Part shown: positions 1-64,000 of the stretch, piece by piece
How the letters are laid out: each line of letters starts with the position of its first letter
Position numbering within the stretch: the first letter of the stretch is position 1
Origin: Desulfohalovibrio reitneri
GTDB lineage: Bacteria; Desulfobacterota; Desulfovibrionia; Desulfovibrionales; Desulfovibrionaceae
NCBI RefSeq assembly: GCF_000711295.1
Contig: NZ_JOMJ01000003.1
Span: forward strand, 2,367,501-2,431,500
DNA: 64,000 nucleotides
Direction of reading: 5' to 3'
The notes under the pieces: model-generated
Seen by the model: only the letters and a program-made list of their open reading frames with translations
Database searches by the model: none
Told to the model about the DNA's origin: nothing
Translations under genes and position numbers: made by a program

Positions 1-162
1 GCCGCACGAAGCCACGGCCACCAGGGGGAAGGTCCGCAACCCCATGCCGTATTTGCTTCGCTCGCGGTTCCAGCCCACCGGCAAGGCCAGCACGTAGGCC
101 ACGAACAACCGCACCAAGTGGGCCAGAACCACGCTCCAGTCCAGTCCCGGCAGCGGGTTCAT
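1..162 (-). CDS. MgtC/SapB-family membrane protein (N-terminal fragment; runs off the window)
   Basis: Only the first 54 residues are inside the window. They begin MNPLPGLDWSVVLAHLVRLF and contain a hydrophobic helix, then the WNRERSKYGMGLRTF segment. That segment matches the MgtC/SapB pattern in which a membrane helix is followed by GxxRExxxKxxGLRT. Family members are inner-membrane proteins linked to magnesium limitation or acid stress, although the transport role of many homologues is unproven. The ATG overlaps the stop codon of the upstream 59-residue membrane gene (ATGA), so the two are translationally coupled. The family call is fairly secure; the function is not. Confidence 0.7.
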   Translation of the reverse strand, partial: MNPLPGLDWSVVLAHLVRLFVAYVLALPVGWNRERSKYGMGLRTFPLVAVASCG

Positions 163-338
163 GCCCTGGCTCTACGCGGTCCCGCCAGCAGCCAGATGAT
201 GAAGCCGATGAGCGGCAGGAGCAGAATCAGCAGGACCCATAGCAGTTTATGCACTCCGGTGGTGGAGCGGGACCCCAGCACGTTGATGATGGCCCAGATG
301 TCCAGAATGAGAATGAGTATGGCGGCGACGCTCGACAC
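159..338 (-). CDS. Small membrane protein with PLDc_N (cardiolipin synthase N-terminal-like) domain, 59 aa
   Basis: A GTG start at 338 follows a strong AAGGAGGA ribosome-binding site. The 59-residue product has a first membrane helix with the embedded LDIWAIINVLGSR motif, a short S-T-T-G-V-H-K-L-L-W linker and a second helix, ending in LLAGPRR. This order (D-x-x-A-I, K-x-x-W, then PLIGxxxWLLxGPR) is the PLDc_N domain seen at the N terminus of cardiolipin synthases and as free-standing short membrane proteins. There is no phospholipase HKD motif, so it is not an enzyme. It is coupled by a 4-bp overlap to the downstream MgtC-like gene. Its role is unknown. Confidence 0.7.
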   Translation of the reverse strand: MSSVAAILILILDIWAIINVLGSRSTTGVHKLLWVLLILLLPLIGFIIWLLAGPRRARA

Positions 339-359
339 GGCGTTCCTCCTTAACTGGGG

Positions 360-545
360 TTATTGATCAGTGGACTCTTCCAGTTCGTCCGCCATCTCCT
401 CCGCCTGGTCGGCGGCCTCCTCGGCGGCCTCGTCAATCTGCTCACCGGCCTCCTCCATCGGCCCCTCATTCTCGCAGGCCGTCAAGGAAAACATCGAAAA
501 CGTCAGCATCAACACAGCGAGCAGGGCAAGAATACGCTTCCACAT
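360..545 (-). CDS. Small acidic entericidin-like lipoprotein, 61 aa
   Basis: The ATG at 545 is preceded by AAAGGAG at good spacing; an upstream in-frame ATG lacks this. Residues 1-24 form a lipoprotein signal ending in the lipobox LTAC, so the mature protein starts at Cys24. The mature 38 residues are almost entirely acidic and Ala/Gln (EEAGEQIDEAAEEAADQAEE), predicting a short amphipathic helix. The layout resembles entericidin-type stress lipoproteins: short, acidic and cell-envelope located. Residue +2 is Glu, not the Asp inner-membrane retention signal, so outer-membrane sorting is likely. No catalytic motif is visible. Confidence 0.65.
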   Translation of the reverse strand: MWKRILALLAVLMLTFSMFSLTACENEGPMEEAGEQIDEAAEEAADQAEEMADELEESTDQ

Positions 546-617
546 GGCAAACTCCTTTGCCATCCATGTAGCACGAGGACGGGAGACGGCAAAGCGGGAA
601 GCGAAGAATTGGAGGGA

Positions 618-954
618 AGAGGGAAGATTTCGCCCTTCGGGCGACCAGGGCCTGCGCGGCCCTGGACCCGCGGCAAAATAATTTTGCATTTGTATTCGCG
701 GGATTGAGCACTCCGGCGAATCGGCGATTGTGGGGCTCCTAAAACCGGGACAACTTGGCCCCGGCCGCTTGGCTTCAGATGCGTTGAACGCGGGGAATTG
801 GCCTCGTCCCCCCGGCTGCCACCCGCCTGTCCCACGCCCCCGAGCGAAGCGAGCGATAAAAATTTTCGGAAAAGGAGGGTGAGGGTGTGGGAGAGGGAGG
901 AAAAACCATTTTTAAAGGGTTTTTCCTCCCTCTCCCACTGCCCTGAACTCCAAA
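618..954 (+). repeat. Structured interspersed repeat, copy R1 (5' part; interrupted by the IS3/IS5 insertion)
   Basis: This is one of four copies of a ~390-bp intergenic repeat in the window (others at 19268-20180 inverted and split, 21554-21938, 28519-28903). It starts with GGAAGATTTCGCCC, a CGCCC-TTC-GGGCG hairpin and a CCAGGGCC-TGCGC-GGCCCTGG hairpin, followed by an AT-rich CAAAATAATTTTGC box. It later has a perfect 21-bp hairpin (left arm 890-910, right arm 918-938 approximately) made of GTGGGAGAGGGAGGAAAAA paired to its complement. The last ~25 bp lie beyond the insertion at 3557-3581. No convincing gene is encoded. It also accounts for the gene-free stretch from 546 to 958. Confidence 0.8.
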
Positions 955-973
955 CCCGTGTACTGCCCCCGGT

Positions 974-1750
974 TTAGCAAGCCTTTTTTAAGAGAGTCCG
1001 CGAGTTGATCAGTTCCTGCTCGGTTGTCACCGGGGTTTTATACCCCAGCGCCGAGTGCAGGTAGCCTTGGTTGTATTCTTCGATCCAGGAGCCCAAGGCT
1101 TGGTAAAAGGCCGTGGGGCTACGCCATTCATTGATCCAGACCAACTCTTCCTTCATGGTGCGCATGAAGCGCTCGGTGTCGGCGTTGCCTTTGGGGTTGT
1201 TGTAGCTGGTGAAGGCGAGTTTGATGTCCATGACGCGGCAAGCCTTCATAAAGCTCGTCGAGGTCGGTTGGCAGCCGTTGTCGGCCATGAGATGAAGACC
1301 GCCGCCGCGCACGCCTTCGGGGAACTGCCTGCCGACAGCAGCGTTGAGCGCCGAGAGCCAATGCCATGCCTTGGCTTGATCGCCGGCGTAGTGGCCGACG
1401 ACCTTCTTGGTGCGCCAGTCAAGCACAATGACCACGTACAGCCAGCCGTAGCCGTCAATCTTGATTTTGGTCATGTCGATACCCCACCACTCGTTGGGTC
1501 GCGAGGGCCGGGGCTTGACGCCGGTCGGCCTGCGTTTTGCCTTGAGTCGCAGGTTGGGCTTCACCGTGAGGTCATGCTCGCTCATGAGCCGGTAGACGCG
1601 GTTTTTGCCGACGACTACGCCGTCCACGAAGCGCAGAAACGCCCAGACCCGACGGTATCCCCGGAACGGATGGTCGGCCTTGATGCCGCGAATGCGGGCC
1701 AGGAGGCCGGCGTTGCGCTCGGCGACCTTTGCATATGGTCCACGCTTCAT
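974..1750 (-). CDS. IS3-family transposase OrfB (rve/DDE integrase domain), 258 aa
   Basis: OrfB begins with the HTH_21-type segment (LLARIRGIKADHPFRGYRRVWAFL), followed by an rve integrase core. The catalytic triad is visible as D in WWGIDMTKI, D in HLMADNGCQ and E in GNADTERFMRTMKEE, with the expected spacing. It ends with the typical W-I-E-x-Y-N-x-x-x-x-H-S-A-L-G-Y motif. It catalyses strand transfer of the IS3 element, usually as an OrfAB fusion made by frameshifting. Here the orfA-orfB junction carries seven A residues, but OrfB lies in the +1 rather than the usual -1 frame (see findings), so production of the fusion in this copy is uncertain. Confidence 0.9.
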   Translation of the reverse strand: MKRGPYAKVAERNAGLLARIRGIKADHPFRGYRRVWAFLRFVDGVVVGKNRVYRLMSEHDLTVKPNLRLKAKRRPTGVKPRPSRPNEWWGIDMTKIKIDGYGWLYVVIVLDWRTKKVVGHYAGDQAKAWHWLSALNAAVGRQFPEGVRGGGLHLMADNGCQPTSTSFMKACRVMDIKLAFTSYNNPKGNADTERFMRTMKEELVWINEWRSPTAFYQALGSWIEEYNQGYLHSALGYKTPVTTEQELINSRTLLKKAC

Positions 1751-2018
1751 CCGAACGGCCCGCTTTTTTTAGCTCAATGGTCAGCTCGCCGATCAGGCTT
1801 TTGAGCTTCATGTTCTCGCGCTCAAGCTTGGCCGTACGCTGTGCGCCGTGCTCGGGCTCAAACGCTTTGTGCGCCTGGGCGAGGAATTGATCGCGCCACT
1901 TGTAGTACTGGTTCTGCGAGATGGCGTACTCGGCGCACACTTCGCCCACGGGTCGTCCTCGAAGGCCTTCGAGGACGACCCGAGTCTTCTGCTCCGGGGT
2001 CCACTTCCGTCGCTTCAT
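1572..2018 (-). CDS. IS3-family transposase OrfA (HTH_Tnp_1)
   Basis: The start at 2018 follows AGGAGG. Residues 1-55 (MKRRKWTPEQKTRVVLEGLR, then VGEVCAEYAISQNQYYKWR) are a Tnp_1-type helix-turn-helix. A leucine-rich coiled-coil follows (KLERENMKLKSLIGELTIEL), the standard OrfA dimerisation arm that binds the terminal inverted repeats. The recognisable OrfA sequence ends near 1755 at IELKKAGRSDEAW. From there the frame continues for about 50 low-quality residues that overlap OrfB, which suggests that the natural OrfA stop has been lost or that the reading frame has shifted. Confidence 0.8.
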   Translation of the reverse strand: MKRRKWTPEQKTRVVLEGLRGRPVGEVCAEYAISQNQYYKWRDQFLAQAHKAFEPEHGAQRTAKLERENMKLKSLIGELTIELKKAGRSDEAWTICKGRRAQRRPPGPHSRHQGRPSVPGIPSGLGVSALRGRRSRRQKPRLPAHERA

Positions 2019-2061
2019 GGCAAACCTCCTGCCTGTTGAGAAGCCACGGACTTCCACTTAG

Positions 2062-3517
2062 TCGGTCCTGAAAAAGGCCTTTCAGATTGAATCAGGCGTA
2101 CTTTAGTCTGCCCCGACTCCAGGTTCCGAAGCAGAGCCAAGGGGCGAAAAGAGACAAAAAGTGCTTCAGTCCCCGCATCCACTTCTTGAAGTTGAACGCG
2201 GCTGCGGCCATCAGCAGGTTGATCGCATCACCGAGGGCCCCTTTCAGGAAGTTTTTGGCCATGCGGAAGTCGTGTTTGAGATGTCCGATCACCGGCTCGA
2301 TGCCAGCGCGTCTGCGAAAACGTTGCCTGGCCTTTCGTCTCTGGTAGGGCGTGTCGCTTTTCTTCGGCCGGCCCGGAATCAGAATGCTCGTGTCACCGAC
2401 TTTTTTGCGCCCCCTGTAACCCCGGTCACAGATGGCCGCCTCGGGGCAGGATTCCGTGATTTGCGAAACTTGCTCCAGAACATCCGGCAGGGTGTGACCG
2501 TCGAAAACGTTCTCCTTGAAGGACATGGCTCCTACGATCACACCGGTGGTCTTGGTCCAGGCGATGGAGGCCTTGCGTCCGAACTCGTACTTTTTGTGCT
2601 CTTTGCCCTTGCCGATGCAAAGCACGTCCGGTTCGTGCAGGCTGTAGATCTTGTTCTTGTCGGTACGTTTCTGGTCATGGACCCGGCGGAAGAGCTGCAT
2701 AGCTTCCCTGTGCCTGGCCAACGAATCCCTGGGCAGTTTGCGCTCAAGTTCGCGGATCAGGACGCCAGCCATGGTCCGAATGCGTTTGATGATCTTGCGA
2801 CTCTTGAATCGCTGGCGCAGGAGGCCTGGCAATTCACGGCGGAAACTGCGGCGCAAGCTGATTCCTTCGAACTCGGCGATGGCCCTGCATCGCTTGATGA
2901 CCTTGGTCAGAAGCTTCACGTCAGTGGGGAAGGTGATGTTCTTCTCCTGGACCGTGGTGTCCACGGCGATCTCCCGCTCCATGGCGTCGTCGCCGTGCAG
3001 ACCCACCGAGACCTCGAAGATCAAACGCGCCCCACCCTCGCCGATGCGTTTGCGGAAATAAACCAAGTCCGTGGGGTCACAAGGAAGCCTCCACCGGAAA
3101 TGCGTCTCACCGCAGAAGGCCTGATAGTAGGGGTTCCGGACCCAAGCCTCAATGACACGCTCGTCGCTCAGATTTTCAAGCTGCTTGAGGATCATGAGCC
3201 CGACCATGAGTCTGATGGGCTTTGCTGGACGACCATACTCACTATAGAGGCTAGAAAACTCCTGCTCGAACCTTTCCCAGGGGATGTTCGCTGCAAGCTT
3301 GAGCAGCGGGTCCTTGGGATTGAGCTGATCGATGAGGTCCTCGTAGAGGAAATTGCCCTGATCGCTTTTGGCTGGCTTGGCCTTCATCATCACTCCCGAA
3401 CCGGTGACGGCGCGACCGGTTTCTTGCAGAATCACTACAGTTCCTGGTCGAGAATGATACATTGAATGCTACACTTTGTTAATTCTTTTCAGTGTCATAG
3501 ATGTTTTTCAGGGCCGA
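2062..3517 (-). mobile_element. IS5-family insertion sequence nested in the IS3 element
   Basis: The ends read TCGGTCCTGAAAAA on the left and, on the opposite strand, TCGGCCCTGAAAAA on the right: a 14-bp terminal inverted repeat with one mismatch. The 8-bp sequence CCACTTAG is present on both sides (2054-2061 and 3518-3525). It contains TTAG, which agrees with the YTAR target preference known for the IS5 group, although the exact duplication length is ambiguous by a few bases. The element carries one transposase gene. It inserted between the orfA start and the right end of the host IS3 element, so it is the younger of the two. Confidence 0.88.
2092..3390 (-). CDS. IS5-family transposase, 432 aa
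   Basis: The start at 3390 (MMKAKPAKSDQGN) has GGGAG just upstream; an upstream in-frame ATG at 3462 adds 24 unconvincing residues. The N-terminal part carries the IS5/DUF772 pattern (GRPAKPIRLMVGLMILKQLE, then HFRWRLPCDPTDLVYFRKRIG). The DDE catalytic residues are seen as D in IAVDTTVQEKN, D in AICDRGYRGRKK and E in RRRAGIEPVIGHLKHDFRM, the Y(2)R(3)E(6)K-like IS5 signature. The gene looks intact, so this IS may still be active. Confidence 0.9.
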   Translation of the reverse strand: MMKAKPAKSDQGNFLYEDLIDQLNPKDPLLKLAANIPWERFEQEFSSLYSEYGRPAKPIRLMVGLMILKQLENLSDERVIEAWVRNPYYQAFCGETHFRWRLPCDPTDLVYFRKRIGEGGARLIFEVSVGLHGDDAMEREIAVDTTVQEKNITFPTDVKLLTKVIKRCRAIAEFEGISLRRSFRRELPGLLRQRFKSRKIIKRIRTMAGVLIRELERKLPRDSLARHREAMQLFRRVHDQKRTDKNKIYSLHEPDVLCIGKGKEHKKYEFGRKASIAWTKTTGVIVGAMSFKENVFDGHTLPDVLEQVSQITESCPEAAICDRGYRGRKKVGDTSILIPGRPKKSDTPYQRRKARQRFRRRAGIEPVIGHLKHDFRMAKNFLKGALGDAINLLMAAAAFNFKKWMRGLKHFLSLFAPWLCFGTWSRGRLKYA

Positions 3518-3556
3518 CCACTTAGATCAAGGCTGTTTCAAACCGGGGGCAGGATA

Positions 3557-3581
3557 CCCGACCAGCCACCTCCCATTCCCC
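3557..3581 (+). repeat. Repeat R1, distal 3' tail beyond the IS insertion
   Basis: The bases CCCGACCAGCCACCTCCCAT and following match the tail of the intact copies (CCGCCAGCCACCTTCCATTC in R2). They continue exactly where R1 stops at 954-958. The IS3 element therefore inserted into a pre-existing repeat and duplicated CCCG. Confidence 0.75.
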
Positions 3582-3588
3582 TGAACCC

Positions 3589-3641
3589 AAAAAAAGACGC
3601 GGGGTCGGCGCGGCTTGAGCCGCGCCGACCCCGCGTTTTAT
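3589..3641. terminator. Strong bidirectional intrinsic terminator
   Basis: A perfect 18-bp stem (3597-3614 with 3619-3636) has a four-base loop. It is flanked by an A-tract on the left and TTTTA on the right, so it can terminate from either direction. It lies directly after the stop codon of the DRTGG-domain gene on the minus strand. Confidence 0.85.
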
Positions 3642-3658
3642 TCTTCGCCGATGGACTC

Positions 3659-4720
3659 TTACAATCCCAGACGTTCTTTAATCAGCGGCAGGTTGACGTG
3701 CTGGCCGACCACGTCGGTGCCTTGCTTGATTTTCACCTGGTCGCGGAACTTGTGGCGGGAGAGCAGGGCTTCCATTTTCTTAGCCACGGAGAAGGTGTCT
3801 TCCCGCACGATGATGATGGGGATTTCCAGTACTTCGGAGCGGGTGAGGATGATGTCGTTGGGGTAGAGGTTGCCTGTCAGGATGAGGCAGGGGCAGTCGC
3901 CTTCCAGGGCCACCAGCTGCACGTCGGAGCGGTCGCCGCCCACGATGATCGCTGAGTTGCGGTGCTTTTTGAAGTGGGTGAGGAAGTTTTCCACCTGCAT
4001 GGTGCCGATGAGGAAGTTTTCCACCACGCGGTCGGACTTGCCGTGGGCGGAGATGACCTTGCCGCCCAGCCGGTCCGCCAAGTCGGAGACCTTGATGGCT
4101 CCCAGCAGGGGATCGCGGGGGATGACGCCCAGCACGTCGATGCCGCTGCGCTTGAAGAAGGGCATGAGCAGGTTGTTGAGCTCGTCCATGAAGGACTGAG
4201 GCACGTCGTTGAGGATGACGCCCAGCAGCTTGTCGCCCAGGGTCTCCCGCATGATGGCAAGGTAGTCGTACTTGAATTCCTTGTCGAAGCGGTCGATGAC
4301 GATGGTGGGCAGGTTCAGCTCGTTGACCACGCTGACGCCGTCCACGTTGCAGTACTTGCCCGAGTACATGGAGCCGGACCCGGCCACCAGGGTGAGGTCC
4401 TTGCCCTGGGAGAGGGTGTCGTAGGAGGAGTGGATTTTGGCCATGAGGTCTTCACACTCGCCGGTGAAGGCCTTGACCTTGAAGTCCTGCGTGACCAGCA
4501 CGGGCGTGACCGTCTCCGGGTCCTGCTCCAGGCCCAGGGTCTGCTGCATGAAGAAGGCGTCCTCGTCCCCCATCTTGCCGTCTTTTTCGATGGGCAGGGC
4601 GCCAACGGGCTTGAGGTAGCCGATCTTCAGTCCCTGGCGCTGCATCCACAGGCCGATGCCCAGGGCGATCATGTTCTTTCCCGAGTATCCGGAAGTCGCT
4701 CCGATGTAGAGGCCGGGCAT
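3659..4720 (-). CDS. DRTGG-domain protein with BioD-like P-loop N-terminus (phosphotransacetylase-like partner), 353 aa
   Basis: Residues 1-210 form a dethiobiotin-synthetase-like P-loop domain beginning MPGLYIGATSGYSGKN; the GxxSGxSGKN loop replaces the usual GxGKT. Residues ~215-330 match a DRTGG domain (GGKVISAHGKSDRVVENFLIG, later GGDRSDVQLVAL). This two-domain arrangement occurs free-standing and at the N terminus of long phosphate acetyltransferases, where it is thought to be regulatory. The phosphotransacetylase catalytic domain is absent. It lies 54 bp downstream of the ADP-forming acetyl-CoA synthetase gene on the same strand, suggesting a joint role in acetyl-CoA/acetate metabolism, possibly nucleotide-responsive control. 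The precise function is unproven. Confidence 0.8.
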   Translation of the reverse strand: MPGLYIGATSGYSGKNMIALGIGLWMQRQGLKIGYLKPVGALPIEKDGKMGDEDAFFMQQTLGLEQDPETVTPVLVTQDFKVKAFTGECEDLMAKIHSSYDTLSQGKDLTLVAGSGSMYSGKYCNVDGVSVVNELNLPTIVIDRFDKEFKYDYLAIMRETLGDKLLGVILNDVPQSFMDELNNLLMPFFKRSGIDVLGVIPRDPLLGAIKVSDLADRLGGKVISAHGKSDRVVENFLIGTMQVENFLTHFKKHRNSAIIVGGDRSDVQLVALEGDCPCLILTGNLYPNDIILTRSEVLEIPIIIVREDTFSVAKKMEALLSRHKFRDQVKIKQGTDVVGQHVNLPLIKERLGL

Positions 4721-4774
4721 GTAGTCCTCCGCTTTGGCTCTTACCGGGGCGATACCCCGTCTTGTTTCTTTCGT

Positions 4775-6874
4775 CTATCCCCGCGAACCGAGGCTGAGCC
4801 GCACGTCGGCCACCAGGGCCTGGCGGTCGTTGACCAGCACGGGGTTGAACTCCGCTTCCACGATCTCCGGAAAATCCATGGCCAGTTGGGACATGATGAG
4901 GATGATGTGCTCCAGGGCCTCGAAATTCACCGGCGGTTCGCCCCGGAACCCTTTCAGCAGCATGTAGGCCTTCACCTCGCGGATGATGTCGCGGGCGTCG
5001 TCCTTGCCCAGGGGGGCCAGGCGGAAGGCCACGTCCTTGAGAATTTCCACATAGATACCGCCTAGCCCAAAGAGCAGCAAGGGGCCGAACTGGTCGTCGC
5101 GGGTGAAGCCCACGATAACCTCCTTGCAGTCCTCCGGGGCCATGGCCTGCACCAGGCAGCCGTTGATGTACGCCTCCGGCCGCAGCCGCTGGGCGCGGTT
5201 GGTTATCTCGCGGAAGGCGGCGCGCACCTCGTCCGACGTCTTCAGCCCCGCCTTCACCCCCTGCACGTCCGACTTGTGGGAGATCTGGGCCGAGGCGATC
5301 TTGACCACCACGGGCAGGCCGATCTCCTCCGCGGCCTGGCCCGCCTCGTCGGACGAGCGGGCCAGGATGGTGCGGGGCAGGGGCAGGTTGTAGGCCTTGA
5401 GGATGTCCTGGGCCTGGAATTCCACGATCTCGTGCACGCCCCACCGCCTGGCGTCGGCGATGACCCGCCGCACGTCCTCCGTCTCGCGGTTGATGCACAC
5501 CCCCACCGGCTCCGGCTTCTGGATACGCTGGAAATGGGAAAACATGGCTCGCACCGACTCCACGGCGGGCTCCGGAAAGGCGTAGCAGGGCACCCCGGCC
5601 TCCACCAGCATTCTCTGTCCCTTGGCCACGCGGTCCTTGCCCATGAAGCAGGCGAACACCGGCTTGCTGGATTCGCGCGCCACGTCGATCACGGCTTGGG
5701 CCGTTTCCTCAATCTCCACCGAGGCCGTGGGCGTGAGCACCACCAGCAGGGAGTGCACCGACTCGTCCCCGGCCACGGCCTCAAGGGTCCGCTCGTAGCG
5801 GTCTGCGTCCGCGTCGCCGATGATGTCGATGGGGTTGTAGAGGGAGGCGTAGGTGGGCAGGAACTCCCCGAGTTTCTCCAGGGTGGCGGATGAGGGGCGG
5901 GGCAGGTTCAGCCCGGCCTTTTCCGCGGCGTCCGCGGCCAGGATGCCGGGGCCTCCGGAGTTGGTGACGATGGTCAGGTTCGCCCCCTTGGGCAGGGGCT
6001 GGCTGGCGAAGGCCTGGGCCAGGTTGAACAGGTGCTCCACCGACCGCACCCGGATGATGCCCGCCTTGCGGAAGGCTGTCTCGTACGCCTGGTCCGAGCC
6101 CGCCATGGCCCCGGTGTGGGAGGAGGCCGCCTTGGCCCCGGCCGTGGTGGTGCCGGACTTGATCATGATGATCGGTTTCTTCCGGGCCACCATTTGCGCC
6201 GTCTCCAGAAAGCGCATGCCGTCGCCGATGTTCTCCACGTAGCCAAGGATGACGTCCGTGGCCGGGTCGTCGGCCAGGTGGTCCAGCATGTCCGTCTCGG
6301 AGATGACCGCCTTGTTGCCCAGGGAGACGAACTTGGAAAAGCCGATGTTCTCGCCCCTGGCCCAGTCCAGGATGGCCACGCACAGCGCGCCGGACTGGGA
6401 GAAGAAGGCGATGTTGCCCTTGGGCGGCCGGGCCGCGGCGAAGGAGGCGTTGAGGCCGTTTTCCGTGTTGATGAGCCCCAGGCAGTTGGGGCCGAGCATG
6501 GCCATGGAGTGCTCGCTGGCCACCTGGATCAGCTCTTCCTCCAGGTGGTAGCCGCGCTTGCCAACCTCCTTGAACCCGGCGGTAATGACGATGGCCGCCT
6601 TGCAACCGCTCTCGCCCAACTCACGCAGGGCGTCGATGGCCAGGCGGCGCGGCACAACCACCACGCCCAGGTCCGGGGCGCGGGGCAGCTCGCCCACCGA
6701 GGCGTAGGCCGTCAGCCCCTCAATCTCCCCACCCTTGGGGTTGACCGGGAACACCTCGCCGGTGAACCCCGCCTCGCGCAGGTTGGCCACGATGGTGTGG
6801 CCGATCTTGCCCGGTGTGGCGGACGCGCCGACCACGGCCACGGAGGAGGGGGTGAAGAGGGCGTCGAGGTCCAT
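4775..6874 (-). CDS. Acetate-CoA ligase (ADP-forming), alpha-beta fusion, 699 aa
   Basis: This is an NDP-forming acyl-CoA synthetase that interconverts acetyl-CoA + ADP + Pi and acetate + CoA + ATP. The N-terminal CoA-binding Rossmann domain has the SVAVVGASATPGKIG motif (residues 11-25). The succinyl-CoA-ligase-like domain carries the phosphohistidine loop SSHTGAMAGS with His253. An ATP-grasp domain occupies ~480-699 (LPVVVKIASAQISHKSDV; FGLGGIYVEILKDVAFRLAP). Length and domain order match fused alpha/beta enzymes. The gene is downstream of a small 88-codon gene and upstream of the DRTGG gene, forming a likely three-gene operon for substrate-level ATP formation from acetyl-CoA, or for acetate activation in reverse. 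Confidence 0.92.
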   Translation of the reverse strand: MDLDALFTPSSVAVVGASATPGKIGHTIVANLREAGFTGEVFPVNPKGGEIEGLTAYASVGELPRAPDLGVVVVPRRLAIDALRELGESGCKAAIVITAGFKEVGKRGYHLEEELIQVASEHSMAMLGPNCLGLINTENGLNASFAAARPPKGNIAFFSQSGALCVAILDWARGENIGFSKFVSLGNKAVISETDMLDHLADDPATDVILGYVENIGDGMRFLETAQMVARKKPIIMIKSGTTTAGAKAASSHTGAMAGSDQAYETAFRKAGIIRVRSVEHLFNLAQAFASQPLPKGANLTIVTNSGGPGILAADAAEKAGLNLPRPSSATLEKLGEFLPTYASLYNPIDIIGDADADRYERTLEAVAGDESVHSLLVVLTPTASVEIEETAQAVIDVARESSKPVFACFMGKDRVAKGQRMLVEAGVPCYAFPEPAVESVRAMFSHFQRIQKPEPVGVCINRETEDVRRVIADARRWGVHEIVEFQAQDILKAYNLPLPRTILARSSDEAGQAAEEIGLPVVVKIASAQISHKSDVQGVKAGLKTSDEVRAAFREITNRAQRLRPEAYINGCLVQAMAPEDCKEVIVGFTRDDQFGPLLLFGLGGIYVEILKDVAFRLAPLGKDDARDIIREVKAYMLLKGFRGEPPVNFEALEHIILIMSQLAMDFPEIVEAEFNPVLVNDRQALVADVRLSLGSRG

Positions 6875-6897
6875 GATGGGGACGGGACGCTACCGGT

Positions 6898-7164
6898 CTA
6901 GACCGGGTCGTTGAGCAACCGGCCGGATTCCTTTTCGATGACCGGCCGCACTTCGATCCGTGTGGGCAGTTCTGTGACGCCGGGGCCGAATTTCCGGGTG
7001 AGCCGGAAGTACGCGGCCATGTCGCGCTGGATGCCGGAGGCAAGGGAGCCGCTGAACTCGCCGCGCTCCGTGACCGCCCGCCACATCCGCCTGGTGGTGA
7101 AACCGGACATGGAGGGACCGGCCGGGCTTGCGCCGGAGGGAACCGGGGTGGAATCGTCGGCCAT
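6898..7164 (-). CDS. Small conserved-looking protein upstream of acetate-CoA ligase, 88 aa
   Basis: The ATG at 7164 follows AGAGGA with correct spacing, and the stop lies 23 bp before the acetate-CoA ligase start. The product is soluble: a Ser/Pro-rich N-terminal 18 residues, then a compact segment (MSGFTTRRMWRAVTERGEFS, GIQRDMAAYFRLTRKFGPGV) and the C-terminus IEVRPVIEKESGRLLNDPV. I do not recognise the family. Position and spacing make it part of the acetate operon; a small regulatory or accessory subunit is possible but not shown. Confidence 0.6.
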   Translation of the reverse strand: MADDSTPVPSGASPAGPSMSGFTTRRMWRAVTERGEFSGSLASGIQRDMAAYFRLTRKFGPGVTELPTRIEVRPVIEKESGRLLNDPV

Positions 7165-7287
7165 GGCGTCCTCTGCTGGTATGGCCCGCGCTGGCGCGGC
7201 TTTTGTTCATCCTTGACTTGCCGCATGCTACACGGAAAAAAGAAAAACGAAAACAGCCCGCAAGAGAAACGCCGAGGGGGAAGATTC

Positions 7288-7419
7288 ATGCGCAACCGCA
7301 GCCTGTGCGCCGCCGCGCTGGTCCTGGTGGCCGCGCTGCTGGCGGCCGCGCCCGGCGCACCCCGAAGCAACGAAGCCAGGGAGCGTCCTTGGCGGCCCGC
7401 GCCCTACTCTTCCAAATAG
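7288..7419 (+). CDS. Possible small exported peptide, 43 aa
   Basis: An ATG at 7288 follows GAGGGGGAAG. The predicted peptide MRNRSLCAAALVLVAALL continues with AAAPGAP, a convincing Sec signal with an Ala-x-Ala-type cleavage region, leaving only ~18 mature residues. Its 3' end overlaps the end of the opposite-strand SIMPL gene by 16 bp. It could be a genuine micro-secreted peptide or a chance open frame in GC-rich DNA. Confidence 0.35.
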   Translation: MRNRSLCAAALVLVAALLAAAPGAPRSNEARERPWRPAPYSSK

Positions 7420-8123
7420 TAGTCGATAGTCGAAACCACCCGGACGACCTTGATTTCCGGGGTGTAGGGGTCGCGGTCGCGGATGGTGAAGATGCCCTGG
7501 CGGGCGTTGCGGATGGCGCCGACCTTGCTGCCGGAGTCCTCGGCGAACTGGCGGGCGGCTTCGCGGGCGTTTTCCGTGGCCGTGCGGATCATGTCCGGCT
7601 TGATGTCGTTGAGGCTGGTGAACTCGAAGCGCGGCCGGTGCTGGTAGTCCTGGGCCAGCACCACCCCCTTGGCCACCAGATCGCCGGACTGGGACATGGC
7701 CTGCTTGACCCGCGTGATGTCCCCGGAGCGCACCAGCACCACCTGTTTGGCCCGGTAGCGGTGGGGGGGCTCGTTGCCCGGGGGGTAGCCCCGGGTGGAG
7801 GTGTCCGTGATCTCGGGCGCGGCGTGGGAGACAGCCTCACCGTCGAAGCCCTGTTCCGTCAGGTACCCTTTGATCGCCTCGCGGGAGGCGCGCAGCTCGG
7901 CGTGCAGTTCGGCCAGCTCGTCCGCGGCCACGGTGAAGCTGATGGGCCACATGGCCAGGTCCGCTCGGACCTCCCGCTCGGCCAGTCCCTTGACGGTGAC
8001 GTGGCGGTTGAGCCGCTTGAAGTCCACCACCGACTCGGAGACCCACCAGCCGCACAGGGCGACGGCCACGGCCAGCAGCACACCGGGGATGAACAGCGCG
8101 TGCGACGCGCCCTCGCGGTTCAT
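7404..8123 (-). CDS. SIMPL domain (DUF541) membrane-anchored protein, 239 aa
   Basis: A single N-terminal membrane helix (ALFIPGVLLAVAVALCGWWV) anchors a periplasmic SIMPL domain. The domain begins VTVKGLAEREVRADLAMWPI, has the KQVVLVRSGDITRVKQAM strand-helix unit, and ends in ...RVVSTIDYYLEE. SIMPL/DUF541 proteins form a periplasmic fold of uncertain function, linked in some bacteria to oxidative or envelope stress. The start codon overlaps the stop of the upstream unknown gene (ATGA-type, 8120-8123), so the two are co-translated. The family call is good; the role is unknown. Confidence 0.85.
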   Translation of the reverse strand: MNREGASHALFIPGVLLAVAVALCGWWVSESVVDFKRLNRHVTVKGLAEREVRADLAMWPISFTVAADELAELHAELRASREAIKGYLTEQGFDGEAVSHAAPEITDTSTRGYPPGNEPPHRYRAKQVVLVRSGDITRVKQAMSQSGDLVAKGVVLAQDYQHRPRFEFTSLNDIKPDMIRTATENAREAARQFAEDSGSKVGAIRNARQGIFTIRDRDPYTPEIKVVRVVSTIDYYLEE

Positions 8124-8578
8124 TGCGTGGTCCCCTGGGCCTCGGGCGGCACCTCGAAGGGGAACAGCTCCGGCCCGGTGAGGTCCATGAGGCGCATTTC
8201 GAAGCTTTCGTCCTCAAGCGGGGTGGGCAGGGTCTTGTCGCGCATGGCGCACCAGATGGCCTGGGCGAAGGTGGTCAGCAGGGTGGCGGTGTCGTCCTCC
8301 ATCTCTTCGGAGGCGATGAGGCGGCAGCCGGGGCCTTCCTCCTCCTCGCCCTTCTGGGTGAAGGGCAGGGCCATGACGAACAGCCCGTCCTTCTCCCGCG
8401 CTTCGAAAATGAGGGCGGGCAGGTCCTCGGGCAAGAGGTGCGTGATGTCGCTGGCGCCCTGGGCGATGGGCGGATAGTTGGCCATGACCGTGGACAGCGG
8501 ACCCACCCAGCCCAGGGTGAAGGTCTCGGCCACGCGCTGCCAGTCGCGCTGAATGCATTCCTGCGGGGTTATGGGCAT
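8120..8578 (-). CDS. Uncharacterised cytoplasmic protein, 152 aa, coupled to SIMPL gene
   Basis: The start MPITPQECIQRDWQRVAETF at 8578 follows AAGGAG. The product is soluble and acidic, with repeated Trp/Phe residues (TFTLGWVGPLSTVMANYPPI; FAQAIWCAMRDKTLPTPLED). There is no signal, transmembrane segment or known catalytic motif. It overlaps the downstream SIMPL gene by 4 bp, so a shared pathway is likely. I do not recognise the family. Confidence 0.65.
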   Translation of the reverse strand: MPITPQECIQRDWQRVAETFTLGWVGPLSTVMANYPPIAQGASDITHLLPEDLPALIFEAREKDGLFVMALPFTQKGEEEEGPGCRLIASEEMEDDTATLLTTFAQAIWCAMRDKTLPTPLEDESFEMRLMDLTGPELFPFEVPPEAQGTTQ

Positions 8579-8646
8579 GCGTGCTCCTTGCGTGATTTGG
8601 GGATGGCGGCCCGCGCGCTCGGGCGGGGCCTGGAAAAAAGAGCGGC

Positions 8647-8817
8647 TCAGGCGCGGACGTCGGTCAGGCTGCCCTTGACCGTCACGGAGCGGCTGTCCGA
8701 GGGCAGGGTGCGCGCCTCGGGTTTCGCCCGCAGCAGGGCGCGGAAGTTCTCCGCCGCCGTGACTTGCGGGTCGCGCGGAACGAGCCGGTTGCCTGGAGCG
8801 AGGGAAATGTAACTCAT
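8647..8817 (-). CDS. Small unknown protein, 56 aa
   Basis: The start at 8817 (MSYISLAPGNRLVPRDPQVT) is preceded by CGAGGAATGCC, a good ribosome-binding site. The peptide is basic, with no signal or membrane helix, and ends SVTVKGSLTDVRA. It is read in the same direction as the following unknown/SIMPL pair, 68 bp upstream of it, and may be the first gene of that operon. Function unknown. Confidence 0.5.
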   Translation of the reverse strand: MSYISLAPGNRLVPRDPQVTAAENFRALLRAKPEARTLPSDSRSVTVKGSLTDVRA

Positions 8818-8972
8818 GGCATTCCTCGTTTCCGAGGTGTAGCCCGCCCGCCCGAGGGGGGTCAACTCCTTCACCGAAAAGCCCCCCTTCCTTCCTCTGG
8901 ATTCGCCTCCCGGCCGCGCGCATGGCCGGAGATGACTTGAAAACCGGGAAGACGAGCGAAAGGGAGCCAGCC

Positions 8973-9236
8973 ATGCCCGAGCACACCAAGCCCGGAGGCG
9001 AGTACACGGAAGAGGAACGCCGCGAGAGGGAGCGCCGCAAGGAGGTCAACGAGGCCCTGCGCAAGGAGGAGGGGGAGTCCATCCGTTCCGTGACCGGGGA
9101 ACAGGAACCCGTGCCCGAGGGGGTGCGCCTCAACCGCGAGGAGCGGGACAACCCCTCCGTGACCAGGGAGAAAATCATCGAAGAAATGGAAACCGAGGAC
9201 GAGTGGCGGGAAAACGAGGAAAAGAAGAAGGAGTAG
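8973..9236 (+). CDS. Highly charged small protein, 87 aa
   Basis: The start MPEHTKPGGEYTEEERRERE at 8973 follows AAAGGGAG. More than half of the residues are Glu, Arg, Lys or Asp. The central and C-terminal parts (REKIIEEMETEDEWRENEEK) predict continuous charged helix. There is no known domain. Such small charged proteins are often desiccation- or stress-related or nucleic-acid associated, but nothing here decides between these. Confidence 0.55.
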   Translation: MPEHTKPGGEYTEEERRERERRKEVNEALRKEEGESIRSVTGEQEPVPEGVRLNREERDNPSVTREKIIEEMETEDEWRENEEKKKE

Positions 9237-9287
9237 CCCGCCCGGGCGGCCCTGGGATTCCTCCGGGACGGTTTTCGCGCCGGGCCT

Positions 9288-10265
9288 TCAGCCGGTCGGC
9301 TGGGCCGTCGGCTCGCTGGCCATGGCCTTGTCCGCCAGGACCCTGGCGCGCGCGGCCAGTTCCCGCATCTCCGGCTTGGAAATCTGGTCGTCCGCACCCA
9401 CGGCCTCGCCTTTGTGGCGCAGCTTGTCCGTGATGAGCGAGGAGAAGAGGATGACCGGCAGATTCTTGAAGCGCGGGTCCTCCTTGATGCGGCGGGTCAG
9501 GGAGTGGCCGTCCATGCCGGGCATCTCGATGTCCGAGACGATGACCTGCACGTAGTCGGTCATGGGGCGGCTCGCGGCCTCGGCCTCCTGGTGCCAGGCC
9601 TCAAGTTGTTCCCAGGCTTTCTGCCCGTTGATGGTGCGGGTGACTTCGAAGCCGCCCTTTTCCAGCGACGAGCCCATCATGTGGCGGATTGTGGCGGAGT
9701 CGTCGGCGATGAGGGTCTTGAGTCGCGAGTCCCCGTGGTCCTCCTCCTCGTCGATGCTCTGCAGGGCCAGGGAGGGGTTGAGCTCGCCCACGATCATCTC
9801 CATGTCCAGGATGAATACTACCCGCTCGTCCAGGCGCACCACGCCGGTGATGGACTCCTGGGAGAAGCGCTGCACGTGGATGTTGGGCGCTTCGATGGCG
9901 TCCCAGGAAAGGCGGTGGATGCGGGTCACGCCGCTAACGCGGAAGGCGTTCACGATGGAGTTGAACTCGGTGACGATGACCTTGTCGTCCTCCGTGTTGT
10001 CGCAGGTCTTGCCCAGCCAGCGGGCCAGGTCCACCAGGGGGATGACGCGGCCGCGCAGGTTGAAGGAGCCGCGCACCGAGGCGTTGGTCTGCCCGGGCAT
10101 TTCCGTGACCTGGGGCAGCCGGATGATCTCCAGCACCTTGGCCACGTTGACGCCGTAGTAGCCGCAGTACTCGCGGCCGTCCGGGGTCCGTTCATTGATG
10201 AAGAAGACCACGATCTCCAGTTCGTTGGTGCCGGATTCCAGCAGGATATTGGTCGTCTGCGCCAT
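9288..10265 (-). CDS. cheV: Chemotaxis protein CheV (CheW-like coupling domain + receiver), 325 aa
   Basis: Residues ~15-165 are a CheW-like domain (GYYGVNVAKVLEIIRLPQVT; RGRVIPLVDLARWLG) that couples chemoreceptors to CheA. Residues ~183-310 are a receiver with acidic pocket DD188-189, phosphoacceptor Asp245 in VSDIEMPGMDG and the conserved Lys297 in QISKPEM. The architecture and length are exactly those of CheV, an adaptation/coupling protein phosphorylated by CheA at the inner face of the membrane. It stands alone here, away from other che genes, so it probably serves receptor arrays encoded elsewhere. A 26-bp hairpin lies between it and pspC. Confidence 0.93.
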   Translation of the reverse strand: MAQTTNILLESGTNELEIVVFFINERTPDGREYCGYYGVNVAKVLEIIRLPQVTEMPGQTNASVRGSFNLRGRVIPLVDLARWLGKTCDNTEDDKVIVTEFNSIVNAFRVSGVTRIHRLSWDAIEAPNIHVQRFSQESITGVVRLDERVVFILDMEMIVGELNPSLALQSIDEEEDHGDSRLKTLIADDSATIRHMMGSSLEKGGFEVTRTINGQKAWEQLEAWHQEAEAASRPMTDYVQVIVSDIEMPGMDGHSLTRRIKEDPRFKNLPVILFSSLITDKLRHKGEAVGADDQISKPEMRELAARARVLADKAMASEPTAQPTG

Positions 10266-10333
10266 GTGCTTCCCCCTCCCTGAAGGTGTCTCGGCCCCCC
10301 CTCTACACCACGCCCGTGACGGCCTGGTTTCGG

Positions 10334-10359
10334 CCCGGCGCGCTCGGGGGCGCGCCGGG
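10334..10359. terminator. GC-rich hairpin between pspC and cheV
   Basis: CCCGGCGCGC pairs with GCGCGCCGGG around a short loop. No U-tract follows, so it may be a weak or factor-assisted terminator for the psp operon upstream of cheV. Confidence 0.45.
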
Positions 10360-10403
10360 TTGAAGCGGGCTCCCTCCCTTCATTGCCTCTCTGGGCCGGG
10401 AGG

Positions 10404-10790
10404 TCAATGTCTGCCGGAGCCGTTCAGGCGGCGGTCGAAGTCGTACTCGCGGGAGGTGGCAACGTCCTCCAGGCGGCGCAGGCGGCGGTCCAGGGAGTCG
10501 AACTTGCGCTTGAGGCGCTGCATGGCCGCCCGGGGGGAGGCGGCGTAGGTGTCGTAAAAATCCCGTTCCCCCTCGTCGCGGGGCTGCACGGCCGGGGCGG
10601 GCTTGAGCAGCAGGGCGGCGATAAGGTAGGCTCCCACCGCAGGCCACACGCCGCTGGCCAGGGCGATGACCACGAAGATGACCCGCATCCAGAAGGCCGA
10701 AACGCCGAAGTACTCGGCCAGCCCCTTGAGCACGCCCAGGAAGCGGCCGTGGCGGGAGCGGTAGAGTCCGTTGCTCTGTTCCTGGTTCAC
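10404..10790 (-). CDS. pspC: Phage-shock protein C (PspC-domain inner-membrane protein), 128 aa
   Basis: The PspC domain spans residues ~5-65: a GLYRSRHGRFLGVLKGLAEY amphipathic lead-in, then membrane helices (WMRVIFVVIALASGVWPAVG, YLIAALLLKP). The C-terminal ~60 residues form a basic coiled-coil (MQRLKRKFDSLDRRLRRLED). In the phage-shock system PspB and PspC sense envelope stress in the inner membrane and release PspA from PspF. The start overlaps the pspB stop by 4 bp (10787-10790), completing a pspABC operon. Confidence 0.92.
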   Translation of the reverse strand: MNQEQSNGLYRSRHGRFLGVLKGLAEYFGVSAFWMRVIFVVIALASGVWPAVGAYLIAALLLKPAPAVQPRDEGERDFYDTYAASPRAAMQRLKRKFDSLDRRLRRLEDVATSREYDFDRRLNGSGRH

Positions 10791-11032
10791 TTGTTTTCCT
10801 CCGTTCTTCCGGAGCGGGAGTCCCGCTCCAGCATCAGGGTTTCCAGGTTCTCTATCCGCTCCTCCATGCGCTCCATGCCGTGATAAAGGTCCTGCATGGT
10901 CTCGGCGTCGTCCGGGCCGGAGTGCTTTTTCCGCCGCCCCTTGGCCAGGCGGACCAGGCCGTAGACAAAGGCGAAGACGATGAGCAGGCGCAGGGTGGTG
11001 AAGAATTCCTCGACGAAGATTTCCGGAAGCAT
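10787..11032 (-). CDS. pspB: Phage-shock protein B, 81 aa
   Basis: One N-terminal membrane helix (TLRLLIVFAFVYGLVRLAKG) is followed by a basic stretch (GRRKKH) and a cytoplasmic coiled-coil (METMQ-type heptads, MERMEERIENLETLML). Length and topology match PspB, which works with PspC to sense membrane stress. It lies between pspA (34-bp gap) and pspC (4-bp overlap). The identification leans on this context because PspB sequences are weakly conserved. Confidence 0.8.
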   Translation of the reverse strand: MLPEIFVEEFFTTLRLLIVFAFVYGLVRLAKGRRKKHSGPDDAETMQDLYHGMERMEERIENLETLMLERDSRSGRTEENK

Positions 11033-11066
11033 GCGTTCTCCTGGGTTTGCCCGAGCCTAGCCCAGG

Positions 11067-11729
11067 TCAGCCCTGTTGGGAAACCTCGTCCTTGAGGCGG
11101 GTCAACTCCTCTTCCACGTCGCTGTCCTCCAACTCGCGGAAAGCGTCCTCCAGGTCGGTCCCGGCGGGGGGCGCGGCCATTTCCGCGTCCGCCTCCATGC
11201 GCTCGATGTTCTGCTGGTAGCGCTCGAACCGTTCGGCGGCGCGGGAGGAGTCGGCCTTGCGCATCTCGCGGCGGCAGCGGGAGCGGTCCGTGGCCCGCTT
11301 GTGGCGCTGGCCCAGGCTGCGGCGCTTCTCGCGGGCGGTGCGCAGCTTGTCCTCCAGCTGGGCGATGTCCTCCTGCGCCTGGGCCACCAGGGCGTCGGCC
11401 TCGTCCAGTTCCTCGCGCACGGCCTCCAGGCGCTGGTTCAGCCGCTTCTTCTCGGCCAGGGCCTCGCGGGCCAGGTCGTCGCGGCCCTTGGCCACGGCCA
11501 GCCTGGCGCGCTCCGCCCAGGTGGCGGCGCGGCCGGAAAGCTCCTCCACCCGTCGGGCCAGGGTGGCGCGGTCGGCCATGGCCTTGGCGGTGTTGGCCTT
11601 TATCTCCACCAGCGTCTCCTCCATCTCGCGGATCATGAGGCGGATCATCTTCTCCGGATCCTCGGCGCGGTCCAGCATGTGGGAGATGTTGGCGGACACG
11701 ATGTCCTTGAAGCGGGAAAAAATACCCAT
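11067..11729 (-). CDS. pspA: Phage-shock protein A (PspA/IM30 family), 220 aa
   Basis: The protein starts MGIFSRFKDIVSANISHMLD, the amphipathic membrane-binding helix of PspA/IM30/Vipp1, followed by DRAEDPEKMIRLMIREMEET and a long coiled-coil. This is the ESCRT-III-like fold. PspA has two roles: it inhibits PspF in unstressed cells and oligomerises on damaged inner membrane to limit proton leakage. It heads the operon behind a sigma-54-type promoter (11758-11773), with AAGGAGG before the ATG. Confidence 0.95.
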   Translation of the reverse strand: MGIFSRFKDIVSANISHMLDRAEDPEKMIRLMIREMEETLVEIKANTAKAMADRATLARRVEELSGRAATWAERARLAVAKGRDDLAREALAEKKRLNQRLEAVREELDEADALVAQAQEDIAQLEDKLRTAREKRRSLGQRHKRATDRSRCRREMRKADSSRAAERFERYQQNIERMEADAEMAAPPAGTDLEDAFRELEDSDVEEELTRLKDEVSQQG

Positions 11730-11757
11730 TGCGTTCCTCCTTGTGTGCCTTTTTCAA

Positions 11758-11773
11758 GGCATGGACCGTGCCA
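11758..11773 (-). promoter_or_regulatory. Sigma-54 (-24/-12) promoter of pspABC
   Basis: On the minus strand the sequence is TGGCACGGTCCATGCC. The -24 element TGGCAC is a perfect match, and the -12 GC falls exactly 10 bp after the -24 GG, as required for RpoN. It lies 29 bp before the pspA start, next to the divergent pspF gene for its bacterial enhancer-binding protein. This matches known psp regulation. Confidence 0.8.
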
Positions 11774-11877
11774 AACGGTGCGGCGAATGTAACAAGCCGG
11801 AATGATTGGATGCGGCGCGGTGAGGCTGGAAAGGAGTGTTGCTAGGAAAGCCGAAACATGGTTTGAATGACCGCATC

Positions 11878-12933
11878 ATGGTCAATGAAGCCGAATACGC
11901 CAGCCCGGCCGCCGGGGTGGAACTGCTGGGCGAGTCCGACGCCTTCCTCTCCTTTCTGGACGAGCTGGCCCGCGTGGCCCCGGTGGAGCGGCCGGTGTTG
12001 CTCATCGGCGAGCGCGGCACCGGCAAAGAGCTGGCTGCGGCCCGGCTGCACTACCTCTCCCACCGCTGGGGCGGCCCGCTGCGCACGGTGAACTGCGCCG
12101 CCCTGGCCGAAAGCCTTTTGGAAGCGGAACTCTTCGGCGCGGACCCCGGAGCCTACACCGGCGCGGGCAGCCGCCGCCGTCCGGGCCGGTTCGAGCAGGC
12201 CCACGGCGGCAGCCTCTTTCTGGACGAGATCGGCGCGCTCTCCCTTGCCGCCCAGGAAAAGGTGCTGCGGGCGGTGGAGTACGGGGTGTTCGAGCGGGTG
12301 GGCGGCTCCGAGGCGCGGGTGGACGTGCGCCTCGTGGGGGCAACCAACGCCGACCTGCCCGGGCTGGCCGAGGAGGGCCGCTTCAAGCTCGACCTGCTGG
12401 ACCGTCTGGCCTTCTGCGTGCTGACCCTGCCGCCCCTGCGGGCGCGGGAGGGCGACGCGGGGCTTCTGGCCGGGCACTTCGCCGCCTCCATGGCGGTGGA
12501 GCTTGGGCTGGATGCGCCGCCCGCCTTCTCACCACGCTGCCTGGAGCAGATGGCCGACCACCCCTGGCCGGGCAACGTGCGGGAACTGAAGAACGCGGTG
12601 GAGCGGGCGGTTTTCGCCCACGCCGGGGAGGGGGAAATTCCCGCCCTGGACCTGGATCCCTTCGCCTCGCCCTACCGTCAGGAGCGGCCGGGGGAGGCGG
12701 AGCGGCCAGGAAAATCAGCCGGGGAGCGAAGGAAGGCGCATGTCGAGGCGCAAGCCGTTTCCCTTGAAACGCCCTTGCCGGAGCGGGTGGCCGACCTGCA
12801 AGTCGCCCTGGTGCGCGAGGCGCTGGCCCGGGCGCGCCACAACCAGCGCCGGGCGGCCGAACTGCTGGGCCTGACTTACCACCAGTTCCGGGCGCTGTAC
12901 CGCAAGCACCGCCAGCGCATCGAGGGAGCTTAG
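11878..12933 (+). CDS. pspF: PspF-type sigma-54-dependent activator (no receiver domain)
   Basis: The protein is an AAA+ domain plus a C-terminal Fis-type helix-turn-helix, with no N-terminal sensor, as in PspF. It has Walker A GERGTGKE, Walker B GGSLFLDEI, an R-finger region and HTH NQRRAAELLGLTYHQFRALY. The sigma-54 contact loop reads GAYTGA instead of GAFTGA, a conservative Phe-to-Tyr change. It is divergent from pspABC with their sigma-54 promoter between them. The start is uncertain: ATG at 11878 is used, but in-frame GTG/TTG codons at 11836-11839 lie beside an AAAGGAG and would add up to 14 residues. It should hydrolyse ATP to open the psp promoter when PspA is sequestered at the membrane. 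Confidence 0.9.
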   Translation: MVNEAEYASPAAGVELLGESDAFLSFLDELARVAPVERPVLLIGERGTGKELAAARLHYLSHRWGGPLRTVNCAALAESLLEAELFGADPGAYTGAGSRRRPGRFEQAHGGSLFLDEIGALSLAAQEKVLRAVEYGVFERVGGSEARVDVRLVGATNADLPGLAEEGRFKLDLLDRLAFCVLTLPPLRAREGDAGLLAGHFAASMAVELGLDAPPAFSPRCLEQMADHPWPGNVRELKNAVERAVFAHAGEGEIPALDLDPFASPYRQERPGEAERPGKSAGERRKAHVEAQAVSLETPLPERVADLQVALVREALARARHNQRRAAELLGLTYHQFRALYRKHRQRIEGA

Positions 12934-13961
12934 GCCGCCGCCACCGCCTGGCGGATGGCCTCGGCGAAGTTGTCCACTTCTTCCTCGGTGGTGTCGAAGG
13001 AGGTCATCCAGCGCACGATGCCGTCCTCGGGGTCCCAGAGGTAGAAGGTCCAGTCCTCCTGCAGCTTCCGGGTGGCCTCCAGGGGCAGGCGGGCGAAGAC
13101 GTGGTTGGTCTCCACCGGCCGGGTGATCTCCACACCGGGCGCGTCCCGCACCGCCTCGGCCAGCCGCACGGCCATGGCGTTGGCGTGGACGGCGTTCTCC
13201 AGCCACAGGTCGTCCTCGAGCAGGGCCAGGAACTGGGCAGCGGTGTAGCGCATCTTGGAGTAGAGTTGCATGGCCTGCTTGCGGCGGTAGACGAAGTCCC
13301 GCGCCGCCTCGTCGCCGAAGAGCACCACGGCCTCGCCGAACATTAGCCCGTTCTTGGTGCCGCCGAAGGACAGGGCGTCCACACCGCAGTCCGCGGTCAG
13401 CTCCTTGAGGGAACAGCCCAGGGCGGCGCAGGCGTTGGCCAACCGCGCGCCGTCCATGTGCAGCTTCATGCCGTGCTGGTGGGCGAAGTCCGCCAGGACG
13501 CGGATTTCCTTGGGCGAGTACAGGGTGCCCAGCTCGGTGCATTGGGTGATGGAGACCGCGCCGGGCTGGGCGTGGTGCTCGAAGCCCAGGGAGTGCAGGT
13601 GGGGGGCCAGCTCGTCCGGGGTGATCTTGCCGTCGCTGCCCTCCACCGTGACCAGCTTGCTGCCGGTGTAGCGCTGCGGCGCGCCGCACTCGTCGCGGTT
13701 GATGTGGGCCGTGGTGGCGCAAAGCACCGATTGGTGCGGCCGGATGAGGGACTCCAGGCAGAGCACGTTGGCCCCGGTGCCCAGAAAGACCAGGAAGGGA
13801 TGGGCGTCGGGCCCGAAGGCCTCTTGCATGGCCTCGGCCGCCCGCTGGCTGAGGGAGTCGTTGCCGTAGGGCGCGGCCCGGCCCTGGTTGGCTTCCTCCA
13901 GGGCCCGCATGACGCGGGGATGGACCGGGGCGGTGTTGTCCGAGGCGAAGGATCGTTGCAT
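12930..13961 (-). CDS. ltaE: Low-specificity L-threonine aldolase (PLP enzyme), 343 aa
   Basis: It starts MQRSFASDNTAPVHPRVMRA, typical of the fold-type I threonine aldolase family, and reaches the usual length. Key residues are visible: Asp170 in HMDGARLANA and the PLP-binding Lys203 in SFGGTKNGL. The enzyme cleaves L-threonine or L-allo-threonine to glycine and acetaldehyde, in either glycine supply or threonine breakdown. Its stop overlaps the stop of the convergent pspF gene by 4 bp. It is the last gene of a leftward set containing an SGNH hydrolase, a LysE-type exporter and an FMN-binding protein. Confidence 0.93.
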   Translation of the reverse strand: MQRSFASDNTAPVHPRVMRALEEANQGRAAPYGNDSLSQRAAEAMQEAFGPDAHPFLVFLGTGANVLCLESLIRPHQSVLCATTAHINRDECGAPQRYTGSKLVTVEGSDGKITPDELAPHLHSLGFEHHAQPGAVSITQCTELGTLYSPKEIRVLADFAHQHGMKLHMDGARLANACAALGCSLKELTADCGVDALSFGGTKNGLMFGEAVVLFGDEAARDFVYRRKQAMQLYSKMRYTAAQFLALLEDDLWLENAVHANAMAVRLAEAVRDAPGVEITRPVETNHVFARLPLEATRKLQEDWTFYLWDPEDGIVRWMTSFDTTEEEVDNFAEAIRQAVAAA

Positions 13962-13974
13962 GCGCGTCTCCGGG

Positions 13975-14559
13975 TCAGCCCGCGAGACGCTCCCTGAAGG
14001 CGCTCCAGTCCCAGACGAGGTCGGCGATGAGGCCGTGGCCGTCGCCGGTGGGGTGGACGCCGTCCGAGGCCCGCAGGCTGTTGATGTACTCAAAGCTTGA
14101 AGCGAGGGGGGTATACACGTCCAGGCAGGGCAGGTCCAGGTCCGCGCAGACCCCCGCCAGCGCTCCGGAAAGACCGGCCACGCGCTCGTTGGCCGCCTTG
14201 TCCCGCACAGGCGGGGGGCTGATGAACAGGGCGGGGTGCTTCTTCCGCGCCAGGCCCAGCACGTCCCCGGCGGCCCGCAGGGTCTCGTCCGGGTCCGCCC
14301 CCCGCAGGGCGTCCACCGCGCCGAAGGAGAAGAGCAGCAGGGTGGATTCGCCTTCGGGCAAATCGCTCAGGCGGCGGTCCGTCTCCTGTTCCCAGCGATC
14401 CCGGACGCGGCAAGTGAAGTCGCGGCGCACGCCCAGGTTGTACAAGGTCGCGTCCATGTCCTCGCGGACCAGGCGGCGGGCAACCCGCCCTGGCCAGCCC
14501 AGAAACTCCTGGTCGCCCACGCCGAGGGTGAGGGAATCGCCAAAACAGCAAATGTACAT
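13975..14559 (-). CDS. SGNH/GDSL-type hydrolase, 194 aa
   Basis: Block I is CFGDSLTLGVG with the nucleophile Ser9. Block V is SDGVHPTGDGH, supplying the Asp/His pair. Block II is present as the Gly in YNLGVRRD. Block III, usually GxND, reads FGAVDA, so the oxyanion Asn is replaced. The protein has no signal peptide, so it acts in the cytoplasm, possibly as an esterase/lipase-like or deacetylase enzyme of unknown substrate. It lies 13 bp upstream of ltaE on the same strand. Confidence 0.8.
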   Translation of the reverse strand: MYICCFGDSLTLGVGDQEFLGWPGRVARRLVREDMDATLYNLGVRRDFTCRVRDRWEQETDRRLSDLPEGESTLLLFSFGAVDALRGADPDETLRAAGDVLGLARKKHPALFISPPPVRDKAANERVAGLSGALAGVCADLDLPCLDVYTPLASSFEYINSLRASDGVHPTGDGHGLIADLVWDWSAFRERLAG

Positions 14560-14577
14560 GCGCGCCTCCTTTGTCCT

Positions 14578-15204
14578 CTAGATACCACCCGCGGCCAGCG
14601 AAACAAGGGCGGCCAGGCCGAAGCCGCCGATGACCAGGGCGGCCGCCTTGCGGATGCGGGGCAGGTGGCGGGTCAGCCGCCGCCGCAAAAAGGCCCCGCC
14701 GAAGGCGATGGAGAACCACCAGGCGCAGGACCCGGCGAAGACCCCCAGCACCAGGGCGGCGGCCAGCCTGTAGTCCGCGTTGTCCGCCAGCCCCAGCCCG
14801 GCGAATATCACCGCGAAGGCCAGGATGGTCATAGGGTTGGTCATGGTGATGAGGAAGGTGGAGGCCATGTCCCCGGCCATGCGGCCGCCCCTGACCTCCA
14901 GGCGCGGAGTTCCCGCCGTCTCGCGGAACATGCGCCAGGCCAAAAAGAGCAGCAGAAGCCCCCCGGCCGCCTTGAGGTAGGGCTCGTGCCCGGTGAGGAA
15001 GGCGGAGACGAAGCGCAGGCCGAAGGCGGCCACCGCGCCGTAGAAGGCGTCGGCCAGGGCCGCGCCCAGGCCGCAGGTCAGCCCCACGACCGCGCCGGAG
15101 GACATGGAGCGCTGGATGCAGAACATGCCCACCGGCCCGGCGGGCAGGGCGATGGCAGCGCCCACGGCCGCCCCCTTGAGGAAGAAGAGCAGGGCCTGAA
15201 GCAC
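14578..15204 (-). CDS. LysE/RhtB-family amino acid exporter, 208 aa
   Basis: It has about six hydrophobic helices. The N-terminal GAAVGAAIALPAGPVGMFCI carries the LysE/RhtB signature (P-G-P-x-x), and ITMTNPMTILAFAVIFAGLG is the second conserved loop with the N-P motif. Family members export lysine, threonine, homoserine or similar solutes. The neighbouring threonine aldolase makes a threonine/homoserine-type substrate reasonable, but the substrate cannot be read from sequence. Confidence 0.88.
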   Translation of the reverse strand: MLQALLFFLKGAAVGAAIALPAGPVGMFCIQRSMSSGAVVGLTCGLGAALADAFYGAVAAFGLRFVSAFLTGHEPYLKAAGGLLLLFLAWRMFRETAGTPRLEVRGGRMAGDMASTFLITMTNPMTILAFAVIFAGLGLADNADYRLAAALVLGVFAGSCAWWFSIAFGGAFLRRRLTRHLPRIRKAAALVIGGFGLAALVSLAAGGI

Positions 15205-15212
15205 GTCCGCGT

Positions 15213-15692
15213 CTACTCCTTCTCGTCAGGAGGCGGGTTGCGCTTTCCGGTGATCTCCGTGACCTCGATCTCTATAACCATGGTCTTGCCCACGATCTTG
15301 TCCGGAAATCCGGGTTCCTGGTCCGGGGCGAAGCGGCGGCTGAGCACGCTCAGGCCGCGCCGCTTCTCGGAGTCGCCCTCCAGCAGCCGGGCCGTGCCGC
15401 AGCCGCACAAGCTGTGGAAGTGGGCGGTGTGCTTGCAGGGGGTGGGGCCGGTGGCGATCCTGGCCCGGGGCACAACCACGAAGCGCACGCGCGGGTCGGC
15501 CCGCAAAAGCTCCGCCTTGCGCCCCTTGAGCCCGGAGTGCAGGTAGATGCGGCCGTCCTCGTAGGCGTAGTTCAGGGGCACGGCGTAGGGGGCGGCGCCG
15601 GGGTCGTTGAGAGACAAGACCAGGTATTCGCCCTCGCGCAGCAGTTCCTCAATGATCTCACGGTCACGGATTTCCAGTTTGTCGCGTCGCAT
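15213..15692 (-). CDS. Pyridoxamine 5'-phosphate oxidase-family FMN-binding protein, 159 aa
   Basis: The start at 15692 (MRRDKLEIRDREIIEELLRE) follows GAGGAAGT. The pattern of the NimA/PNPOx-like split barrel is clear: EYLVLSLNDPGAAPYAVPLN, YEDGRIYLHSGLKGRKAELL, ADPRVRFVVV. A C-terminal Cys/His cluster (CKHTAHFHSLCGCG) is typical of the NimA-like group. These proteins bind FMN or related cofactors; substrates are usually unknown, with some acting on nitroimidazoles. It lies 9 bp upstream of the LysE gene, so it heads the leftward operon. Confidence 0.85.
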   Translation of the reverse strand: MRRDKLEIRDREIIEELLREGEYLVLSLNDPGAAPYAVPLNYAYEDGRIYLHSGLKGRKAELLRADPRVRFVVVPRARIATGPTPCKHTAHFHSLCGCGTARLLEGDSEKRRGLSVLSRRFAPDQEPGFPDKIVGKTMVIEIEVTEITGKRNPPPDEKE

Positions 15693-15778
15693 ACTTCCTC
15701 GCTGGTTTTTGTCGCGGCCGCGCTTGCCATGACCGCGTAACGGATACACAATACGCCATTCATCCCCGAAAGGCACCG

Positions 15779-16465
15779 GTGAACAACATGCCCCCACGAT
15801 TCTCCGTCGTCATCCCCGTTCTCGGCGAGGCAGAGACCATCGCCGGAGCCGTGCGCCATCTGCGTGAAACGGCGCTGGGGCATGACGTGGAGGTGGTGGT
15901 GGCGGACGGCGACCCGGACGGCTCCACCCTGGAGGCGGTGGACGACCCCGAGGTGGTGTGTGTGCTGGCCCGAAAGGGGCGGGCGCGGCAGATGAACGCC
16001 GGGGCACGGGCCGCGTCCGGCGAGGTGCTGGCCTTCCTTCACGCCGACACCGTCCTGCCGCGCGGGGCCTTCGAGGTCATGGAGCGGGTGCTGGAGGGCA
16101 ACGGGGCCGGGGCCTTCGACCTGGCCATCGATTCCCCCCGCCCGGCCCTGCGGCTCATCGCCTGGATGGCCAACCGCCGCAGCCGCGCCACCCGCATGCC
16201 CTACGGCGACCAGTGCCTCTTTTTGCGCCGCCGCCTGTTCGAGGACATGGACGGCTTCGCCGACATCCCCCTGATGGAGGACGTGGAGTTCTGCCGCCGC
16301 CTGAAACGGCGCGGCACGCGGATGGAGCTGGCCCCCCAGCGGGTGTTGACATCCCCGCGGCGGTGGGAGAAGCAGGGCGTAGCCTACGGAACCCTGCGCA
16401 ACTGGACCCTTGTGAGCTTGTATTTCATGGGCGTTCCGCCCCAAAAACTTGTCCGCTGGTACTGA
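15779..16465 (+). CDS. GT2-family glycosyltransferase of the TIGR04283 type, 228 aa
   Basis: A GTG at 15779 has AAAGG at 5-bp spacing; an alternative ATG three codons later lacks good spacing. The GT-A fold is shown by FSVVIPVLGEAETIAGAVRH, the VVVADGDPDGST nucleotide motif and FLHADTVLPRGAF with the catalytic-metal Asp. The pairing of this subfamily (TIGR04283) with the next gene (TIGR04282/DUF2064) is a known conserved module. Database labels tie the pair to arsenosugar-type synthesis, which is not established here. It is the first gene of a four-gene rightward operon with overlapping or touching starts and stops. Confidence 0.85.
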   Translation: MNNMPPRFSVVIPVLGEAETIAGAVRHLRETALGHDVEVVVADGDPDGSTLEAVDDPEVVCVLARKGRARQMNAGARAASGEVLAFLHADTVLPRGAFEVMERVLEGNGAGAFDLAIDSPRPALRLIAWMANRRSRATRMPYGDQCLFLRRRLFEDMDGFADIPLMEDVEFCRRLKRRGTRMELAPQRVLTSPRRWEKQGVAYGTLRNWTLVSLYFMGVPPQKLVRWY

Positions 16466-17187
16466 TGGACGAACCCTACCCGCCCGACGGCGACCGCCGC
16501 GTCATCCTCTTTTTGAAAACGCCCCGCCCCGGAGCCGTGAAAACCCGCCTGGTGCCCCTGCTGGGGGAGGACGGGGCCGCGGGGCTGGCCAAGGCCATGG
16601 CCGAGGACACCCTGGCCATGCTGCGAACCCTTGACGCGCCCATTCTGGTGAGCGTGGAGCCGGAAAGGGATCTCTCCCGGGCTAGAAAATGGCTGGGCGA
16701 GGGGCCGTCCTACTTCCCCCAGCGCGGGGAGGACCTGGGACGCCGCATGGCCACCGCCCTGGCCGACGCCTTCGAGCAGGGCTCGGAGCGGGCCGTGCTG
16801 CTGGGCGCGGACCTGCCGGACCTGCCCTCGGAGATCGTCTCCCACGCCTTCCAGACATTGGAGCGCACAGACGCCGTGCTGGCCCCGGCCGCGGACGGCG
16901 GTTGGTTCCTCATCGGCTTCCGGGCCGACGCCTTCGACCGCTCCGTGCTGGACGGCATCCCCTGGAGCACGCCCGAGACCTTCCAGGCCACCTCCGATGC
17001 CCTGGACCGGGCCGGGGTGGCCTGGGCAATCCTGCCCGGCTGGCCGGATGTGGACACCCCGGCCGAGGTGGCCGAACTCAAGTCCCGGCTCGTTTCCGCC
17101 CACGGCCAGAATGGCTCCGGCGACATCGCCCCGCGCACGGCCGCCTTCCTCTTCGCCCGCGAGGTGGACGGGGGAGGGCATGGCTAG
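16465..17187 (+). CDS. DUF2064/TIGR04282-family glycosyltransferase, 240 aa
   Basis: The protein starts MDEPYPPDGDRRVILFLKTP, with the nucleotidyl-sugar motif KTPRPGAVKTRLVPLLGEDG typical of DUF2064. It has LLGADLPDLPSEIV (the GxDxP motif) and PAADGGWFLIGF. Members are small GT-A-fold transferases that accompany TIGR04283 enzymes. Its ATG overlaps the stop of the upstream gene by one base, and its end overlaps the next start by 8 bp. About 30 C-terminal residues extend past the recognisable domain. Confidence 0.87.
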   Translation: MDEPYPPDGDRRVILFLKTPRPGAVKTRLVPLLGEDGAAGLAKAMAEDTLAMLRTLDAPILVSVEPERDLSRARKWLGEGPSYFPQRGEDLGRRMATALADAFEQGSERAVLLGADLPDLPSEIVSHAFQTLERTDAVLAPAADGGWFLIGFRADAFDRSVLDGIPWSTPETFQATSDALDRAGVAWAILPGWPDVDTPAEVAELKSRLVSAHGQNGSGDIAPRTAAFLFAREVDGGGHG

Positions 17188-18310
17188 CCTGCTCTTCGTG
17201 GTCAGTGAGGACTGGTACTTCCTCTCCCACCGGCTGCACATCGCCCTGGCCGCCAAGGAGGCGGGCCACACGGTGGCCGTGGCCGCCCGCGACACCGGCC
17301 GCGCCGGGGACATCCGCGCCGCCGGACTGGATTTCCACCCCTTGCGCCTGGACCGGGGCGGCATGAATCCGGCGCGCGACCTGGCCACCCTGCGCCAGCT
17401 CGCCTCCCTGTTCCGCCGCCTTCGGCCCGACGTGGTGCATCTGGTGGCGCTGAAGCCGGTGCTCTACGGCGCGGCCGCCGCCCGCATGGCCGGGGTGCGG
17501 CGGGTGGTCTGCGCCGTGGCGGGAATGGGCTTCGCCTTCATCTCCACCGGGGCCAAGGCCGCCCTCATGCGGGCGGTCATGCGGGCGGGCTACCTTTTCG
17601 GCGTGCGCGGGCGCACCGGGGCGCGGGTCATCCTGCAAAACGAGGAGGACCGGGAGGAGCTTGTGCGGCGGAGCATGGTCCGGCCGGAACAAACCCGGCT
17701 CATTCCCGGCTCCGGCGTGGACACGGACCGCTTCGCTCCCGCCCCGGAACCCGGCGACCCGCGCGTGCTCTGCCATTCCCGCATGCTGCGCGACAAGGGC
17801 GTCGCCGAACTGGTGGAGGCCGGGGATATGGTGCGGGCGCGCGGCCTGGAAGCCGAGATCGTCCTGGCGGGCGAGCCGGACCCGGCCAACCCCGCCACCA
17901 TCCCCGAGGCCGACCTGCGCGCCTGGAACGACCAGGGCAAGGCGGTCTGGCTGGGCCGCCGGGCGGACATCCCGGCTCTGCTGGCTGGCTGCCAAATCGC
18001 CTGCCTGCCCTCCTACCGCGAGGGGCTGCCCCTCTCCCTCATCGAGGCGGCCGCCGCGGGACGGCCCATCGTGGCCACGGACGTCACCGGCTGCCGCGAG
18101 GTCGTCCGCCACGGGGTCAACGGCCTGCTGGTCCCGCCGCGCGACCCGGCCGCCCTGGCCGACGTCCTGGCCGATCTGCTGGCCGACACCGAGCGCCGCG
18201 CCGCCATGGGCCGCGAGTCCCGCCGCCTGGCCGAGGAACATTTCGCCGCGCCCATCATCCGTCAGGCCCATCTGGACCTCTACGCCGAACTGCTGCGGGA
18301 GGTGCCGTGA
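17180..18310 (+). CDS. GT4-type glycosyltransferase, 376 aa
   Basis: The GT-B fold is visible: N-terminal LLFVVSEDWYFLSHRLHIAL, a central IPGSGVDTDRFAPAP linker, and a C-terminal donor site with SYREGLPLSLIEAAAAGRPI and VATDVTGCREVV (the E-x7-E retaining GT4 motif). It resembles undecaprenyl-linked glycan enzymes of the WbpY/PglA type. It probably adds a sugar to a lipid-linked glycan at the inner face of the inner membrane. It overlaps the upstream gene by 8 bp and the downstream epimerase by 4 bp. Acceptor and sugar are unknown. Confidence 0.88.
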   Translation: MASLLFVVSEDWYFLSHRLHIALAAKEAGHTVAVAARDTGRAGDIRAAGLDFHPLRLDRGGMNPARDLATLRQLASLFRRLRPDVVHLVALKPVLYGAAAARMAGVRRVVCAVAGMGFAFISTGAKAALMRAVMRAGYLFGVRGRTGARVILQNEEDREELVRRSMVRPEQTRLIPGSGVDTDRFAPAPEPGDPRVLCHSRMLRDKGVAELVEAGDMVRARGLEAEIVLAGEPDPANPATIPEADLRAWNDQGKAVWLGRRADIPALLAGCQIACLPSYREGLPLSLIEAAAAGRPIVATDVTGCREVVRHGVNGLLVPPRDPAALADVLADLLADTERRAAMGRESRRLAEEHFAAPIIRQAHLDLYAELLREVP

Positions 18311-19251
18311 GGGTTCTGGTCACGGGAGCCACCGGCTTCGTGGGGCGCGCCCTGGTGCGCCGCCTGCTGGACGAGGGGCATGCGGTGCGGGCTGTGGTCC
18401 GTGCCGGGGACGTCAGCCTGCCGGATGCGGCGGAACGCGTGGTGGTCCCCGATCTGGCCGCCGCGCCGCCCGGTTCCGAGCATTTTCAGGGCATGGACGC
18501 CGTGGCCCATCTGGCCGCCCGCGTCCACCGCATGCGCGATTCCTCGGAAGATCCCCTGGCGGCCAACCGCCGCCTCAACCGCGACGCCACCCTCGCCCTC
18601 GCCCGGCGGACTGCCGAGTGCGGCGTGTCGCGCTTCCTTTTCCTCTCCACCGTCAAGGTCCACGGCGAGGCCACCCACGGCCGCCCCTTCCGCGAGACCG
18701 ACGCCCCCGCGCCCGAGGATCCCTACGCCATCAGCAAGCTGGAGGCGGAGCGCGCCCTGGCGGACATCCCCGGCCTGGCACCGGTCGTCCTCCGCCCGCC
18801 CTTGGTCTACGGGCCCGGCGTGCGGGCCAACTTCCTCCGCCTGCTCAAGCTGGCCCGCTCCGGCCTGCCGCTCCCCCTGGGTGCGGCCCGCAACAAGCGT
18901 TCCCTGGTTTCCGTCGACAACCTCGCGGACGCCGCCCTGACCTGCCTCGTCCACCCGGCCGCACCCGGCCGAACCTTCCTCGTCTCCGACGGCCGCGATC
19001 TCTCCACCGCCGACCTCGTCCGCATTCTGGCCCGCCACATGGGCCGCCCCTGCCGCCTCCTCCCCATCCCCCCCGCTATCCTCCGCTTCGCCGCCCGCGC
19101 CCTGGGCAAGTCCGCCCTGGCCGACCGCCTGCTGAACGACCTCCAGCTCGACCCCTCCCGCCTCCAAACCACCCTGGACTGGACCCCGCTCCAAACCCCG
19201 GAAGAAGCGATGCAACAAACAGCCGAATGGTTCGAGGAAGAGGCGGAGTAG
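18307..19251 (+). CDS. NAD-dependent epimerase/dehydratase (extended SDR), 314 aa
   Basis: A GTG start overlaps the previous stop (GTGA). The NAD(P)-binding motif is GATGFVG (residues 7-13). The catalytic Tyr/Lys pair is in YAISKLEAE, with the Ser in FLSTVKVHGE. Residues LVYGPGVRANFLRLL form the sugar-nucleotide binding loop. Length and motifs match UDP-hexose 4-epimerase/4-reductase relatives, such as those making WbpP/WbpV-type precursors, but substrate cannot be assigned. It closes the glycosylation operon; repeat R4 begins just after its stop. Confidence 0.87.
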   Translation: MRVLVTGATGFVGRALVRRLLDEGHAVRAVVRAGDVSLPDAAERVVVPDLAAAPPGSEHFQGMDAVAHLAARVHRMRDSSEDPLAANRRLNRDATLALARRTAECGVSRFLFLSTVKVHGEATHGRPFRETDAPAPEDPYAISKLEAERALADIPGLAPVVLRPPLVYGPGVRANFLRLLKLARSGLPLPLGAARNKRSLVSVDNLADAALTCLVHPAAPGRTFLVSDGRDLSTADLVRILARHMGRPCRLLPIPPAILRFAARALGKSALADRLLNDLQLDPSRLQTTLDWTPLQTPEEAMQQTAEWFEEEAE

Positions 19252-19267
19252 GGGGAAAGGCAGCAGG

Positions 19268-19333
19268 GGGAATGGAAGGCGGCCGGCGGGGGTGAGTGTT
19301 CAGGGAAGCGGGATGAACCCCTCGCCCTCCTTT
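19268..19333 (-). repeat. Structured repeat copy R4, 3' tail (inverted orientation)
   Basis: Read on the minus strand this stretch gives CCCTGAACACTCACCCCCGC and then CGGCCGCCTTCCATTCCCCC, matching the tail of R2/R3. The corresponding 5' half lies at 19985-20180. The PsiE-like gene occupies the middle, where the long hairpin would be. Confidence 0.65.
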
Positions 19334-19370
19334 CTTGACACGGCATGTGAATCTTTATACCCACGATGGT

Positions 19371-19937
19371 ATGCTTGACCCCTCAAATAACCAAAAAGCC
19401 TCGGAATCCGGCAAAGCTCGCGATTACCTTGAGGAATGCCACATCCTGGGGTCGGGCGATCCGCTGGTCTGCTTTCTTCAAAAGATCTTGCGTGGGGCGG
19501 TGCGTGTACTCGCCGTCATCATGACGCTGGTCATCGTGTGGGGCTTGCTCGACGTTGGCTGGGTCATCTACCAGCGCCTCAGGGTGCCTCCGTATTTTCT
19601 CCTCAACATAAGCGACATATTGGCAACGTTCGGGGCCTTCATGGCCGTTCTCATCGCCATCGAAATTTTCGCGAACATTGTTGTCTATCTACAGTCCCAC
19701 GTCATACATTTGAGGCTGGTGCTGGCGACGGCACTCATGGCCGCGGCTCGGAAGGTCATCGTACTCGACTTCAAGACCGTTGAACCACCCTTCGTGTACG
19801 CACTCGGCGTAGTGATACTCGCTTTGGCGTTGGCGTTCTGGCTTGTTTCCAGAGTAAACACCTCCGGCACAAGCAGCCAATTGGAACTGGATGGGAGTGA
19901 ATACGTTGATGGAAACAGAGGCGGCGCGATAAAATAA
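19371..19937 (+). CDS. PsiE-like (phosphate-starvation-inducible E family) membrane protein, 188 aa
   Basis: After a 45-residue cytoplasmic lead, four membrane helices follow: VRVLAVIMTLVIVWGLLDVG, ILATFGAFMAVLIAIEIFAN, VLATALMAAARKVIVL and YALGVVILALALAFWLVSRV. The conserved charged spots of PsiE (IEIF, ARKVIVLD) are present. Function of the family is unknown. The ATG at 19371 has no clear ribosome-binding site; a TTG at 19335 is in frame but coincides with a TTGACA -35-like box. Base composition and codon use are less GC-rich than neighbours, and the gene sits inside a disrupted copy of the structured repeat, consistent with lateral arrival. Confidence 0.7.
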   Translation: MLDPSNNQKASESGKARDYLEECHILGSGDPLVCFLQKILRGAVRVLAVIMTLVIVWGLLDVGWVIYQRLRVPPYFLLNISDILATFGAFMAVLIAIEIFANIVVYLQSHVIHLRLVLATALMAAARKVIVLDFKTVEPPFVYALGVVILALALAFWLVSRVNTSGTSSQLELDGSEYVDGNRGGAIK

Positions 19938-19984
19938 GGCATCATTCTGGGCTGGTGAGGAAAGAAACCAGCGTGCAGAGCGTC

Positions 19985-20180
19985 TGATGCCAAACAGTCA
20001 TGGTTCATTTTTTATCGGGGAGGCGAATCACCACAGTCGAGACGTCGAGGGCTTCTCCCCTCCATCCTTTCTGACGCACTTCATCCCGCGAATACAAATG
20101 CAAAGTTGTTTTGCCTCAGGGGCCAGGGGGTGCGCAGCCCCTAGGTCGCCCGATGGGCGAAATCTTGATTTCTTTCCTTT
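19985..20180 (-). repeat. Structured repeat copy R4, 5' half (inverted orientation)
   Basis: On the minus strand this reads AAGATTTCGCCCATCGGGCG, CTAGGGGCTGCGCACCCCCT, CAAAACAACTTTGCATTTGT and ATTCGCGGGATGAAG, the diagnostic order of the repeat head. Further on come GACTGTGGTGATTC and GTTTGGCATCAGACGC, matching mid-repeat blocks in R2/R3. It fills most of the 313-bp gap between the PsiE-like and TPR genes. Confidence 0.7.
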
Positions 20181-20188
20181 CCCCCCAC

Positions 20189-20243
20189 ATACCGAGAAAG
20201 GGCCGTTCAGCGCAATGCGCTGAACGGCCCTTTCTCGGTATGA
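20189..20243. repeat. Perfect 26-bp inverted repeat with 3-base loop
   Basis: Arm 20189-20214 (CATACCGAGAAAGGGCCGTT and the next six bases) is exactly complementary to 20218-20243, with AAT between. It sits 9 bp after the stop of the TPR gene and 9 bp from the start of repeat R4. No U-tract follows on either strand. It could be a terminator-like 3' end, an mRNA-stabilising hairpin, or a recombination scar. Confidence 0.85.
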
Positions 20244-20251
20244 TTCCATCC

Positions 20252-21109
20252 CTACAAGTCGAAGGTGTAGGTCTTTTTTTCTTTGGACTGGCCGTTTTTG
20301 TCGCGTCCGAAGATGCGGGGTTTGACTTGTTTAGCGATTTTTTCGGCTTCGGAGGCGAAGGGGTTGATGTCCATGGCGGCCTGGGCCATGTCGTAGGCCT
20401 CGTCCCATTCTTTCTTTTTCATGTGGATGCGGGCCAGGATGGTGTAGGTGCGGTCGTTGGGCCCGAAGTTGCGCAGGGCGTTCTTGGTGACGTCCTCGGC
20501 CCGTTCCAGTTCGCCCAGGTGTTCCAGGGCGTTGACCAAGTGGGTGTAGGGCCTGGGGTCGCGGGGGTCCTGTTCGATTGCCGCGTTGAGGTACTCCACG
20601 GATTCCTGCACCAGCCTGCCGCGCAGCAGCCGTGAGCCCACGTCCTGCAGCAGGCCGGGCTCGTCGGCGAACTTGTCCGCGGCCTTGCGGAAGGCGCGCC
20701 TGGCCTCGTCCTGGCTGCCCTCGTCCAGCAGCTTCTGCGCGCCCAGCACCGCCTCGTCGATGGACAGCTTGTAGGCCCGCATCTTCTCCTGCTCGGCCTT
20801 TTCGATGGCCGAGTTGATGCGGTCGCGCAGCTTGGTGAGGGTGGCCAGGAGATTTTTCTCCTGCCCGCGCTTGAAGGTCAGCCCCTTGGGAAAGAGGTTC
20901 TTCATGTGGGACTGGGCGCTCAGAGTCCGCAGCACCTCGTCGATGAGGATCTCCACCTCGAACTTTTCCCGGCCGTACATCTGCTTGGCCTTGGACAGCC
21001 CGGTGAGCGCGTCGATGAGCGCGTCCAGGGTGCGCACCACGTCATGCTTGGTGACGTGCGCCTTGGCCCTGGCCACATGTTCCTTAATCTCCTTGACTTC
21101 CGCTTTCAT
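20252..21109 (-). CDS. Tetratricopeptide-repeat protein, 285 aa
   Basis: The N-terminal ~115 residues are charged alpha-helix (MKAEVKEIKEHVARAKAHVT; GLTFKRGQEKNLLATLTKLR). Residues ~125-265 hold TPR-like helical pairs: EARRAFRKAADKFADEPGLL, SVEYLNAAIEQDPRDPRPYT, ALEHLGELERAEDVTKNALR and YTILARIHMKKKEWDEAYDM. No signal peptide is present, so the protein is cytoplasmic. TPRs mediate protein-protein contacts; the partner is unknown. It stands alone and is divergent from the selenoprotein gene. Confidence 0.8.
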   Translation of the reverse strand: MKAEVKEIKEHVARAKAHVTKHDVVRTLDALIDALTGLSKAKQMYGREKFEVEILIDEVLRTLSAQSHMKNLFPKGLTFKRGQEKNLLATLTKLRDRINSAIEKAEQEKMRAYKLSIDEAVLGAQKLLDEGSQDEARRAFRKAADKFADEPGLLQDVGSRLLRGRLVQESVEYLNAAIEQDPRDPRPYTHLVNALEHLGELERAEDVTKNALRNFGPNDRTYTILARIHMKKKEWDEAYDMAQAAMDINPFASEAEKIAKQVKPRIFGRDKNGQSKEKKTYTFDL

Positions 21110-21189
21110 GAACGCCGTTCCCTATTATTGAAATCACTACGCAAAGAGGCAAGGGGTTGCAAGAACAGCCGCCCCGGTGCCCAATTGGT

Positions 21190-21219
21190 TTGCGACGGCG
21201 CATCCATGTGGTCTATGAT
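21190..21219 (+). promoter_or_regulatory. Candidate sigma-70 promoter of the selenoprotein gene
   Basis: TTGCGA (21190-21195) and TATGAT (21214-21219) are separated by 18 bp. They lie 39 bp before the ATG at 21258, a suitable distance, with AAGGGAGGA in between as ribosome-binding site. Confidence 0.5.
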
Positions 21220-21257
21220 AGTTTACACGCTGCACTGGAAGACAAGGGAGGAACTTC

Positions 21258-21467
21258 ATGTCCAAAATCGTCATCTACGGCAAGTCCGCCTGACCCCACA
21301 CCACCCGGGCCAGGTCGGCCCACCCGGACGCCGAGTACCGCGACGTCAAGGAAGACCCCAAAGCCATGGAGGAAATGCTCGAACACAGCGACGGACGGCG
21401 CGAAGTCCCCGTCATCGTCGAAGACGGCAAAGCCACCATCGGCTACGGCGGCACCTGAGGCGTTTAA
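21258..21467 (+). CDS. UXX-star glutaredoxin-like selenoprotein with two selenocysteines, 69 aa (two TGA read through)
   Basis: From the ATG (AAGGGAGGA upstream) the frame reads MSKIVIYGKSA-U-PHTTRARSAHPDAEYRDV and continues through REVPVIVEDGKATIGYGGT-U-G-V, then TAA. TGA codons fall at codon 12 and codon 67. With both decoded as Sec, the protein has a glutaredoxin/thioredoxin-fold start (beta strand, then U-P-H-T at the active-site position), the cis-Pro loop EVPVIV and a C-terminal U-x-x-stop tail. That combination defines the UXX-star (seleno)protein family, small redox proteins of unknown substrate. A SECIS-like hairpin follows each TGA at matching distance. Conventional gene callers would miss this gene. 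It is an independent unit with its own promoter and terminator. Confidence 0.88.
21291..21321 (+). promoter_or_regulatory. SECIS-like hairpin for Sec12 (TGA 21291-21293)
   Basis: Thirteen bases after the TGA, GGGCC (21307-21311) pairs with GGCCC (21317-21321) around the loop AGGTC. The loop begins 21 nt from the TGA. A GGUC in the apical loop is the element contacted by SelB in the E. coli fdhF SECIS. Confidence 0.7.
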
Positions 21468-21487
21468 TCAACCCGGCCGTGCGCCGG
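21456..21487 (+). promoter_or_regulatory. SECIS-like hairpin for Sec67 (TGA 21456-21458)
   Basis: CCGGC (21473-21477) pairs with GCCGG (21483-21487) around loop CGTGC. The loop begins 22 nt from the TGA, almost the same geometry as at the first TGA. It extends past the final TAA stop, so it is partly in the 3' untranslated region. Confidence 0.6.
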
Positions 21488-21520
21488 ATTAGCAGAAAAA
21501 CAAGTAATCAAACCTTCGTC

Positions 21521-21555
21521 CTTTCTTGCGGCGGGTTCAACCCGCCGCAAGAAAG
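21521..21555 (+). terminator. Hairpin after the selenoprotein gene
   Basis: A 15-bp perfect stem (CTTTCTTGCGGCGGG with its complement) encloses a TTCAA loop. It lies 53 bp after the stop and abuts the start of repeat R2. No long U-tract follows; GAAAG is next. Confidence 0.6.
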
Positions 21556-21938
21556 GAAAGATTTCGCCCTTCGGGCGACCAAGGGGCTGCGCGCCCCCTG
21601 GACCCTGCGGCAAAATAATTTTGCATTTGTATTCGCGGGATTGAGCGCGCCATGGGTATGCGTGGGAGCGCTCCGGCGAACCTGCGATTGTAGTGATTTC
21701 AAAGCCGTAAAAAGCCGCCCTGGCAGTTTGGCTTCAGATGCGTTCAACGCGGAATTGGGCTGATGTCCCTCCGGCCGCCACATGCCCGCACCACGCCCTC
21801 GAGCGAAGCGAGCGGTAAAATTTTTGCGGAAGGAGAATGAGGGCGTGGGAGAAAGAGGAAACCGCTTTTTTAAAAGGGGTTTTCTCCTTCTCCCACTGCC
21901 CTGAATCGCAACCCCCGCCAGCCACCTTCCATTCCCCT
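21554..21938 (+). repeat. Structured interspersed repeat, copy R2 (complete)
   Basis: A complete copy of ~385 bp: GGAAAGATTTCGCCCTTCGG hairpin, GGGGC-TGCGC-GCCCC hairpin, CAAAATAATTTTGCATTTGT box, then TTTGGCTTCAGATGCGTTCA, GAGCGAAGCGAGCG, the long hairpin (GTGGGAGAAAGAGGAAACC with GGTTTTCTCCTTCTCCCAC) and the tail CCAGCCACCTTCCATTCCCC. It fills the convergent gap between the selenoprotein gene and azlD. Any open frame within it is not credible as a gene. Confidence 0.85.
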
Positions 21939-21989
21939 CCACCTCGCAAAAACACCCGCCCCGCGGGGGCGGCCCGATTTTGCCACAAT

Positions 21990-22292
21990 CTACACAACGT
22001 GCCGTAGCGCCCAGACGGCCGCGACTCCGGCGAGCATGGCCAGGGGGAGGGAGCCGGCGGCGCGGGCGGTGATGATGGTGATGAGGGAGGCGACGGCTTC
22101 GGCGGTGCCTTGGGTGAGGGCGGCTGGGGCGACGATGCCGATGAGGATGCCGCCGGGCAGGGCTTGGAGGAAGGCTCCGGCGCGTCCCGAGAGGGGGAGC
22201 CGGGTGGCCAGGAAAAGGCCCAGGACGCGGGTGAGGTAGGTGGCCAGGACCATGCCGGCGATGGTGAGGTAGACGGCGGCGGTATCGCTCAC
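21990..22292 (-). CDS. azlD: AzlD-family branched-chain amino acid exporter small subunit, 100 aa
   Basis: A GTG at 22292 overlaps the stop of azlC (GTGA). The 100-residue protein has the AzlD pattern: YLTIAGMVLATYLTRVLGLF, then FLQALPGGILIGIVAPAALT, with further helices to the end. AzlD and AzlC together form an inner-membrane exporter for branched-chain amino acids or their analogues. Confidence 0.88.
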   Translation of the reverse strand: MSDTAAVYLTIAGMVLATYLTRVLGLFLATRLPLSGRAGAFLQALPGGILIGIVAPAALTQGTAEAVASLITIITARAAGSLPLAMLAGVAAVWALRHVV

Positions 22293-22996
22293 GACTCGTC
22301 TCCCTTGGCGAGCGCGCCGACCAGTCCGGCGGCCAGTCCTCCGGCCAGGATGTACCATTTACCCGGGGCGAGGCGTTCGGTGAGCAGGGCGGCGGCGGCC
22401 GCTGCCAGCCAGGGCAGGAGGTCCGTTCGTCCGCGCCACATGCCGCAGAGCAGGGCCAGGAATACGGCGGTGAAGGCGAAGTCGAGGCCGATGGCGCGGG
22501 GGTCGCCCATGGCTTCCAGGGCGGCCGCGCCTATCCAGGTGGTGGCGAACCAGACGACCCAGACCATGGCCCCGCCGCCGATGAGGTGGGCGGCGTCGGT
22601 TTCGCCCTGGCCGCGCGCTTTCATGGTCATGGCCCAGTTTTCGTCGGCCATGAAGTAGACGGAGAGGTAGGCGCGGCCGGGGGAGACGCGGCTGAACCAG
22701 GGCGCCAGGGCCGCGCCCATGAGCACGTGGCGGAGGTTGATGACGAAGGTGGCCAGGGTGATGGCCAGGATTTCCGGCGGCGCGGACCAGGCTTCCACGG
22801 CCACCAGCTGGGAGGCCCCGGCGAAGACGGTGGCGCTCATGACCAGGGCCTGGGCGATGGTCAGCCCGGCCTGCATGGCCAGCGCGCCGAAGAGCAGGCC
22901 GTAGGCCCCCACGCCCAGGGCGGGCGCGAACGTCTGGCGGAAGCCGCGCAGGAACCCGGCGCGGGTGAAGGTGACTGTCTCGAACGGGTTGGTCAT
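22289..22996 (-). CDS. azlC: AzlC-family branched-chain amino acid exporter large subunit, 235 aa
   Basis: AzlC signature segments are visible: GFRQTFAPALGVGAYGLLFG, FAGASQLVAVEAWSAPPEIL, LRHVLMGAALAPWFSR and YFMADENWAM. It is an integral membrane protein. The gene is coupled to azlD by a 4-bp overlap, and an AraC-type regulator gene ends 10 bp upstream on the same strand, the usual AzlC-associated arrangement. Together they probably form a regulated export operon. Confidence 0.92.
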   Translation of the reverse strand: MTNPFETVTFTRAGFLRGFRQTFAPALGVGAYGLLFGALAMQAGLTIAQALVMSATVFAGASQLVAVEAWSAPPEILAITLATFVINLRHVLMGAALAPWFSRVSPGRAYLSVYFMADENWAMTMKARGQGETDAAHLIGGGAMVWVVWFATTWIGAAALEAMGDPRAIGLDFAFTAVFLALLCGMWRGRTDLLPWLAAAAAALLTERLAPGKWYILAGGLAAGLVGALAKGDES

Positions 22997-23005
22997 CTTC
23001 CGGCA

Positions 23006-23845
23006 CTAGGCCGGATGCGCGGGGAAGTCTTGTACGATTTTGACGCCCTTGGCGAAGCGGGCGGGGGGCACGCCGTAGACCCGCTTGAAGTGGCGGCCGA
23101 GGTGGCTCTGGTCGGTGAAGCCCGCTTCGTGGGCGGCCTGGGCCGGGGGAGTGCCTTGGCGGAGCAGGTCGGCGGCCAGGGCCACGCGGCGCTGGATCTG
23201 CCAGGCGTGGGGCGGCAGGCCATAGCGCTGTTTGAAGCTGCGGACCAGGTGTTCCGGGCTGCGGTCCACCCGGCGGGCCAGCTGGTCCAGGGGCAGGTGG
23301 CGGGCGGGGTCGTCCTCCAGGATGCGCCGGGCGCGGTCGGCCGCGCGGGAGTCGGGCGGCCGGTGGATGACGGCGGAGGCGGGCAGGGCGTGGTTGCGGG
23401 CCAGACTGCCCAGGGCCAGCACGGCCAGGTCGCGCCCGCCGGGCAGGCCCTGTTGCAGGGCCACGTGGGCGCGCAGCAGCAGGGCGGCGCACTCGGGATC
23501 GTCCAGCACGGGGCGTGGGAAGCGGGGCGGCTCGGCGTCGGGCGGCAGGCCCAGGGCGGCGGCCAGCAGCCCGGGCGAGGGGTAGAACATGCGGTAGCTC
23601 CAGCCCTGGCCGTCGGCGGCCTCGCCGGTGTGCACCTCGCCGGGGTTGACCGCGCAGACGCGGCCCGGCGGCAGGACGAATTCCCGCGCTCCCAGCCGGA
23701 ACCGTTCCGCCCCGCGCAGGCAGACGCCGATGGCGTACTCCCGGTGGATGTGGGGGGCGAAGCGGTGGCGGTAGAAGTCCGCCGCCAGCAGGTCGGATTC
23801 CGGCAGCTGGGGCGGCCGCCAGAACAGGGCGCGGTCGCGGGTCAT
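23006..23845 (-). CDS. AraC-family transcriptional regulator with cupin sensor domain, 279 aa
   Basis: The N-terminal ~150 residues are an AraC-ligand cupin (FAPHIHREYAIGVCLRGAER; PPGRVCAVNPGEVHTGEAAD). The C-terminal ~100 residues are a double helix-turn-helix: LPLDQLARRVDRSPEHLVRS, then AAHEAGFTDQSHLGRHFKRV-YGVPPARF, matching the AraC consensus. The neighbouring azlCD suggests control of amino-acid export in response to a ligand bound by the cupin. Confidence 0.92.
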   Translation of the reverse strand: MTRDRALFWRPPQLPESDLLAADFYRHRFAPHIHREYAIGVCLRGAERFRLGAREFVLPPGRVCAVNPGEVHTGEAADGQGWSYRMFYPSPGLLAAALGLPPDAEPPRFPRPVLDDPECAALLLRAHVALQQGLPGGRDLAVLALGSLARNHALPASAVIHRPPDSRAADRARRILEDDPARHLPLDQLARRVDRSPEHLVRSFKQRYGLPPHAWQIQRRVALAADLLRQGTPPAQAAHEAGFTDQSHLGRHFKRVYGVPPARFAKGVKIVQDFPAHPA

Positions 23846-24612
23846 GGCAGGTCGATTACGTCGCCGGGTTCGGGAAGCATGGCGGGCACGGAGGCGGCGG
23901 CCAGCCGGGCGCGGGCCTCGTCGGCGCGGAGCGCGCGGTCCTCGCGGCGCATGTGCACCACGGCCAGCCGGGCGGCCGAGGCGCGGGAGGCGAAGTCCAG
24001 GGCCATGTCCAGGCTGCCGTGGCCCTCGGTGGATTCATCCAGGCCGTAGGCCTCTTGAATGGCCAGATCGCAGCCCGCGGCCAGTTCAACGGTTTCGGGC
24101 GTGGGGTGGCCGTCGCCGGAGTAGAACGCGGAGCGGCCGTCCAGTTCGGCCAGCACGGCCAGGCAGGGTTCGGGGTGGCCGCCCAGGGTGGTGCGCAGGG
24201 TGTAGGGGCCGAGCTCCAGCACGTCGCCGGGCGCGGCCTCCTTGACTTCTATGGCGAAGGGCGGCCGCTTGAGCAGGGACTCGTAGGCCAGCTCCAGGGC
24301 GCGGTGGACCTTGTCCGCCGCGCCGGGGCCTCCGGCGATTGTCAGGGGGCGGGTGCGCCCGGCCACGCGCAGGCGCAGGCACAGGGCGGGCAGCCCCATG
24401 AAGTGGTCGCCGTGGAAGTGGCTTATCCAGACGCCGTCCAGGTTGTCCGGGTCCGGGGCGTGGCGGAAGAAGTCGTGCCCGGCGGTGAAGCCGCAGTCCA
24501 GCAGGATGTCGCCCTTGGCGGACTCCAGCAGGATGGAGGTGTTGCCGTAGTTCTCGTCCACGGCCTCGCCAACGCCGACAAAGCGGACCCGCATGCCTTC
24601 CGGTCGCGCCAT
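23842..24612 (-). CDS. Metallo-beta-lactamase-fold hydrolase, RNase Z-like, 256 aa
   Basis: The metal site HxHxDH is in WISHFHGDHFMGLPA, with further ligands in TLGGHPEPC, FYSGDGHPTPE and the C-terminal VVHMRRED. Overall layout resembles short RNase Z/arylsulfatase-like members of the family. The start overlaps the stop of the upstream coiled-coil gene (TGATG), and the stop overlaps the start of the AraC gene by 4 bp, so four or five genes are translated as one unit. The substrate is unknown. Confidence 0.85.
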   Translation of the reverse strand: MARPEGMRVRFVGVGEAVDENYGNTSILLESAKGDILLDCGFTAGHDFFRHAPDPDNLDGVWISHFHGDHFMGLPALCLRLRVAGRTRPLTIAGGPGAADKVHRALELAYESLLKRPPFAIEVKEAAPGDVLELGPYTLRTTLGGHPEPCLAVLAELDGRSAFYSGDGHPTPETVELAAGCDLAIQEAYGLDESTEGHGSLDMALDFASRASAARLAVVHMRREDRALRADEARARLAAASVPAMLPEPGDVIDLP

Positions 24613-25088
24613 CAGATGCCTCCCGCCAGGATGGAGTTGATCTTTCCGGCGGTCTCCACTGCCTCATCGAGTTGTTCTTGGGAGATGACCTTGCGGCCCT
24701 TCAGTACCTCTTCAAGGCTCTTGAGTTCGCCGGTGGCCATGAGCTGGTCCTTGGCGGACTGGATGTCCGAGTCCATGACCAGGTGCTTGGCGCGCAGCAC
24801 GTCCAGCGGTTCCATGCGGCGCTTGTGCGGGGCCAGGGTGCGGACCAGCCCGTCGCGTTCGCGAAGCAGGGCTTCCAGTTCGGCCACCCGGACTTCCAAT
24901 TCCGTCGAACGGGCGCGTTCCGTCTCCAGGCTCTGGTGGGTTTCCTCGTAGCTCTTTTCCAGGGAGCGGAAGCGGTTTTCCAATTCGCGCAGACGGCGGC
25001 CGTAGACGCGCTTGATCTGCGCGTAGGAGATTCCGGCCAGGAGGATGAATACGGCCAGGCTGATGAAGAAGAATACCAGGGCTGACAA
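24612..25088 (-). CDS. Membrane-anchored coiled-coil protein, 158 aa
   Basis: Residues 1-24 are one membrane helix (MSALVFFFISLAVFILLAGI), followed by a long coiled-coil (RLRELENRFRSLEKSYEETH; ELEVRVAELEALLRERDGLV) and a helical tail (EEVLKGRKVISQEQLDEAVE). No known family is recognised. It overlaps the MBL-fold gene by one base and is the first gene of the leftward azl-containing cluster. Confidence 0.65.
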   Translation of the reverse strand: MSALVFFFISLAVFILLAGISYAQIKRVYGRRLRELENRFRSLEKSYEETHQSLETERARSTELEVRVAELEALLRERDGLVRTLAPHKRRMEPLDVLRAKHLVMDSDIQSAKDQLMATGELKSLEEVLKGRKVISQEQLDEAVETAGKINSILAGGI

Positions 25089-25162
25089 GGTGCTTGCTCC
25101 GATTCCAGGAGTAGCCGCTTCGGGCGCTGATGTAAACGAGGCGGGTCGCGGGACGCGGGGCT

Positions 25163-25197
25163 GAAAAAGGATGCGGGGGCCCGGACGGGCCCCCGCA
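25163..25197 (-). terminator. Intrinsic terminator (minus strand)
   Basis: TGCGGGGGCCC pairs with GGGCCCCCGCA (25172-25197) and is followed on the minus strand by TCCTTTTTC. No coding gene lies immediately upstream on this strand, so it ends a non-coding transcript or the one from the 27-residue peptide region. Confidence 0.75.
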
Positions 25198-25420
25198 AAG
25201 GGTGGGATGTGAATGGAGGTGTGTGGGTCTGCCGGACCTGTTTATTGAGTAGCAGGGCGCGTGCCAATGCGATGCGAAATGAGGAAAGTTGCTTCCTGGC
25301 AGGGCCTTGCGCCGGATATGCGGCGCAAGATGAGCGATGCATTCCGCGGCCCGTCTGACAAAAGTGGCTACATGGACGAGCTGTCCATTACCATTTTGTC
25401 AATGTTTGGCTTTTTGGCGG
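25165..25420 (-). ncRNA. Candidate non-coding RNA
   Basis: This 508-bp gap has no credible gene on either strand. On the minus strand it starts with TTGACA near 25402 and contains a 9-bp hairpin CTTGCGCCG-CATATC-CGGCGCAAG-type stem (25306-25329) and a small AGGAA/TTCCT hairpin. It ends at the intrinsic terminator 25163-25197, giving a potential ~200-250-nt transcript. No match to a known RNA family is recognised. Read-through from the upstream peptide gene is an alternative, but that gene has its own terminator. Confidence 0.35.
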
Positions 25421-25529
25421 GAAGGGCAAAAGTGAAGCGGCGGGGCATGAGCGAAAGGGCGGCCGCCTGGGCCGGGCGTGTTCGGCACAGCGAAAGGCCC
25501 AAGCTGGCGCGGAGACGGTGGGAGGCGGG

Positions 25530-25571
25530 AACAACAAAAGCGGCCGCGCCCCCGCACGGGGACGCGGCTGC
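25530..25571 (-). terminator. Intrinsic terminator after the 27-aa membrane peptide gene
   Basis: A 14-bp, near-perfect GC-rich stem (25540-25571) with a four-base loop region is followed on the minus strand by TTTTGTTGTT. It lies 25 bp beyond the peptide's stop codon. Confidence 0.75.
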
Positions 25572-25596
25572 CTGAAAAACGGTCGGGTCCGGCTGG

Positions 25597-25680
25597 CTAG
25601 TCGCTGCCGTAGGTATTGGAGATGTGGCGCAGCACCATGATGACGCTGAGAAGGCCCAGGAAGAACCAGAAGTAGGACAT
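25597..25680 (-). CDS. Single-helix membrane micropeptide, 27 aa
   Basis: The ATG at 25680 follows AAGGAG at ideal spacing (7 bp). The peptide is MSYFWFFLGLLSVIMVLRHI, then SNTYGSD: one membrane helix with a short polar tail. Its own intrinsic terminator follows. The presence of start signal, membrane helix and terminator supports a true gene. It resembles small membrane accessory peptides in size, but I cannot assign a partner. Confidence 0.65.
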   Translation of the reverse strand: MSYFWFFLGLLSVIMVLRHISNTYGSD

Positions 25681-25752
25681 AACGCACTCCTTGAGGTTGC
25701 CGTGAACGACCACCATGTAGCGCATGGCGGCCCGGGGGGCAAGCCCCCGGTA

Positions 25753-26319
25753 TCAGCGGGGTTCCAGCCGCACGTTGTCCAGGGCCCAGGACTCCACCCG
25801 TCTGGCCGAGGTTTCGCCCTGGAAACGCACGGTCAGCCCGCCGTCGCGCACCAGATCGGCGGGGATGTCCAGCTCCTGCCGAAGAATCCAGTAGCCCAGG
25901 TCGCGCCTGCTGAGCGGGGTGCGCACCAGTCCGTCGTTACCGATGGGCTTGGCCTCGTCGTCCCCCTCGATCTGGCAGGGGAAGGCCGAAAGCAGCAGCA
26001 GGGGGTCGCCGTTTGCCTGAACGCTGAAGGTGTCGGCCAACTCGCCGAAAGAGTCCCAGCTGCCGATGAGGATGAGGTCGAAACGAAGGACCAGGTCGCG
26101 GGAAGGCAGCCCGGCGACTTCAAGCACAGCCTCGTCGTCCGCCCGGACATGGCGGCTGTTGAAAACGCCCAGGGCGGGGTCGCCGTCCACCTTGATGGTG
26201 TCGTGGGCGCTCCACTCCTCGCCGGGGGCGCCGTCGAAGGTCCAGTGCATGGGCAGGTCCGCAGCCTGGACCGGCGCGGCAGTCAGGGCCAGGAGAAGAA
26301 GCAGGAAAACGGTACGCAT
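25753..26319 (-). CDS. Secreted beta-rich protein of unknown function, 188 aa
   Basis: It has a clean Sec signal (MRTVFLLLLLALTAAPVQAA). The mature domain (DLPMHWTFDGAPGEEWSAHD; VLRFDLILIGSWDSFGELAD; VESWALDNVRLEPR) alternates short strands and ends with the W-x-x-D-N-V-x-L motif seen in carbohydrate-binding/LamG-like or PEP-CTERM-type jelly-roll domains. No anchor or catalytic site is visible. It is probably periplasmic or extracellular. Confidence 0.65.
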   Translation of the reverse strand: MRTVFLLLLLALTAAPVQAADLPMHWTFDGAPGEEWSAHDTIKVDGDPALGVFNSRHVRADDEAVLEVAGLPSRDLVLRFDLILIGSWDSFGELADTFSVQANGDPLLLLSAFPCQIEGDDEAKPIGNDGLVRTPLSRRDLGYWILRQELDIPADLVRDGGLTVRFQGETSARRVESWALDNVRLEPR

Positions 26320-26423
26320 GGTTTCTCCGGATGGGTTGGGGATTCACTCCATTTTATACGGTTTCGCGCGGCGCGGGTCAAATCGCTGGCCTCGCGGCGC
26401 GCTTTCGTCTACAATCCCCCCGC

Positions 26424-27626
26424 GTGAACGCTTTCGACTTCTGCCGCCGCGTCGGCCAATCCGTCCGTGCCCTTGCCCCTTCGTCCTCCTCCGTGCCCAC
26501 GGAAGAGGACCTGCCCGTATTCCACGTCCGCGAGGACTCCGCCCTGCGGGAGATCTGCGAAGGATTCCGTAAGGCCGGAGCCATCGGCGTGGACACCGAG
26601 TTCGTGCGCGTGCGCACCTTCTTCCCCATGCTGGGGCTCATCCAGGTGGCGGACAAGAAGCACGTCTACCTCATCGACCCCCTGGCGCTCTCCGACCTCT
26701 CCCCCTTCGCCCGCGTGCTCACCGACCGCTCCGTGCTGAAAATCTTCCATTCCTGCTCCGAGGACCTGGAAGTCCTGAGCTACCTTTCCACCGAGCCCCT
26801 GGCCCCGGTAGTTGACACCCAGGTGGCCGCCTCCTTCCTGGAGTATGGCTATCAGGTGGGCTACCAGGCCCTGGCCAAGGAGGTGCTGGGCGTGGAGATG
26901 GGCAAGGGGGCCACCCGCTCCGACTGGTTGCGCCGCCCCCTAAGCGACGAGCAGGTCTGCTACGCGGCCATGGACGTGGCCTGCCTGCTGCCCCTGCGCA
27001 GCGAGCTGGTCCGCATGCTGCGCAAGAAGGGCATGCTGGGCTGGGCCAGGCAGGAGTTCGAGAAACTGCGGGAAAACGCTTGCTCGGATCCCGAGCCCGA
27101 GGAATATTACCTCCGCCTGGGCGGGCTGTGGCAGTTCACACAGCGCGACCTGGGCCTGCTGCGCGACCTCTTCGCCTGGCGCGAAAACCGGGCCATGACA
27201 CGCGACCTGCCGCGCGGCTTCGTCATGCAGGACAAGGTGTTGCGGCGGCTGGCCATAGACAAGCCCGCCTCCCGCAAGGAACTCGCCGAGGTGGAGGGCA
27301 TACGGCCCTCGGACGTGCGCCGCCACGGACGCGCCCTGCTGTCTATCCTCAAGCGGGCGGAAAAGACGCCGGAAAAAGAACTGCCCGAACCAGTGCGCAA
27401 GCCGCCCAACCCCCGCAAGGTCGGGGCCCTGGTGGACAAGCTGCGGCCAGTGGCCGCGGAGCAGGCGGAAAAGCTCCGCCTGCCGCCCGAACTGCTGGCC
27501 ACCAAGCGCGCCCTCACCGACCTCGCCCAGAACGCCCTGCGCGGCCTGCCCGACCCCTGGCCGAACGAACTCTCCGGCTGGCGGCGCGACGCACTGGCGG
27601 ACAAGCTCGACCCGCTGCTGCCCTGA
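26424..27626 (+). CDS. rnd: Ribonuclease D (DEDDy exonuclease + HRDC), ~400 aa
   Basis: The DEDDy sites are seen: VDTEF (Exo I), HSCSEDLEVL (Exo II) and YAAMDVACLLPL (Exo III, Tyr then Asp). An HRDC domain follows (LRDLFAWRENRAMTRDLPRG; ELAEVEGIRPSDVRRHGRAL), then an extended helical tail. RNase D trims the 3' ends of tRNA precursors and other small RNAs. The start is uncertain because no ATG precedes the conserved core. A GTG at 26424 (VNAFDFCRRVG) is chosen, although later GTG codons are possible. Confidence 0.9.
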   Translation: MNAFDFCRRVGQSVRALAPSSSSVPTEEDLPVFHVREDSALREICEGFRKAGAIGVDTEFVRVRTFFPMLGLIQVADKKHVYLIDPLALSDLSPFARVLTDRSVLKIFHSCSEDLEVLSYLSTEPLAPVVDTQVAASFLEYGYQVGYQALAKEVLGVEMGKGATRSDWLRRPLSDEQVCYAAMDVACLLPLRSELVRMLRKKGMLGWARQEFEKLRENACSDPEPEEYYLRLGGLWQFTQRDLGLLRDLFAWRENRAMTRDLPRGFVMQDKVLRRLAIDKPASRKELAEVEGIRPSDVRRHGRALLSILKRAEKTPEKELPEPVRKPPNPRKVGALVDKLRPVAAEQAEKLRLPPELLATKRALTDLAQNALRGLPDPWPNELSGWRRDALADKLDPLLP

Positions 27627-27709
27627 TCCCCCCGGCATCGCTTGCCAAATCCCCGGGGCTGATTTAGGTCCAAAGTGCGCCGCCATGCAGGGTGGCGCTT
27701 TGGAGACGC

Positions 27710-28504
27710 ATGCCGCGCCCCGCTTGCACCATCGTCCTTACGCTCCTGGCCTGCCTGGCCGTTTTTGCCGTGGCTCCCGCACCGGCCCAGGCCCAGAAAC
27801 AACGCCTGGAAGGCTATTCCAGCCGCACCGCCAGTGCCCGCCACAAACCGCCGGACGACTCCCTGCCCGACGGGGCCACCGGCTCCCAGGCCACCCGCCT
27901 GCCGTCCGGCCGCGTGGACGTGGTCTGCCACGAGGACGCCGCCTCCCTGCTGGACTGCCTGGACCGCGCCGAACAAAACGGCTCCGGCACCGTGGACCTT
28001 CCACCCAACGTCCTCGTTCAGCACGTGGACGACCTCTTCAAACAACACCTCAAATTTCACGACCTCGACGGCGACTTCCACCGCTACCAGGGCTACCGCT
28101 TCGTCCTCTCCTTCCGAAAGCTCTCCACGGGCGAACTCCGCCGCCGGCGCGAACTGCGGCGGCAAAGCCAGGGGCTCGACGTGGTCGGCGGTGCCCTCTC
28201 CTTTCTCTCGCCCGTTCCCCTCTCGCCTGTATTCTTCCTTGCGGAAAGCGCCCAAAGCGAATCCCAGCGAGCCCGGGCCTCCGAAGACGCCCACCGGCGC
28301 GGCGCACCACAGCCTGGACGCAGCGCCGTGAACGTGGCCGCTAAGGAATACGTGGACGGCTACCGCCAATACGTGGACGAAGCCGACCCCTTCCTGGAAG
28401 CCTACGTGGTCCAGACCTGCTACATCGCCCACCCCGTCACCGCCCGGACAACCACCAGCGACAACGCCACGGCCGTGAACGAGAATGGGCAAAACGACGG
28501 GTGA
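27710..28504 (+). CDS. Exported protein of unknown function, 264 aa
   Basis: The ATG at 27710 has GGAG at 5-bp spacing. A signal peptide (MPRPACTIVLTLLACLAVFA, cleaved after PAQA) precedes a hydrophilic, Arg/Ser-rich domain. Residues 150-180 contain one more hydrophobic patch (VVGGALSFLSPVPLSPVFFL), and the C-terminal part has a Tyr/Asp-rich segment (AAKEYVDGYRQYVDEADPFL). No family recognised. Repeat R3 starts directly after the stop codon. Confidence 0.55.
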   Translation: MPRPACTIVLTLLACLAVFAVAPAPAQAQKQRLEGYSSRTASARHKPPDDSLPDGATGSQATRLPSGRVDVVCHEDAASLLDCLDRAEQNGSGTVDLPPNVLVQHVDDLFKQHLKFHDLDGDFHRYQGYRFVLSFRKLSTGELRRRRELRRQSQGLDVVGGALSFLSPVPLSPVFFLAESAQSESQRARASEDAHRRGAPQPGRSAVNVAAKEYVDGYRQYVDEADPFLEAYVVQTCYIAHPVTARTTTSDNATAVNENGQNDG

Positions 28505-28518
28505 AGGGGAAAGAGGGA

Positions 28519-28903
28519 AGAGGGAAGATTTCGCCCTGCGGGCGACCAGGGGGCTGCGCGCCCCCTGGACCCTGCGGCAAAGTAACTTTGCATGTGTATT
28601 CGAGGGATTGAGCGCGTCAGGGGCATACGCGGGAGCACTCCGGCGACCCCGCGATTGTGGTGATTGCCAAGCCAGTAAAACCTCGCCCGGCCGTTTGGCT
28701 CCAGATGCGTTCAACGCGGAATTGGGCTGCTATTCCCTGCCAACCCCCGCCAGCACCACGCCCCCGAGCGAAGCGAGCGGTAAAAGGTTTGGCGGAAGGA
28801 GGATGAGGGTGCGGGAGAAGGAGGAAACCGCTTTTTTAAAAGGGGTTTCCTCCTTCTCCCGCTGCCCTGAACCCACTCCCCCGCCAGCCATCTTCCATTC
28901 CCT
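28519..28903 (+). repeat. Structured interspersed repeat, copy R3 (complete)
   Basis: A complete ~385-bp copy with the same order of parts as R2. The hairpins read CGCCC-TGC-GGGCG and CCAGGGGGC-TGCGC-GCCCCCTGG, with the box CAAAGTAACTTTGC. The long hairpin GGGAGAAGGAGGAAACC with its exact complement GGTTTCCTCCTTCTCCC is perfect. The tail is CCAGCCATCTTCCATTCCC. It fills the gap between the exported protein and the next gene. Confidence 0.85.
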
Positions 28904-28993
28904 TCCTCCACCCCTCTTTTCCTCCACGACTTGACGGGGCGGGATGGGGGTCGCATATTCCGGTGCCCGGCGAGCGGGTTTAAGGAGATATGT

Positions 28994-29500
28994 ATGAGCG
29001 ATAAGCAGAAGTTGGTGTCCAAGGCCCGGCAGGCCACGGAGGATGTGCTGGAAATCATGCGTTTCGAGCACTGGGTCCGTTTTTATTACGTCAAGGAGCG
29101 CGACGAGAAGCTTTTCATCGAGGTTCCCGATGAAAAGGTGGAGGACATCAGGTCGCGCAGGCAGGAGTTCGCCGAGTTGGTGGACATGGTCAACAACGAG
29201 GAGATCGACCAGCAGAAGTCGCAGGAGAACCTGTGTTCCTTCATCGCTTCCCGCCTGGACGGCCGGAAGTACAAGGAGGGCATGGTGGAGCAGGTGATGA
29301 ACAGCAACACCTTCAAGCTGGAATCGTACCTGTTCGGCCTGTGGAACCAGACCCACGAGGCGCTGCTGGACGACGAGCCGGTGGATTTCGACGAGTGGGA
29401 GCGTATGTACAAGGAGTGGCGCAAGAGCGAGGAGGTGGCCAACTACGTCTCCAAGCTGGTCATGACCAAGGGCGCGCCCTCGTCCACGGCCACGCAGTAA
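28994..29500 (+). CDS. Uncharacterised cytoplasmic protein, 168 aa
   Basis: A strong AAGGAGA precedes the ATG at 28994. The protein is alpha-helical and acidic: KARQATEDVLEIMRFEHWVR, DEKVEDIRSRRQEFAELVDM, ENLCSFIASRLDGRKYKEGM, EWERMYKEWRKSEEVANYVS. It has no signal, membrane segment or known catalytic motif. It is a single-gene unit ending at a perfect terminator (29522-29558). Compact length and good translation signals make it a real gene; function unknown. Confidence 0.7.
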   Translation: MSDKQKLVSKARQATEDVLEIMRFEHWVRFYYVKERDEKLFIEVPDEKVEDIRSRRQEFAELVDMVNNEEIDQQKSQENLCSFIASRLDGRKYKEGMVEQVMNSNTFKLESYLFGLWNQTHEALLDDEPVDFDEWERMYKEWRKSEEVANYVSKLVMTKGAPSSTATQ

Positions 29501-29521
29501 CCGTTTCCCTTCAATGGGTTG

Positions 29522-29558
29522 AAAAACGGCGGCCGGGTTCTCCCGGCCGCCGTTTTTT
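29522..29558. terminator. Bidirectional intrinsic terminator
   Basis: AAAACGGCGGCCGGG pairs perfectly with CCCGGCCGCCGTTTT around TTCT, with U-tracts on both strands. It serves the 168-residue gene from the left and the flavin reductase gene from the right. Confidence 0.9.
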
Positions 29559-30129
29559 ATTCGCCGCGCTTGAGCTTTTTGCCCACGTTCCAGCAGGGGC
29601 CAAGGGGGTCGCCCAGGGCGTAGTAGTGGACGCTGGCCATGTCGAAGAGCAACGGATCCACCCGCCGCACGTCCAGCTTGTCCTCCGCGGTGATGACGTC
29701 CTCGCTGGCGTGGGTGGCGTGGATTTCGCCGATGAAGATGTCGTGGGTGGGGAACTCGTGGATGTCGTGGAGCTTCAGCTCCATGCAGACCGGGCATTCG
29801 CGGATGAGGGGAGCGTGCTCCAGGTCGCCCCGGAAGACGTCGAAGACCCCGGACTTGTCCGTTTTCCTGCCGGACACAAGCCCCACGTAGTCGGTTTGCT
29901 CCATGAGGTTGCGGCCGGGGATGCAGGCGGAGAACTGCCTGTGCTCGCGGATGCCCTGATTGGTGTGGTGCTTGTTGAACACGCCGAAGGAGAGATACTG
30001 CGGCGTGCCGTGGTTGAGGATGCCCACGTGGGCGACGGCCAGGAAGTTGGGCTTGCCGTCCACGTCCGCGCCCACGATGGTTGTCAGTGATGGATAGAGG
30101 GCGTTGACCGCCCCGAGTCGCCTGTGCAT
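29557..30129 (-). CDS. Flavin reductase-family (flavoredoxin-like) protein, 190 aa
   Basis: An FMN-binding split-barrel is shown by ALYPSLTTIVGADVDGKPNF, LAVAHVGILNHGTPQYLSFG, HHTNQGIREHRQFSACIPGR and DYVGLVSGRKTDKSGVFDVF, the flavin-reductase-like/flavoredoxin pattern. Flavoredoxin in Desulfovibrio binds FMN and takes part in electron transfer, for example around thiosulfate reduction. The length is typical. It lies 22 bp downstream of a nitroreductase gene on the same strand, so the two flavoproteins probably form one operon. Confidence 0.88.
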   Translation of the reverse strand: MHRRLGAVNALYPSLTTIVGADVDGKPNFLAVAHVGILNHGTPQYLSFGVFNKHHTNQGIREHRQFSACIPGRNLMEQTDYVGLVSGRKTDKSGVFDVFRGDLEHAPLIRECPVCMELKLHDIHEFPTHDIFIGEIHATHASEDVITAEDKLDVRRVDPLLFDMASVHYYALGDPLGPCWNVGKKLKRGE

Positions 30130-30151
30130 GGGGATTCTCCGTTTGCCGGGC

Positions 30152-30664
30152 TCAGGCCCAGGTGTTGCGCCGGACCTTGCCCTCGTCGTAGCGGTCGGCG
30201 GGTTTGCCCGGATTTTCCGGGACCCCGGCTACCACCAGGGCCATGGGAACGTGGGTGGCGGGCAGGGAGCAAAGGTCCTGGAAGGCCGTTACCCGTTCCT
30301 CCACCGGGTGAATGCCGGTCCAGACCGCGCCCAGTCCCAGCGCGTGGGCCGCCAGCAGCATGTTTTCCACGGCCGCGGCGCAGTCCTGCGGCCAGTAGCC
30401 GGGGAATTTCTCGGCCGCGGTGTCGCCTGAGACCAGGATGGCCACCGGGGCCTTGGCGGCCATCTTGGCGTAGGGGTTGATGGCCGGAACCTTGGCCAGC
30501 AGCTGGGGGTCGTCGATGACCGTGAACCGCCAGGGCTGGGCGTTGCCCGCGCTCGGCGCGAGCATGGCCGCCTCCAGCATGGCCCGTACCTGCTCGGGGC
30601 TCACGGGGTCGTCCGTAAAGGAGCGGATGGAGCGGCGCGTGCGGATGGCTTCCAGGGCGTCCAT
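30152..30664 (-). CDS. Nitroreductase-family FMN oxidoreductase, 170 aa
   Basis: The start at 30664 (MDALEAIRTRRSIRSFTDDP) follows CGGAGGA. The FMN-binding RRSIR motif at residues 10-14, PSAGNAQPWRFTVI (phosphate/FMN loop) and the C-terminal GVPENPGKPADRYDEGKVRR loop are conserved. Nitroreductase-fold enzymes reduce nitro compounds, quinones or flavin using NAD(P)H; some act in vitamin or halogen metabolism. It is in a likely operon with the flavin reductase. Confidence 0.9.
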   Translation of the reverse strand: MDALEAIRTRRSIRSFTDDPVSPEQVRAMLEAAMLAPSAGNAQPWRFTVIDDPQLLAKVPAINPYAKMAAKAPVAILVSGDTAAEKFPGYWPQDCAAAVENMLLAAHALGLGAVWTGIHPVEERVTAFQDLCSLPATHVPMALVVAGVPENPGKPADRYDEGKVRRNTWA

Positions 30665-30865
30665 GGTGTCCTCCGGGGTGTGCGGCAAGCGGGGTTGCCT
30701 TGTTGGTGGCGTTCCCTCCATTGTCTCGGGCAATGGGGGAAAAAATGCAAGAAAAGACCTTCACGGCCCGGGGATGCGCAAGAGCGGTGGAGTGGCGGCC
30801 GGGGAAGCCTTGCGGCCGTCCTGCATTTCCCCACGATCTCCGGATTCTCCCGAAGGCGGACAGAG

Positions 30866-30905
30866 TGTCGGTGTCCGGTACAGCCGGATGTCGAAGTCGT
30901 TTACA
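30866..30905 (+). promoter_or_regulatory. Tandem 17-bp boxes upstream of PEP-CTERM gene 1
   Basis: Two copies of a TGTCG-N-ACA box: TGTCGGTGTCCGGTACA (30866-30882) and TGTCGAAGTCGTTTACA (30889-30905), 23 bp apart start to start. The same pair at the same spacing precedes PEP-CTERM gene 2. They lie ~60 bp upstream of the sigma-54-like promoter, the expected place for an enhancer-binding protein. The remaining ~200 bp of the gap upstream show nothing else. Confidence 0.75.
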
Positions 30906-30963
30906 GATGGGGTGGATGGACGCGGCATCTCCATGTAAGCACCTGAAATGATGTTGTAAAAAA

Positions 30964-30980
30964 TTGGCTTGGATATTGAA
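30964..30980 (+). promoter_or_regulatory. Sigma-54-like promoter of PEP-CTERM gene 1
   Basis: TTGGCTTGGATATTGAA: GG of the -24 and TTG of the -12 are correctly spaced, although the last base of the -12 GC is A. The same 17-mer, with one change, precedes gene 2. Confidence 0.6.
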
Positions 30981-31030
30981 GGGTTCCGGTCATTGTTCAT
31001 GGAAATTGTAACCAGGACCGGGAGTTGTCC

Positions 31031-31768
31031 ATGCTGAAAATTCTGCCCATCCCCCTGCTGACACTGGCTCTGACCCTCTTTCTCGCCTCCGGCGCGTTCG
31101 CCTTTTCCCAGACATACTTCGGCGAGGACACCGGCCTCGGAGAGAACACGCGCCTGACCTCCTACCCCAACGCCGCCTCGGCCGAATCCAGCTTCCTGGC
31201 CAATCTCACCGGCGTGGGCACGGAGGATTTCGAGAGTTACGCCTCCGGCACCGGTCCGCCGGTGGACATCACCTTCCCCGGCGCCGGCACCGCCACCATG
31301 CTGGGCAACGGCGACATCGAGACCGTGGCCAGCGGTACCAACGGCTTCGGCCGCTACGCGGTTTCCGGAGACAATTTCTGGAACAGCAGCTCGGAGTTCA
31401 GCATCTCGTTCGACACCCCCATAGCCGCCTTCGGCTTCTGGGGCATCGACATCGGCGACTTCGACGGCCAGCTCACCGCCACCGTGGAAAACGGCGTGTC
31501 CAACACCTACACCGTGCCCAACACCATCAGCGGCCCCGGCGGTTCGGTCCTCTTCTGGGGGCTCATCGACACGGACAACCCGTTCACCAGCGTCACCTTC
31601 GGCAACACCGAGGCCGGAGTGGACGTCTTCGCCTTCGACGACATGACCATCGGCTCCCTGGAGCAGGTCGGCCCCAATCCCGTGCCCGAGCCGACCTCAA
31701 TGGCCCTGCTGGCCGCGGGTGCCATTCCCCTGGGCTTCAGCCGCCTGCGCAAGCGGTTCAAGAAGTAG
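31031..31768 (+). CDS. PEP-CTERM sorting-signal protein 1, 245 aa
   Basis: It has a Sec signal (LTLALTLFLASGAFAF) and a beta-rich mature region of ~190 residues (FESYASGTGPPVDITFPGAG; ISFDTPIAAFGFWGIDIGDF; FTSVTFGNTEAGVDVFAFDD), resembling a jelly-roll/PEP-CTERM-associated domain. It ends with VPEPTSMALLAAGAIP, a membrane span, then RLRKRFKK. That is the PEP-CTERM exosortase recognition tripartite signal: the protein is expected to be cleaved after export and attached to or released into exopolymer. The cassette has tandem upstream boxes, a sigma-54-like promoter and its own terminator. No exosortase gene is in this window. Confidence 0.9.
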   Translation: MLKILPIPLLTLALTLFLASGAFAFSQTYFGEDTGLGENTRLTSYPNAASAESSFLANLTGVGTEDFESYASGTGPPVDITFPGAGTATMLGNGDIETVASGTNGFGRYAVSGDNFWNSSSEFSISFDTPIAAFGFWGIDIGDFDGQLTATVENGVSNTYTVPNTISGPGGSVLFWGLIDTDNPFTSVTFGNTEAGVDVFAFDDMTIGSLEQVGPNPVPEPTSMALLAAGAIPLGFSRLRKRFKK

Positions 31769-31790
31769 CCCCGGCGACGAAGCGCCAACG

Positions 31791-31820
31791 AAAAGGCCCC
31801 TTCCTCGGAAGGGGCCTTTT
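31791..31820 (+). terminator. Intrinsic terminator of PEP-CTERM gene 1
   Basis: AAAAGGCCCCTTCC pairs with GGAAGGGGCCTTTT around TC, and the run of T ends it. The PEP-CTERM gene 2 terminator (32824-32854) is almost identical. Confidence 0.9.
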
Positions 31821-31888
31821 CGTGCGGCGCAGCGCAGAAAGGGAGGAGGTGGGGCCGGGATGGCATATAATTGTTGAGGCGCATTGCT

Positions 31889-31928
31889 TGTCGGTGTCCG
31901 GTACAGTCGGCTGTCGGTATTGTTTACA
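31889..31928 (+). promoter_or_regulatory. Tandem 17-bp boxes upstream of PEP-CTERM gene 2
   Basis: TGTCGGTGTCCGGTACA (31889-31905, identical to gene 1 box 1) and TGTCGGTATTGTTTACA (31912-31928), again 23 bp start to start. They lie ~61 bp upstream of the sigma-54-like promoter. Confidence 0.78.
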
Positions 31929-31988
31929 ACCGCATCGGACAAGCGAAGCGCCAGTCACTTCATTATCCAGAAATATCTAGTCTTTCTG

Positions 31989-32006
31989 TTTGGCGTGGAT
32001 ATTGAA
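31989..32006 (+). promoter_or_regulatory. Sigma-54-like promoter of PEP-CTERM gene 2
   Basis: TTTGGCGTGGATATTGAA differs from the gene 1 promoter only at one position. The -24 GG and -12 TTG are in register. Confidence 0.6.
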
Positions 32007-32065
32007 CAGATAAAAGGCAGCCGCTAGTGGAGTTCATGGGACAATATAACCCCTGGAGCACCGCC

Positions 32066-32800
32066 ATGAAACAGTTTCTCTGCATCACAACTTTAGCCCT
32101 GGCTCTTTGCCTGAGTCTGCCGGGCGTGAGCCATTCCATTCCCATCGGCTTGGAGTTGGCTCTCGGCGTCGATGTGTCCGGCAGCGTGGACAGCACGGAG
32201 TACGAGCTGCAGAAGCAAGGCTACGTCAACGCCTTCAACAATCTGGGATCGTTCGGTTCGTTCGAGCCCTTCGTCGCTACCTACTTCGAGTGGAGCGACG
32301 TGATCACCCCGCAGGTTGGCTGGACCATGATCAGCAACGTCTCCGAGGCGATGTCCTTCGCCACGGCCATCGACAACATCGCGCGGGGCGGCGGCACGTT
32401 CACCGACCCGGACATCGCCATCGACTACGGCGTGGATCTCATCCAGAACAACAACTACGAGGGCACCCGGAGGATCATCGACATCTCCGGCGACGGGACC
32501 GGAAGCAGCACCAGCACGCAACTCGAGCGGGACTTCGCCGAGTCTCTGGGCATCACCGTCAACGGGCTGGCCATCGGCTCATCGAGTATCTCAGACTGGT
32601 ACACCAACAACCTCATCACCTCCGACGGGTTTGTCATCAGTGCGGAAAGTTTCGAGGACTTCGGTGATGCCATCACCCAGAAGCTGCAGCAGGAAGTGAT
32701 TGACCCCAACCCCATTCCCGAGCCCACTTCCATGGCCCTGCTGGCCGCGGGCGCCATCCCCCTGGGCTTCAGCCGCCTGCGCAAGCGCTTCAAGAAGTAG
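32066..32800 (+). CDS. PEP-CTERM sorting-signal protein 2 with VWA-like (DUF1194) domain, 244 aa
   Basis: The start at 32066 has GGAG at 7 bp. After a signal peptide (MKQFLCITTLALALCLSLPG) comes a DUF1194/von Willebrand A-like domain with the MIDAS motif GVDVSGSVD near residues 34-42, then RGGGTFTDPDIAIDYGVDLI and IIDISGDGTGSS. This domain probably binds divalent metal and mediates adhesion. The C-terminus IPEPTSMALLAAGAIP, a membrane span and RLRKRFKK is the PEP-CTERM signal, 29 of 30 residues identical to protein 1. It shares the same promoter architecture and terminator. Confidence 0.92.
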   Translation: MKQFLCITTLALALCLSLPGVSHSIPIGLELALGVDVSGSVDSTEYELQKQGYVNAFNNLGSFGSFEPFVATYFEWSDVITPQVGWTMISNVSEAMSFATAIDNIARGGGTFTDPDIAIDYGVDLIQNNNYEGTRRIIDISGDGTGSSTSTQLERDFAESLGITVNGLAIGSSSISDWYTNNLITSDGFVISAESFEDFGDAITQKLQQEVIDPNPIPEPTSMALLAAGAIPLGFSRLRKRFKK

Positions 32801-32823
32801 TCGCAACGGCCAAAAACCGAAAG

Positions 32824-32854
32824 AAAAGGCCCCTTCCAAGGAAGGGGCCTTTTT
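32824..32854 (+). terminator. Intrinsic terminator of PEP-CTERM gene 2
   Basis: AAAAGGCCCCTTCC pairs with GGAAGGGGCCTTTTT around AA. Essentially the same hairpin as 31791-31820. Confidence 0.9.
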
Positions 32855-32879
32855 CGTTGGCGGAAAGGGGCGAAGCGGG

Positions 32880-33022
32880 CTACATGGCCTCGGCCGCCTG
32901 GGCCGCCCAGGCTTCCACCTGCTCCCGTGAGTTCTCCGGGTCCAGGTCGATCTTGAGTTTGTCCAGCACCAGTTTGGCGCCCTGTTTCTCGACCCGGTCG
33001 GCCACGAAGTCCACGGCCTTGC
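32880..33022 (-). pseudogene. Duplicated 3' end of the flavodoxin gene (47 codons)
   Basis: This 143-bp stretch encodes KAVDFVADRVEKQGAKLVLD, then KLKIDLDP-x-NSREQVEAWAAQA, and ends at a TAG. It is ~95% identical to the last 143 bp of the intact flavodoxin gene at 37043-37185 (7 differences). Similarity stops at the same codon (GCC of KAV) and is replaced by unrelated sequence. An ATG with a nearby AGGA just upstream could in principle start a 49-residue peptide, but this is more likely a remnant. It marks the left edge of the R-M island. Confidence 0.85.
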
Positions 33023-33037
33023 CCATGCTCGAATCCT

Positions 33038-34369
33038 GGTCCTTCCGGGATTTCAGTGGGTGGCTCCGGTTTTGCAGGCCGGATAGAGGTCCAATCCACC
33101 ACAGAAGAAGTAGATCGCCGTCTTGAAGTGCTCTTTGTTCCTGTAGCCGCAAGCTCGGCGTTTGATTGCCATGATCTTGCTGTTCAGTCCCTCGGCCACG
33201 GCGTTGGTGATTCGATGCCGGCAAAAGGTCACCACGTTGTCCATGTGAGCTCTCAAGGTCTGGGCCACCTTCTTCATCGGCGTGATCCGGGATCGCGTGG
33301 CCCAACCGCACCATTTCTCCAGGAACCTCTTTGCCCAGCCAGGGCTCATGTAGCCCCACAGATCCTGCAGGCTTTCCTTCATGGCCCAGGCTTTGGCCGT
33401 CTTCAGGTTGGCCTGCTTGAGGTCATCGAACCGAGGTCTGTGCTTATCCGGCAGACGGCTTTCGCCGTAAAGCCACAGGTATCTGGTGCCCTTGAGGATT
33501 GACTCCCCTTCGGCCATCAGGGCCTTGTGTTCCTGACGCCGGACAGTGTCCACCGCTTTCCCCACGTGTTGCATGACGTGGAAACGGTCAAAGACGATTT
33601 TCCGGCTTGCCTCAGGGATCCACTTCATAGTGGCCGAAAAATACGGCTGCCACATGTCCATGCTCACGGCCCGCACTGCTTCCAGCTGCTCGCTACTCAG
33701 GCTTTGATAATACGCCTCGAGGCTCGCCGTTCGGCGATCTTCAGCAACATGCTCAACTGTGCCCCTCATCAGATCGCAGACGACGGTCATGTACTTGTGT
33801 CCCTTGCGGAAAGCCTTCTCGTCCACCCCGAGGTAGTGGATATTGCGCTGTTCCTTGCGGCTCAAGCCTCTTTTGACGGCTCGTTCCATGATCCCCCAGG
33901 TCTCGTCCCAGGAAATACGCAACAGCCTGCGTGCACCTTCGATGGTCGAACAGGCCGTAATCACGTCAATGGCCATGCGCTCCATGAGCAGGGTGAAACG
34001 AGAATGGGGAGCGGCCCAGGGGACCTGTGCTTGGCGTACGCCGTGATCAGGACAGTTAACTCGTGGAATACGTGCATGAAGAAATGTCTTGAACTGGCAG
34101 GTATCTAGATGTCTCCATGTCCGTTCTTCGGCATGATCCCGGCAAGCCAACTCTCGCCCGCACTCTGGGCAAGACCAAAGAGCGCCAGGCTCATGATCGA
34201 TCCACACATCCACTCGCCCAGCCCCAGTCTGGAGCTTCACGTCATCCACATGCCAGGGGTGGTCAATGCCAAGAATCTGAGCATAGAAATCGATGTCCCT
34301 CATGAGCAATGTCTCCTCTAGAACAGAGGACTACCTCAGGCTGCTACCCACGACAATTCCGGAAGAACC
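33038..34369 (-). mobile_element. ISL3-family insertion sequence, 1332 bp
   Basis: The ends (33038-33064 and 34343-34369) form a 27-bp terminal inverted repeat with 21 matching positions, starting GGTYCTTCCGGRATT. One transposase gene fills the element. No clean 8-bp target duplication is visible at the two flanks. It lies at the left edge of the R-M island, 15 bp from the flavodoxin remnant. Confidence 0.85.
33053..34309 (-). CDS. ISL3-family transposase, 418 aa
   Basis: It has an N-terminal zinc-ribbon-like motif (WSCPECGRELACRDH; a second CPDH cluster) followed by the HTH/DDE core. GVDEKAFRKGHKYMTVVCD contains the first Asp, SMDMWQPYFSATM the second and VAEGLNSKIMAIKRRACGYR the Glu, the typical ISL3 arrangement. 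The gene appears intact. It promotes cut-and-paste or copy transposition of the element and may have helped mobilise neighbouring genes. Confidence 0.92.
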   Translation of the reverse strand: MLMRDIDFYAQILGIDHPWHVDDVKLQTGAGRVDVWIDHEPGALWSCPECGRELACRDHAEERTWRHLDTCQFKTFLHARIPRVNCPDHGVRQAQVPWAAPHSRFTLLMERMAIDVITACSTIEGARRLLRISWDETWGIMERAVKRGLSRKEQRNIHYLGVDEKAFRKGHKYMTVVCDLMRGTVEHVAEDRRTASLEAYYQSLSSEQLEAVRAVSMDMWQPYFSATMKWIPEASRKIVFDRFHVMQHVGKAVDTVRRQEHKALMAEGESILKGTRYLWLYGESRLPDKHRPRFDDLKQANLKTAKAWAMKESLQDLWGYMSPGWAKRFLEKWCGWATRSRITPMKKVAQTLRAHMDNVVTFCRHRITNAVAEGLNSKIMAIKRRACGYRNKEHFKTAIYFFCGGLDLYPACKTGATH

Positions 34370-34475
34370 TAATCTGAGGAGCGAGAAATTCCCTCATCGG
34401 GTGAAGATAGTAGTAAAATGAAGAATAGCCGAAATGTTCAAGATATAACAAAAAATTGCTGATAGAAGGCAAGCT

Positions 34476-34877
34476 TTAACCAAGAAAAGATGTGACTTTT
34501 TCTTCAAGTTTACTAATGTCTTTCAGCTCACATTCCCAAATAACCATCGTTTTCCATCCAAGTTTTTGCAATCTATGTTGATTTGAGACGTCTCTTTGTT
34601 TGTTCTTTTCAAGTTTAGGTAGCCAATAATCTTGGTGAGTCTTTGGTGATCTTGCTCCTCGTGGACAGTCATGCTGATGCCAAAAGCATCCATGCACGAA
34701 GATAATTTTTTTTCTAGATGGAAAAACGATATCTGGCTTTCCAGGAAGGTCATTACGATGAAGGCGATAACGATAACCAAGGGAATGAATAAGACGTCTG
34801 ACTATGAGTTCTGTATTTGTGTTTTGTCCTTTAATAGACTTCATTATCCTGCTGCGTTCGTTTTTTGAAATGATCAT
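34476..34877 (-). CDS. vsr: Very-short-patch repair endonuclease Vsr, 133 aa
   Basis: Vsr nicks T:G mismatches that arise from deaminated 5-methylcytosine. The motif order is typical: RSRIMKSIKGQNTNTELIVR, YRYRLHRNDLPGKPDIVF with the catalytic Asp49, and the Zn/His cluster IIFVHGCFWHQHDCPRGARS. Its start overlaps the stop of the adjacent putative restriction gene (TAATG). Its presence next to a cytosine-5 methyltransferase supports the idea that this island methylates cytosine. Base composition is AT-rich relative to the host. Confidence 0.93.
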   Translation of the reverse strand: MIISKNERSRIMKSIKGQNTNTELIVRRLIHSLGYRYRLHRNDLPGKPDIVFPSRKKIIFVHGCFWHQHDCPRGARSPKTHQDYWLPKLEKNKQRDVSNQHRLQKLGWKTMVIWECELKDISKLEEKVTSFLG

Positions 34878-35809
34878 TATTTGACACTTATCTTTAAACT
34901 AGGGTCAGTTTCTACCTCGCAAATTATCCTATTGTAGCTAGTGACTATGTCATTTACAGCTGTCTTGCGACCTTGTTCGGCGAATTGACCAAACTCATAT
35001 ATGTTAAGAGCTATAAACTGTTCTATCTCGAAAATGTCGATACGGTCAGAAAGATTCATGTTTTCGGCTAAGCCATCGGCCACTGAGATTCCTTTTTGAA
35101 GAGTGACGAGTATAGGTTTATAACCAGCATCTAAGTTCTCTTTGCATCGCTCAATGACGGATTCACTAGGCGATGTGGTCACATGAATGGCAACATCTTC
35201 GATTAAAAAATCACCTGCACGATTTCCGGGGGCATCAGCTGTAGAAAAGCTATTATGCTCAATTTTTTTTGTGCCAATTGCACATTCGAGTTTTGCCCCT
35301 ACCAAATGTTGAAGAACGGCTCCAGAATAATACATTCCCGGGGAGCTTTTTTGCCTATCAATCGCTTGCTGGAGAATGTCTCTTACCACATGACGCAAGC
35401 TGCGAGAGGTGTCGAGCTTAACCACAAAAGGTTTACCAGCAAAAAAATCAAGCACACGATCTATCCAAAACCTTTCAATGACATCCAAGTCAACCGATCC
35501 TTGTTCACATAAGTCATTTAGGAAAGATACATAAGTGCGCATGTTATTTATGCTCCCCCTGCTTGTGCGCCCTCCTTCTGCTGCAAGTACTCTATTGATT
35601 CCATGCTTGTTGAGTATATTTTGTACTGCACCTTTTCCCAGGCCGAGGACTTGCCCCTTTCCTACGGTTAGCAAATCATCAGGGTTTAATGGTAATCCTT
35701 TGTCTCGGGCGTGTTGAGTGATGACAAGGGCAACACACAAAGGACCTTTGCCCTTAAAATTTCTTTCCTTGGCAAATGTGTTTAGAGACGCCACAAGCTT
35801 CTTATTCAT
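34877..35809 (-). CDS. DUF4928-like protein, probable type II restriction endonuclease, 310 aa
   Basis: No known nuclease motif is certain. Residues 190-230 contain a PD-(D/E)xK-like stretch: GNRAGDFLIEDVAIHVTTSP, with Asp then a short strand and H-V-T in place of the usual E-x-K, followed by KPILVTLQKGISVADGLA. The overall layout matches DUF4928 proteins, which are recurrently found beside cytosine methyltransferases. The gene lies between vsr (1-bp overlap) and the methyltransferase (4-bp gap), the place of the R gene of a type II system. Catalytic assignment remains an inference. Confidence 0.7.
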   Translation of the reverse strand: MNKKLVASLNTFAKERNFKGKGPLCVALVITQHARDKGLPLNPDDLLTVGKGQVLGLGKGAVQNILNKHGINRVLAAEGGRTSRGSINNMRTYVSFLNDLCEQGSVDLDVIERFWIDRVLDFFAGKPFVVKLDTSRSLRHVVRDILQQAIDRQKSSPGMYYSGAVLQHLVGAKLECAIGTKKIEHNSFSTADAPGNRAGDFLIEDVAIHVTTSPSESVIERCKENLDAGYKPILVTLQKGISVADGLAENMNLSDRIDIFEIEQFIALNIYEFGQFAEQGRKTAVNDIVTSYNRIICEVETDPSLKISVK

Positions 35810-35813
35810 ATGA

Positions 35814-36959
35814 TTAGGCCGCTTCTTCTTGGTTAGACATTACGACGGCAAGAAGAGATTCTAAAATCTGTTCAGAGAGGTGGCGCACTACAGGGACAAC
35901 GACTCCGTCACCAGCTAAGTGATATGCGTCGTTGTATTTGCATGGCAATTGGTAGTCGTCTGGAAGTCCCATAAGTCGCGCTGCCTCCCGTGGAGATAGT
36001 AGACGCGTACGTATCATGCCATCCTCAACAACCATGATAGTCTGTCGGCTGGAGCCCCCTGCTGGTGTCCGGAGGCACCCGGCAATGTCATCAAAACGAA
36101 TTTCTGCCCTTTGAATTTTGCCTCCCTTGCCATCCGGTCGAGTTCGCTTGTAAATGGTGCCGATCCTGCGGCTACGCGCTCGTTTGGCTTTCTCGACTTT
36201 CTCAAGATTAATAGGCGACATTAAGGACAATATTTTTTGAGTATATTCAAAAGAGTTCCATTCAACCGCCTTAGGCTCATCTTCAATTATGTCGGACAAT
36301 AAAGTGTTCCGCCCCGACGGTAGAGGGAGCTTCCACCATACCCATTTACCGGCAACATCACTCGGCAGTCTGGTGAACGCTTTTCGTAAAGTTTTGTAAA
36401 AGGTGATTTCCTGTGGCCGGTGTTCCGTTAGTTGATTTGGAATGGGGTAATTCTCGTCTATTGCTACAATAAACAATCGGGGTCTGGATTGCGGGACAAA
36501 ATGAACTGCATCTATTACAAGAGCTCCAAACCTATAGCCTGTATGGGAAATTTTTGAGCCAATTGCTGTAAAATCCTTGCCATCATGCGAAGTGAGAGCA
36601 CCTCGAACGTTCTCCAAAACAATGATCGGAGGTGCCCTGCCTTCTTTAGATAGATCAGTTATCAAATTCCAAAAAGGCCAAAAGGTTCCAGATCTTTTCC
36701 CGCTCAACCCTGCGCCTGATCCTGCAAGCGACAAGTCTTGGCATGGAAAAGATGCCCATGCGAGGTCTGCCGTTCCTGGAAGATCGGATGATTTCAGGTT
36801 GCTGACATCTTCGACCTTAAGATTTTCCGCTCCCCAGTTTTGGGCATAGGTAGATGCTTTCTTGGGGTCTATGTCGTTCGCGAAAAGGCATGACCACCCA
36901 GGGCCTAAGCCGGCTCTAGCCATACCTCCTCCTGCAAAAAACTCGTAGTAGAGCCCCAC
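35814..36959 (-). CDS. DNA cytosine-5 methyltransferase, 381 aa
   Basis: C5-methyltransferase motifs are visible in order: I FAGGGMARAGLG, IV FPCQDLSLAG with catalytic Cys73, VI VLENVRGA (ENV at 116-118), VIII QSRPRLFIVA, and X AGDGVVVPVVRHL. Motif X has Asp in place of the usual Asn (GN to GD). It transfers methyl groups from SAM to cytosine. It sits in an island with vsr and a putative restriction enzyme, presumably protecting the host against that enzyme. Codon use is distinctly more AT-rich than the flanking genes, consistent with lateral transfer. Confidence 0.95.
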   Translation of the reverse strand: MGLYYEFFAGGGMARAGLGPGWSCLFANDIDPKKASTYAQNWGAENLKVEDVSNLKSSDLPGTADLAWASFPCQDLSLAGSGAGLSGKRSGTFWPFWNLITDLSKEGRAPPIIVLENVRGALTSHDGKDFTAIGSKISHTGYRFGALVIDAVHFVPQSRPRLFIVAIDENYPIPNQLTEHRPQEITFYKTLRKAFTRLPSDVAGKWVWWKLPLPSGRNTLLSDIIEDEPKAVEWNSFEYTQKILSLMSPINLEKVEKAKRARSRRIGTIYKRTRPDGKGGKIQRAEIRFDDIAGCLRTPAGGSSRQTIMVVEDGMIRTRLLSPREAARLMGLPDDYQLPCKYNDAYHLAGDGVVVPVVRHLSEQILESLLAVVMSNQEEAA

Positions 36960-37042
36960 AACTGTTCTCCTTCAATCAACGTTTCGTTAGCAGCAAGCTA
37001 AGAGTAAACAGCAGCAAGAAGCAAAGAGTGAAAGATTTCTAC

Positions 37043-37489
37043 CTACATGGCCGCGGCCGCCTGGGCCGCCCAGGCCTCCACCTGCTCCCGCGAGTTGGCC
37101 GGGTCCAGGTCGATTTTGAGTTTGTCCAGCACCAGTTTGGCACCCTGTTTCTCGACCCGGTCGGCCACGAAGTCCACGGCCTTGCAGAATTGGTCGTAGC
37201 CGGAATCGCCGCAGCCGAACACCCCCATGGGCTTGCCGGAGAGGTCCTTGGAGGCCAGTTCTTCGTGGAAGTCCTTGAAGTCCTCGGTGACTTCCTCGTC
37301 GATAGCCCCCCAGGTGGAGACCCCGAGCAGGTACAGGTCGTAGGGTTCGTCCAGGATGGACGTGTCGACGCGTTGCACGTCCTCCATCCTGACTTCGTGT
37401 CCCTTGGCTTCGATGGCCTCGGCGATAATCTGCGAAGCTTTTCGGGTATTTCCGGTTTCGCTGCCGAAAACGATGAGCGCGCGGGCCAT
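37043..37489 (-). CDS. Flavodoxin, 148 aa
   Basis: The start at 37489 (MARALIVFGSETGNTRKASQ) follows AAGGAGGAG. The FMN phosphate loop is SETGNTR, the 60s loop STWGAIDEE with Trp stacking on the flavin, and the 90s loop GCGDSGYDQFC. Length and motifs are those of classic short-chain Desulfovibrio flavodoxin, a low-potential electron carrier between hydrogenases/pyruvate oxidoreductase and other partners. Its last 143 bp are duplicated at 32880-33022, with the R-M island in between, suggesting that the island inserted at the end of this gene. Confidence 0.95.
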   Translation of the reverse strand: MARALIVFGSETGNTRKASQIIAEAIEAKGHEVRMEDVQRVDTSILDEPYDLYLLGVSTWGAIDEEVTEDFKDFHEELASKDLSGKPMGVFGCGDSGYDQFCKAVDFVADRVEKQGAKLVLDKLKIDLDPANSREQVEAWAAQAAAAM

Positions 37490-37568
37490 GGACTCCTCCT
37501 TAGCTGAACGGCCTGCCGATGGAAAAACGTACCGGCCTGATAGCACGAAACGCCGGGCTGGTCAGCCC

Positions 37569-38390
37569 TCAGCCTTCCTCCAGTCGCAGCCGGGAATCCA
37601 GCTCCTCCGGGGTCATCAGGTAGAGGGCGTCCAGGAAGGCGGCCTGGAAGGTGCCGGGGCCCCGGGCGCTCTGGGCGGCCATCTCCCCGGCCACGCCCAT
37701 GACGGCCATGCCGTTGGCCGCGGCCTCCAGGTTGGAGGAGCCCACCGCGGCGAAGGCGCCGATGACGGCCGTGGCCGAGCAGCCCATGCCCGTCACCCGG
37801 GGCATGAGGGGGTCGCCATTGAGCACACGGATCTGGCGGGTGCCGTCGGTGATGAGATCGAAGGCCCCGGAGACCACCACCACGCAGGCGAAGTGCTCGG
37901 CCAGGGCGGTGGCCGCCTCCACCGCGGCCTCAGGGCCGGAGAGGCTGTCCACGCCGCGACCCTGGGCCTCGCCCGTGAAGCCCACGGCTTCGCTGGCCAG
38001 GGCGGCGATCTCCGCGCCGTTGCCCCGCACGATGCCCGGTCCCACCTCGCGAAGTAGCGCCAGGCAGGACTCGGTGCGCAGCACCGAGGCTCCGGCGCCC
38101 ACGGGGTCCAGGACGATGGGCACGCCGCGCTCGCGGGCGGCGTAGCCCGCCCTGCGCATGGACTCCACCCAGCGGGGGGAGAGGGTGCCGATGTTGATGA
38201 CCAGCGCCTGGGAGATGGCGGCCAGCTCCTCCACCTCCTCCACGGCATGGGCCATGATGGGCGAGGCGCCCAGGGAGAGCAGGGCGTTGGCCGTGGAGTT
38301 CATGACCACGAAATTGGTGATGTTGTGGACCAGGGGGCCTTTTCCGCGGATGGCGGCCAGGCTCTGCTGGACGGCGCGGCTGTCGTGCAT
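37569..38390 (-). CDS. thiM: Hydroxyethylthiazole kinase ThiM, 273 aa
   Basis: ThiM phosphorylates 4-methyl-5-(2-hydroxyethyl)thiazole for thiamine salvage. Family motifs are clear: GPLVHNITNFVVMNSTANAL, GASPIMAHAVEEVEE, VLDPVGAGAS and VTGMGCSATAVIGAF (anion-hole and catalytic Cys). The length is normal. A structured leader with thi-box-like pieces lies immediately upstream (38429-38525). No other thiamine genes are adjacent, so regulation by a leader would fit a solitary salvage gene. Confidence 0.94.
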   Translation of the reverse strand: MHDSRAVQQSLAAIRGKGPLVHNITNFVVMNSTANALLSLGASPIMAHAVEEVEELAAISQALVINIGTLSPRWVESMRRAGYAARERGVPIVLDPVGAGASVLRTESCLALLREVGPGIVRGNGAEIAALASEAVGFTGEAQGRGVDSLSGPEAAVEAATALAEHFACVVVVSGAFDLITDGTRQIRVLNGDPLMPRVTGMGCSATAVIGAFAAVGSSNLEAAANGMAVMGVAGEMAAQSARGPGTFQAAFLDALYLMTPEELDSRLRLEEG

Positions 38391-38428
38391 GGCGTCTCCC
38401 GTGTATGAAGCGCGGCCCTGTGGGCGTT

Positions 38429-38525
38429 TGAATCGTTTCCGTAACCAACCGGGGAGGCGGCCGTTCATCCCCCCGGTTGCATTTCAGCGCGGCCTCGCGC
38501 ACCGTTCCGGTTTGGCAAAGATTCA
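38429..38525 (-). promoter_or_regulatory. Structured 5' leader of thiM, possible divergent TPP riboswitch
   Basis: Read on the minus strand, the stretch is closed by TGAATC/GATTCA. Inside are GGTGC-GCGAGGCCGC-GCTGAAA, resembling the GGUGC...GCUGAGA thi-box core, then ATGAACGG and GGTTACGGAAACG near the closing helix. The canonical CUGAUC and GCGUAGGGA segments are not preserved, so the match is weak. It ends 39 bp before the start codon. It fills part of the 337-bp gap between thiM and mlaE. Confidence 0.35.
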
Positions 38526-38588
38526 GTATAGGGCAGGCGGCAGGCCGGGACAAGGGCATGCCCTCCAAACGGGGTGGGAAATCACGAT

Positions 38589-38618
38589 TTGACGGCCTCC
38601 CCGGGAGGGGAGTATAGA
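38589..38618 (+). promoter_or_regulatory. Candidate sigma-70 promoter of the mla operon
   Basis: TTGACG (38589-38594) and TATAGA (38613-38618) are separated by 18 bp. The spacer holds a CCTCCCCGGGAGG palindrome that could be an operator. The promoter lies 110 bp upstream of mlaE. Confidence 0.55.
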
Positions 38619-38727
38619 CCACAATACTCCGAAAGTTGGGGTTGTGCGGAGTGGGGCTCCAGAGGGGGGAAGGCGGCGTTTTCCGCCCTTCGGATTCTTT
38701 TTTCATCGACCGGCGGGAACAGGAAGG

Positions 38728-39534
38728 ATGGCTGAATACGGTTCCGGAGCCGCCGCGCCGCTGGCGTGGCTCGGCGGGAGAAGCATCTCCGTTCTGCGGG
38801 AAATGGGGCGGTACGCGCTGTTCGCGGGCAAGTCCCTTGCCTACGTGTTCAAGCCCCCGTTCCAATTCTTCAAGATCATTGAGCAGGTCTACTTCGTTGG
38901 CGTTCGCTCGCTCACGGTCATCCTGCTCATCGCCCTGTTCACCGGCATGGTCCTGGGCCTGCAGGGCTACTACACCCTCATCAAGTTCGGCACGGAAGGG
39001 CTGCTCGGCGCGGCCGTGGCCCTGTCCCTCATCCGCGAGCTGGGGCCGGTGCTCACGGCCATCATGGTCATCGGCAGGGCTGGTTCGGCCATGTCCGCGG
39101 AGATAGGCATCATGCGCATCTCCGAGCAGATCGACGCCCTGGACACCATGGACATCGACCCCATCCGCTTTTTGGTCAGCCCCAAGGTGGCCGGGTCCAT
39201 CATCGCCTTCCCCCTGCTCACCGCCTTGTTCGACGTGGTGGGCATCATCGGCGGCTGGCTCACGGGCGTGGCCATGCTGGGGGTCAACTCCGGCATCTAC
39301 TTCCACCGCATCGAGTCCAGCGTGGGGATGATGGACGTCACCGGCGGCTTCATCAAATCACTCATTTTCGCCCTGGTGGTGGCCACCATGTGCTGCTACC
39401 AGGGGTACACGACCCACCTGCGGTCACGAGGCTTCGGCGCCGTCGGCGTCTCCCTGTCCACAACCACCGCGGTGGTCCTGTCCTGCATTCTGGTGCTGGT
39501 CACGGACTACGTGGTCACGACCTTCTTCATGTAG
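38728..39534 (+). CDS. mlaE: MlaE-family lipid-transport ABC permease, 268 aa
   Basis: The MlaE/permease domain is complete: KPPFQFFKIIEQVYFVGVRS, VILLIALFTGMVLGLQGYYT, ALSLIRELGPVLTAIMVIGR-AGSAMSAEIG (the conserved E-L-G-P-V and G-R-A-G-S motifs), MRISEQIDALDTM and a last helix (LSCILVLVTDYVVTTFFM). It forms the inner-membrane channel of the Mla system that moves phospholipids between the inner and outer membranes. It is first in a five-gene operon, with a sigma-70-like promoter upstream. Confidence 0.95.
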   Translation: MAEYGSGAAAPLAWLGGRSISVLREMGRYALFAGKSLAYVFKPPFQFFKIIEQVYFVGVRSLTVILLIALFTGMVLGLQGYYTLIKFGTEGLLGAAVALSLIRELGPVLTAIMVIGRAGSAMSAEIGIMRISEQIDALDTMDIDPIRFLVSPKVAGSIIAFPLLTALFDVVGIIGGWLTGVAMLGVNSGIYFHRIESSVGMMDVTGGFIKSLIFALVVATMCCYQGYTTHLRSRGFGAVGVSLSTTTAVVLSCILVLVTDYVVTTFFM

Positions 39535-39536
39535 CC

Positions 39537-40751
39537 ATGGCCGAGCCACTCATCCAGTTCAAGGGACTCACCAAGAGCTTTGGGAGCAATCCCGTCCTCG
39601 ATAGGGTGGACCTGCGCATGTACCAGGGCGAGGTCACCTCCATCATCGGCAAGTCCGGCGTTGGCAAAAGCGTCATGATCAAGCACATCGTGGGGCTTCT
39701 GGAGCCGGACGGCGGCGAGATCCTTTTCAAGGGCCGCGACATCCGCTCCATGGACTCGGCCGAGCGGCACGACTTCAAGAGCCGCGTCAGCTACATGTTC
39801 CAGAACAACGCCCTGTTCGACTCCATGACCGTCTTCGAGAACATCGCCCTGCCCCTGCGCGAAAAGACGAAGATGGCCAAGGGGGAGATCGAAAAGAAGG
39901 TCGGGGACATGATCGCCACCCTGGAGCTGGGCGAAGTGGGGGGGAAATATCCCTCCCAGCTCTCCGGGGGCATGCAGAAGCGCGTGGCTCTGGCCCGGGC
40001 CCTCATCAAGAACCCGGAGATCGTGCTTTTCGACGAGCCCACCACCGGGCTGGACCCCCTGCGCAAGAACGCCGTGCTGGCCATGGTGGCCCGCTACCAG
40101 CGGCAGTTCGGCTTCACCGCCATCATGGTCAGCCACGACGTGCCCGACGTCTTCTACGTCTCCAACCGCATCGCCATCCTGGACCAGGGCCGCATCCTCT
40201 TCGAGGGCTCGCCCCTGGAGCTGGAGCGCAGCGGCAACGAGGTGGCGGCCGAATTCATGGGCTCGCTCGAGAGCCTGGAGAACGAGCTTTTGGGCATGGA
40301 GGACAAGCCCAGGCTGGCCGACCGCTTCAAGGAGAAGGCTGACGAGTGGGGGCTGGACTGCTCTCTGCTTTACGCGCGGGTGGAGGGTATGGCCGAACTG
40401 CGGCGCACCGCAGGTGAACTGGCAGCCCACCGCCTGCTTGACAGGATTCTCGATGCCGTGCGCCGCCGGGCGGGGGACCGGTTCCTGGCCGGGCGCTGGG
40501 GGGCGGACGAACTTGTCTGCCTGCTGCCCGGGGACACGGCGGACGGTGTTATTGAAGCGATGCCGGACGAGCTCGCCGCGGAGGAGATTTTCAGCGGCCG
40601 TCACGCCCTGGCCGAGTGCGCGTCTTTCCGGGTTCTGGCCGGGGCCGCCGCCCGCGCCGGGGACGAGCCGGTGGGGAAGCTGGTTGAGCGCGCGGCCGGC
40701 GACCTGCGCGAGGTCGCGGGGGAGGATTGCGCAAAGGAGGATGCGACATGA
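39537..40751 (+). CDS. mlaF: MlaF-type ATPase with C-terminal degenerate GGDEF-like domain, 404 aa
   Basis: Residues 1-250 are an ABC ATPase: Walker A GKSGVGKS (38-45), signature LSGGM (142-146), Walker B IVLFDEPT (162-169) and the switch His (SH at 199-200). It energises MlaE. Residues ~262-395 are extra; MlaF is normally ~270 aa. They show the layout of a GGDEF domain: LLYARVEGMAELRRTAGELA, helix LLDRILDAVRRRAG, the signature strand-turn GRWGADELVCLLPG with GADEL instead of GGDEF, and a terminal ASFRVLAGAAARAGD...RAAGDLREV segment. The active site is not conserved, so it is probably inactive as a cyclase but could bind nucleotide or regulate transport. The next gene, mlaD, starts within its stop codon (ATGA). 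Confidence 0.88.
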   Translation: MAEPLIQFKGLTKSFGSNPVLDRVDLRMYQGEVTSIIGKSGVGKSVMIKHIVGLLEPDGGEILFKGRDIRSMDSAERHDFKSRVSYMFQNNALFDSMTVFENIALPLREKTKMAKGEIEKKVGDMIATLELGEVGGKYPSQLSGGMQKRVALARALIKNPEIVLFDEPTTGLDPLRKNAVLAMVARYQRQFGFTAIMVSHDVPDVFYVSNRIAILDQGRILFEGSPLELERSGNEVAAEFMGSLESLENELLGMEDKPRLADRFKEKADEWGLDCSLLYARVEGMAELRRTAGELAAHRLLDRILDAVRRRAGDRFLAGRWGADELVCLLPGDTADGVIEAMPDELAAEEIFSGRHALAECASFRVLAGAAARAGDEPVGKLVERAAGDLREVAGEDCAKEDAT

Positions 40752-41200
40752 ACAAATCGAGCGTGGAAACCGCCGTGGGGGTCTTCGTGCTCATCTGCCT
40801 GCTCTGTGTGGGGTACCTCACGGTCAGGCTGGGGCAGATGCAGCTCATGGGCGGAGACACCTACACCGTACAGGCGCGGTTCACCTCGGTGGCCGGGCTC
40901 AAGGAGGGCAGCTCCGTGGAGCTTGCCGGGGTGCAAATCGGACAGGTCAGAGACATCAGCCTCAACCAGGACTACTACTTGGCCGAGGTGGTCATGAGTG
41001 TGGACAACGAGGTCAAGCTCAGTCAGGATTCAATCGTCTCTGTCAAGACCCAGGGCCTCATCGGGGACAAGTACCTCAATATTTCCCCCGGCGGCTCCCC
41101 GGATTTCGTGGAGCCCGGAGGGACCCTCACCGAGACCGAGTCCGCCGTGGACATCGAGGGCCTTATCAGCAAGTACGCCTTCGGCAGCGTGGAAGAATGA
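40748..41200 (+). CDS. mlaD: MlaD-family lipid-binding protein, 150 aa
   Basis: The start at 40748 overlaps the mlaF stop, with AAAGGAGG upstream. One N-terminal membrane anchor (VGVFVLICLLCVGYLTVRLG) is followed by the MCE/MlaD domain: YTVQARFTSVAGLKEGSSVE, LAGVQIGQVRDISL, KLSQDSIVSVKTQGLIGDKY, LNISPGG. Length and anchor match the MlaD unit that binds phospholipid in the periplasm as a hexamer on MlaE. It is followed by mlaC with a 4-bp overlap. Confidence 0.95.
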   Translation: MNKSSVETAVGVFVLICLLCVGYLTVRLGQMQLMGGDTYTVQARFTSVAGLKEGSSVELAGVQIGQVRDISLNQDYYLAEVVMSVDNEVKLSQDSIVSVKTQGLIGDKYLNISPGGSPDFVEPGGTLTETESAVDIEGLISKYAFGSVEE

Positions 41201-41838
41201 ACCCCAACCCGGGCCAGTACCGCATGAAACGCATCACCCGTCGCCCAACTCTTTTGCCTCTGTTCGCCCTGCTGGCGTCCCTTTGCCTCGCCGCCCCCGT
41301 CAGCGCGGGCGAACCCATGGACGTGGTCCAAAAGGCCATGGACAAGACCCTGTCCATCCTGACCAACCCCGACTACTCCGACAGCGAGCAGCGCAGCCGC
41401 ATCAAGGACGTGGCGGACGAGTATTTCGATTACGTGGAGCTTTCCCGCCGCACCCTGGCCAGGCACTGGAACCGCCTGGACATGGAGCAGAAGAAGGAGT
41501 TCGTCCACCTCTACCGCGACCTGCTGGCCAAGACCTACCTGGACAACATCACCGGCTATTCCGACGAGACCGTGGTCTACGGCCGGGAGATTCCCCTGGA
41601 CGACGACCAGACCGAGGTGCGCACCACCATCCGCACCGCCTCCAAGGACGTCCCGGTCTTCTATCGCCTCATCAACCGCAAGGGCGACTGGAAGGTCTAC
41701 GACATCAAGGTCGAGGGCGTCAGCCTGGTGCAGAACTACCGCTCCCAGTTCAACGACATCCTGGTGGACAAGAGCCCTGACGAAATGCTGGCCGACCTGC
41801 GCCGGAAGATAGCCAAGGACAAGGCGGAGGCCCAATGA
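41197..41838 (+). CDS. mlaC: MlaC-family periplasmic phospholipid-binding protein, 213 aa
   Basis: The ATG at 41197 overlaps the mlaD stop (ATGA). A later ATG at 41224 (MKRITRRP) would give a shorter signal peptide. The signal (LLPLFALLASLCLAAPVSAG) precedes the MlaC/Ttg2D fold: ADEYFDYVELSRRTLARHWN, EQKKEFVHLYRDLLAKTYLD, VPVFYRLINRKGDWKVYDIK, VEGVSLVQNYRSQF. MlaC shuttles phospholipid between MlaA at the outer membrane and MlaD. Its gene order in the operon is normal. Confidence 0.94.
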   Translation: MNPNPGQYRMKRITRRPTLLPLFALLASLCLAAPVSAGEPMDVVQKAMDKTLSILTNPDYSDSEQRSRIKDVADEYFDYVELSRRTLARHWNRLDMEQKKEFVHLYRDLLAKTYLDNITGYSDETVVYGREIPLDDDQTEVRTTIRTASKDVPVFYRLINRKGDWKVYDIKVEGVSLVQNYRSQFNDILVDKSPDEMLADLRRKIAKDKAEAQ

Positions 41839-42791
41839 TCCGCGCCGCGCGCTTCCCCCTGCTGGCCGCCGCGCTGGTCGTGCTGCTGGCCGGAACCGCC
41901 CTGGCCGCCCAGCCCTATTGGCAGGACGAGGGCTACCGGGGCGTCCCGGCCGATCGGGCCGACGAGCCGGTCATGGTGGCCCGCGCCTACCGGCCCGCCT
42001 CCGAGGCGGAGCTGGCCCGGCGGGCGGAGGTGCGCGAACTGCTCCTGCTGGCCCAGGCCGACGAGGAGCTGTTCAGCGAGGACGAGCTGGCCTCGGAGTG
42101 GACGCCGGAGGAGGGGGAAGCGCCCGCCACGACCCGCGAGGACCCCTGGGAGGGGTTCAACAGGGCCATGTTCGAGTTCAACGACTTTTTCTACATGTAC
42201 CTGCTGGAACCCACCTCCACGGTCTACGCCGTGGTCATCCCGGAGCTGTTCCGCCACGGCATCAGCAACGCCTACGACAACGTCCGCTACCCAATCCGGC
42301 TGGTCAACAACCTGCTGCAGGGCAAGCTGGAGAACGCCGGACGCGAGACGCTGAAATTCCTCTCCAACACCGTGTTCGGCTTCCTGGGCCTGGTGGAGGT
42401 CACCCGCGACAAGGCTTTCCTCAACCCCCCGGAGCAGGACCTGGGCAAGACCTTCCGCGTCTGGGGCGCGGAAACCGGCCCTTATGTGGTCTGGCCCGTG
42501 CTCGGCCCCTCCACCATCCGCAATACCGTGGGCGACGTGGGCGACGGCTTCCTGGACCCGGTGAACTACGTGCGCCCCTACTACTGGCCGTACGTGCTGC
42601 ACGCCCACGACCGGGTCAACCAGACCTCCCTGCGGCTGGGCGACTACGGCAAGTTCAAGGAGTCCTCCCTGGACCCCTACGTGGCCTTGCGCAGCCTCTA
42701 CTTCCAGTCCCGCGAGGCCAAGGAGATCGACCCCTGGAGGGACGACGGCAACGCCACCGCCAAACAGGCCGAAGAGGTGCCCGGTTTCTAG
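41835..42791 (+). CDS. mlaA: MlaA/VacJ-family protein lacking a lipobox, 318 aa
   Basis: The MlaA core is clear: DPWEGFNRAMFEFNDFFYMY, DNVRYPIRLVNNLLQGKLEN, FLSNTVFGFLGLVEVTR, FRVWGAETGPYVVWPVLGPS and the C-terminal NQTSLRLGDYGKFKESSLDP. MlaA extracts mislocalised phospholipid from the outer membrane. In contrast to E. coli MlaA, the signal peptide (LLAAALVVLLAGTALAAQPY) has no Cys, so it is processed by signal peptidase I rather than lipidated. About 75 residues (26-100) form a low-complexity acidic/Arg insert before the core. It overlaps mlaC by 4 bp. Confidence 0.92.
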   Translation: MIRAARFPLLAAALVVLLAGTALAAQPYWQDEGYRGVPADRADEPVMVARAYRPASEAELARRAEVRELLLLAQADEELFSEDELASEWTPEEGEAPATTREDPWEGFNRAMFEFNDFFYMYLLEPTSTVYAVVIPELFRHGISNAYDNVRYPIRLVNNLLQGKLENAGRETLKFLSNTVFGFLGLVEVTRDKAFLNPPEQDLGKTFRVWGAETGPYVVWPVLGPSTIRNTVGDVGDGFLDPVNYVRPYYWPYVLHAHDRVNQTSLRLGDYGKFKESSLDPYVALRSLYFQSREAKEIDPWRDDGNATAKQAEEVPGF

Positions 42792-42813
42792 ACCGGCCGG
42801 GCCGGGGGAAGCC

Positions 42814-44136
42814 ATGCCCGACGTGCTGGAAATCCTGGACCGGGCCGCCCGGGGCGAACGCCTGGGCGGCGGGCCCCTTGACGATCTCATTGGCGGTTAC
42901 GTCCGGGGTGACGTCCCCGACTACCAGATGGCGGCCTGGCTCATGGCCGCCCGCATCCACGGACTTGATTTCGACGACACCTTCGCCTTGACCCGGGCCA
43001 TGCTCGCCTCCGGGGAGACGCTCTCCTGGCCGGACGGCTGGCGCGTGGGCGACAAGCACTCCACCGGCGGGGTGGGGGACAAGACTTCCTTTCTGGTGGG
43101 CCCCATCTGCGCCGCCCTGGGCGTGCGGGTGCCCATGGTGGCCGGGCGCGGTTTGGGCCACACCGGCGGTACCCTGGACAAGCTGGAGGCCGTGCCCGGC
43201 TACCGCGCCGACCTCTCCCTTCAGGAGATGCGACGAGTGATGGAGGAAACCGGGCTGTGCATCACCGGCCAGACCAAGGAGATCGCCCCGGCGGACCGCA
43301 AGCTGTACGCCCTGCGCGACGCCACCGCCACCGTGGCCGAGGCCGGGCTCATCACCTCCTCCATCCTTTCCAAGAAGCTGGCCGAAGGGCTGACCGGGCT
43401 GGTCATGGACGTCAAATGCGGGTCCGGTGCCTTCATGCGAACCCTGGACGAGGCCGAGGAGCTGGCCTCGCGTCTGGTGGGGCTGGGGCGGCGGCTGGGC
43501 CTTCCGGTGACCGCCCTCATCTCCAGCATGGACCAGCCCCTGGGCGCGGCCTGCGGCAACGGGGTGGAGGTGGCCGAGGCCGCCTCCCTGCTGCGCGGGG
43601 CGCGCCACGCCGCTTCCGAGGACCTGCGCTCCCTCTCCCTGGAACTGTCCGCCCACCTCGTCCTGCTCACCGGCGCGGCCTGGGATCTGGACGAGGCCCG
43701 CGCCAAGTGCGAACGCGCCCTGGAGTCCGGCGCGGCCCTGGACGTTTTCCGCAAGACCCTGCGCGTCCAGGGTGGCGTGGAGGCGGCCCTGGACCCGGGC
43801 GGCCCGCTGCCCGCCGCGCCGTACATCCATCACCTGGAGGCGGAGTCCTCGGGCTGGCTGGAGCGGGCCGACGCCCTGGCTGTGGGCCGGGCCTGTGTGC
43901 GGCTGGGCGCGGGCAGGAGCCGCAAGGAGGACGACGTGGACCCGGCCGTGGGCGTGGTGCTGGAGCGCAAGGTTGGCGACGAGGTGGAGGCGGGCGAGAC
44001 GCTCTGCCAGGTCCACTACCGCGACGAGGCCAGCCTGGACCGCGCCCTGCCGCTGCTGCGCGAGGCCTTCGCCGTGAGCGAATCCCCGGCGGCGCAGCCC
44101 ATGCTCATCCAGGGCGTGTTCTCCACACTGGCCTGA
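42814..44136 (+). CDS. deoA: Thymidine phosphorylase, 440 aa
   Basis: DeoA/PynP family motifs: DYQMAAWLMAARIHGLD, SGETLSWPDGWRVGDKHSTG (the G-D-K-H-S-T-G-G phosphate site), ISGRGLGHTGGTLDKLEA-type loop VAGRGLGHTGGTLDKLEAVP, ITGQTKEIAPADRKLYALRD and a PYNP-C C-terminal domain. It cleaves thymidine (and related pyrimidine nucleosides) with phosphate. It starts 22 bp after mlaA on the same strand and is convergent with the cytidine deaminase gene, suggesting nucleoside salvage. Confidence 0.95.
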   Translation: MPDVLEILDRAARGERLGGGPLDDLIGGYVRGDVPDYQMAAWLMAARIHGLDFDDTFALTRAMLASGETLSWPDGWRVGDKHSTGGVGDKTSFLVGPICAALGVRVPMVAGRGLGHTGGTLDKLEAVPGYRADLSLQEMRRVMEETGLCITGQTKEIAPADRKLYALRDATATVAEAGLITSSILSKKLAEGLTGLVMDVKCGSGAFMRTLDEAEELASRLVGLGRRLGLPVTALISSMDQPLGAACGNGVEVAEAASLLRGARHAASEDLRSLSLELSAHLVLLTGAAWDLDEARAKCERALESGAALDVFRKTLRVQGGVEAALDPGGPLPAAPYIHHLEAESSGWLERADALAVGRACVRLGAGRSRKEDDVDPAVGVVLERKVGDEVEAGETLCQVHYRDEASLDRALPLLREAFAVSESPAAQPMLIQGVFSTLA

Positions 44137-44137
44137 T

Positions 44138-44527
44138 CTACCCGTTCAGCCCGAAGGCGTGGGGAAGCAGGTCTTCCGGGGTGTAGACCCCGCTTTCCGT
44201 AACCACCCAGGCCCCCGGGGCCAACTCGGCCAGCCACTGGCGGCAGGCCCCGCAGGGCGTGGTGGCGGACGGGTCCTCGCCCACGGCGTCCGGGCAGGCC
44301 ACGGCCACGCCAGTCACCTGATGCTCTCCGGCGGTCACGGCCGCGGCCAGGGCGCTGCGTTCGGCGCACAGCCCCAGGCCGTAGCAGGCGTTCTCCACGT
44401 TGACCCCGGTGTAGACGGTTCCTCCCGCCAGCACGGCCGCGCCCACCCGGAAGCCGGAGTAGGGGGCGTAGGCGTTGCGGGCGGCTTGGCGGGCCTTTTC
44501 CAGCAGGCTTCGCTGGGCGTCGGTCAT
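44138..44527 (-). CDS. cdd: Cytidine deaminase (tetrameric type), 129 aa
   Basis: The zinc site is in ENACYGLGLCAERSALAAAV (Cys54, Glu56) and TTPCGACRQWLAEL (Cys92, Cys95), the C-A-E/P-C-x-x-C pattern of short cytidine deaminases. The length of 129 residues is typical. It converts cytidine or deoxycytidine to uridine or deoxyuridine. The stop is 2 bp from the convergent deoA stop, linking two salvage genes. Confidence 0.95.
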   Translation of the reverse strand: MTDAQRSLLEKARQAARNAYAPYSGFRVGAAVLAGGTVYTGVNVENACYGLGLCAERSALAAAVTAGEHQVTGVAVACPDAVGEDPSATTPCGACRQWLAELAPGAWVVTESGVYTPEDLLPHAFGLNG

Positions 44528-44579
44528 GGCTTCTCCTCGTTTACTGGCGGGCGGGACTGGGGTATGGTCCCTCCCCACC

Positions 44580-45941
44580 GTGAGCGACGTCAAGACATCT
44601 TCCCCACTTCATATCGTCGGCGGCGGCCTGGCCGGGTGCGAATGCGCCTGGGCCCTGGCCCGCGCCGGGCTGCCCGCGCGCCTCTACGAGATGCGCCCCC
44701 AGACAACCACCCCGGCCCACGAGACCGGGCGGCTGGCCGAACTGGTCTGCTCCAACTCCTTCCGCTCCGACGAGGAGGCCACCGCCGTGGGCCTGCTCAA
44801 GCGGGAGATGGAGGGACTCGGCTCCCTGGTCATGGAGACCGCCAGGGCCACGGCCGTGCCCGCGGGCAAAGCCCTGGCAGTGGACCGCGCCCGCTTCGCC
44901 GGGGAGATAACCGACCGGCTGGAGAATCATCCCCTGGTGGAGGTGGTCCGCCGCGAGGTCACATCCCTGGACGACCCGGAGCTGCAAGGCGGGGCGGGCA
45001 TCGTGGTGGCCGCCGGGCCGCTGGCCTCCGATCCCCTGGCGGCCGACCTCGCCCGCGTCATCGGCGTGGGCCATCTGGCCTTTTTCGACGCCATCGCGCC
45101 CATCGTCTCCTTCGACTCCATCGACATGGAACACGCCTTCTGGGGCTCGCGCTGGCGGCCCGAGGACGACGACTACCTCAACTGTCCATTGAACGAGGCG
45201 GAGTACCACGCCCTGGTGGAGGAGCTGCGCACCGCCGGACGGGTGCCCAGCAAAGAGTTCGAGCGCCATTTCGAGGCCTGTCTGCCGGTGGAGGAGATGG
45301 CCGACCGGGGGGAGATGACCCTGGCCTTCGGCCCGCTGAAGCCGGTGGGGCTGACCGACCCCCGCACCGGGGAGCGGCCCTACGCCGTGGTGCAGCTGCG
45401 GGCGGAGAACCTGGAGCGCACCGCCTTCAACCTGGTGGGCTTCCAGACCAAGCTGACCTACCCGGAGCAGAAGCGCGTCTTTTCCCTGATCCCCGCCCTG
45501 CGCGAGGCGGAGTTTCTGCGCCTCGGCTCCATCCACCGCAACACCTTCGTGAACGCCCCCCGCGTGCTGGACGGGCGGCTGCGGCTTCTGGCCAGGCCGG
45601 AAGTGCGGCTGGCCGGGCAGATCACCGGGGTGGAAGGCTATCTGGAGTCGGCCGCCTGCGGACTGTGGGCGGGCATGCTGGCGGCCTCGGAGGCGCGCGG
45701 GCTGGAGATTCCCCGGCCCCCGGCGGAGACCGCCCTGGGCGCGCTCATGGGACACCTGCGCACCGAGGCCAAGGACTTCCAGCCCTCCAACGTCAATTTC
45801 GGCCTCATGCCCGCGCTGGGGCGCAAGATGCCCAAGCGCAAGCGCAAGGAGGCCTACGCCGAGCGCGCGGCCGAAGCCTTTTCCGCGTGGACGGGGGGAT
45901 TGCCGGACCTGGGGCTGGTTGGCCGGGACCGGGCGGAGTGA
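44580..45941 (+). CDS. trmFO: Methylenetetrahydrofolate-tRNA-(uracil-5-)-methyltransferase TrmFO, 453 aa
   Basis: A GTG start at 44580 (VSDVKTSSPLHIVGGGLAGC) is used. The FAD-binding VGGGLAGCECAWALA is followed by the TrmFO/GidA-like CSNSFRSDEEATAVGLLKRE, YLNCPLNEAEYHALVEELR, FEACLPVEEMADRGEMTLAF-GPLKPVGL and the C-terminal QITGVEGYLESAACGLWAGM. TrmFO uses FAD and methylene-THF to make 5-methyluridine-54 in tRNA. It is monocistronic here. Confidence 0.95.
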   Translation: MSDVKTSSPLHIVGGGLAGCECAWALARAGLPARLYEMRPQTTTPAHETGRLAELVCSNSFRSDEEATAVGLLKREMEGLGSLVMETARATAVPAGKALAVDRARFAGEITDRLENHPLVEVVRREVTSLDDPELQGGAGIVVAAGPLASDPLAADLARVIGVGHLAFFDAIAPIVSFDSIDMEHAFWGSRWRPEDDDYLNCPLNEAEYHALVEELRTAGRVPSKEFERHFEACLPVEEMADRGEMTLAFGPLKPVGLTDPRTGERPYAVVQLRAENLERTAFNLVGFQTKLTYPEQKRVFSLIPALREAEFLRLGSIHRNTFVNAPRVLDGRLRLLARPEVRLAGQITGVEGYLESAACGLWAGMLAASEARGLEIPRPPAETALGALMGHLRTEAKDFQPSNVNFGLMPALGRKMPKRKRKEAYAERAAEAFSAWTGGLPDLGLVGRDRAE

Positions 45942-45947
45942 GCCGGG

Positions 45948-46292
45948 TTAGCCCTGCTTTTCCTTGCGCAGGATGAGCAGGGCCACCAGGTAGAATACGC
46001 CGTTGAGGCCCACCAGGGAAATGAAGCCGTAGGCGTGCAGGTTCTCCGGCAGCGTGGCGCGGAGGGCGAAGAAGAGGACGGCCAGCAGGGCCGTGGCGGT
46101 GATGAAGGTGGCAGGCAAAGGCAGCGGGCCGCTGGAGGCCTTCCGGCGGACCAGCGTGGGCACGCCCAGCATGAGCAGGGCGGACAGGACCAGGGTGGCC
46201 GGAATGAGCAACAGCTCGGGCTGCCAGTAGAAGTCGCTGGCGATGAGGGCGATGTAGGCGAGGACCGCCAGGATGGTCAGAATGCTCTTCAT
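45948..46292 (-). CDS. Small multi-pass membrane protein, 114 aa
   Basis: It has four hydrophobic helices: MKSILTILAVLAYIALIASD, LLLIPATLVLSALLMLGVPT, ATFITATALLAVLFFALRAT and YGFISLVGLNGVFYLVALLI, with a short charged end RKEKQG. No known family recognised. It is convergent with trmFO and divergent from the rhomboid gene. Function unknown. Confidence 0.6.
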   Translation of the reverse strand: MKSILTILAVLAYIALIASDFYWQPELLLIPATLVLSALLMLGVPTLVRRKASSGPLPLPATFITATALLAVLFFALRATLPENLHAYGFISLVGLNGVFYLVALLILRKEKQG

Positions 46293-46352
46293 GGTGCGCT
46301 CCCGAAGGGGGCACTCTTACCCCAAAACATCCGGCTTGCAAAGGGTGGCGTG

Positions 46353-47318
46353 GTGAGTCCGGGCTGGCGCGTTCCGCCACGGCCCAGGCGGCGTCCCGAG
46401 TCCGGAGAGCGGCGAAGGGAACGGCCCCGGCCGACCCCTCCCGGCGATGAGCGGTACGCCACCCTGCACTGGGGGCTGTCCCGCCACCGGGCCAGGGAGC
46501 TGGCCCTGGTGCTGGAGGCGAGGGATGTGGAGTTCGACCTGCGGCGGGAGTTTTCCGGCTGGCGGCTCCTGGCGCCGGAGGAGGAGGCGGAGCGCGCCCG
46601 GGCGGAGCTTGCCGCCTACCACAGCGAGAACATGGGCGGCGGGCGGCCCCAGCCCCTGCCTGACACCGGGGCCGCGCCCGTGGTGCCCGCGCTGCTGGTC
46701 TGCCTGCTGGTTCCGTTCCACGTCCTGGCCACCCGCCCATGGCCCAGATGGGGCGTCTACCCTCACGAATTGTACGCCGCAGGACAGGCGGACTCCGGGG
46801 CCATGCTGACAGGGGAGGCGTTCCGCGCCCTGACCGCCCTGACCCTGCACGGCGACGCGGCCCACCTGTTGGGCAACGTGGTGGTGGGCGCGGTCTTCGC
46901 GGCCCTGCTCTGCCGCCGCGCCGGAACCGGCCCGGGCATGCTGGCCCTGGTGCTGTCCGGCATGCTGGGCAATCTGCTCAACGCCTGGATGCGCGGGCCG
47001 GGACACCTGTCCATCGGCTTCTCCACGGCGGTCTTCGGCGCGGCCGGGCTTTTGGGTGCGCTGGGCTTCTGGGGCGGCCACCGCTCACCCATGGCCTCGG
47101 TGGCCGCGGGGCTGGGGCTTTTGGGCCTGCTGGGCGTTGGCGGCGAGCGCACCGACCTGGGCGCGCACGTATTCGGCTTCGCCGCTGGGCTGGCCCTGGG
47201 CGCGGGGCTGGGCTGGCTGCTCACCCGCCTGGGCCGACCCGGCCCGGCGGTGGACGGCTGGCTGACGGTCTGCGCCGTGGCCTTGCCTGTCTGGGCCTGG
47301 TTCGTGGCCCTGGGCTGA
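46353..47318 (+). CDS. Rhomboid-family intramembrane serine protease, 321 aa
   Basis: GTG codons at 46350 and 46353 lie just after AAAGGG; the first ATG downstream would remove conserved sequence. The N-terminal ~110 residues are cytoplasmic (YATLHWGLSRHRARELALVL; DLRREFSGWRLLAPEEEAER), resembling the GlpG N-domain. Then six helices follow, with AAHLLGNVVVGAVFAALLCR (the H-x-x-x-N motif), the catalytic Ser in GFSTAVFGAAGLLG and His in DLGAHVFGFAAGLALG. It is predicted to cleave membrane proteins within the bilayer. It is a single gene, and its end overlaps the terminator of the convergent ferritin-like gene. Confidence 0.87.
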   Translation: MSPGWRVPPRPRRRPESGERRRERPRPTPPGDERYATLHWGLSRHRARELALVLEARDVEFDLRREFSGWRLLAPEEEAERARAELAAYHSENMGGGRPQPLPDTGAAPVVPALLVCLLVPFHVLATRPWPRWGVYPHELYAAGQADSGAMLTGEAFRALTALTLHGDAAHLLGNVVVGAVFAALLCRRAGTGPGMLALVLSGMLGNLLNAWMRGPGHLSIGFSTAVFGAAGLLGALGFWGGHRSPMASVAAGLGLLGLLGVGGERTDLGAHVFGFAAGLALGAGLGWLLTRLGRPGPAVDGWLTVCAVALPVWAWFVALG

Positions 47319-47354
47319 AAAAAGCCCCGCCCGGGCACGCGGCCAAGACGGGGC
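47317..47354 (-). terminator. Intrinsic terminator of the ferritin-like gene
   Basis: On the minus strand GCCCCG pairs with CGGGGC around an 18-19 nt GC-rich loop and is followed by TTTTTT. It lies 25 bp after the ferritin-like stop codon and overlaps the rhomboid stop. Confidence 0.7.
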
Positions 47355-47379
47355 GAACGGGTCGGAAGAAGGGCTGAGG

Positions 47380-47688
47380 CTACTTCTTCTTGGCCTCCTC
47401 GATCATCTCTTCCACTTCTTCGTAGCCGTTCTGGTAGTATTTCTCCTCGGTGGGATCCAACTCCTTGAGCAGCCGCAGGAACTCCCCGGCGTGCTCGCGC
47501 TCCTCGTTGGCGATGTCCACCAGCACGGTCTTGGCCAGCTCGTTGTCCGTGGACTCGGCCAGCTGCATGTACAGCTGGATGGCCTCGTACTCGGCCGCGA
47601 TGGAATAGCGGATGGCCCGCACCAGCTCGGTGTGGCTGACCTTGCGGTCCGGGACGTTGCCGGCGAAGGGATTGGCGAATTCTGGCAT
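47380..47688 (-). CDS. Ferritin-like di-iron protein (short rubrerythrin-type), 102 aa
   Basis: The di-iron ligands of a half-ferritin appear: Glu in SIAAEYEAIQLYMQLAE, and E-x-x-H in IANEEREHAGEFLRLLKELD. It resembles short ferritin-like domains in which two chains complete the four-helix bundle, including those fused to encapsulin shells in some archaea. Here no encapsulin is adjacent. Probable roles are iron storage or peroxide handling. It has its own terminator and is divergent from mazG's downstream gap. Confidence 0.82.
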   Translation of the reverse strand: MPEFANPFAGNVPDRKVSHTELVRAIRYSIAAEYEAIQLYMQLAESTDNELAKTVLVDIANEEREHAGEFLRLLKELDPTEEKYYQNGYEEVEEMIEEAKKK

Positions 47689-47759
47689 GGGAGTCTCCTT
47701 ATGGGCTGACTGCTGGTTTCAGGTGATGCCAAGTGTATCCCGAAAACCCGGCCCGGGTG

Positions 47760-48560
47760 TCAACTCCCGCCGTGGTCGGACTTCTTGGCCTCCCGCCACA
47801 GGGCGTCCAGGGTCTCCATGCTCTGTTCGGGCAGCTCCAGCCCCTTTTCCCGGCACATCTCCTCCATGGCCTCGAAGCGGCCCAGGAACTTGCGGTTGGC
47901 CCGGTCCAGGGCGGCGTTGGCCTTCACGCCCAGGCGGCGGCCGTGCTCCACCAGGGTGAAAAGCAGGTCGCCGTACTCCTCCTCGATGCGGTCCCGGTCC
48001 CCCGAGGCCACGGCCTCGTCCAGCTCCCGCCGCTCGGCGGAAAGCTGCTCGGCCAGGTCCTCGTCCGACTCCCAGGTGAAATTGTTGCGGGCCGCCTTGG
48101 AGTGGATGCGGTAGGCGCGCAGAAGCGGCGGCAGCCCCTTGGGCAGGGAGTCGAAGACCCCTTTGGGGCGGCCTTTCCCGTCCGACTTCTCGTCGCGTTT
48201 GATGGCCTCCCAATTCTTGAGCAGCTCGTCCTGATCGCGCACGCTGGTGTCGGCGAAGACGTGGGGATGGCGGCGGACCATCTTGGCGGCGATGCCGGAG
48301 AGGGCGTCGTTTGGGCCGAAGTGGCCGTCGCGCCGGGCGAGCAGCGACATGAAGGCCATCAGGAAGAATACGTCGCCAACTTCCTCGCAGGCCTCGTCCA
48401 TGTCGCCGGAGCGCACGGCCTCCACCAGTTCGAAGGATTCCTCAATGACATAGTCGCAGAGGCTCTGCGGGGTCTGGTCGCGGTCCCAGGGGCAGCCGTC
48501 CGGGCCGATGAGGGTCTGGATGACGTCCAGCAGGGAAGCGAAAGCGTCGGTGTCGTTCAT
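47760..48560 (-). CDS. mazG: Nucleoside triphosphate pyrophosphohydrolase MazG, 266 aa
   Basis: The duplicated MazG domain is shown by LIGPDGCPWDRDQTPQSLCD, IEESFELVEAVRSGDMDEAC-EEVGDVFF (E-x-x-E...E-x-x-D metal site) and a second, weaker copy (LSAERRELDEAVASGDRDRI-EEEYGDLLF). The HPHVFAD motif is also present. It hydrolyses NTPs to NMP and pyrophosphate, cleansing abnormal nucleotides. It is 22 bp downstream of the frameshifted iron-sulfur gene. Confidence 0.94.
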   Translation of the reverse strand: MNDTDAFASLLDVIQTLIGPDGCPWDRDQTPQSLCDYVIEESFELVEAVRSGDMDEACEEVGDVFFLMAFMSLLARRDGHFGPNDALSGIAAKMVRRHPHVFADTSVRDQDELLKNWEAIKRDEKSDGKGRPKGVFDSLPKGLPPLLRAYRIHSKAARNNFTWESDEDLAEQLSAERRELDEAVASGDRDRIEEEYGDLLFTLVEHGRRLGVKANAALDRANRKFLGRFEAMEEMCREKGLELPEQSMETLDALWREAKKSDHGGS

Positions 48561-48581
48561 GGGTGCGTGCGTGGGGTTTGC

Positions 48582-49273
48582 TCAGACCCTGGCGGCGCGG
48601 CCCATGGAGCAGGCGGCCAGGCAGGCCCCGCAGGCCAAGGGGGCCAGCAGAGGGTCCGAGGCGTTGGGCAGGTCGGGCCGGGGGCGGTTGCGGCAGCGGG
48701 CGAAACCGCCAGGCTTGCGCCGCAGCCTGGCCGAGACCGCACCGGGCTTGTCGAAGACCCCGGCCGGGCAGGCCCGGGCGCAGGCGCGGCAGTCGCCGCA
48801 GCTGTCCTCCACAGGGCTCCCGGCTTCCAGGTCCAGCGCGGCCAGCACCGTGACCAGCCGCAGGCGGGGCCGAAGGCGTGGGTGGCCAGCAGCCCGGTGG
48901 GGGAAATCCAGCCCAGTCCGGCGGCGGCAGCGGCCTCCTTGTGGGAGATGAGGCCGCATCCCTGGTGCTCCGGCCGCAGGGAGGCGGGCACGGGCAGGGC
49001 CATCCCGCCGCGCGCCTGGACCCAGCAGGCCATGGCCAGGGCGGCCTCGTCCAGCCGGGCGCAGTCCGCCCGGAAACGGGCCTCGGGCTCGGCCGGGGAG
49101 AGGTAGTCCAGGCGGATGCCCAGGACGACGGCCCGGGTGTAATGGGATAGCAGGTCGGGCGGCGAGACGGGTGGGGAGGCCAGGCGGGCGGTGTCCGCCA
49201 CCCCGGCAGCGTCCGCGCCGAAGCGTGCGGCGGCCGCCAGGGTCTCGCGCAGGGGGATGAGCGCGGGGCACAC
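48582..49273 (-). pseudogene. QueG-like 4Fe-4S protein, frameshifted near 48866-48869
   Basis: The frame from the GTG at 49273 reads MCPALIPLRETLAAAARFGA... to GLGWISPTGLLATHAFGP. The matching continuation RLRLVTVLAALDLEAG, then SCGDCRACARACPAGVFD and CGACLAACSMGRAARV, lies in the next frame. In QueG/reductive-dehalogenase-like proteins, GxxGW-x-(S/G)-x-N/TGL...FGPRLRLVTVL is continuous. The shift is explained by one missing C in the CCCC run at 48866-48869. Joined, the protein would be ~230 aa with two cluster motifs, smaller than QueG. It may be a real pseudogene, a phase-variable homopolymer or a sequence error. Confidence 0.8.
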
Positions 49274-49278
49274 GGCGG

Positions 49279-49815
49279 CTAGTCCGGCTTGTCGGGCAGG
49301 GGCAGTTCCACTTCACCCAGGCCCTGCAGCCCGTCGCGCACGCCCTGCCGCATCTCTTCAGGCAGGAAGCCTTCAAGGAAATCGGCCACCTTGGCTAGAT
49401 AGGGAACCAGGCTGGAGTCGGCCAGGTAGCCGGAATCCGGCACGAAGGCCGCCATGACCAGCACGGCCACGGCGCAGATGACCGCGCCCTTGGCGAAGCC
49501 CATGAGCCCGCCGAGCAGATGGTCGGCCGCGGCCAGCATCTTCAGCTTCAGCGCCCCGGCCAGAATCTGCAGCACCACCCACACGGCCAGCATCACCCCG
49601 GCGAAGACCGCCAGATAGGCAGCGGTGCGCACCTCGCCCGGGTCGGCCAGGTAGGGCTCCAGCCAGGGCACGACCTTCTCGAAGTAGGTGTTGGCCGCCC
49701 AGAAGCCGAGCACCAGCCCGGCGATGGAGGCCGTTTCGCGGATGATGCCGCGGAAGAAGCCGTGCACCAGGAAGAAGGCCAAAACGGCCAGAAAGACGAT
49801 GTCGAGCACGTTCAT
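49279..49815 (-). CDS. cvpA: CvpA-family membrane protein, 178 aa
   Basis: CvpA signature: MNVLDIVFLAVLAFFLVHGF, FRGIIRETASIAGLVLGFWA, then LKMLAAADHLLGGLMGFAKG and a hydrophobic helix (VICAVAVLVMAAFV). Four membrane helices are followed by a hydrophilic C-terminal tail (FLPEEMRQGVRDGLQGLGEV). CvpA is linked to colicin V export and envelope homeostasis in enterobacteria; its exact role is unclear. It ends 6 bp before the QueG-like gene and probably shares its transcript. Confidence 0.9.
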   Translation of the reverse strand: MNVLDIVFLAVLAFFLVHGFFRGIIRETASIAGLVLGFWAANTYFEKVVPWLEPYLADPGEVRTAAYLAVFAGVMLAVWVVLQILAGALKLKMLAAADHLLGGLMGFAKGAVICAVAVLVMAAFVPDSGYLADSSLVPYLAKVADFLEGFLPEEMRQGVRDGLQGLGEVELPLPDKPD

Positions 49816-50095
49816 TGGGGAGCCGTCCGGGGGTTTTGGGCAGGTAGCTACCAGATGGCCGGGCAAAAGGAAACAGCGGAGGGCCGGGGGCGCGGGGCCG
49901 AAGGGAGGGCGGCGGGGGATGAACGGTCAGGCCGCGCGGGTGGGCGGCGGGCCGGAAAACGGGTCCATCGGGTGTACCGTTCACCGAAAAAACGGTGCGC
50001 TGTTCCCAAGGCGCGCATACAAGGGAATGGAGGCAGGATTCGCCCCGGACGGCGCGGGCCGAACGGGCCAACCACAAGCAGCGGGAGGACGAACC

Positions 50096-50347
50096 ATGAA
50101 AGGAAACCTGGAGGAATACTGGCGGAGAAATGTGCGCCTGATGGTGGTGCTTCTGTCCATCTGGGCGCTGGTCTCCTACGTCTTCGGCATCCTGCTGGTG
50201 GAACAACTCAACGCCGTGCGCATCGGCGGGTTTCCCTTGGGCTTTTGGTTCGCCCAGCAGGGCTCCATCTTCACCTTCGTGATCCTCATCCTGGTCTACG
50301 TGCTCAGGATGCGCAAGCTGGACCGCGAATTCGACGTCCACGAGTAG
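50096..50347 (+). CDS. DUF4212 small subunit of sodium/solute symporter, 83 aa
   Basis: GGGAGGA precedes the ATG at 50096. The product has two membrane helices (VRLMVVLLSIWALVSYVFGI; GSIFTFVILILVYVLRMRKL) with the conserved start EEYWRRNVRLM and the central GFPLGFWFAQQGS of DUF4212. This small protein accompanies a SSF-type acetate/organic acid symporter as a probable regulatory or assembly subunit. The symporter gene starts 12 bp after. The 280-bp upstream gap shows no obvious promoter or gene. Confidence 0.93.
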   Translation: MKGNLEEYWRRNVRLMVVLLSIWALVSYVFGILLVEQLNAVRIGGFPLGFWFAQQGSIFTFVILILVYVLRMRKLDREFDVHE

Positions 50348-50359
50348 CGGGAGGACGAC

Positions 50360-52138
50360 ATGGACAAGATACTGCTCTGGACGTACATACTCGTCGGCAT
50401 CACCTTCGGCATCTACCTCTTCATCGCCTGGATGAGCCGGGTGAAGGACACCAAGGGCTTCTACGTGGCCGGGGGCGGCGTGCCCGCCCTGGCCAACGGC
50501 ATGGCCACCGGCGCGGACTGGATGAGCGCGGCCTCGTTCATCTCCATGGCGGGCATCGTCTCCTTCTCCGGCTACACCGGCAGCGTCTACCTCATGGGCT
50601 GGACAGGCGGCTACGTGCTGCTGGCGCTTCTGCTGGCGCCGTATCTGCGCAAGTTCGGCAAGTTCACCGTGCCGGACTTCGTGGGCGACCGCTACTACTC
50701 GTCCACGGCGCGCATCGTGGCGCTGGTCTGCGCCATCTTCGCCTCGCTGACTTACGTGGCCGGGCAGATGCGCGGCGTGGGCATCGTCTTTTCCCGCTTC
50801 CTGGAAGTGGACGTCAACACCGGCGTGATCATCGGCATGGTCATCGTCTTCTTCTACGCGGGCCTGGGCGGCATGAAGGGCATCACCTGGACCCAGGTGG
50901 CCCAGTACGTGGTCATGATCCTGGCCTTCCTCATCCCGGCCTGCGCCATCTCGCAGAAGATCACCGGCAACCCCATCCCGCAGCTGGGCTTCGGCGGCAC
51001 CATCGCCGAGGGCCAGAACGCCGGGCGGTTTCTGCTGGAAACCCTCAACGAAATCAACCAGGACCTCGGCTTCGCGGAGTATACCGGGGCCTTCGGCCCG
51101 GGGCAGAAGTCCATGATCGACGTGCTGGCCATCACCCTGGCGCTCATGGTGGGCACGGCCGGGCTGCCGCACGTCATCGTCCGCTTCTATACCGTGCCCA
51201 CGGTGCGGGCGGCGCGCATGTCCGCCTTCTACGCCCTGCTTTTCATCGCCATCCTGTACACCACGGCCCCCTCGGTGGCGGTCTTCGCGCGCTACAACAT
51301 GATCGACACGTTAAACAACACCCCCTACGCGGCCGCGCCCAAGTGGTTCAAGGACTGGCAGCAGACGGGGCTTGTGGCCTGGCTGGACAAGAACGAGGAC
51401 GGCATCATCCAGTACCGGGCGGGCGACGCCTTCCAGGGCAAGCCGGAGCTGTCCGACCAGACGGGCATGCACGGTCAGCCCATCTACGCCAATCCCCCGG
51501 CGGAGGGGCCAAACGAGCTGTACGTCGACCGCGACATCATGGTCCTGGCCAACCCGCAGATAGCCAATCTGCCCGCCTGGGTCGTGGCCCTGGTCGGGGC
51601 GGGAGGTTTGGCCGCGGCCTTGTCCACGGCATCGGGGCTGCTGCTTGTCATCGCGTCGTCAATATCACATGACCTCTACTACCGGGTCATCAACCGCAAC
51701 GCCACGGAGCGGCAGCGATTGACCATCGGCCGCATCATGATCGCGGCGGCGGTGGTCGTGGCCGGGTATTTCGGCATCAACCCGCCCGGCTTCGTGGCCC
51801 AGGTGGTCGCGCTGGCCTTCGGCTTGGCGGCGTCCAGCTTCTTCCCCGTCCTGGTGCTGGGCATCTTCTCCAAGCGGGTCAACCGCGCGGGAGCCATCTC
51901 CGGCATGATAACGGGCATCGGCTTCACCATGCTCTACATCGTCCAGACCAAGTTCCTCGGCGTCGATCCATGGTTCTACGGCATCAGTCCGGAAGGCATC
52001 GGCGCGGTGGGCATGGCCATCAACTTCGTGGTCACGCTGGCGGTCTCCGCGGCCACGCCCGCGCCGCCCAAGGAAATCCGCGAACTGGTGGAATCGGTCC
52101 GCTACCCCCGCGGCGCGAGCGGCGCGGTGGACCACTAA
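50360..52138 (+). CDS. ActP-like cation/solute symporter (SSF family), 592 aa
   Basis: An SSF-type protein with ~13 helices: TFGIYLFIAWMSRVKDTKGF, GGVPALANGMATGADWMSAA, YVAGQMRGVGIVFSRFLEVD, GLPHVIVRFYTVPTVRAARM, GGLAAALSTASGLLLVIASS-ISHDLYYR. Between helices there is a long extracytoplasmic insert (residues ~325-385) with an EF-hand-like DKNEDGIIQY loop. The VC_2705-type layout (DUF4212 subunit + symporter + DUF294 + exonuclease) is a recurrent gene group. It probably takes up acetate or a similar short organic acid, driven by sodium, and may work with the acetate-CoA ligase at 4.8-6.9 kb. Confidence 0.9.
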   Translation: MDKILLWTYILVGITFGIYLFIAWMSRVKDTKGFYVAGGGVPALANGMATGADWMSAASFISMAGIVSFSGYTGSVYLMGWTGGYVLLALLLAPYLRKFGKFTVPDFVGDRYYSSTARIVALVCAIFASLTYVAGQMRGVGIVFSRFLEVDVNTGVIIGMVIVFFYAGLGGMKGITWTQVAQYVVMILAFLIPACAISQKITGNPIPQLGFGGTIAEGQNAGRFLLETLNEINQDLGFAEYTGAFGPGQKSMIDVLAITLALMVGTAGLPHVIVRFYTVPTVRAARMSAFYALLFIAILYTTAPSVAVFARYNMIDTLNNTPYAAAPKWFKDWQQTGLVAWLDKNEDGIIQYRAGDAFQGKPELSDQTGMHGQPIYANPPAEGPNELYVDRDIMVLANPQIANLPAWVVALVGAGGLAAALSTASGLLLVIASSISHDLYYRVINRNATERQRLTIGRIMIAAAVVVAGYFGINPPGFVAQVVALAFGLAASSFFPVLVLGIFSKRVNRAGAISGMITGIGFTMLYIVQTKFLGVDPWFYGISPEGIGAVGMAINFVVTLAVSAATPAPPKEIRELVESVRYPRGASGAVDH

Positions 52139-52157
52139 CCGAGACAGCGGCTACCAT

Positions 52158-52187
52158 GGGGCGGCGGGTAAGACCCGCCGCCCCTTT
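52158..52187 (+). terminator. Hairpin between symporter and DUF294 genes
   Basis: GGGGCGGCGGGT pairs with ACCCGCCGCCCC around AAG, followed by TTTC. The short T-run suggests partial termination that sets different levels for the two parts of the cluster. Confidence 0.65.
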
Positions 52188-52217
52188 CACCGTCGCCGAC
52201 ACAGCCGTGGAGGGTAC

Positions 52218-54134
52218 ATGGCCGATCCGGTCAACACCGCAGCCGATTTCCTCTCCAGGGTGCTGCCCTTTTCCGAGCTGACCATGCGGTCCCTGGATCG
52301 TCTGGCCCGGGCGGCCAGCATCGACTTTCTGCCCAAGGGCACCCGGGTCATGACCCGGGGCGAGACCGAAGTGACCGACGTGCTGGTCATCCAGTCCGGC
52401 GGCATGAAGCTCTTCCTGGACACCCCGGAGGAGGGGGAGGTCCTGACCGACTTCCGGGGCGAGGGGGGCATCGTGGGCGCGCTGGCCGTGGTGCGCTCCA
52501 CGCGCGCCAGCATGAACGTGGAGTGCGTGGAGGACACCTTCGTCTTCCGCCTGCCCGCCGCGCTCTTTCTGGAACTGGTGGAGGCGGAGCCCGCGCTCTC
52601 CACCCATTTTCTCAAGTCCTTCACCGAGTCCTACCTCACCAAGGCCTTCGCCGAGTTGCGGCGCGACCGCCTGGCCCCGCGCCAGGAGGCCTCCCTGCCG
52701 CTGTTCGCCTCCACCGTGGGGGACGTGGTGCGTCGCGCCCCGGTCTGGACTCCCCCCGGGGCGGACATCCGCTCCGCCGGGGGGATCATGGCGGAGGAGG
52801 GCGTGGGGTCGCTGCTGGTGCGCGAGAGCGAGGACGCGCCGCTTCTGGGCATCATCACGGACAAGGATCTGCGCTACAAGGTGGTGGCCCAGGGGCTGAA
52901 CTACAACTGGCCGGTGCGCGAGATCATGAACAGCCCGGTGCGCACCATCGAGGCGGGGCGGGACTGCTTCGAGGCGCTTTTGGCCATGATGCGCCACCAG
53001 ATCCACCATCTGCCCGTGGAGCGGGACGGCCGGGTCATCGGGGTGGTCACCTCCCACGACATCATGGTCCTGCAGGGACGCTCGCCCTTCGCGCTGTACC
53101 GGGAGATCGAGGGGGAGCGCACCTTCGCGGGGCTGGTGGACCTGGCGGCCAAGGTGCCGCTGGTGGTGCGGCCCCTGGTGGAGGAAGGGGCCAAGGCGTC
53201 CTCGGTGGGGCGCATGGTCTCGGTGCTCTCGGACGCCCTGCTGGACCGCGTGCTGACCATGCTCCAGGAGGAGCTGGGCCCGCCGCCCTCGCCCTTCTGC
53301 TGGCTGTACCTGGGCAGCGAGGGCCGAAGGGAGCAGACCTTCCGCACGGACCAGGACAACGCCCTGCTATATCGCCCGCCCGAGGAGCCCGGCCAGGCGG
53401 AGCGGGCCCGCGACTACTTCCTGCGGTTGGGGCGGGCGGCGGTGGAAAAGCTGGTGGACCTGGGGTACCCGCGCTGTCCCTTCGACGTCATGGCCTCCAA
53501 CCCCGCCCTGAACCGCGGCGAGGCCTCCTGGTGGGCCTTCTTCGAGGGGCTGGTGCGCCGCCCGGAGCCGGAACAGGTGCTCAAGGCCACCATCTTCTTC
53601 GACTTCCGCCCCGGCTTCGGCTACGCCGAACTGGGCGAGAGCCTGCGCGAGCGGGTCATGGCCCTGGCCAGGGAAAACCAGGTCTTTCTGGGCTTCATGG
53701 CCCGCGACTTTCTGCGTGCCCGGCCGCCGCTGTCCTTCTTCCGGGGGCTGTTGGTGGAGAAGAGCGGCGAGCACAAGAACCGCTTGGACATCAAGACGCG
53801 CGGGGTGGCCCCCTTCGTGGACTTCGCCCGGCTGTACGCCCTGCGGCTGGGACTGGCCGAGACCAACACCCTGGCCCGGCTGGACGGCGCGCGGGCGGCC
53901 GGGGCCATGTCCGCCGGGCTGCACTCCGAGGCGCGCGAGGCCTACGAGTTCATCTCCCAAGTGCGGCTCATCCACCAGATGCGGCGCATGGAGCGGGGCG
54001 GCGAGCCGGACAACTTCGTGGACCCGGCCGGCCTCACCGACCTGGAGCGCAGGACCCTCAAGGAGGCCTTTTCCGTGATAAGCGGCTTGCAGCAGCTGGT
54101 GCGCGACGACTTCCACCTGGCGGCGCGGGGGTAG
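52218..54134 (+). CDS. cNMP-binding/CBS/nucleotidyltransferase (DUF294-DUF294_C) signalling protein, 638 aa
   Basis: Domains in order: a CRP-like cNMP-binding domain (~15-135, DVLVIQSGGMKLFLDTPEEG), a CBS pair (~175-300, MAEEGVGSLLVRES..., IHHLPVERDGRVIGVVTSHD), a DUF294 nucleotidyltransferase (LYLGSEGRREQTFRTDQDNA, with the GS and DxD active-site motif) and DUF294_C. The architecture resembles GlnD-type sensor-transferases, and the gene commonly accompanies the DUF4212/SSF symporter. It probably modifies or controls the transport system in response to adenine nucleotides. It overlaps nothing upstream and ends 4 bp before the exonuclease gene. Confidence 0.92.
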   Translation: MADPVNTAADFLSRVLPFSELTMRSLDRLARAASIDFLPKGTRVMTRGETEVTDVLVIQSGGMKLFLDTPEEGEVLTDFRGEGGIVGALAVVRSTRASMNVECVEDTFVFRLPAALFLELVEAEPALSTHFLKSFTESYLTKAFAELRRDRLAPRQEASLPLFASTVGDVVRRAPVWTPPGADIRSAGGIMAEEGVGSLLVRESEDAPLLGIITDKDLRYKVVAQGLNYNWPVREIMNSPVRTIEAGRDCFEALLAMMRHQIHHLPVERDGRVIGVVTSHDIMVLQGRSPFALYREIEGERTFAGLVDLAAKVPLVVRPLVEEGAKASSVGRMVSVLSDALLDRVLTMLQEELGPPPSPFCWLYLGSEGRREQTFRTDQDNALLYRPPEEPGQAERARDYFLRLGRAAVEKLVDLGYPRCPFDVMASNPALNRGEASWWAFFEGLVRRPEPEQVLKATIFFDFRPGFGYAELGESLRERVMALARENQVFLGFMARDFLRARPPLSFFRGLLVEKSGEHKNRLDIKTRGVAPFVDFARLYALRLGLAETNTLARLDGARAAGAMSAGLHSEAREAYEFISQVRLIHQMRRMERGGEPDNFVDPAGLTDLERRTLKEAFSVISGLQQLVRDDFHLAARG

Positions 54135-54138
54135 GGCC

Positions 54139-54885
54139 GTGTCCCTGGCATCGCCGCTCCCCGCCCGCCTGGCGCGCAGGATGGCCGGGCTTTTTCGCCG
54201 TCCGCCCTCGCATCCCCTCATGGCCGCCAACCACGACGCCTTCCGCGAGGTGGACATGGAGGCCAGACTGACGGACTGCCGCTTCGCGGTCATCGACCTG
54301 GAGATGACCGGCCTGGACCCCGGTCGCGACGAGATCGTCTCCCTGGGCGGGGTCCATCTGGACGGCCTGTCCATCAAGGCGGACGATACCTTCCGGGCCA
54401 CGGTGCGCCCCGAGGGCGGGTTGAAGAAGGCCTCCACCCTGGTCCACCGCATCACCCCGCAGCAAGTGGAGTCCATGCCCAGGCTGGAGGAGGTGCTGCC
54501 GGACTTTCTGGAGTTCCTGGACGGGCGGTTTGTGGTGGGCCACCACGTGGGGCTGGACATGAATTTCCTGCGCCGCGCCTGCCGGAAGCTGTTCGGGGCG
54601 AGCCCGGCCAATCCCTGCCTGGACACCCTGCGCATGGCCATGATCCACCGCGAGGAGGCCTTCAAGGCGGACTACTACGACCGCTTCGACGGCCGCGTCT
54701 CCTACGCCCTGGCCGACTTGGCCGAGTCCTACGGACTGCCGCGCTTCCCGGAGCACGACGCCCTGGCCGACGCCATGCAGTGCGCCTACCTCTTCCTCTT
54801 TCTGGTGCGCAAGCTCAAGGACGGCGGCATCGAGACCCTGCGCGACCTCTTCGAGGCGGGACGGTCGTGGCGCTGGTATTTTTGA
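54139..54885 (+). CDS. DnaQ-like DEDDh 3'-5' exonuclease, 248 aa
   Basis: A GTG at 54139 starts the frame. Exo I FAVIDLEMTGLDPGRDEIVS contains the D-x-E pair, Exo II FVVGHHVGLDMNFLRRACRK the second Asp, and Exo III SYGLPRFPEHDALADAMQCA the His/Asp pair (DEDDh). A ~35-residue basic N-terminal extension precedes it. It is usually found beside the DUF294 protein in this cluster, but its link to transport is not understood. Activity on DNA or RNA 3' ends is expected. Confidence 0.93.
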   Translation: MSLASPLPARLARRMAGLFRRPPSHPLMAANHDAFREVDMEARLTDCRFAVIDLEMTGLDPGRDEIVSLGGVHLDGLSIKADDTFRATVRPEGGLKKASTLVHRITPQQVESMPRLEEVLPDFLEFLDGRFVVGHHVGLDMNFLRRACRKLFGASPANPCLDTLRMAMIHREEAFKADYYDRFDGRVSYALADLAESYGLPRFPEHDALADAMQCAYLFLFLVRKLKDGGIETLRDLFEAGRSWRWYF

Positions 54886-55024
54886 GGAAGACGCTTTTCC
54901 CACCTTCTCCATCGGAAAAATACGCTTTTGACAGCCCTTTCGCCTGCGGATAGCTTGCCGTGAACAGGCGTTCAAACTCATGCCGGGCGGCCGCGCCGGA
55001 GGGGCTGTGACGAGGAACACGCGG

Positions 55025-56956
55025 ATGGTTGGCGAGCCGGAAAACGCCACCGGCGGCGGAGCGGGCGTACAGGGCGGGCGCGGGCTGCGGCGGCGCAGTT
55101 CGGACCTCATGGTGCTGGTCGGCCCGGATTACGTCTTCTACGCGGCCAACGAAGTTTGTTGCCAGGCCTACGGGCTGCTGCGCGAGCAGATCGTGGGCCG
55201 CACCATTCCCGAACTCCTGGGCGAGGAGGTCTTCGAAAAGACCATCAAGCCCCGCCTGGACCGCGCCATCGACGGCGAGGAGGTGGTTTTCGAGGACTGG
55301 TTCCACCATCCCGCCCTGGGCCGCACTTTCCGGGCCGTGCACTACTCCCCCCAGGTGGACCGCACCGGAGCCGTCACCGGCGTTGTCACCCTCTCCCGCG
55401 ACATCACCGAGCGCAAGCTGGCCCTGGACGCCCTGACCGAGTCCGAGCGCAAGTACCGCATGATCTACGAGGGCGGGGCCGAGGGCATCCTGCTGCTGGA
55501 CCACGAGATGGTCGTCCGCGAGGCCAACCCCCGCGCCATGGAGCTTCTGGACTGCCGGCCCGTCCACCTGCTGGGTCGTCCCTACCGCGACCTCATCCAC
55601 CCCGACGACCTGGCGGCCGTGCCGGTGCGCCACCAAGCCGTGCTGGCCGGGGAGACGGTGCGCATCGAACGCAGGCTGGCCACGGGCACGGGCTCCTGGA
55701 TCGTGGTGGACGTCTCGGCCACGGCCATCGGGCAGGGCATCATCCAGCTCATGTTCCTGGACATCACCCGCCGCAAGCGCATGGAGAATGAACTGGTTCG
55801 CGCCCGGGCCGAGGCCGAGGAGGCCAACCGGGTCAAGAGCGATTTTCTGGCCCGCATGAGCCACGAGATCCGCACGCCTATTTCCGGCATTCTGGCCATG
55901 TCGGAAATGGCCAGGCGCGCCGGGGACAAGGCCAAGGTGGACGAGTACCTGGGCATGATCGAGAGCGCGGGCAACGTGCTGCTGGAACTGGTGGACGACG
56001 TGCTGGACCTCTCCCGCATCGAGGCCGGGCGCATGGAGCTGCGCGACGAGGACTTCGACCTGCGGGAGCTGCTGTACGAGACGGCCGCGCCCTTCCAGGC
56101 CATGGCCCGGCGCAAGGGGCTGCGCATGGACCTGGAGGTGGACGGCGAGGTGCCGGACGAGGCCAGGGGTGATCCGGCCAGGCTGGGGCAGGTGCTGCGC
56201 AATCTGCTCTCAAACGCCGTCAAGTTCACCGAGGAGGGCACCGTGTCCATGACCGTGGGCCGCCGCATCGGGGAGGAGGAGCGGCTGCGGGTGGCGGTGC
56301 GCGACACCGGGCCCGGCATTCCCCGGGAGAAGATGCCCCGCCTCTTCCAGAATTTCTCGCGGCTGGAGGAGGCGGCCCGCCACTCCGGCACGGGGCTGGG
56401 GCTGGCCATCTCCCGCCAGCTGGTGGAGCATATGGGTGGTTCGCTGTGGGTGGAATCCCGTCCTGGCGCGGGCAGTACCTTTTCCTTCACCATTCCGATG
56501 CTGCCGCCGCGCCGCTCGGCCCCGGCCACCCCGGCCGCGGGGAGGACCGAGCCCCTCTCCCTGGCCGACCTGCCCCCCATGACCCTGCTGGTGGCCGAGG
56601 ACAACGAGCTCATCCGTATCTACCTGGAGGACATCCTCAGCGGGGCGGGGCACGAGGTGCGACTGGCTCACGACGGGGACGACCTGCTCCGCCTGGCGGA
56701 CACCGATCCGCCGCCGGAGGCCGTGCTGCTGGACGTGAACATGCCCGGCAGGGACGGGCTGCAGTGTTGCCGCCTCATCCGGGACGGCCGGGCCGGGGCC
56801 CTCCCCCCGGACATCCCGGTCATCGCCCTGACCGCCTACGCCATGGACGGGGACCGTGAGCGCATGCTGCAGGCGGGCATGGACGAGCACCTGCCCAAGC
56901 CCGTGCGGCCCGAGATCCTGGCCGAGGCCCTGAACCGCCTTATCCGCGCGCATTGA
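55025..56956 (+). CDS. Hybrid sensor histidine kinase (PAS-PAS-HisKA-HATPase-REC), 643 aa
   Basis: The start is chosen at 55025, where GAGGA stands 8 bp before ATG. An earlier ATG at 54980 has no ribosome-binding site. PAS domains span ~25-130 and ~140-255 ([40 protein letters not shown]). HisKA has the phosphorylated His280 in [13 protein letters not shown]. HATPase_c has N-box [11 protein letters not shown] and G2-box [21 protein letters not shown] receiver ends the protein with Asp570 in [12 protein letters not shown]. No membrane segment is present, so it senses a cytoplasmic or redox signal. It lies 78 bp upstream of a second hybrid kinase. Confidence 0.93.
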
Positions 56957-57034
56957 TTGGACAGCCCGTCCGTATCCTTGTATGTGGGGGACCATGCGAC
57001 TTCCGCGCCCGCGGAAGTCTCCAGGGGGAGGCGG

Positions 57035-59953
57035 ATGGCCGAGAGCAAGCCGAACATACTTGTGGTGGATGACGACCCGGACACCCGCGAGACCGTGGCC
57101 GAGTGCCTGGCGCCGGACTACGGCGTATGGGGGGCGGCCAGCGCGTCCGAGGCCATGGACCTGTTCATGCGGGCCAGACCGGACGCCGTCCTGGTGGACC
57201 TGCGCCTGCCGGACCTGAGCGGGCTGGACGTGCTGTCCACCTTCACCCGCGACGCCCCGGAGATGCCGGTCATCATCATCACCGGACAGGGCCGCCGGAG
57301 CGATGCGGTGGAGGCCCTGCGACGCGGGGCCTGGGACTGGCTGGAAAAGACCCTGGAGTTCGACGAGCTGTTGCCTCTGACCCTGGACAAGGCCTTGGTC
57401 CGTTCGGCCGAGCTCCGACAGCGCCGCGAGTATCTGGACCACCTGGAGGAGAAGGTTCTGGAGCGCGGCCGGGAACTGGCCGAGGTGCGCACCGGCCGCG
57501 AAGCCGAGGCCTCCGGCCGCAGGGCGGCCGAAGACAGCCTGCGCCACACGCGCCGCCGTTACCGCGACCTGTTCGAGGAGAGCCCCGTCTCCCTGTGGGA
57601 GGCGGACTTCTCCGGAGCGCGGGCCGTGCTGGACGAGTTGGCCGCCCGGGGCGTGGAGGACCTGCGCACTCATCTGCTGGACAACCCGGACGACCTGGAC
57701 CGCAGCCTGGCGGGCATGCGGGTGGTGGCGGTCAACACCCACTCCCTGAAGCTTTTCCGGGCCGGGGACAAGAGCTCCCTGCTGCGCAACATCGAGGCCA
57801 TCCTGCCGGATTCCAGGGCGGTGCGCGCCAGGGTGCTGGACTGGCTGGCCGAGGTGCGGCGCACGGGCAAGGGCGGGGCGATGCAGGTGGAGTTGCCCTG
57901 CAAGGGTCTGGATGGCCGGAACATGTGCTGCCAGGCGCGCATTTTCGTGCCGGAGCCCAACCGGGCGGACCTCTCCCGGGTGCTTATGGCCTTGGCGGAC
58001 GTCACACAGCGCAAGCTGGCCGAGGAGCAGGAGAAGCAGGCCCACGACTTCCTCCACCGGGTGTTGGAGGCCGTGCCCGCCCCGGTATTCGTCAAGAACC
58101 GCGATCACCGTTGGGTGATGGTCAACAACGCCTTCGCCGAGCTGATGCACAAGAGCCCGGATGAGTTGGTGGGGCGCACGGACACGGACTTCTTCACCCC
58201 GGAGACGGCCGAGTACATTTGGGAGAAGGAGGACGCGATACTGGCCTCGGGCGGTTCGGTGGAATACGACAACTCCCTTGTCCTGCCGGACGGTGAGCGC
58301 CGCCACCTGTCGGTGAGGAAGGCCGCCCTGACCCTGCCCCTCAACGGCGAGACCGTGCTGGTGGCCGTGGTGCACGACATCACCGAGCGGCGGGGCATGG
58401 AGGAGGAACTGCGCCGCACCCGCGACGAGGCGCGGGCCGCTGACACGGCCAAATCCGAGTTTCTGGCCACCATGAGCCACGAGCTGCGCACTCCCATGAA
58501 CGCCATCATCGGCCTCTCCCAGCTCATGCTGGAAAGCGGGCCGGACGAGGAGATGGCGGGGCACCTGCGTTCCGTCCACGATTCGGCCAGGTCCCTGCTG
58601 AGCCTTCTCAACGACATCCTGGACCTGGCCCGGCTGGAGTTCGGTGGGCTGCGCATGGAGGATGAGGAGTTCTCCCCGGCCGGGGTGCTGCGCGGGGTGA
58701 CGGAGGAATACCGGCCCGGGGCGCGGCGAAAGGGGCTGGAACTGCGGCTGGAGGTCCCCGGCAACCTTCCCCCGGCAGTGCGCGGAGACCCGGGCAGGCT
58801 GCGGCGGGTTCTGGCCGCGTTGCTGGACAACGCGGTCAAGTTCACGGACTCTGGCGCCGTCGTGGTGGAGGCGCGGGCGGAGGCGGCAGCGAACGGCGTG
58901 GAGCGGTTGCGTTTCACAGTGCGGGACACCGGGCCAGGGGTGCCGGAAAATATCCGCGAGCGCGTGTTCGAGAGTTTTGTGCAGGGCGACGGCTCGGCCA
59001 CCCGCCGCCACGGAGGAACCGGCCTGGGGCTGGCCCTGGCGCGCAAGCTGGTGGACATGCTGGATGGGACAATCTGGGTGGAGGACGAACCAAGCGGGGG
59101 CAGCGCCTTCCACTTCTCCGCCAGCTTCGCCCAGGTGGATGGCAAGCGGGGAGGCAACGACGACGGAAGCTGGCCCTCGGGCCTGCGCGTGCTGGTGGTG
59201 GAGGACAACCCGGTCAACCAGCGCATGCTGCGCACCCTGCTGGAGCGTCGGAACAACTCGGTCCGCATGGCCGCCACAGCGGAGGAGGGGCTTGACGCGC
59301 TGGCTTCCGAACCGGTTGACTTGGTGCTCATGGACGTCGGTCTGCCCGCCATGGACGGGCTGGAGGCCACCCGGGCCATCCGTTCGGCCCGGCCGGAGCG
59401 TTCCGACCCGGAAGTGCCGGTCATCGCCCTGACCGCCCACGGCCACGCGGGCGACAGGGAGCGTTTTCTGGAGGCGGGCATGGACGCCTACGTGCCCAAG
59501 CCGGTTGATTTCGAGGTCCTGCGGCGGACCATGGTCTCGGTGCTGCGGGAGCGTTCGCGCGGGGGGGATGGCCGCCTCCGGGAGTCCCCCGGAGGCGGCT
59601 CGGCGGATCAGGCATCCGGCGAGGCGGTGTTTGAGACCAGGGACGCGCTGGCGCGTCTGGGCGGCGACCAGGCTTTTCTTGACGAGCTGCTGGAGGTATT
59701 CATCGGCGATGCCCCGGCCAAGGTCGAGAAGCTCGACGAGGCGGTGCGCCAGGGGCGGCCCGAGGCCGTCCGCGAGGCGGCCCACGCCCTCAAGGGCGCG
59801 GCCTCGGCCGTGGGGGCGGTGGCCGTGGAATCGGCGGCCAGGGAAATGGAAGACCTGGCCGAGAGCGGCGGCGATGCCGGGGAATACCTCCGCGGCCTGC
59901 GCCGCGAGGTGGAGCGGGCCGTGGAGCGCGGCCGGGAGAAGCTGGACCGGTGA
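57035..59953 (+). CDS. Hybrid histidine kinase (REC-PAS-HisKA-HATPase-REC-Hpt), 972 aa
   Basis: Start at 57035 with GGGGGAGG. N-terminal receiver (Asp55 in VLVDLRLPDLSG), a coiled-coil linker, a PAS-like domain (~170-325), a PAS domain (~335-455), HisKA with His482 in TMSHELRTPMNA, HATPase_c (GTGLGLALARKLVDML), a second receiver (Asp767 in LVLMDVGLPAMDG) and a C-terminal Hpt (His917 in AAHALKGAASAVGA). It is a phosphorelay in a single chain. No DNA-binding output domain is present in either kinase, so the final response regulator must be elsewhere. It overlaps the MFS transporter start by 4 bp. Confidence 0.93.
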   Translation: MAESKPNILVVDDDPDTRETVAECLAPDYGVWGAASASEAMDLFMRARPDAVLVDLRLPDLSGLDVLSTFTRDAPEMPVIIITGQGRRSDAVEALRRGAWDWLEKTLEFDELLPLTLDKALVRSAELRQRREYLDHLEEKVLERGRELAEVRTGREAEASGRRAAEDSLRHTRRRYRDLFEESPVSLWEADFSGARAVLDELAARGVEDLRTHLLDNPDDLDRSLAGMRVVAVNTHSLKLFRAGDKSSLLRNIEAILPDSRAVRARVLDWLAEVRRTGKGGAMQVELPCKGLDGRNMCCQARIFVPEPNRADLSRVLMALADVTQRKLAEEQEKQAHDFLHRVLEAVPAPVFVKNRDHRWVMVNNAFAELMHKSPDELVGRTDTDFFTPETAEYIWEKEDAILASGGSVEYDNSLVLPDGERRHLSVRKAALTLPLNGETVLVAVVHDITERRGMEEELRRTRDEARAADTAKSEFLATMSHELRTPMNAIIGLSQLMLESGPDEEMAGHLRSVHDSARSLLSLLNDILDLARLEFGGLRMEDEEFSPAGVLRGVTEEYRPGARRKGLELRLEVPGNLPPAVRGDPGRLRRVLAALLDNAVKFTDSGAVVVEARAEAAANGVERLRFTVRDTGPGVPENIRERVFESFVQGDGSATRRHGGTGLGLALARKLVDMLDGTIWVEDEPSGGSAFHFSASFAQVDGKRGGNDDGSWPSGLRVLVVEDNPVNQRMLRTLLERRNNSVRMAATAEEGLDALASEPVDLVLMDVGLPAMDGLEATRAIRSARPERSDPEVPVIALTAHGHAGDRERFLEAGMDAYVPKPVDFEVLRRTMVSVLRERSRGGDGRLRESPGGGSADQASGEAVFETRDALARLGGDQAFLDELLEVFIGDAPAKVEKLDEAVRQGRPEAVREAAHALKGAASAVGAVAVESAAREMEDLAESGGDAGEYLRGLRREVERAVERGREKLDR

Positions 59954-61167
59954 GCGGTCCAGCTTCCGGGCCCGGGAGCGAGGGGCTTTCCTTCGGCCGG
60001 GCGCTGCCCACCCTGGCCTGCCTCACCGGGGCGTTCTTTCTGCTGTTCATGGCCCGCAACGTCATCGGGCCGCTCATGGTGCCGGTGCGGGCGGATCTGG
60101 GGCTGAGCAACTCCCAGGCTGGCATGGTCATCTCCACCATGGGCCTGGGCGTCATGCTGGGGCTCGTGTCCTCCGGCTTCCTGGCCAAGGCCTTTTCCCA
60201 CCGCATGGCCGCAGCGGGCGCGCTTTTGCTCTGCGGCTCGGGAGCCCTGGGCGCCTCCCTCTCTTCGGACTACGCCGGGCTGCTGGCGGGCATGTGGTTT
60301 CTAGGGCTGGGGGCGGGACTGTACCTGCCCTCCGGGGTGGCGGTCATCACCGGTCTGACCCGCGAACGGGACTGGGGCAAGGCGCTTTCGGTGCACGAAC
60401 TTGCTCCCAATTTCTCCTTCGTCCTGGCCCCGCTGTGGGCCGAACTCTGCCTGTCCCACGGGGACTGGCGGCTGGCTTTGCGGCTTCTGGCCTGGGCCCT
60501 GCTGGGCGCGGGCGCGCTGCTGGCGGCCTTCGGTCCGGGGAGGGGGCAGAAGGGCCAGGCTCCGGGGCCAAGACTGCTGCGCTCCATCATGTCCAAACCG
60601 CTGTTCTGGGTCATGGCCGTGCTGTTCGGCCTGGCCGTAGGGGCCACGGTGGGCCCCTTCACCATGCTGCCCCTCTACCTGACGGAAGAGCACGGCTACG
60701 CCCGGGAGACGGCCAACCAGCTGCTGGCCGTGTCGCGGGTGTCCGGGCTGGTCATGGTATTCGCTGGCGGCTGGCTGGTGGACCGTCTGGGCGCGGTGCA
60801 GACCATCCGGCTCTATCTCCTCCTGTGCGGAGGACTCACCGCCTGCCTGGGACTGCTGGAAGGCCCGGCCCTGGCCGGGGCGGTCATCGCCCAGCCCCTG
60901 GTTTCGGCCTGCTTCTTCCCCGCGGGGTTCGCGGCCATATCCCGCGCCTTCTCCTGGGAGGAACGCAACGTGGCCGTCTCCCTGGTCACTCCGGCGGGCG
61001 CGCTGGTGGGCGCGTCCATGGTCCCGGCCGCCCTGGGGGGGCTGGGCGACACCGTGGGCTTCGGCATCGGCTTCGCCGGGTTGGGCGGAGTGATGCTGGC
61101 GGCGCTGGCGCTTCTGCGGCTGCTGCCGCGCGGCCAAGACCGGGCGGAAACCGGCGGGGTTTCTTGA
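59950..61167 (+). CDS. MFS transporter, 405 aa
   Basis: A GTG at 59950 overlaps the kinase stop. Twelve hydrophobic helices are visible in two halves: ACLTGAFFLLFMARNVIGPL, GMVISTMGLGVMLGLVSSGF (motif A-like), GMWFLGLGAGLYLPSGVAVI, then FWVMAVLFGLAVGATVGPFT and VMVFAGGWLVDRLGAVQTIR (second motif A). The family moves varied small solutes; substrate cannot be deduced. Coupling to the hybrid kinase gene suggests the transporter may be linked to the signal. Confidence 0.9.
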   Translation: MSGPASGPGSEGLSFGRALPTLACLTGAFFLLFMARNVIGPLMVPVRADLGLSNSQAGMVISTMGLGVMLGLVSSGFLAKAFSHRMAAAGALLLCGSGALGASLSSDYAGLLAGMWFLGLGAGLYLPSGVAVITGLTRERDWGKALSVHELAPNFSFVLAPLWAELCLSHGDWRLALRLLAWALLGAGALLAAFGPGRGQKGQAPGPRLLRSIMSKPLFWVMAVLFGLAVGATVGPFTMLPLYLTEEHGYARETANQLLAVSRVSGLVMVFAGGWLVDRLGAVQTIRLYLLLCGGLTACLGLLEGPALAGAVIAQPLVSACFFPAGFAAISRAFSWEERNVAVSLVTPAGALVGASMVPAALGGLGDTVGFGIGFAGLGGVMLAALALLRLLPRGQDRAETGGVS

Positions 61168-61226
61168 CAGGCCCCCTGGCGGGACCTACCCTCCCCGTTC
61201 ACGAAATCAAGCAAGGAGCTATTTTC

Positions 61227-61592
61227 ATGGCGCATGAAATCAAACTCGCCAAGCTCATCAACGGCGACACCGTTGTGGGCAAGTGGGACGAGGAAGGACA
61301 GAAGCTGATCGAGGTCGCCGCGTTGCAGACCGTACCCTCTCAGCAGGGCGTGCAAATGATGATGCTGCCCTTCGGCTATCCCTTCGAGACCGAGATCGGC
61401 GGCGAGATCAAGGGCGAGCACGTCATCTATTTCTACCGCAACTTCCCCGAGGAAGTGAAAAGCAAGTACACCGAGGCGGCCTCCAACCTCACCCTGGCCG
61501 GCGCCGGCGACCTGGACAACCTCCAGGGCATGGGCGGCGGCATGGGCGGCGGCGGTGGAGGCGGCTCCATCTCCGACCTGCTGAAGAAGTAG
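61227..61592 (+). CDS. Small protein resembling LSm/Hfq-like folds, 121 aa
   Basis: AAGGAG precedes the ATG at 61227. Residues 1-85 (KLAKLINGDTVVGKWDEEGQ; LIEVAALQTVPSQQGVQMMM; GGEIKGEHVIYFYRNFPEEV) match the strand order of bacterial/phage LSm-like proteins: V-x-x-L-x-x-G-D-x-V-x-G, a P-x-x-x-x-x-x-x-x-x-M-x-P-F loop, then a strand with I-x-G-x-H-V-I-Y-F-Y. A Gly-rich tail (MGGGMGGGGGGGSISDLLKK) follows. RNA binding is possible but not shown. It is a single-gene unit with terminator. Confidence 0.6.
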   Translation: MAHEIKLAKLINGDTVVGKWDEEGQKLIEVAALQTVPSQQGVQMMMLPFGYPFETEIGGEIKGEHVIYFYRNFPEEVKSKYTEAASNLTLAGAGDLDNLQGMGGGMGGGGGGGSISDLLKK

Positions 61593-61623
61593 CCCACCTC
61601 CCGCGAACTCATCCGAATACCAG

Positions 61624-61650
61624 GGCGGCCCCGCGGGGCCGCCTTTTTTT
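61624..61650 (+). terminator. Intrinsic terminator after the LSm-like gene
   Basis: GGCGGCCCC pairs with GGGGCCGCC around GC and is followed by seven T residues. Confidence 0.9.
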
Positions 61651-61656
61651 ACCCCC

Positions 61657-64000
61657 ATGAAAGAGCTTCTGCCCATCCTTCCCAAGCCCAGCCGCTATCT
61701 GGGCACCGAATGGGGCGCCCCGCGCGGCGACCCCGCATCGGCCCGCGTCCACTTGGCCTTCGCCTTCCCCGACCTCTACGAGGTGGGCATGTCCTATCTT
61801 GGCCAGCGCATCCTGCTGGACCGGGCCAACCGCCACGACGGCGCCCTGGCGGAGCGGGTCTTCTCCCCCTGCCTGGCGACCATGGACATCCTGCGGGAGC
61901 GCGGCGTCCCCCTGGCCACCCTGGAGACGGACACCCCGCTGTCCTCCCTGGACGCCGTGGCGTTCCACCTGACCCACGAGCTGTGCTACGCCAACGTGCT
62001 GGCCATGCTGGAGCTGGGCGGCATTCCCGTCCGCTCGGCCGAGCGCGGGGAGGGCGACCCGCTGGTGCTGGCCGGTGGCGGCTGCGCCCTGGCCGCGGAG
62101 CCGGTGGCCCCCTTCATCGACGCCTTCGTGCTGGGCGACGGCGAAGCCGTGCTGGACGCCCTGCTGGACGAGCTGGCCGCCTCCCGCTCGCGGAGCAAGG
62201 CGGAGACCCTGGCCGCCCTGGCGGAGCTGCCCGGCATCTACGTGCCCGCCTTTTTCCCGGAGCGGGTCGGGGTCGTGGCGCACGAGGGGCCCGGCCCGGA
62301 CAGGCCCGCCCGCGCCGTGGTGGAGGACCTGGACCGCCTGGAGTGCCCCACGGACCTGGTGCTGCCCCACGCCAAGGCGGTGCACGACCGCCTCTCCGTG
62401 GAGATTGCCCGTGGCTGCACCCGTGGCTGCCGCTTCTGCCACGCGGGCATGACCTACCGCCCGGTGCGCGAGCGTTCCCAGGAAACCGTGCTGCGGGCAC
62501 TGGACCGGGGCCTGCATGAACAGGGCTACGAGGAAGTCTCCTTCCTCTCCCTGTCCACGGGCGACTACTCCGCCCTGGAGGACCTCTTCACCCGCAGCTT
62601 CGACCGCTGCGCCGCCGAGCAGGTATCCTTCTCCCTGCCCTCCCTGCGGGCGGGCACCGTGTCCTCGGCCATCTGGGAGCGCATGGCCTCCATCCGCCGC
62701 ACCGGCGCCACCGTGGCCCCGGAGGCGGGCAGCCAGCGGCTGCGCGACGTCATCAACAAGGGCATCGGACGCGAGGACCTCATGCGCCACGTGCGGGCGC
62801 TGTTCTCGCGCGGCTGGAGCCAGGTGAAGCTGTATTTCATGATCGGCCTGCCCACGGAGACGGACGAGGACGTGCGAGCCATCTACGAGCTGTGCCGCGA
62901 GGTGGCGGACATCGCGCCGAAGGGGCGCAAGCGGCTGCAGGTCACGGCCTCGGTCTCGCCCTTCGTGCCCAAGCCGCACACCCCCTTCCAGTGGGAGCGG
63001 CAGGACGCGCCCGAGGAGACCACCCGCAAGGTTGAGATGCTGCGGGAGCTGTTCGGCAGGGACAAGCGGCTCAAACTGCGCTGGCACGAGCCGGAGATGA
63101 ACTTCCTGGAGGGGGTCTTCTCCCGGGGCGGCCGCGAACTGGCCGTGGTGGTGGAGGAGGCCGCCCGGCGCGGGCTGCTCTTCGCCTCCTGGACGGACCA
63201 CTTCCGCATGGGGCCGTGGCTGGAGTTGTTCGACGACCTGGGCATCGACCCCCGCGCCTACCTGGCCGCCCGCGACCCGGGGAAGCCCCTGCCCTGGGAC
63301 CACCTGAACGTCGGGGTGAGCCGGGAATTTCTGCTGCTGGAGCGCAGGCGCGCCCTGTCCGAGAGCACCACCCCGGACTGCCGTTACAATGACTGCCAGG
63401 GCTGCGGAGCCTGCGACATGGCGGCCGCGCGCTCCGGCGGCGACGGCCTGCGTCCCCGCGTGGTGCTGCCCGAGCGCGACCAGGTGCCCGAGGACCCGGA
63501 CCCCGGGGCGGGTCCGCCCGCGTCCTCTCGCGAGGCCCCGCCCGTGTTGTCCGAGGACCTGACCCGCAAGGCCGCCCACTACCGTTTGTGGTACACCAAG
63601 GAAGGACCAGCGGCCTACCTCTCCACCCTGGAGATGGGCGCATTCTGGGAGCGGGCCATGCGCCGGGCGGGCATCAAGCCCACCTTCTCCAAGGGCTTCC
63701 ATCCCATGCCGCAGATTTCCCAGCACCGCGCCCTGCCCGTGGGCGTGGAGAGCCGGGCCGAGTACGTGGACCTCTTCACCCGCGAGGAGTACGACCCGGC
63801 CGAGCTGGCCCGCCGCCTGAACGAACAGGCGGTGGAGGGCATCCGCGTGCTGCTGGCCGAACCGCTGTCCATGGGCCGCAAGCAGGCCCAGGCCCCGCGC
63901 GAGGAATACTCCCTGCGTTACACAGGCCCGGACCCCGAAGGCTGGCGGCGGGCCTGGGAGGCCTTCCTGGCCTCGGGGTCCTTCCCTTTCGTGCGGCGCT
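61657..64000 (+). CDS. Radical SAM enzyme of the TIGR03960/DUF2344 type (runs off the window)
   Basis: The start MKELLPILPKPSRYLGTEWG at 61657 is followed by a B12-binding-like N-terminal domain (FAFPDLYEVGMSYLGQRILL). The radical SAM cluster CTRGCRFC has Cys254, Cys258 and Cys261. SVSPFVPKPHTPFQWER is the family signature, a Cys cluster CRYNDCQGCGACD lies near residue 575, and the DUF2344 domain begins at ~640 (YRLWYTKEGPAAYLSTLEMG). This fused family (TIGR03960 + TIGR03936) is common in anaerobes and often sits near ribonuclease G and ribosomal protein L21 genes. Function is unproven. No stop occurs before base 64000, so the C-terminus is missing. Confidence 0.93.
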   Translation, partial: MKELLPILPKPSRYLGTEWGAPRGDPASARVHLAFAFPDLYEVGMSYLGQRILLDRANRHDGALAERVFSPCLATMDILRERGVPLATLETDTPLSSLDAVAFHLTHELCYANVLAMLELGGIPVRSAERGEGDPLVLAGGGCALAAEPVAPFIDAFVLGDGEAVLDALLDELAASRSRSKAETLAALAELPGIYVPAFFPERVGVVAHEGPGPDRPARAVVEDLDRLECPTDLVLPHAKAVHDRLSVEIARGCTRGCRFCHAGMTYRPVRERSQETVLRALDRGLHEQGYEEVSFLSLSTGDYSALEDLFTRSFDRCAAEQVSFSLPSLRAGTVSSAIWERMASIRRTGATVAPEAGSQRLRDVINKGIGREDLMRHVRALFSRGWSQVKLYFMIGLPTETDEDVRAIYELCREVADIAPKGRKRLQVTASVSPFVPKPHTPFQWERQDAPEETTRKVEMLRELFGRDKRLKLRWHEPEMNFLEGVFSRGGRELAVVVEEAARRGLLFASWTDHFRMGPWLELFDDLGIDPRAYLAARDPGKPLPWDHLNVGVSREFLLLERRRALSESTTPDCRYNDCQGCGACDMAAARSGGDGLRPRVVLPERDQVPEDPDPGAGPPASSREAPPVLSEDLTRKAAHYRLWYTKEGPAAYLSTLEMGAFWERAMRRAGIKPTFSKGFHPMPQISQHRALPVGVESRAEYVDLFTREEYDPAELARRLNEQAVEGIRVLLAEPLSMGRKQAQAPREEYSLRYTGPDPEGWRRAWEAFLASGSFPFVRR

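Follow-up and report, generated by a model that had tools for sequence, protein, structure and literature searches.

A selenoprotein gene of UXX-star family 1, which carries two in-frame TGA codons read as selenocysteine (Sec), lies at positions 21258-21467 on the plus strand of the window, that is, the whole 64,000-nucleotide stretch of Desulfohalovibrio reitneri DNA that was analysed. Family profiles (NF041114 and NF041212) and homologues both identify it, and we hold the family identity and the two-Sec translation with high confidence, a judgement that leaves the chemistry of the protein aside. The actual insertion of Sec, the biochemical role and the chemistry are what we infer from these data. 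The first-pass annotation had proposed a frame of 69 codons with Sec at codons 12 and 67 behind a ribosome-binding site, and re-translation of the interval confirms it. With TGA as Sec, the frame encodes MSKIVIYGKSAUPHTTRARSAHPDAEYRDVKEDPKAMEEMLEHSDGRREVPVIVEDGKATIGYGGTUGV, followed by a TAA stop. The first TGA (codon 12, 21291-21293) gives the Sec of a UPHT motif at the active site, where homologues align a Sec or a Cys. The second (codon 67, 21456-21458) is followed by GGC, GTT and, three codons on, TAA (21465-21467), which puts a Sec two residues before the stop in a U-G-V-stop end. Upstream, the Shine-Dalgarno-like sequence AAGGGAGGA (21244-21252) stands five bases from the ATG.

Under the proposed mechanism, a single 69-residue protein with Sec at both positions would be made. 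An in-frame hairpin would bring SelB with Sec-tRNA-Sec to the first UGA; for the second, this task would fall to a 3′-UTR hairpin that lies immediately beyond the stop at normal bacterial spacing. The product would adopt a glutaredoxin/NrdH-like fold that ends at the start of the last helix of glutaredoxins.

A search of the NCBIfam models across both TGA codons, as the first-pass annotation advised, bears out its UXX-star assignment. NF041114 (UXX-star selenoprotein family 1, an equivalog) scores 112.4 bits, well over its cut-off of 72 (E=8e-33), and its alignment spans residues 4-69 and profile positions 1-70 of 70, crossing both TGAs as the homologues do. The parent model NF041212 (Uxx-star family glutaredoxin-like (seleno)protein) reaches 70.7 bits for a cut-off of 66. 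The models for UXX-star families 2 and 3 (NF041211, NF047338) and for the HUGP/GUXX-star fusion (NF045501) give 38-40 bits against cut-offs of 97-325, and no member of family 2 was found above its cut-off in 297 genomes. The glutaredoxin-like character suggested earlier is equally apparent, with Pfam Glutaredoxin (PF00462) at 36.3 bits for a gathering score of 22.9, and with U12-P-H-T putting the other Sec where glutaredoxins have their active site (UxxT), in register with the homologues. Given the NF041114 E value, the PF00462 match above its gathering score and the presence of homologues in 17 of the 58 related genomes examined in addition to D. reitneri, the frame is not a product of chance. 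NF041114 corresponds to “Distant Grx-like protein 1” in the literature (PMC13188914; PMC9312934), and a 2026 review lists it with two Sec, citing the 2008 Global Ocean Sampling study (PMC13188914). The locus is thus a further member of an already catalogued family, and the existing NCBI models would detect it. Ordinary gene callers would fragment two-Sec genes of this kind, to which the locus adds one more protein.

Most of the related genomes that carry a homologue have two in-frame TGAs at matching positions, and homologues also occur in metagenome-derived genomes labelled Nitrospiraceae, Planctomycetota, Methylomirabilota, Acidobacteria, Armatimonadetes and Deltaproteobacteria. Family 1 profiles were used to collect 101 homologues from the window's phylum and from the named loci, and the key columns were located by profile. 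All 101 sequences that extend to the codon 67 column have TGA there, in a set drawn with the family's own profiles, outside which a Cys-ended branch may lie. Cys occurs there in none of the 101, and a scan for Cys-ended frames returned one unrelated glutaredoxin only. At position 12 the count is 79 TGA and 21 Cys, with one sequence unaligned, which makes the C-terminal Sec the invariable one of the two. A Planctomycetota/Brocadiales branch (L029, L040, L042, L043, L046, L051) has Cys at the active site and Sec at the C terminus only, which likewise marks the C-terminal Sec as the more conserved. Since 79 of the 101 carry TGA at both sites, two Sec are the rule in family 1; the pair had been called unusual for so short a protein, but it is the usual state, in agreement with the two Sec given by PMC13188914. 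The stop follows three codons past the Sec codon in 98 of the 101, and is TGA in 51, TAG in 28 and TAA in 22. Some homologous domains (L064, L073, L086, L094) sit inside frames of 200-500 codons, possibly UXX-star-like fusions or chance read-through. In an alignment of 36 sequences, with Sec written as Cys, positions 12, 13, 46, 51 and 67 are invariant; position 51, in a conserved VP motif, corresponds to the cis-Pro of thioredoxin folds.

An AlphaFold2 prediction from 36 family sequences (pLDDT 94.6) gives the order beta-alpha-beta-alpha-beta-beta (strands 4-8, 26-29, 52-55 and 58-61, helices 13-21 and 34-43), with the final helix absent. Compared with known structures, it comes closest to glutaredoxins and NrdH-redoxins (Z about 9; 61-65 residues superposed at an rmsd of 1.7-2.0), and sequence profiles agree. 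The GG loop that precedes the final helix of glutaredoxins adjoins the active site, and by this analogy Sec67, in the motif GG[ST]U, plausibly faces Sec12. The chemistry that we consider most likely, though with a little less than even confidence, is a selenium-based thiol/selenol redox pair in which Sec12, whose UPHT motif lacks the second Cys normally present, would be resolved by Sec67. The second choice, possible rather than probable, is that both selenols coordinate a soft metal, a metalloid or a selenium species. Metal(loid) or selenium binding is the role suggested for the family by PMC13188914, and it would suit both the lack of a CXXC motif and the retention of the C-terminal Sec even in proteins with Cys at site 12. 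The clear glutaredoxin fold and profile match speak against it, however, as does the lack of metal-resistance genes among the neighbours examined.

The genes around the locus offer no functional hint, as no neighbour gene is shared across homologues except between close relatives. Upstream lies a gene for a TPR protein and downstream an AzlD-like gene, both on the minus strand. Close by, a gene of the PsiE family (phosphate-starvation-inducible E) occupies 19335-19937 (E 9e-37). No Rfam family reaches its gathering score within the 64,000-nt window, and no phage record matches the region. Downstream of the gene, at 21520-21556, a perfect 18-bp inverted repeat, CCTTTCTTGCGGCGGGTT-C-AACCCGCCGCAAGAAAGG, has a folding energy of -35.7 kcal/mol as RNA (z -7.0). 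It exists as a single copy in the genome and has no U tract, and is probably a terminator, serving either the UXX-star gene or both strands, or another mRNA 3′-end structure.

How, then, would the second UGA be decoded? The gene continues for only nine bases after it, which means that its SECIS element must sit past the stop. A candidate lies precisely there, at 21473-21487 on the plus strand: the hairpin CCGGCCGTGCGCCGG (CCGGC-CGUGC-GCCGG), distinguished by its position, its loop G and compensatory stem changes in homologues. The published model of the bacterial SECIS (bSECIS) asks for a loop of 3-9 nt, a stem of 4-16 bp, a G in the first two loop bases, a distance of 16-37 nt from the UGA and an MFE of at most -7.5 kcal/mol (PMC13188914). 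With its loop 19 nt past the second UGA and an energy of -7.8 kcal/mol, the hairpin agrees with this model. It lies wholly past the stop at 21465-21467, outside the coding-region location that is typical of such elements and is not a constraint of the model. As a single fold it is no stabler than shuffles of equal GC-rich composition (z 0.22), and the signal comes from comparison only.

That comparison is telling. Against shuffles that preserve base composition and not dinucleotides, the strongest uninterrupted stem at this spacing has a mean score of 17.5 in 101 distinct homologues (8.8 in shuffled downstream sequence), and the full bSECIS model is matched by 72 of 100 homologues (7.7% of shuffles). 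The stem score attains p<=0.05 in 83 of the 101. Among the 92 homologues with at least five pairs, a set chosen for stem strength in which pairing is partly circular, a G that the search did not require stands at the first or second loop base in every case, and the 5′ arm begins past the stop codon in 90. A structure-blind MAFFT alignment of 89 sequences, which is free of that circularity, was analysed with RNAalifold and yields a five-pair helix at the same site. There, 84.3% of the cells pair, with GC, CG, UA and AU among the pair types, and sliding the 3′ arm by 1-3 bases lowers the pairing to 29-46%. These results provide strong comparative evidence for a natural 3′-UTR bacterial SECIS with covariation. 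According to one review, bacterial SECIS elements are placed in the coding region (PMC13188914), and according to another they are “often” within it (PMC10778597). Neither describes a post-stop SECIS as natural in bacteria, and Haft and Tolstoy (2025) may already note a 3′-UTR case. Bacterial SECIS searches limited to open frames can overlook C-terminal Sec codons like codon 67.

The same hairpin could be read otherwise. UGA is an ordinary stop codon and hairpins past a stop can serve mRNA 3′ ends, so codon 67 might be the real end of a protein with Sec12 only, the structure behind it acting in termination or mRNA stability. We regard this as very unlikely: among the 101 homologues that reach codon 67, TGA is never replaced there by TAA or TAG, yet all three are freely used for the stop three codons further on; the hairpin keeps the loop and spacing features of a bSECIS; and the NF041114 model includes residues beyond codon 67.

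Insertion of Sec at codon 67 thus remains the preferred reading, and it raises the matter of a second UGA close by. About half of the homologues end in UGA-x-x-UGA (L004, L007, L009, L017, L018, L028, L031 and many more). In those that stop with UGA, the hairpin loop is 15-23 nt from the Sec-UGA and 6-14 nt from the stop-UGA. The latter range falls below the 16-nt limit of the model, and spacing alone could therefore separate the two codons. The full proposal, that UXX-star genes have a natural bacterial SECIS wholly in the 3′ UTR and that distance alone tells Sec-UGA from stop-UGA, is advanced tentatively, at slightly under an even chance. If it is true, family 1 supplies natural UGA pairs nine bases apart with opposite meanings, and with them a clean test, provided by nature, of the spacing rule in Sec insertion.

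For the first UGA, the candidate is the in-frame hairpin GGGCCAGGTCGGCCC (GGGCC-AGGUC-GGCCC, 21307-21321, plus strand). Its loop lies 18 nt past the UGA of codon 12 and its energy is -9.1 kcal/mol, in line with the published bSECIS criteria. As a single fold, it too is no stabler than shuffles of equal GC-rich composition (z 0.30). The strict bSECIS model finds this site in 7 of 79 homologues against 4.4% of shuffles, a weak family-wide support. The stem score is raised in homologues with Sec at site 12 (12.8, shuffled 8.3) and not in those with Cys there (9.0, shuffled 8.7), a comparison confounded by coding constraint on the motif A-R-[SE]-A. The loops AGGUC and CGUGA recur at this place in homologues.

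The genome appears equipped to decode both codons. It had been supposed that the cell makes selenocysteine, and the selA, selB, selC and selD check proposed with that claim found selA (603.5 bits), selB (352.8 bits, full length), selD (341.8 bits) and a tRNA-Sec gene (82.5 bits) to which ARAGORN assigns the anticodon UCA. Two findings had been named in advance as fatal to the reading, namely a genome lacking selB or selC and a lack of homologues aligned across both TGAs; selB and selC are present and such homologues exist. Together with the conserved TGA columns, this machinery favours the earlier proposal that both TGAs would be read as Sec. The selD gene has its own in-frame TGA near the start (G000:C3:436642-437562; L023, about 1500-1530), so that the selenophosphate synthetase of this genome is probably a selenoprotein too, an arrangement already known. 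The distribution of selB in the tested set (15 of 17 carriers of the family and 16 of 18 non-carriers) makes co-occurrence uninformative, the two carriers that lack it being fragmented assemblies. A decayed glutaredoxin gene with two nonsense mutations would also show two in-frame TGA codons, but both codons are TGA in dozens of genomes that span several phyla and many genera, the remaining frame is conserved and the Sec machinery is complete, which leaves this explanation practically no probability.

The two-Sec protein can finally be set beside the systems already described. With UXX-star families 2 and 3 and the HUGP/GUXX-star fusion it shares a general architecture, judging by their names and a weak profile match, while scoring far below their cut-offs. 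It falls inside the parent subfamily NF041212, a broader group in which some members have Cys instead at the first site. From NF041114 no difference distinguishes it: the length, both Sec positions, the GG[ST]-U-x-x-stop end and the glutaredoxin-like domain are the same, and it is a normal member of that family. Glutaredoxin 3 and the NrdH-redoxins, including cGrx1 (7c10), have the fold in common with it (Z about 9), whereas the protein of the window has UPHT in place of CPxC, does not have the last helix and bears an additional C-terminal Sec. A parallel to its 3′ end is an engineered one, a SECIS placed after the stop codon that is functional in E. coli (PMC10778597). In both systems a C-terminal Sec would be served by a bacterial SECIS located after the stop; the E. 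coli system is man-made, whereas the arrangement of UXX-star family 1 is apparently natural and conserved.
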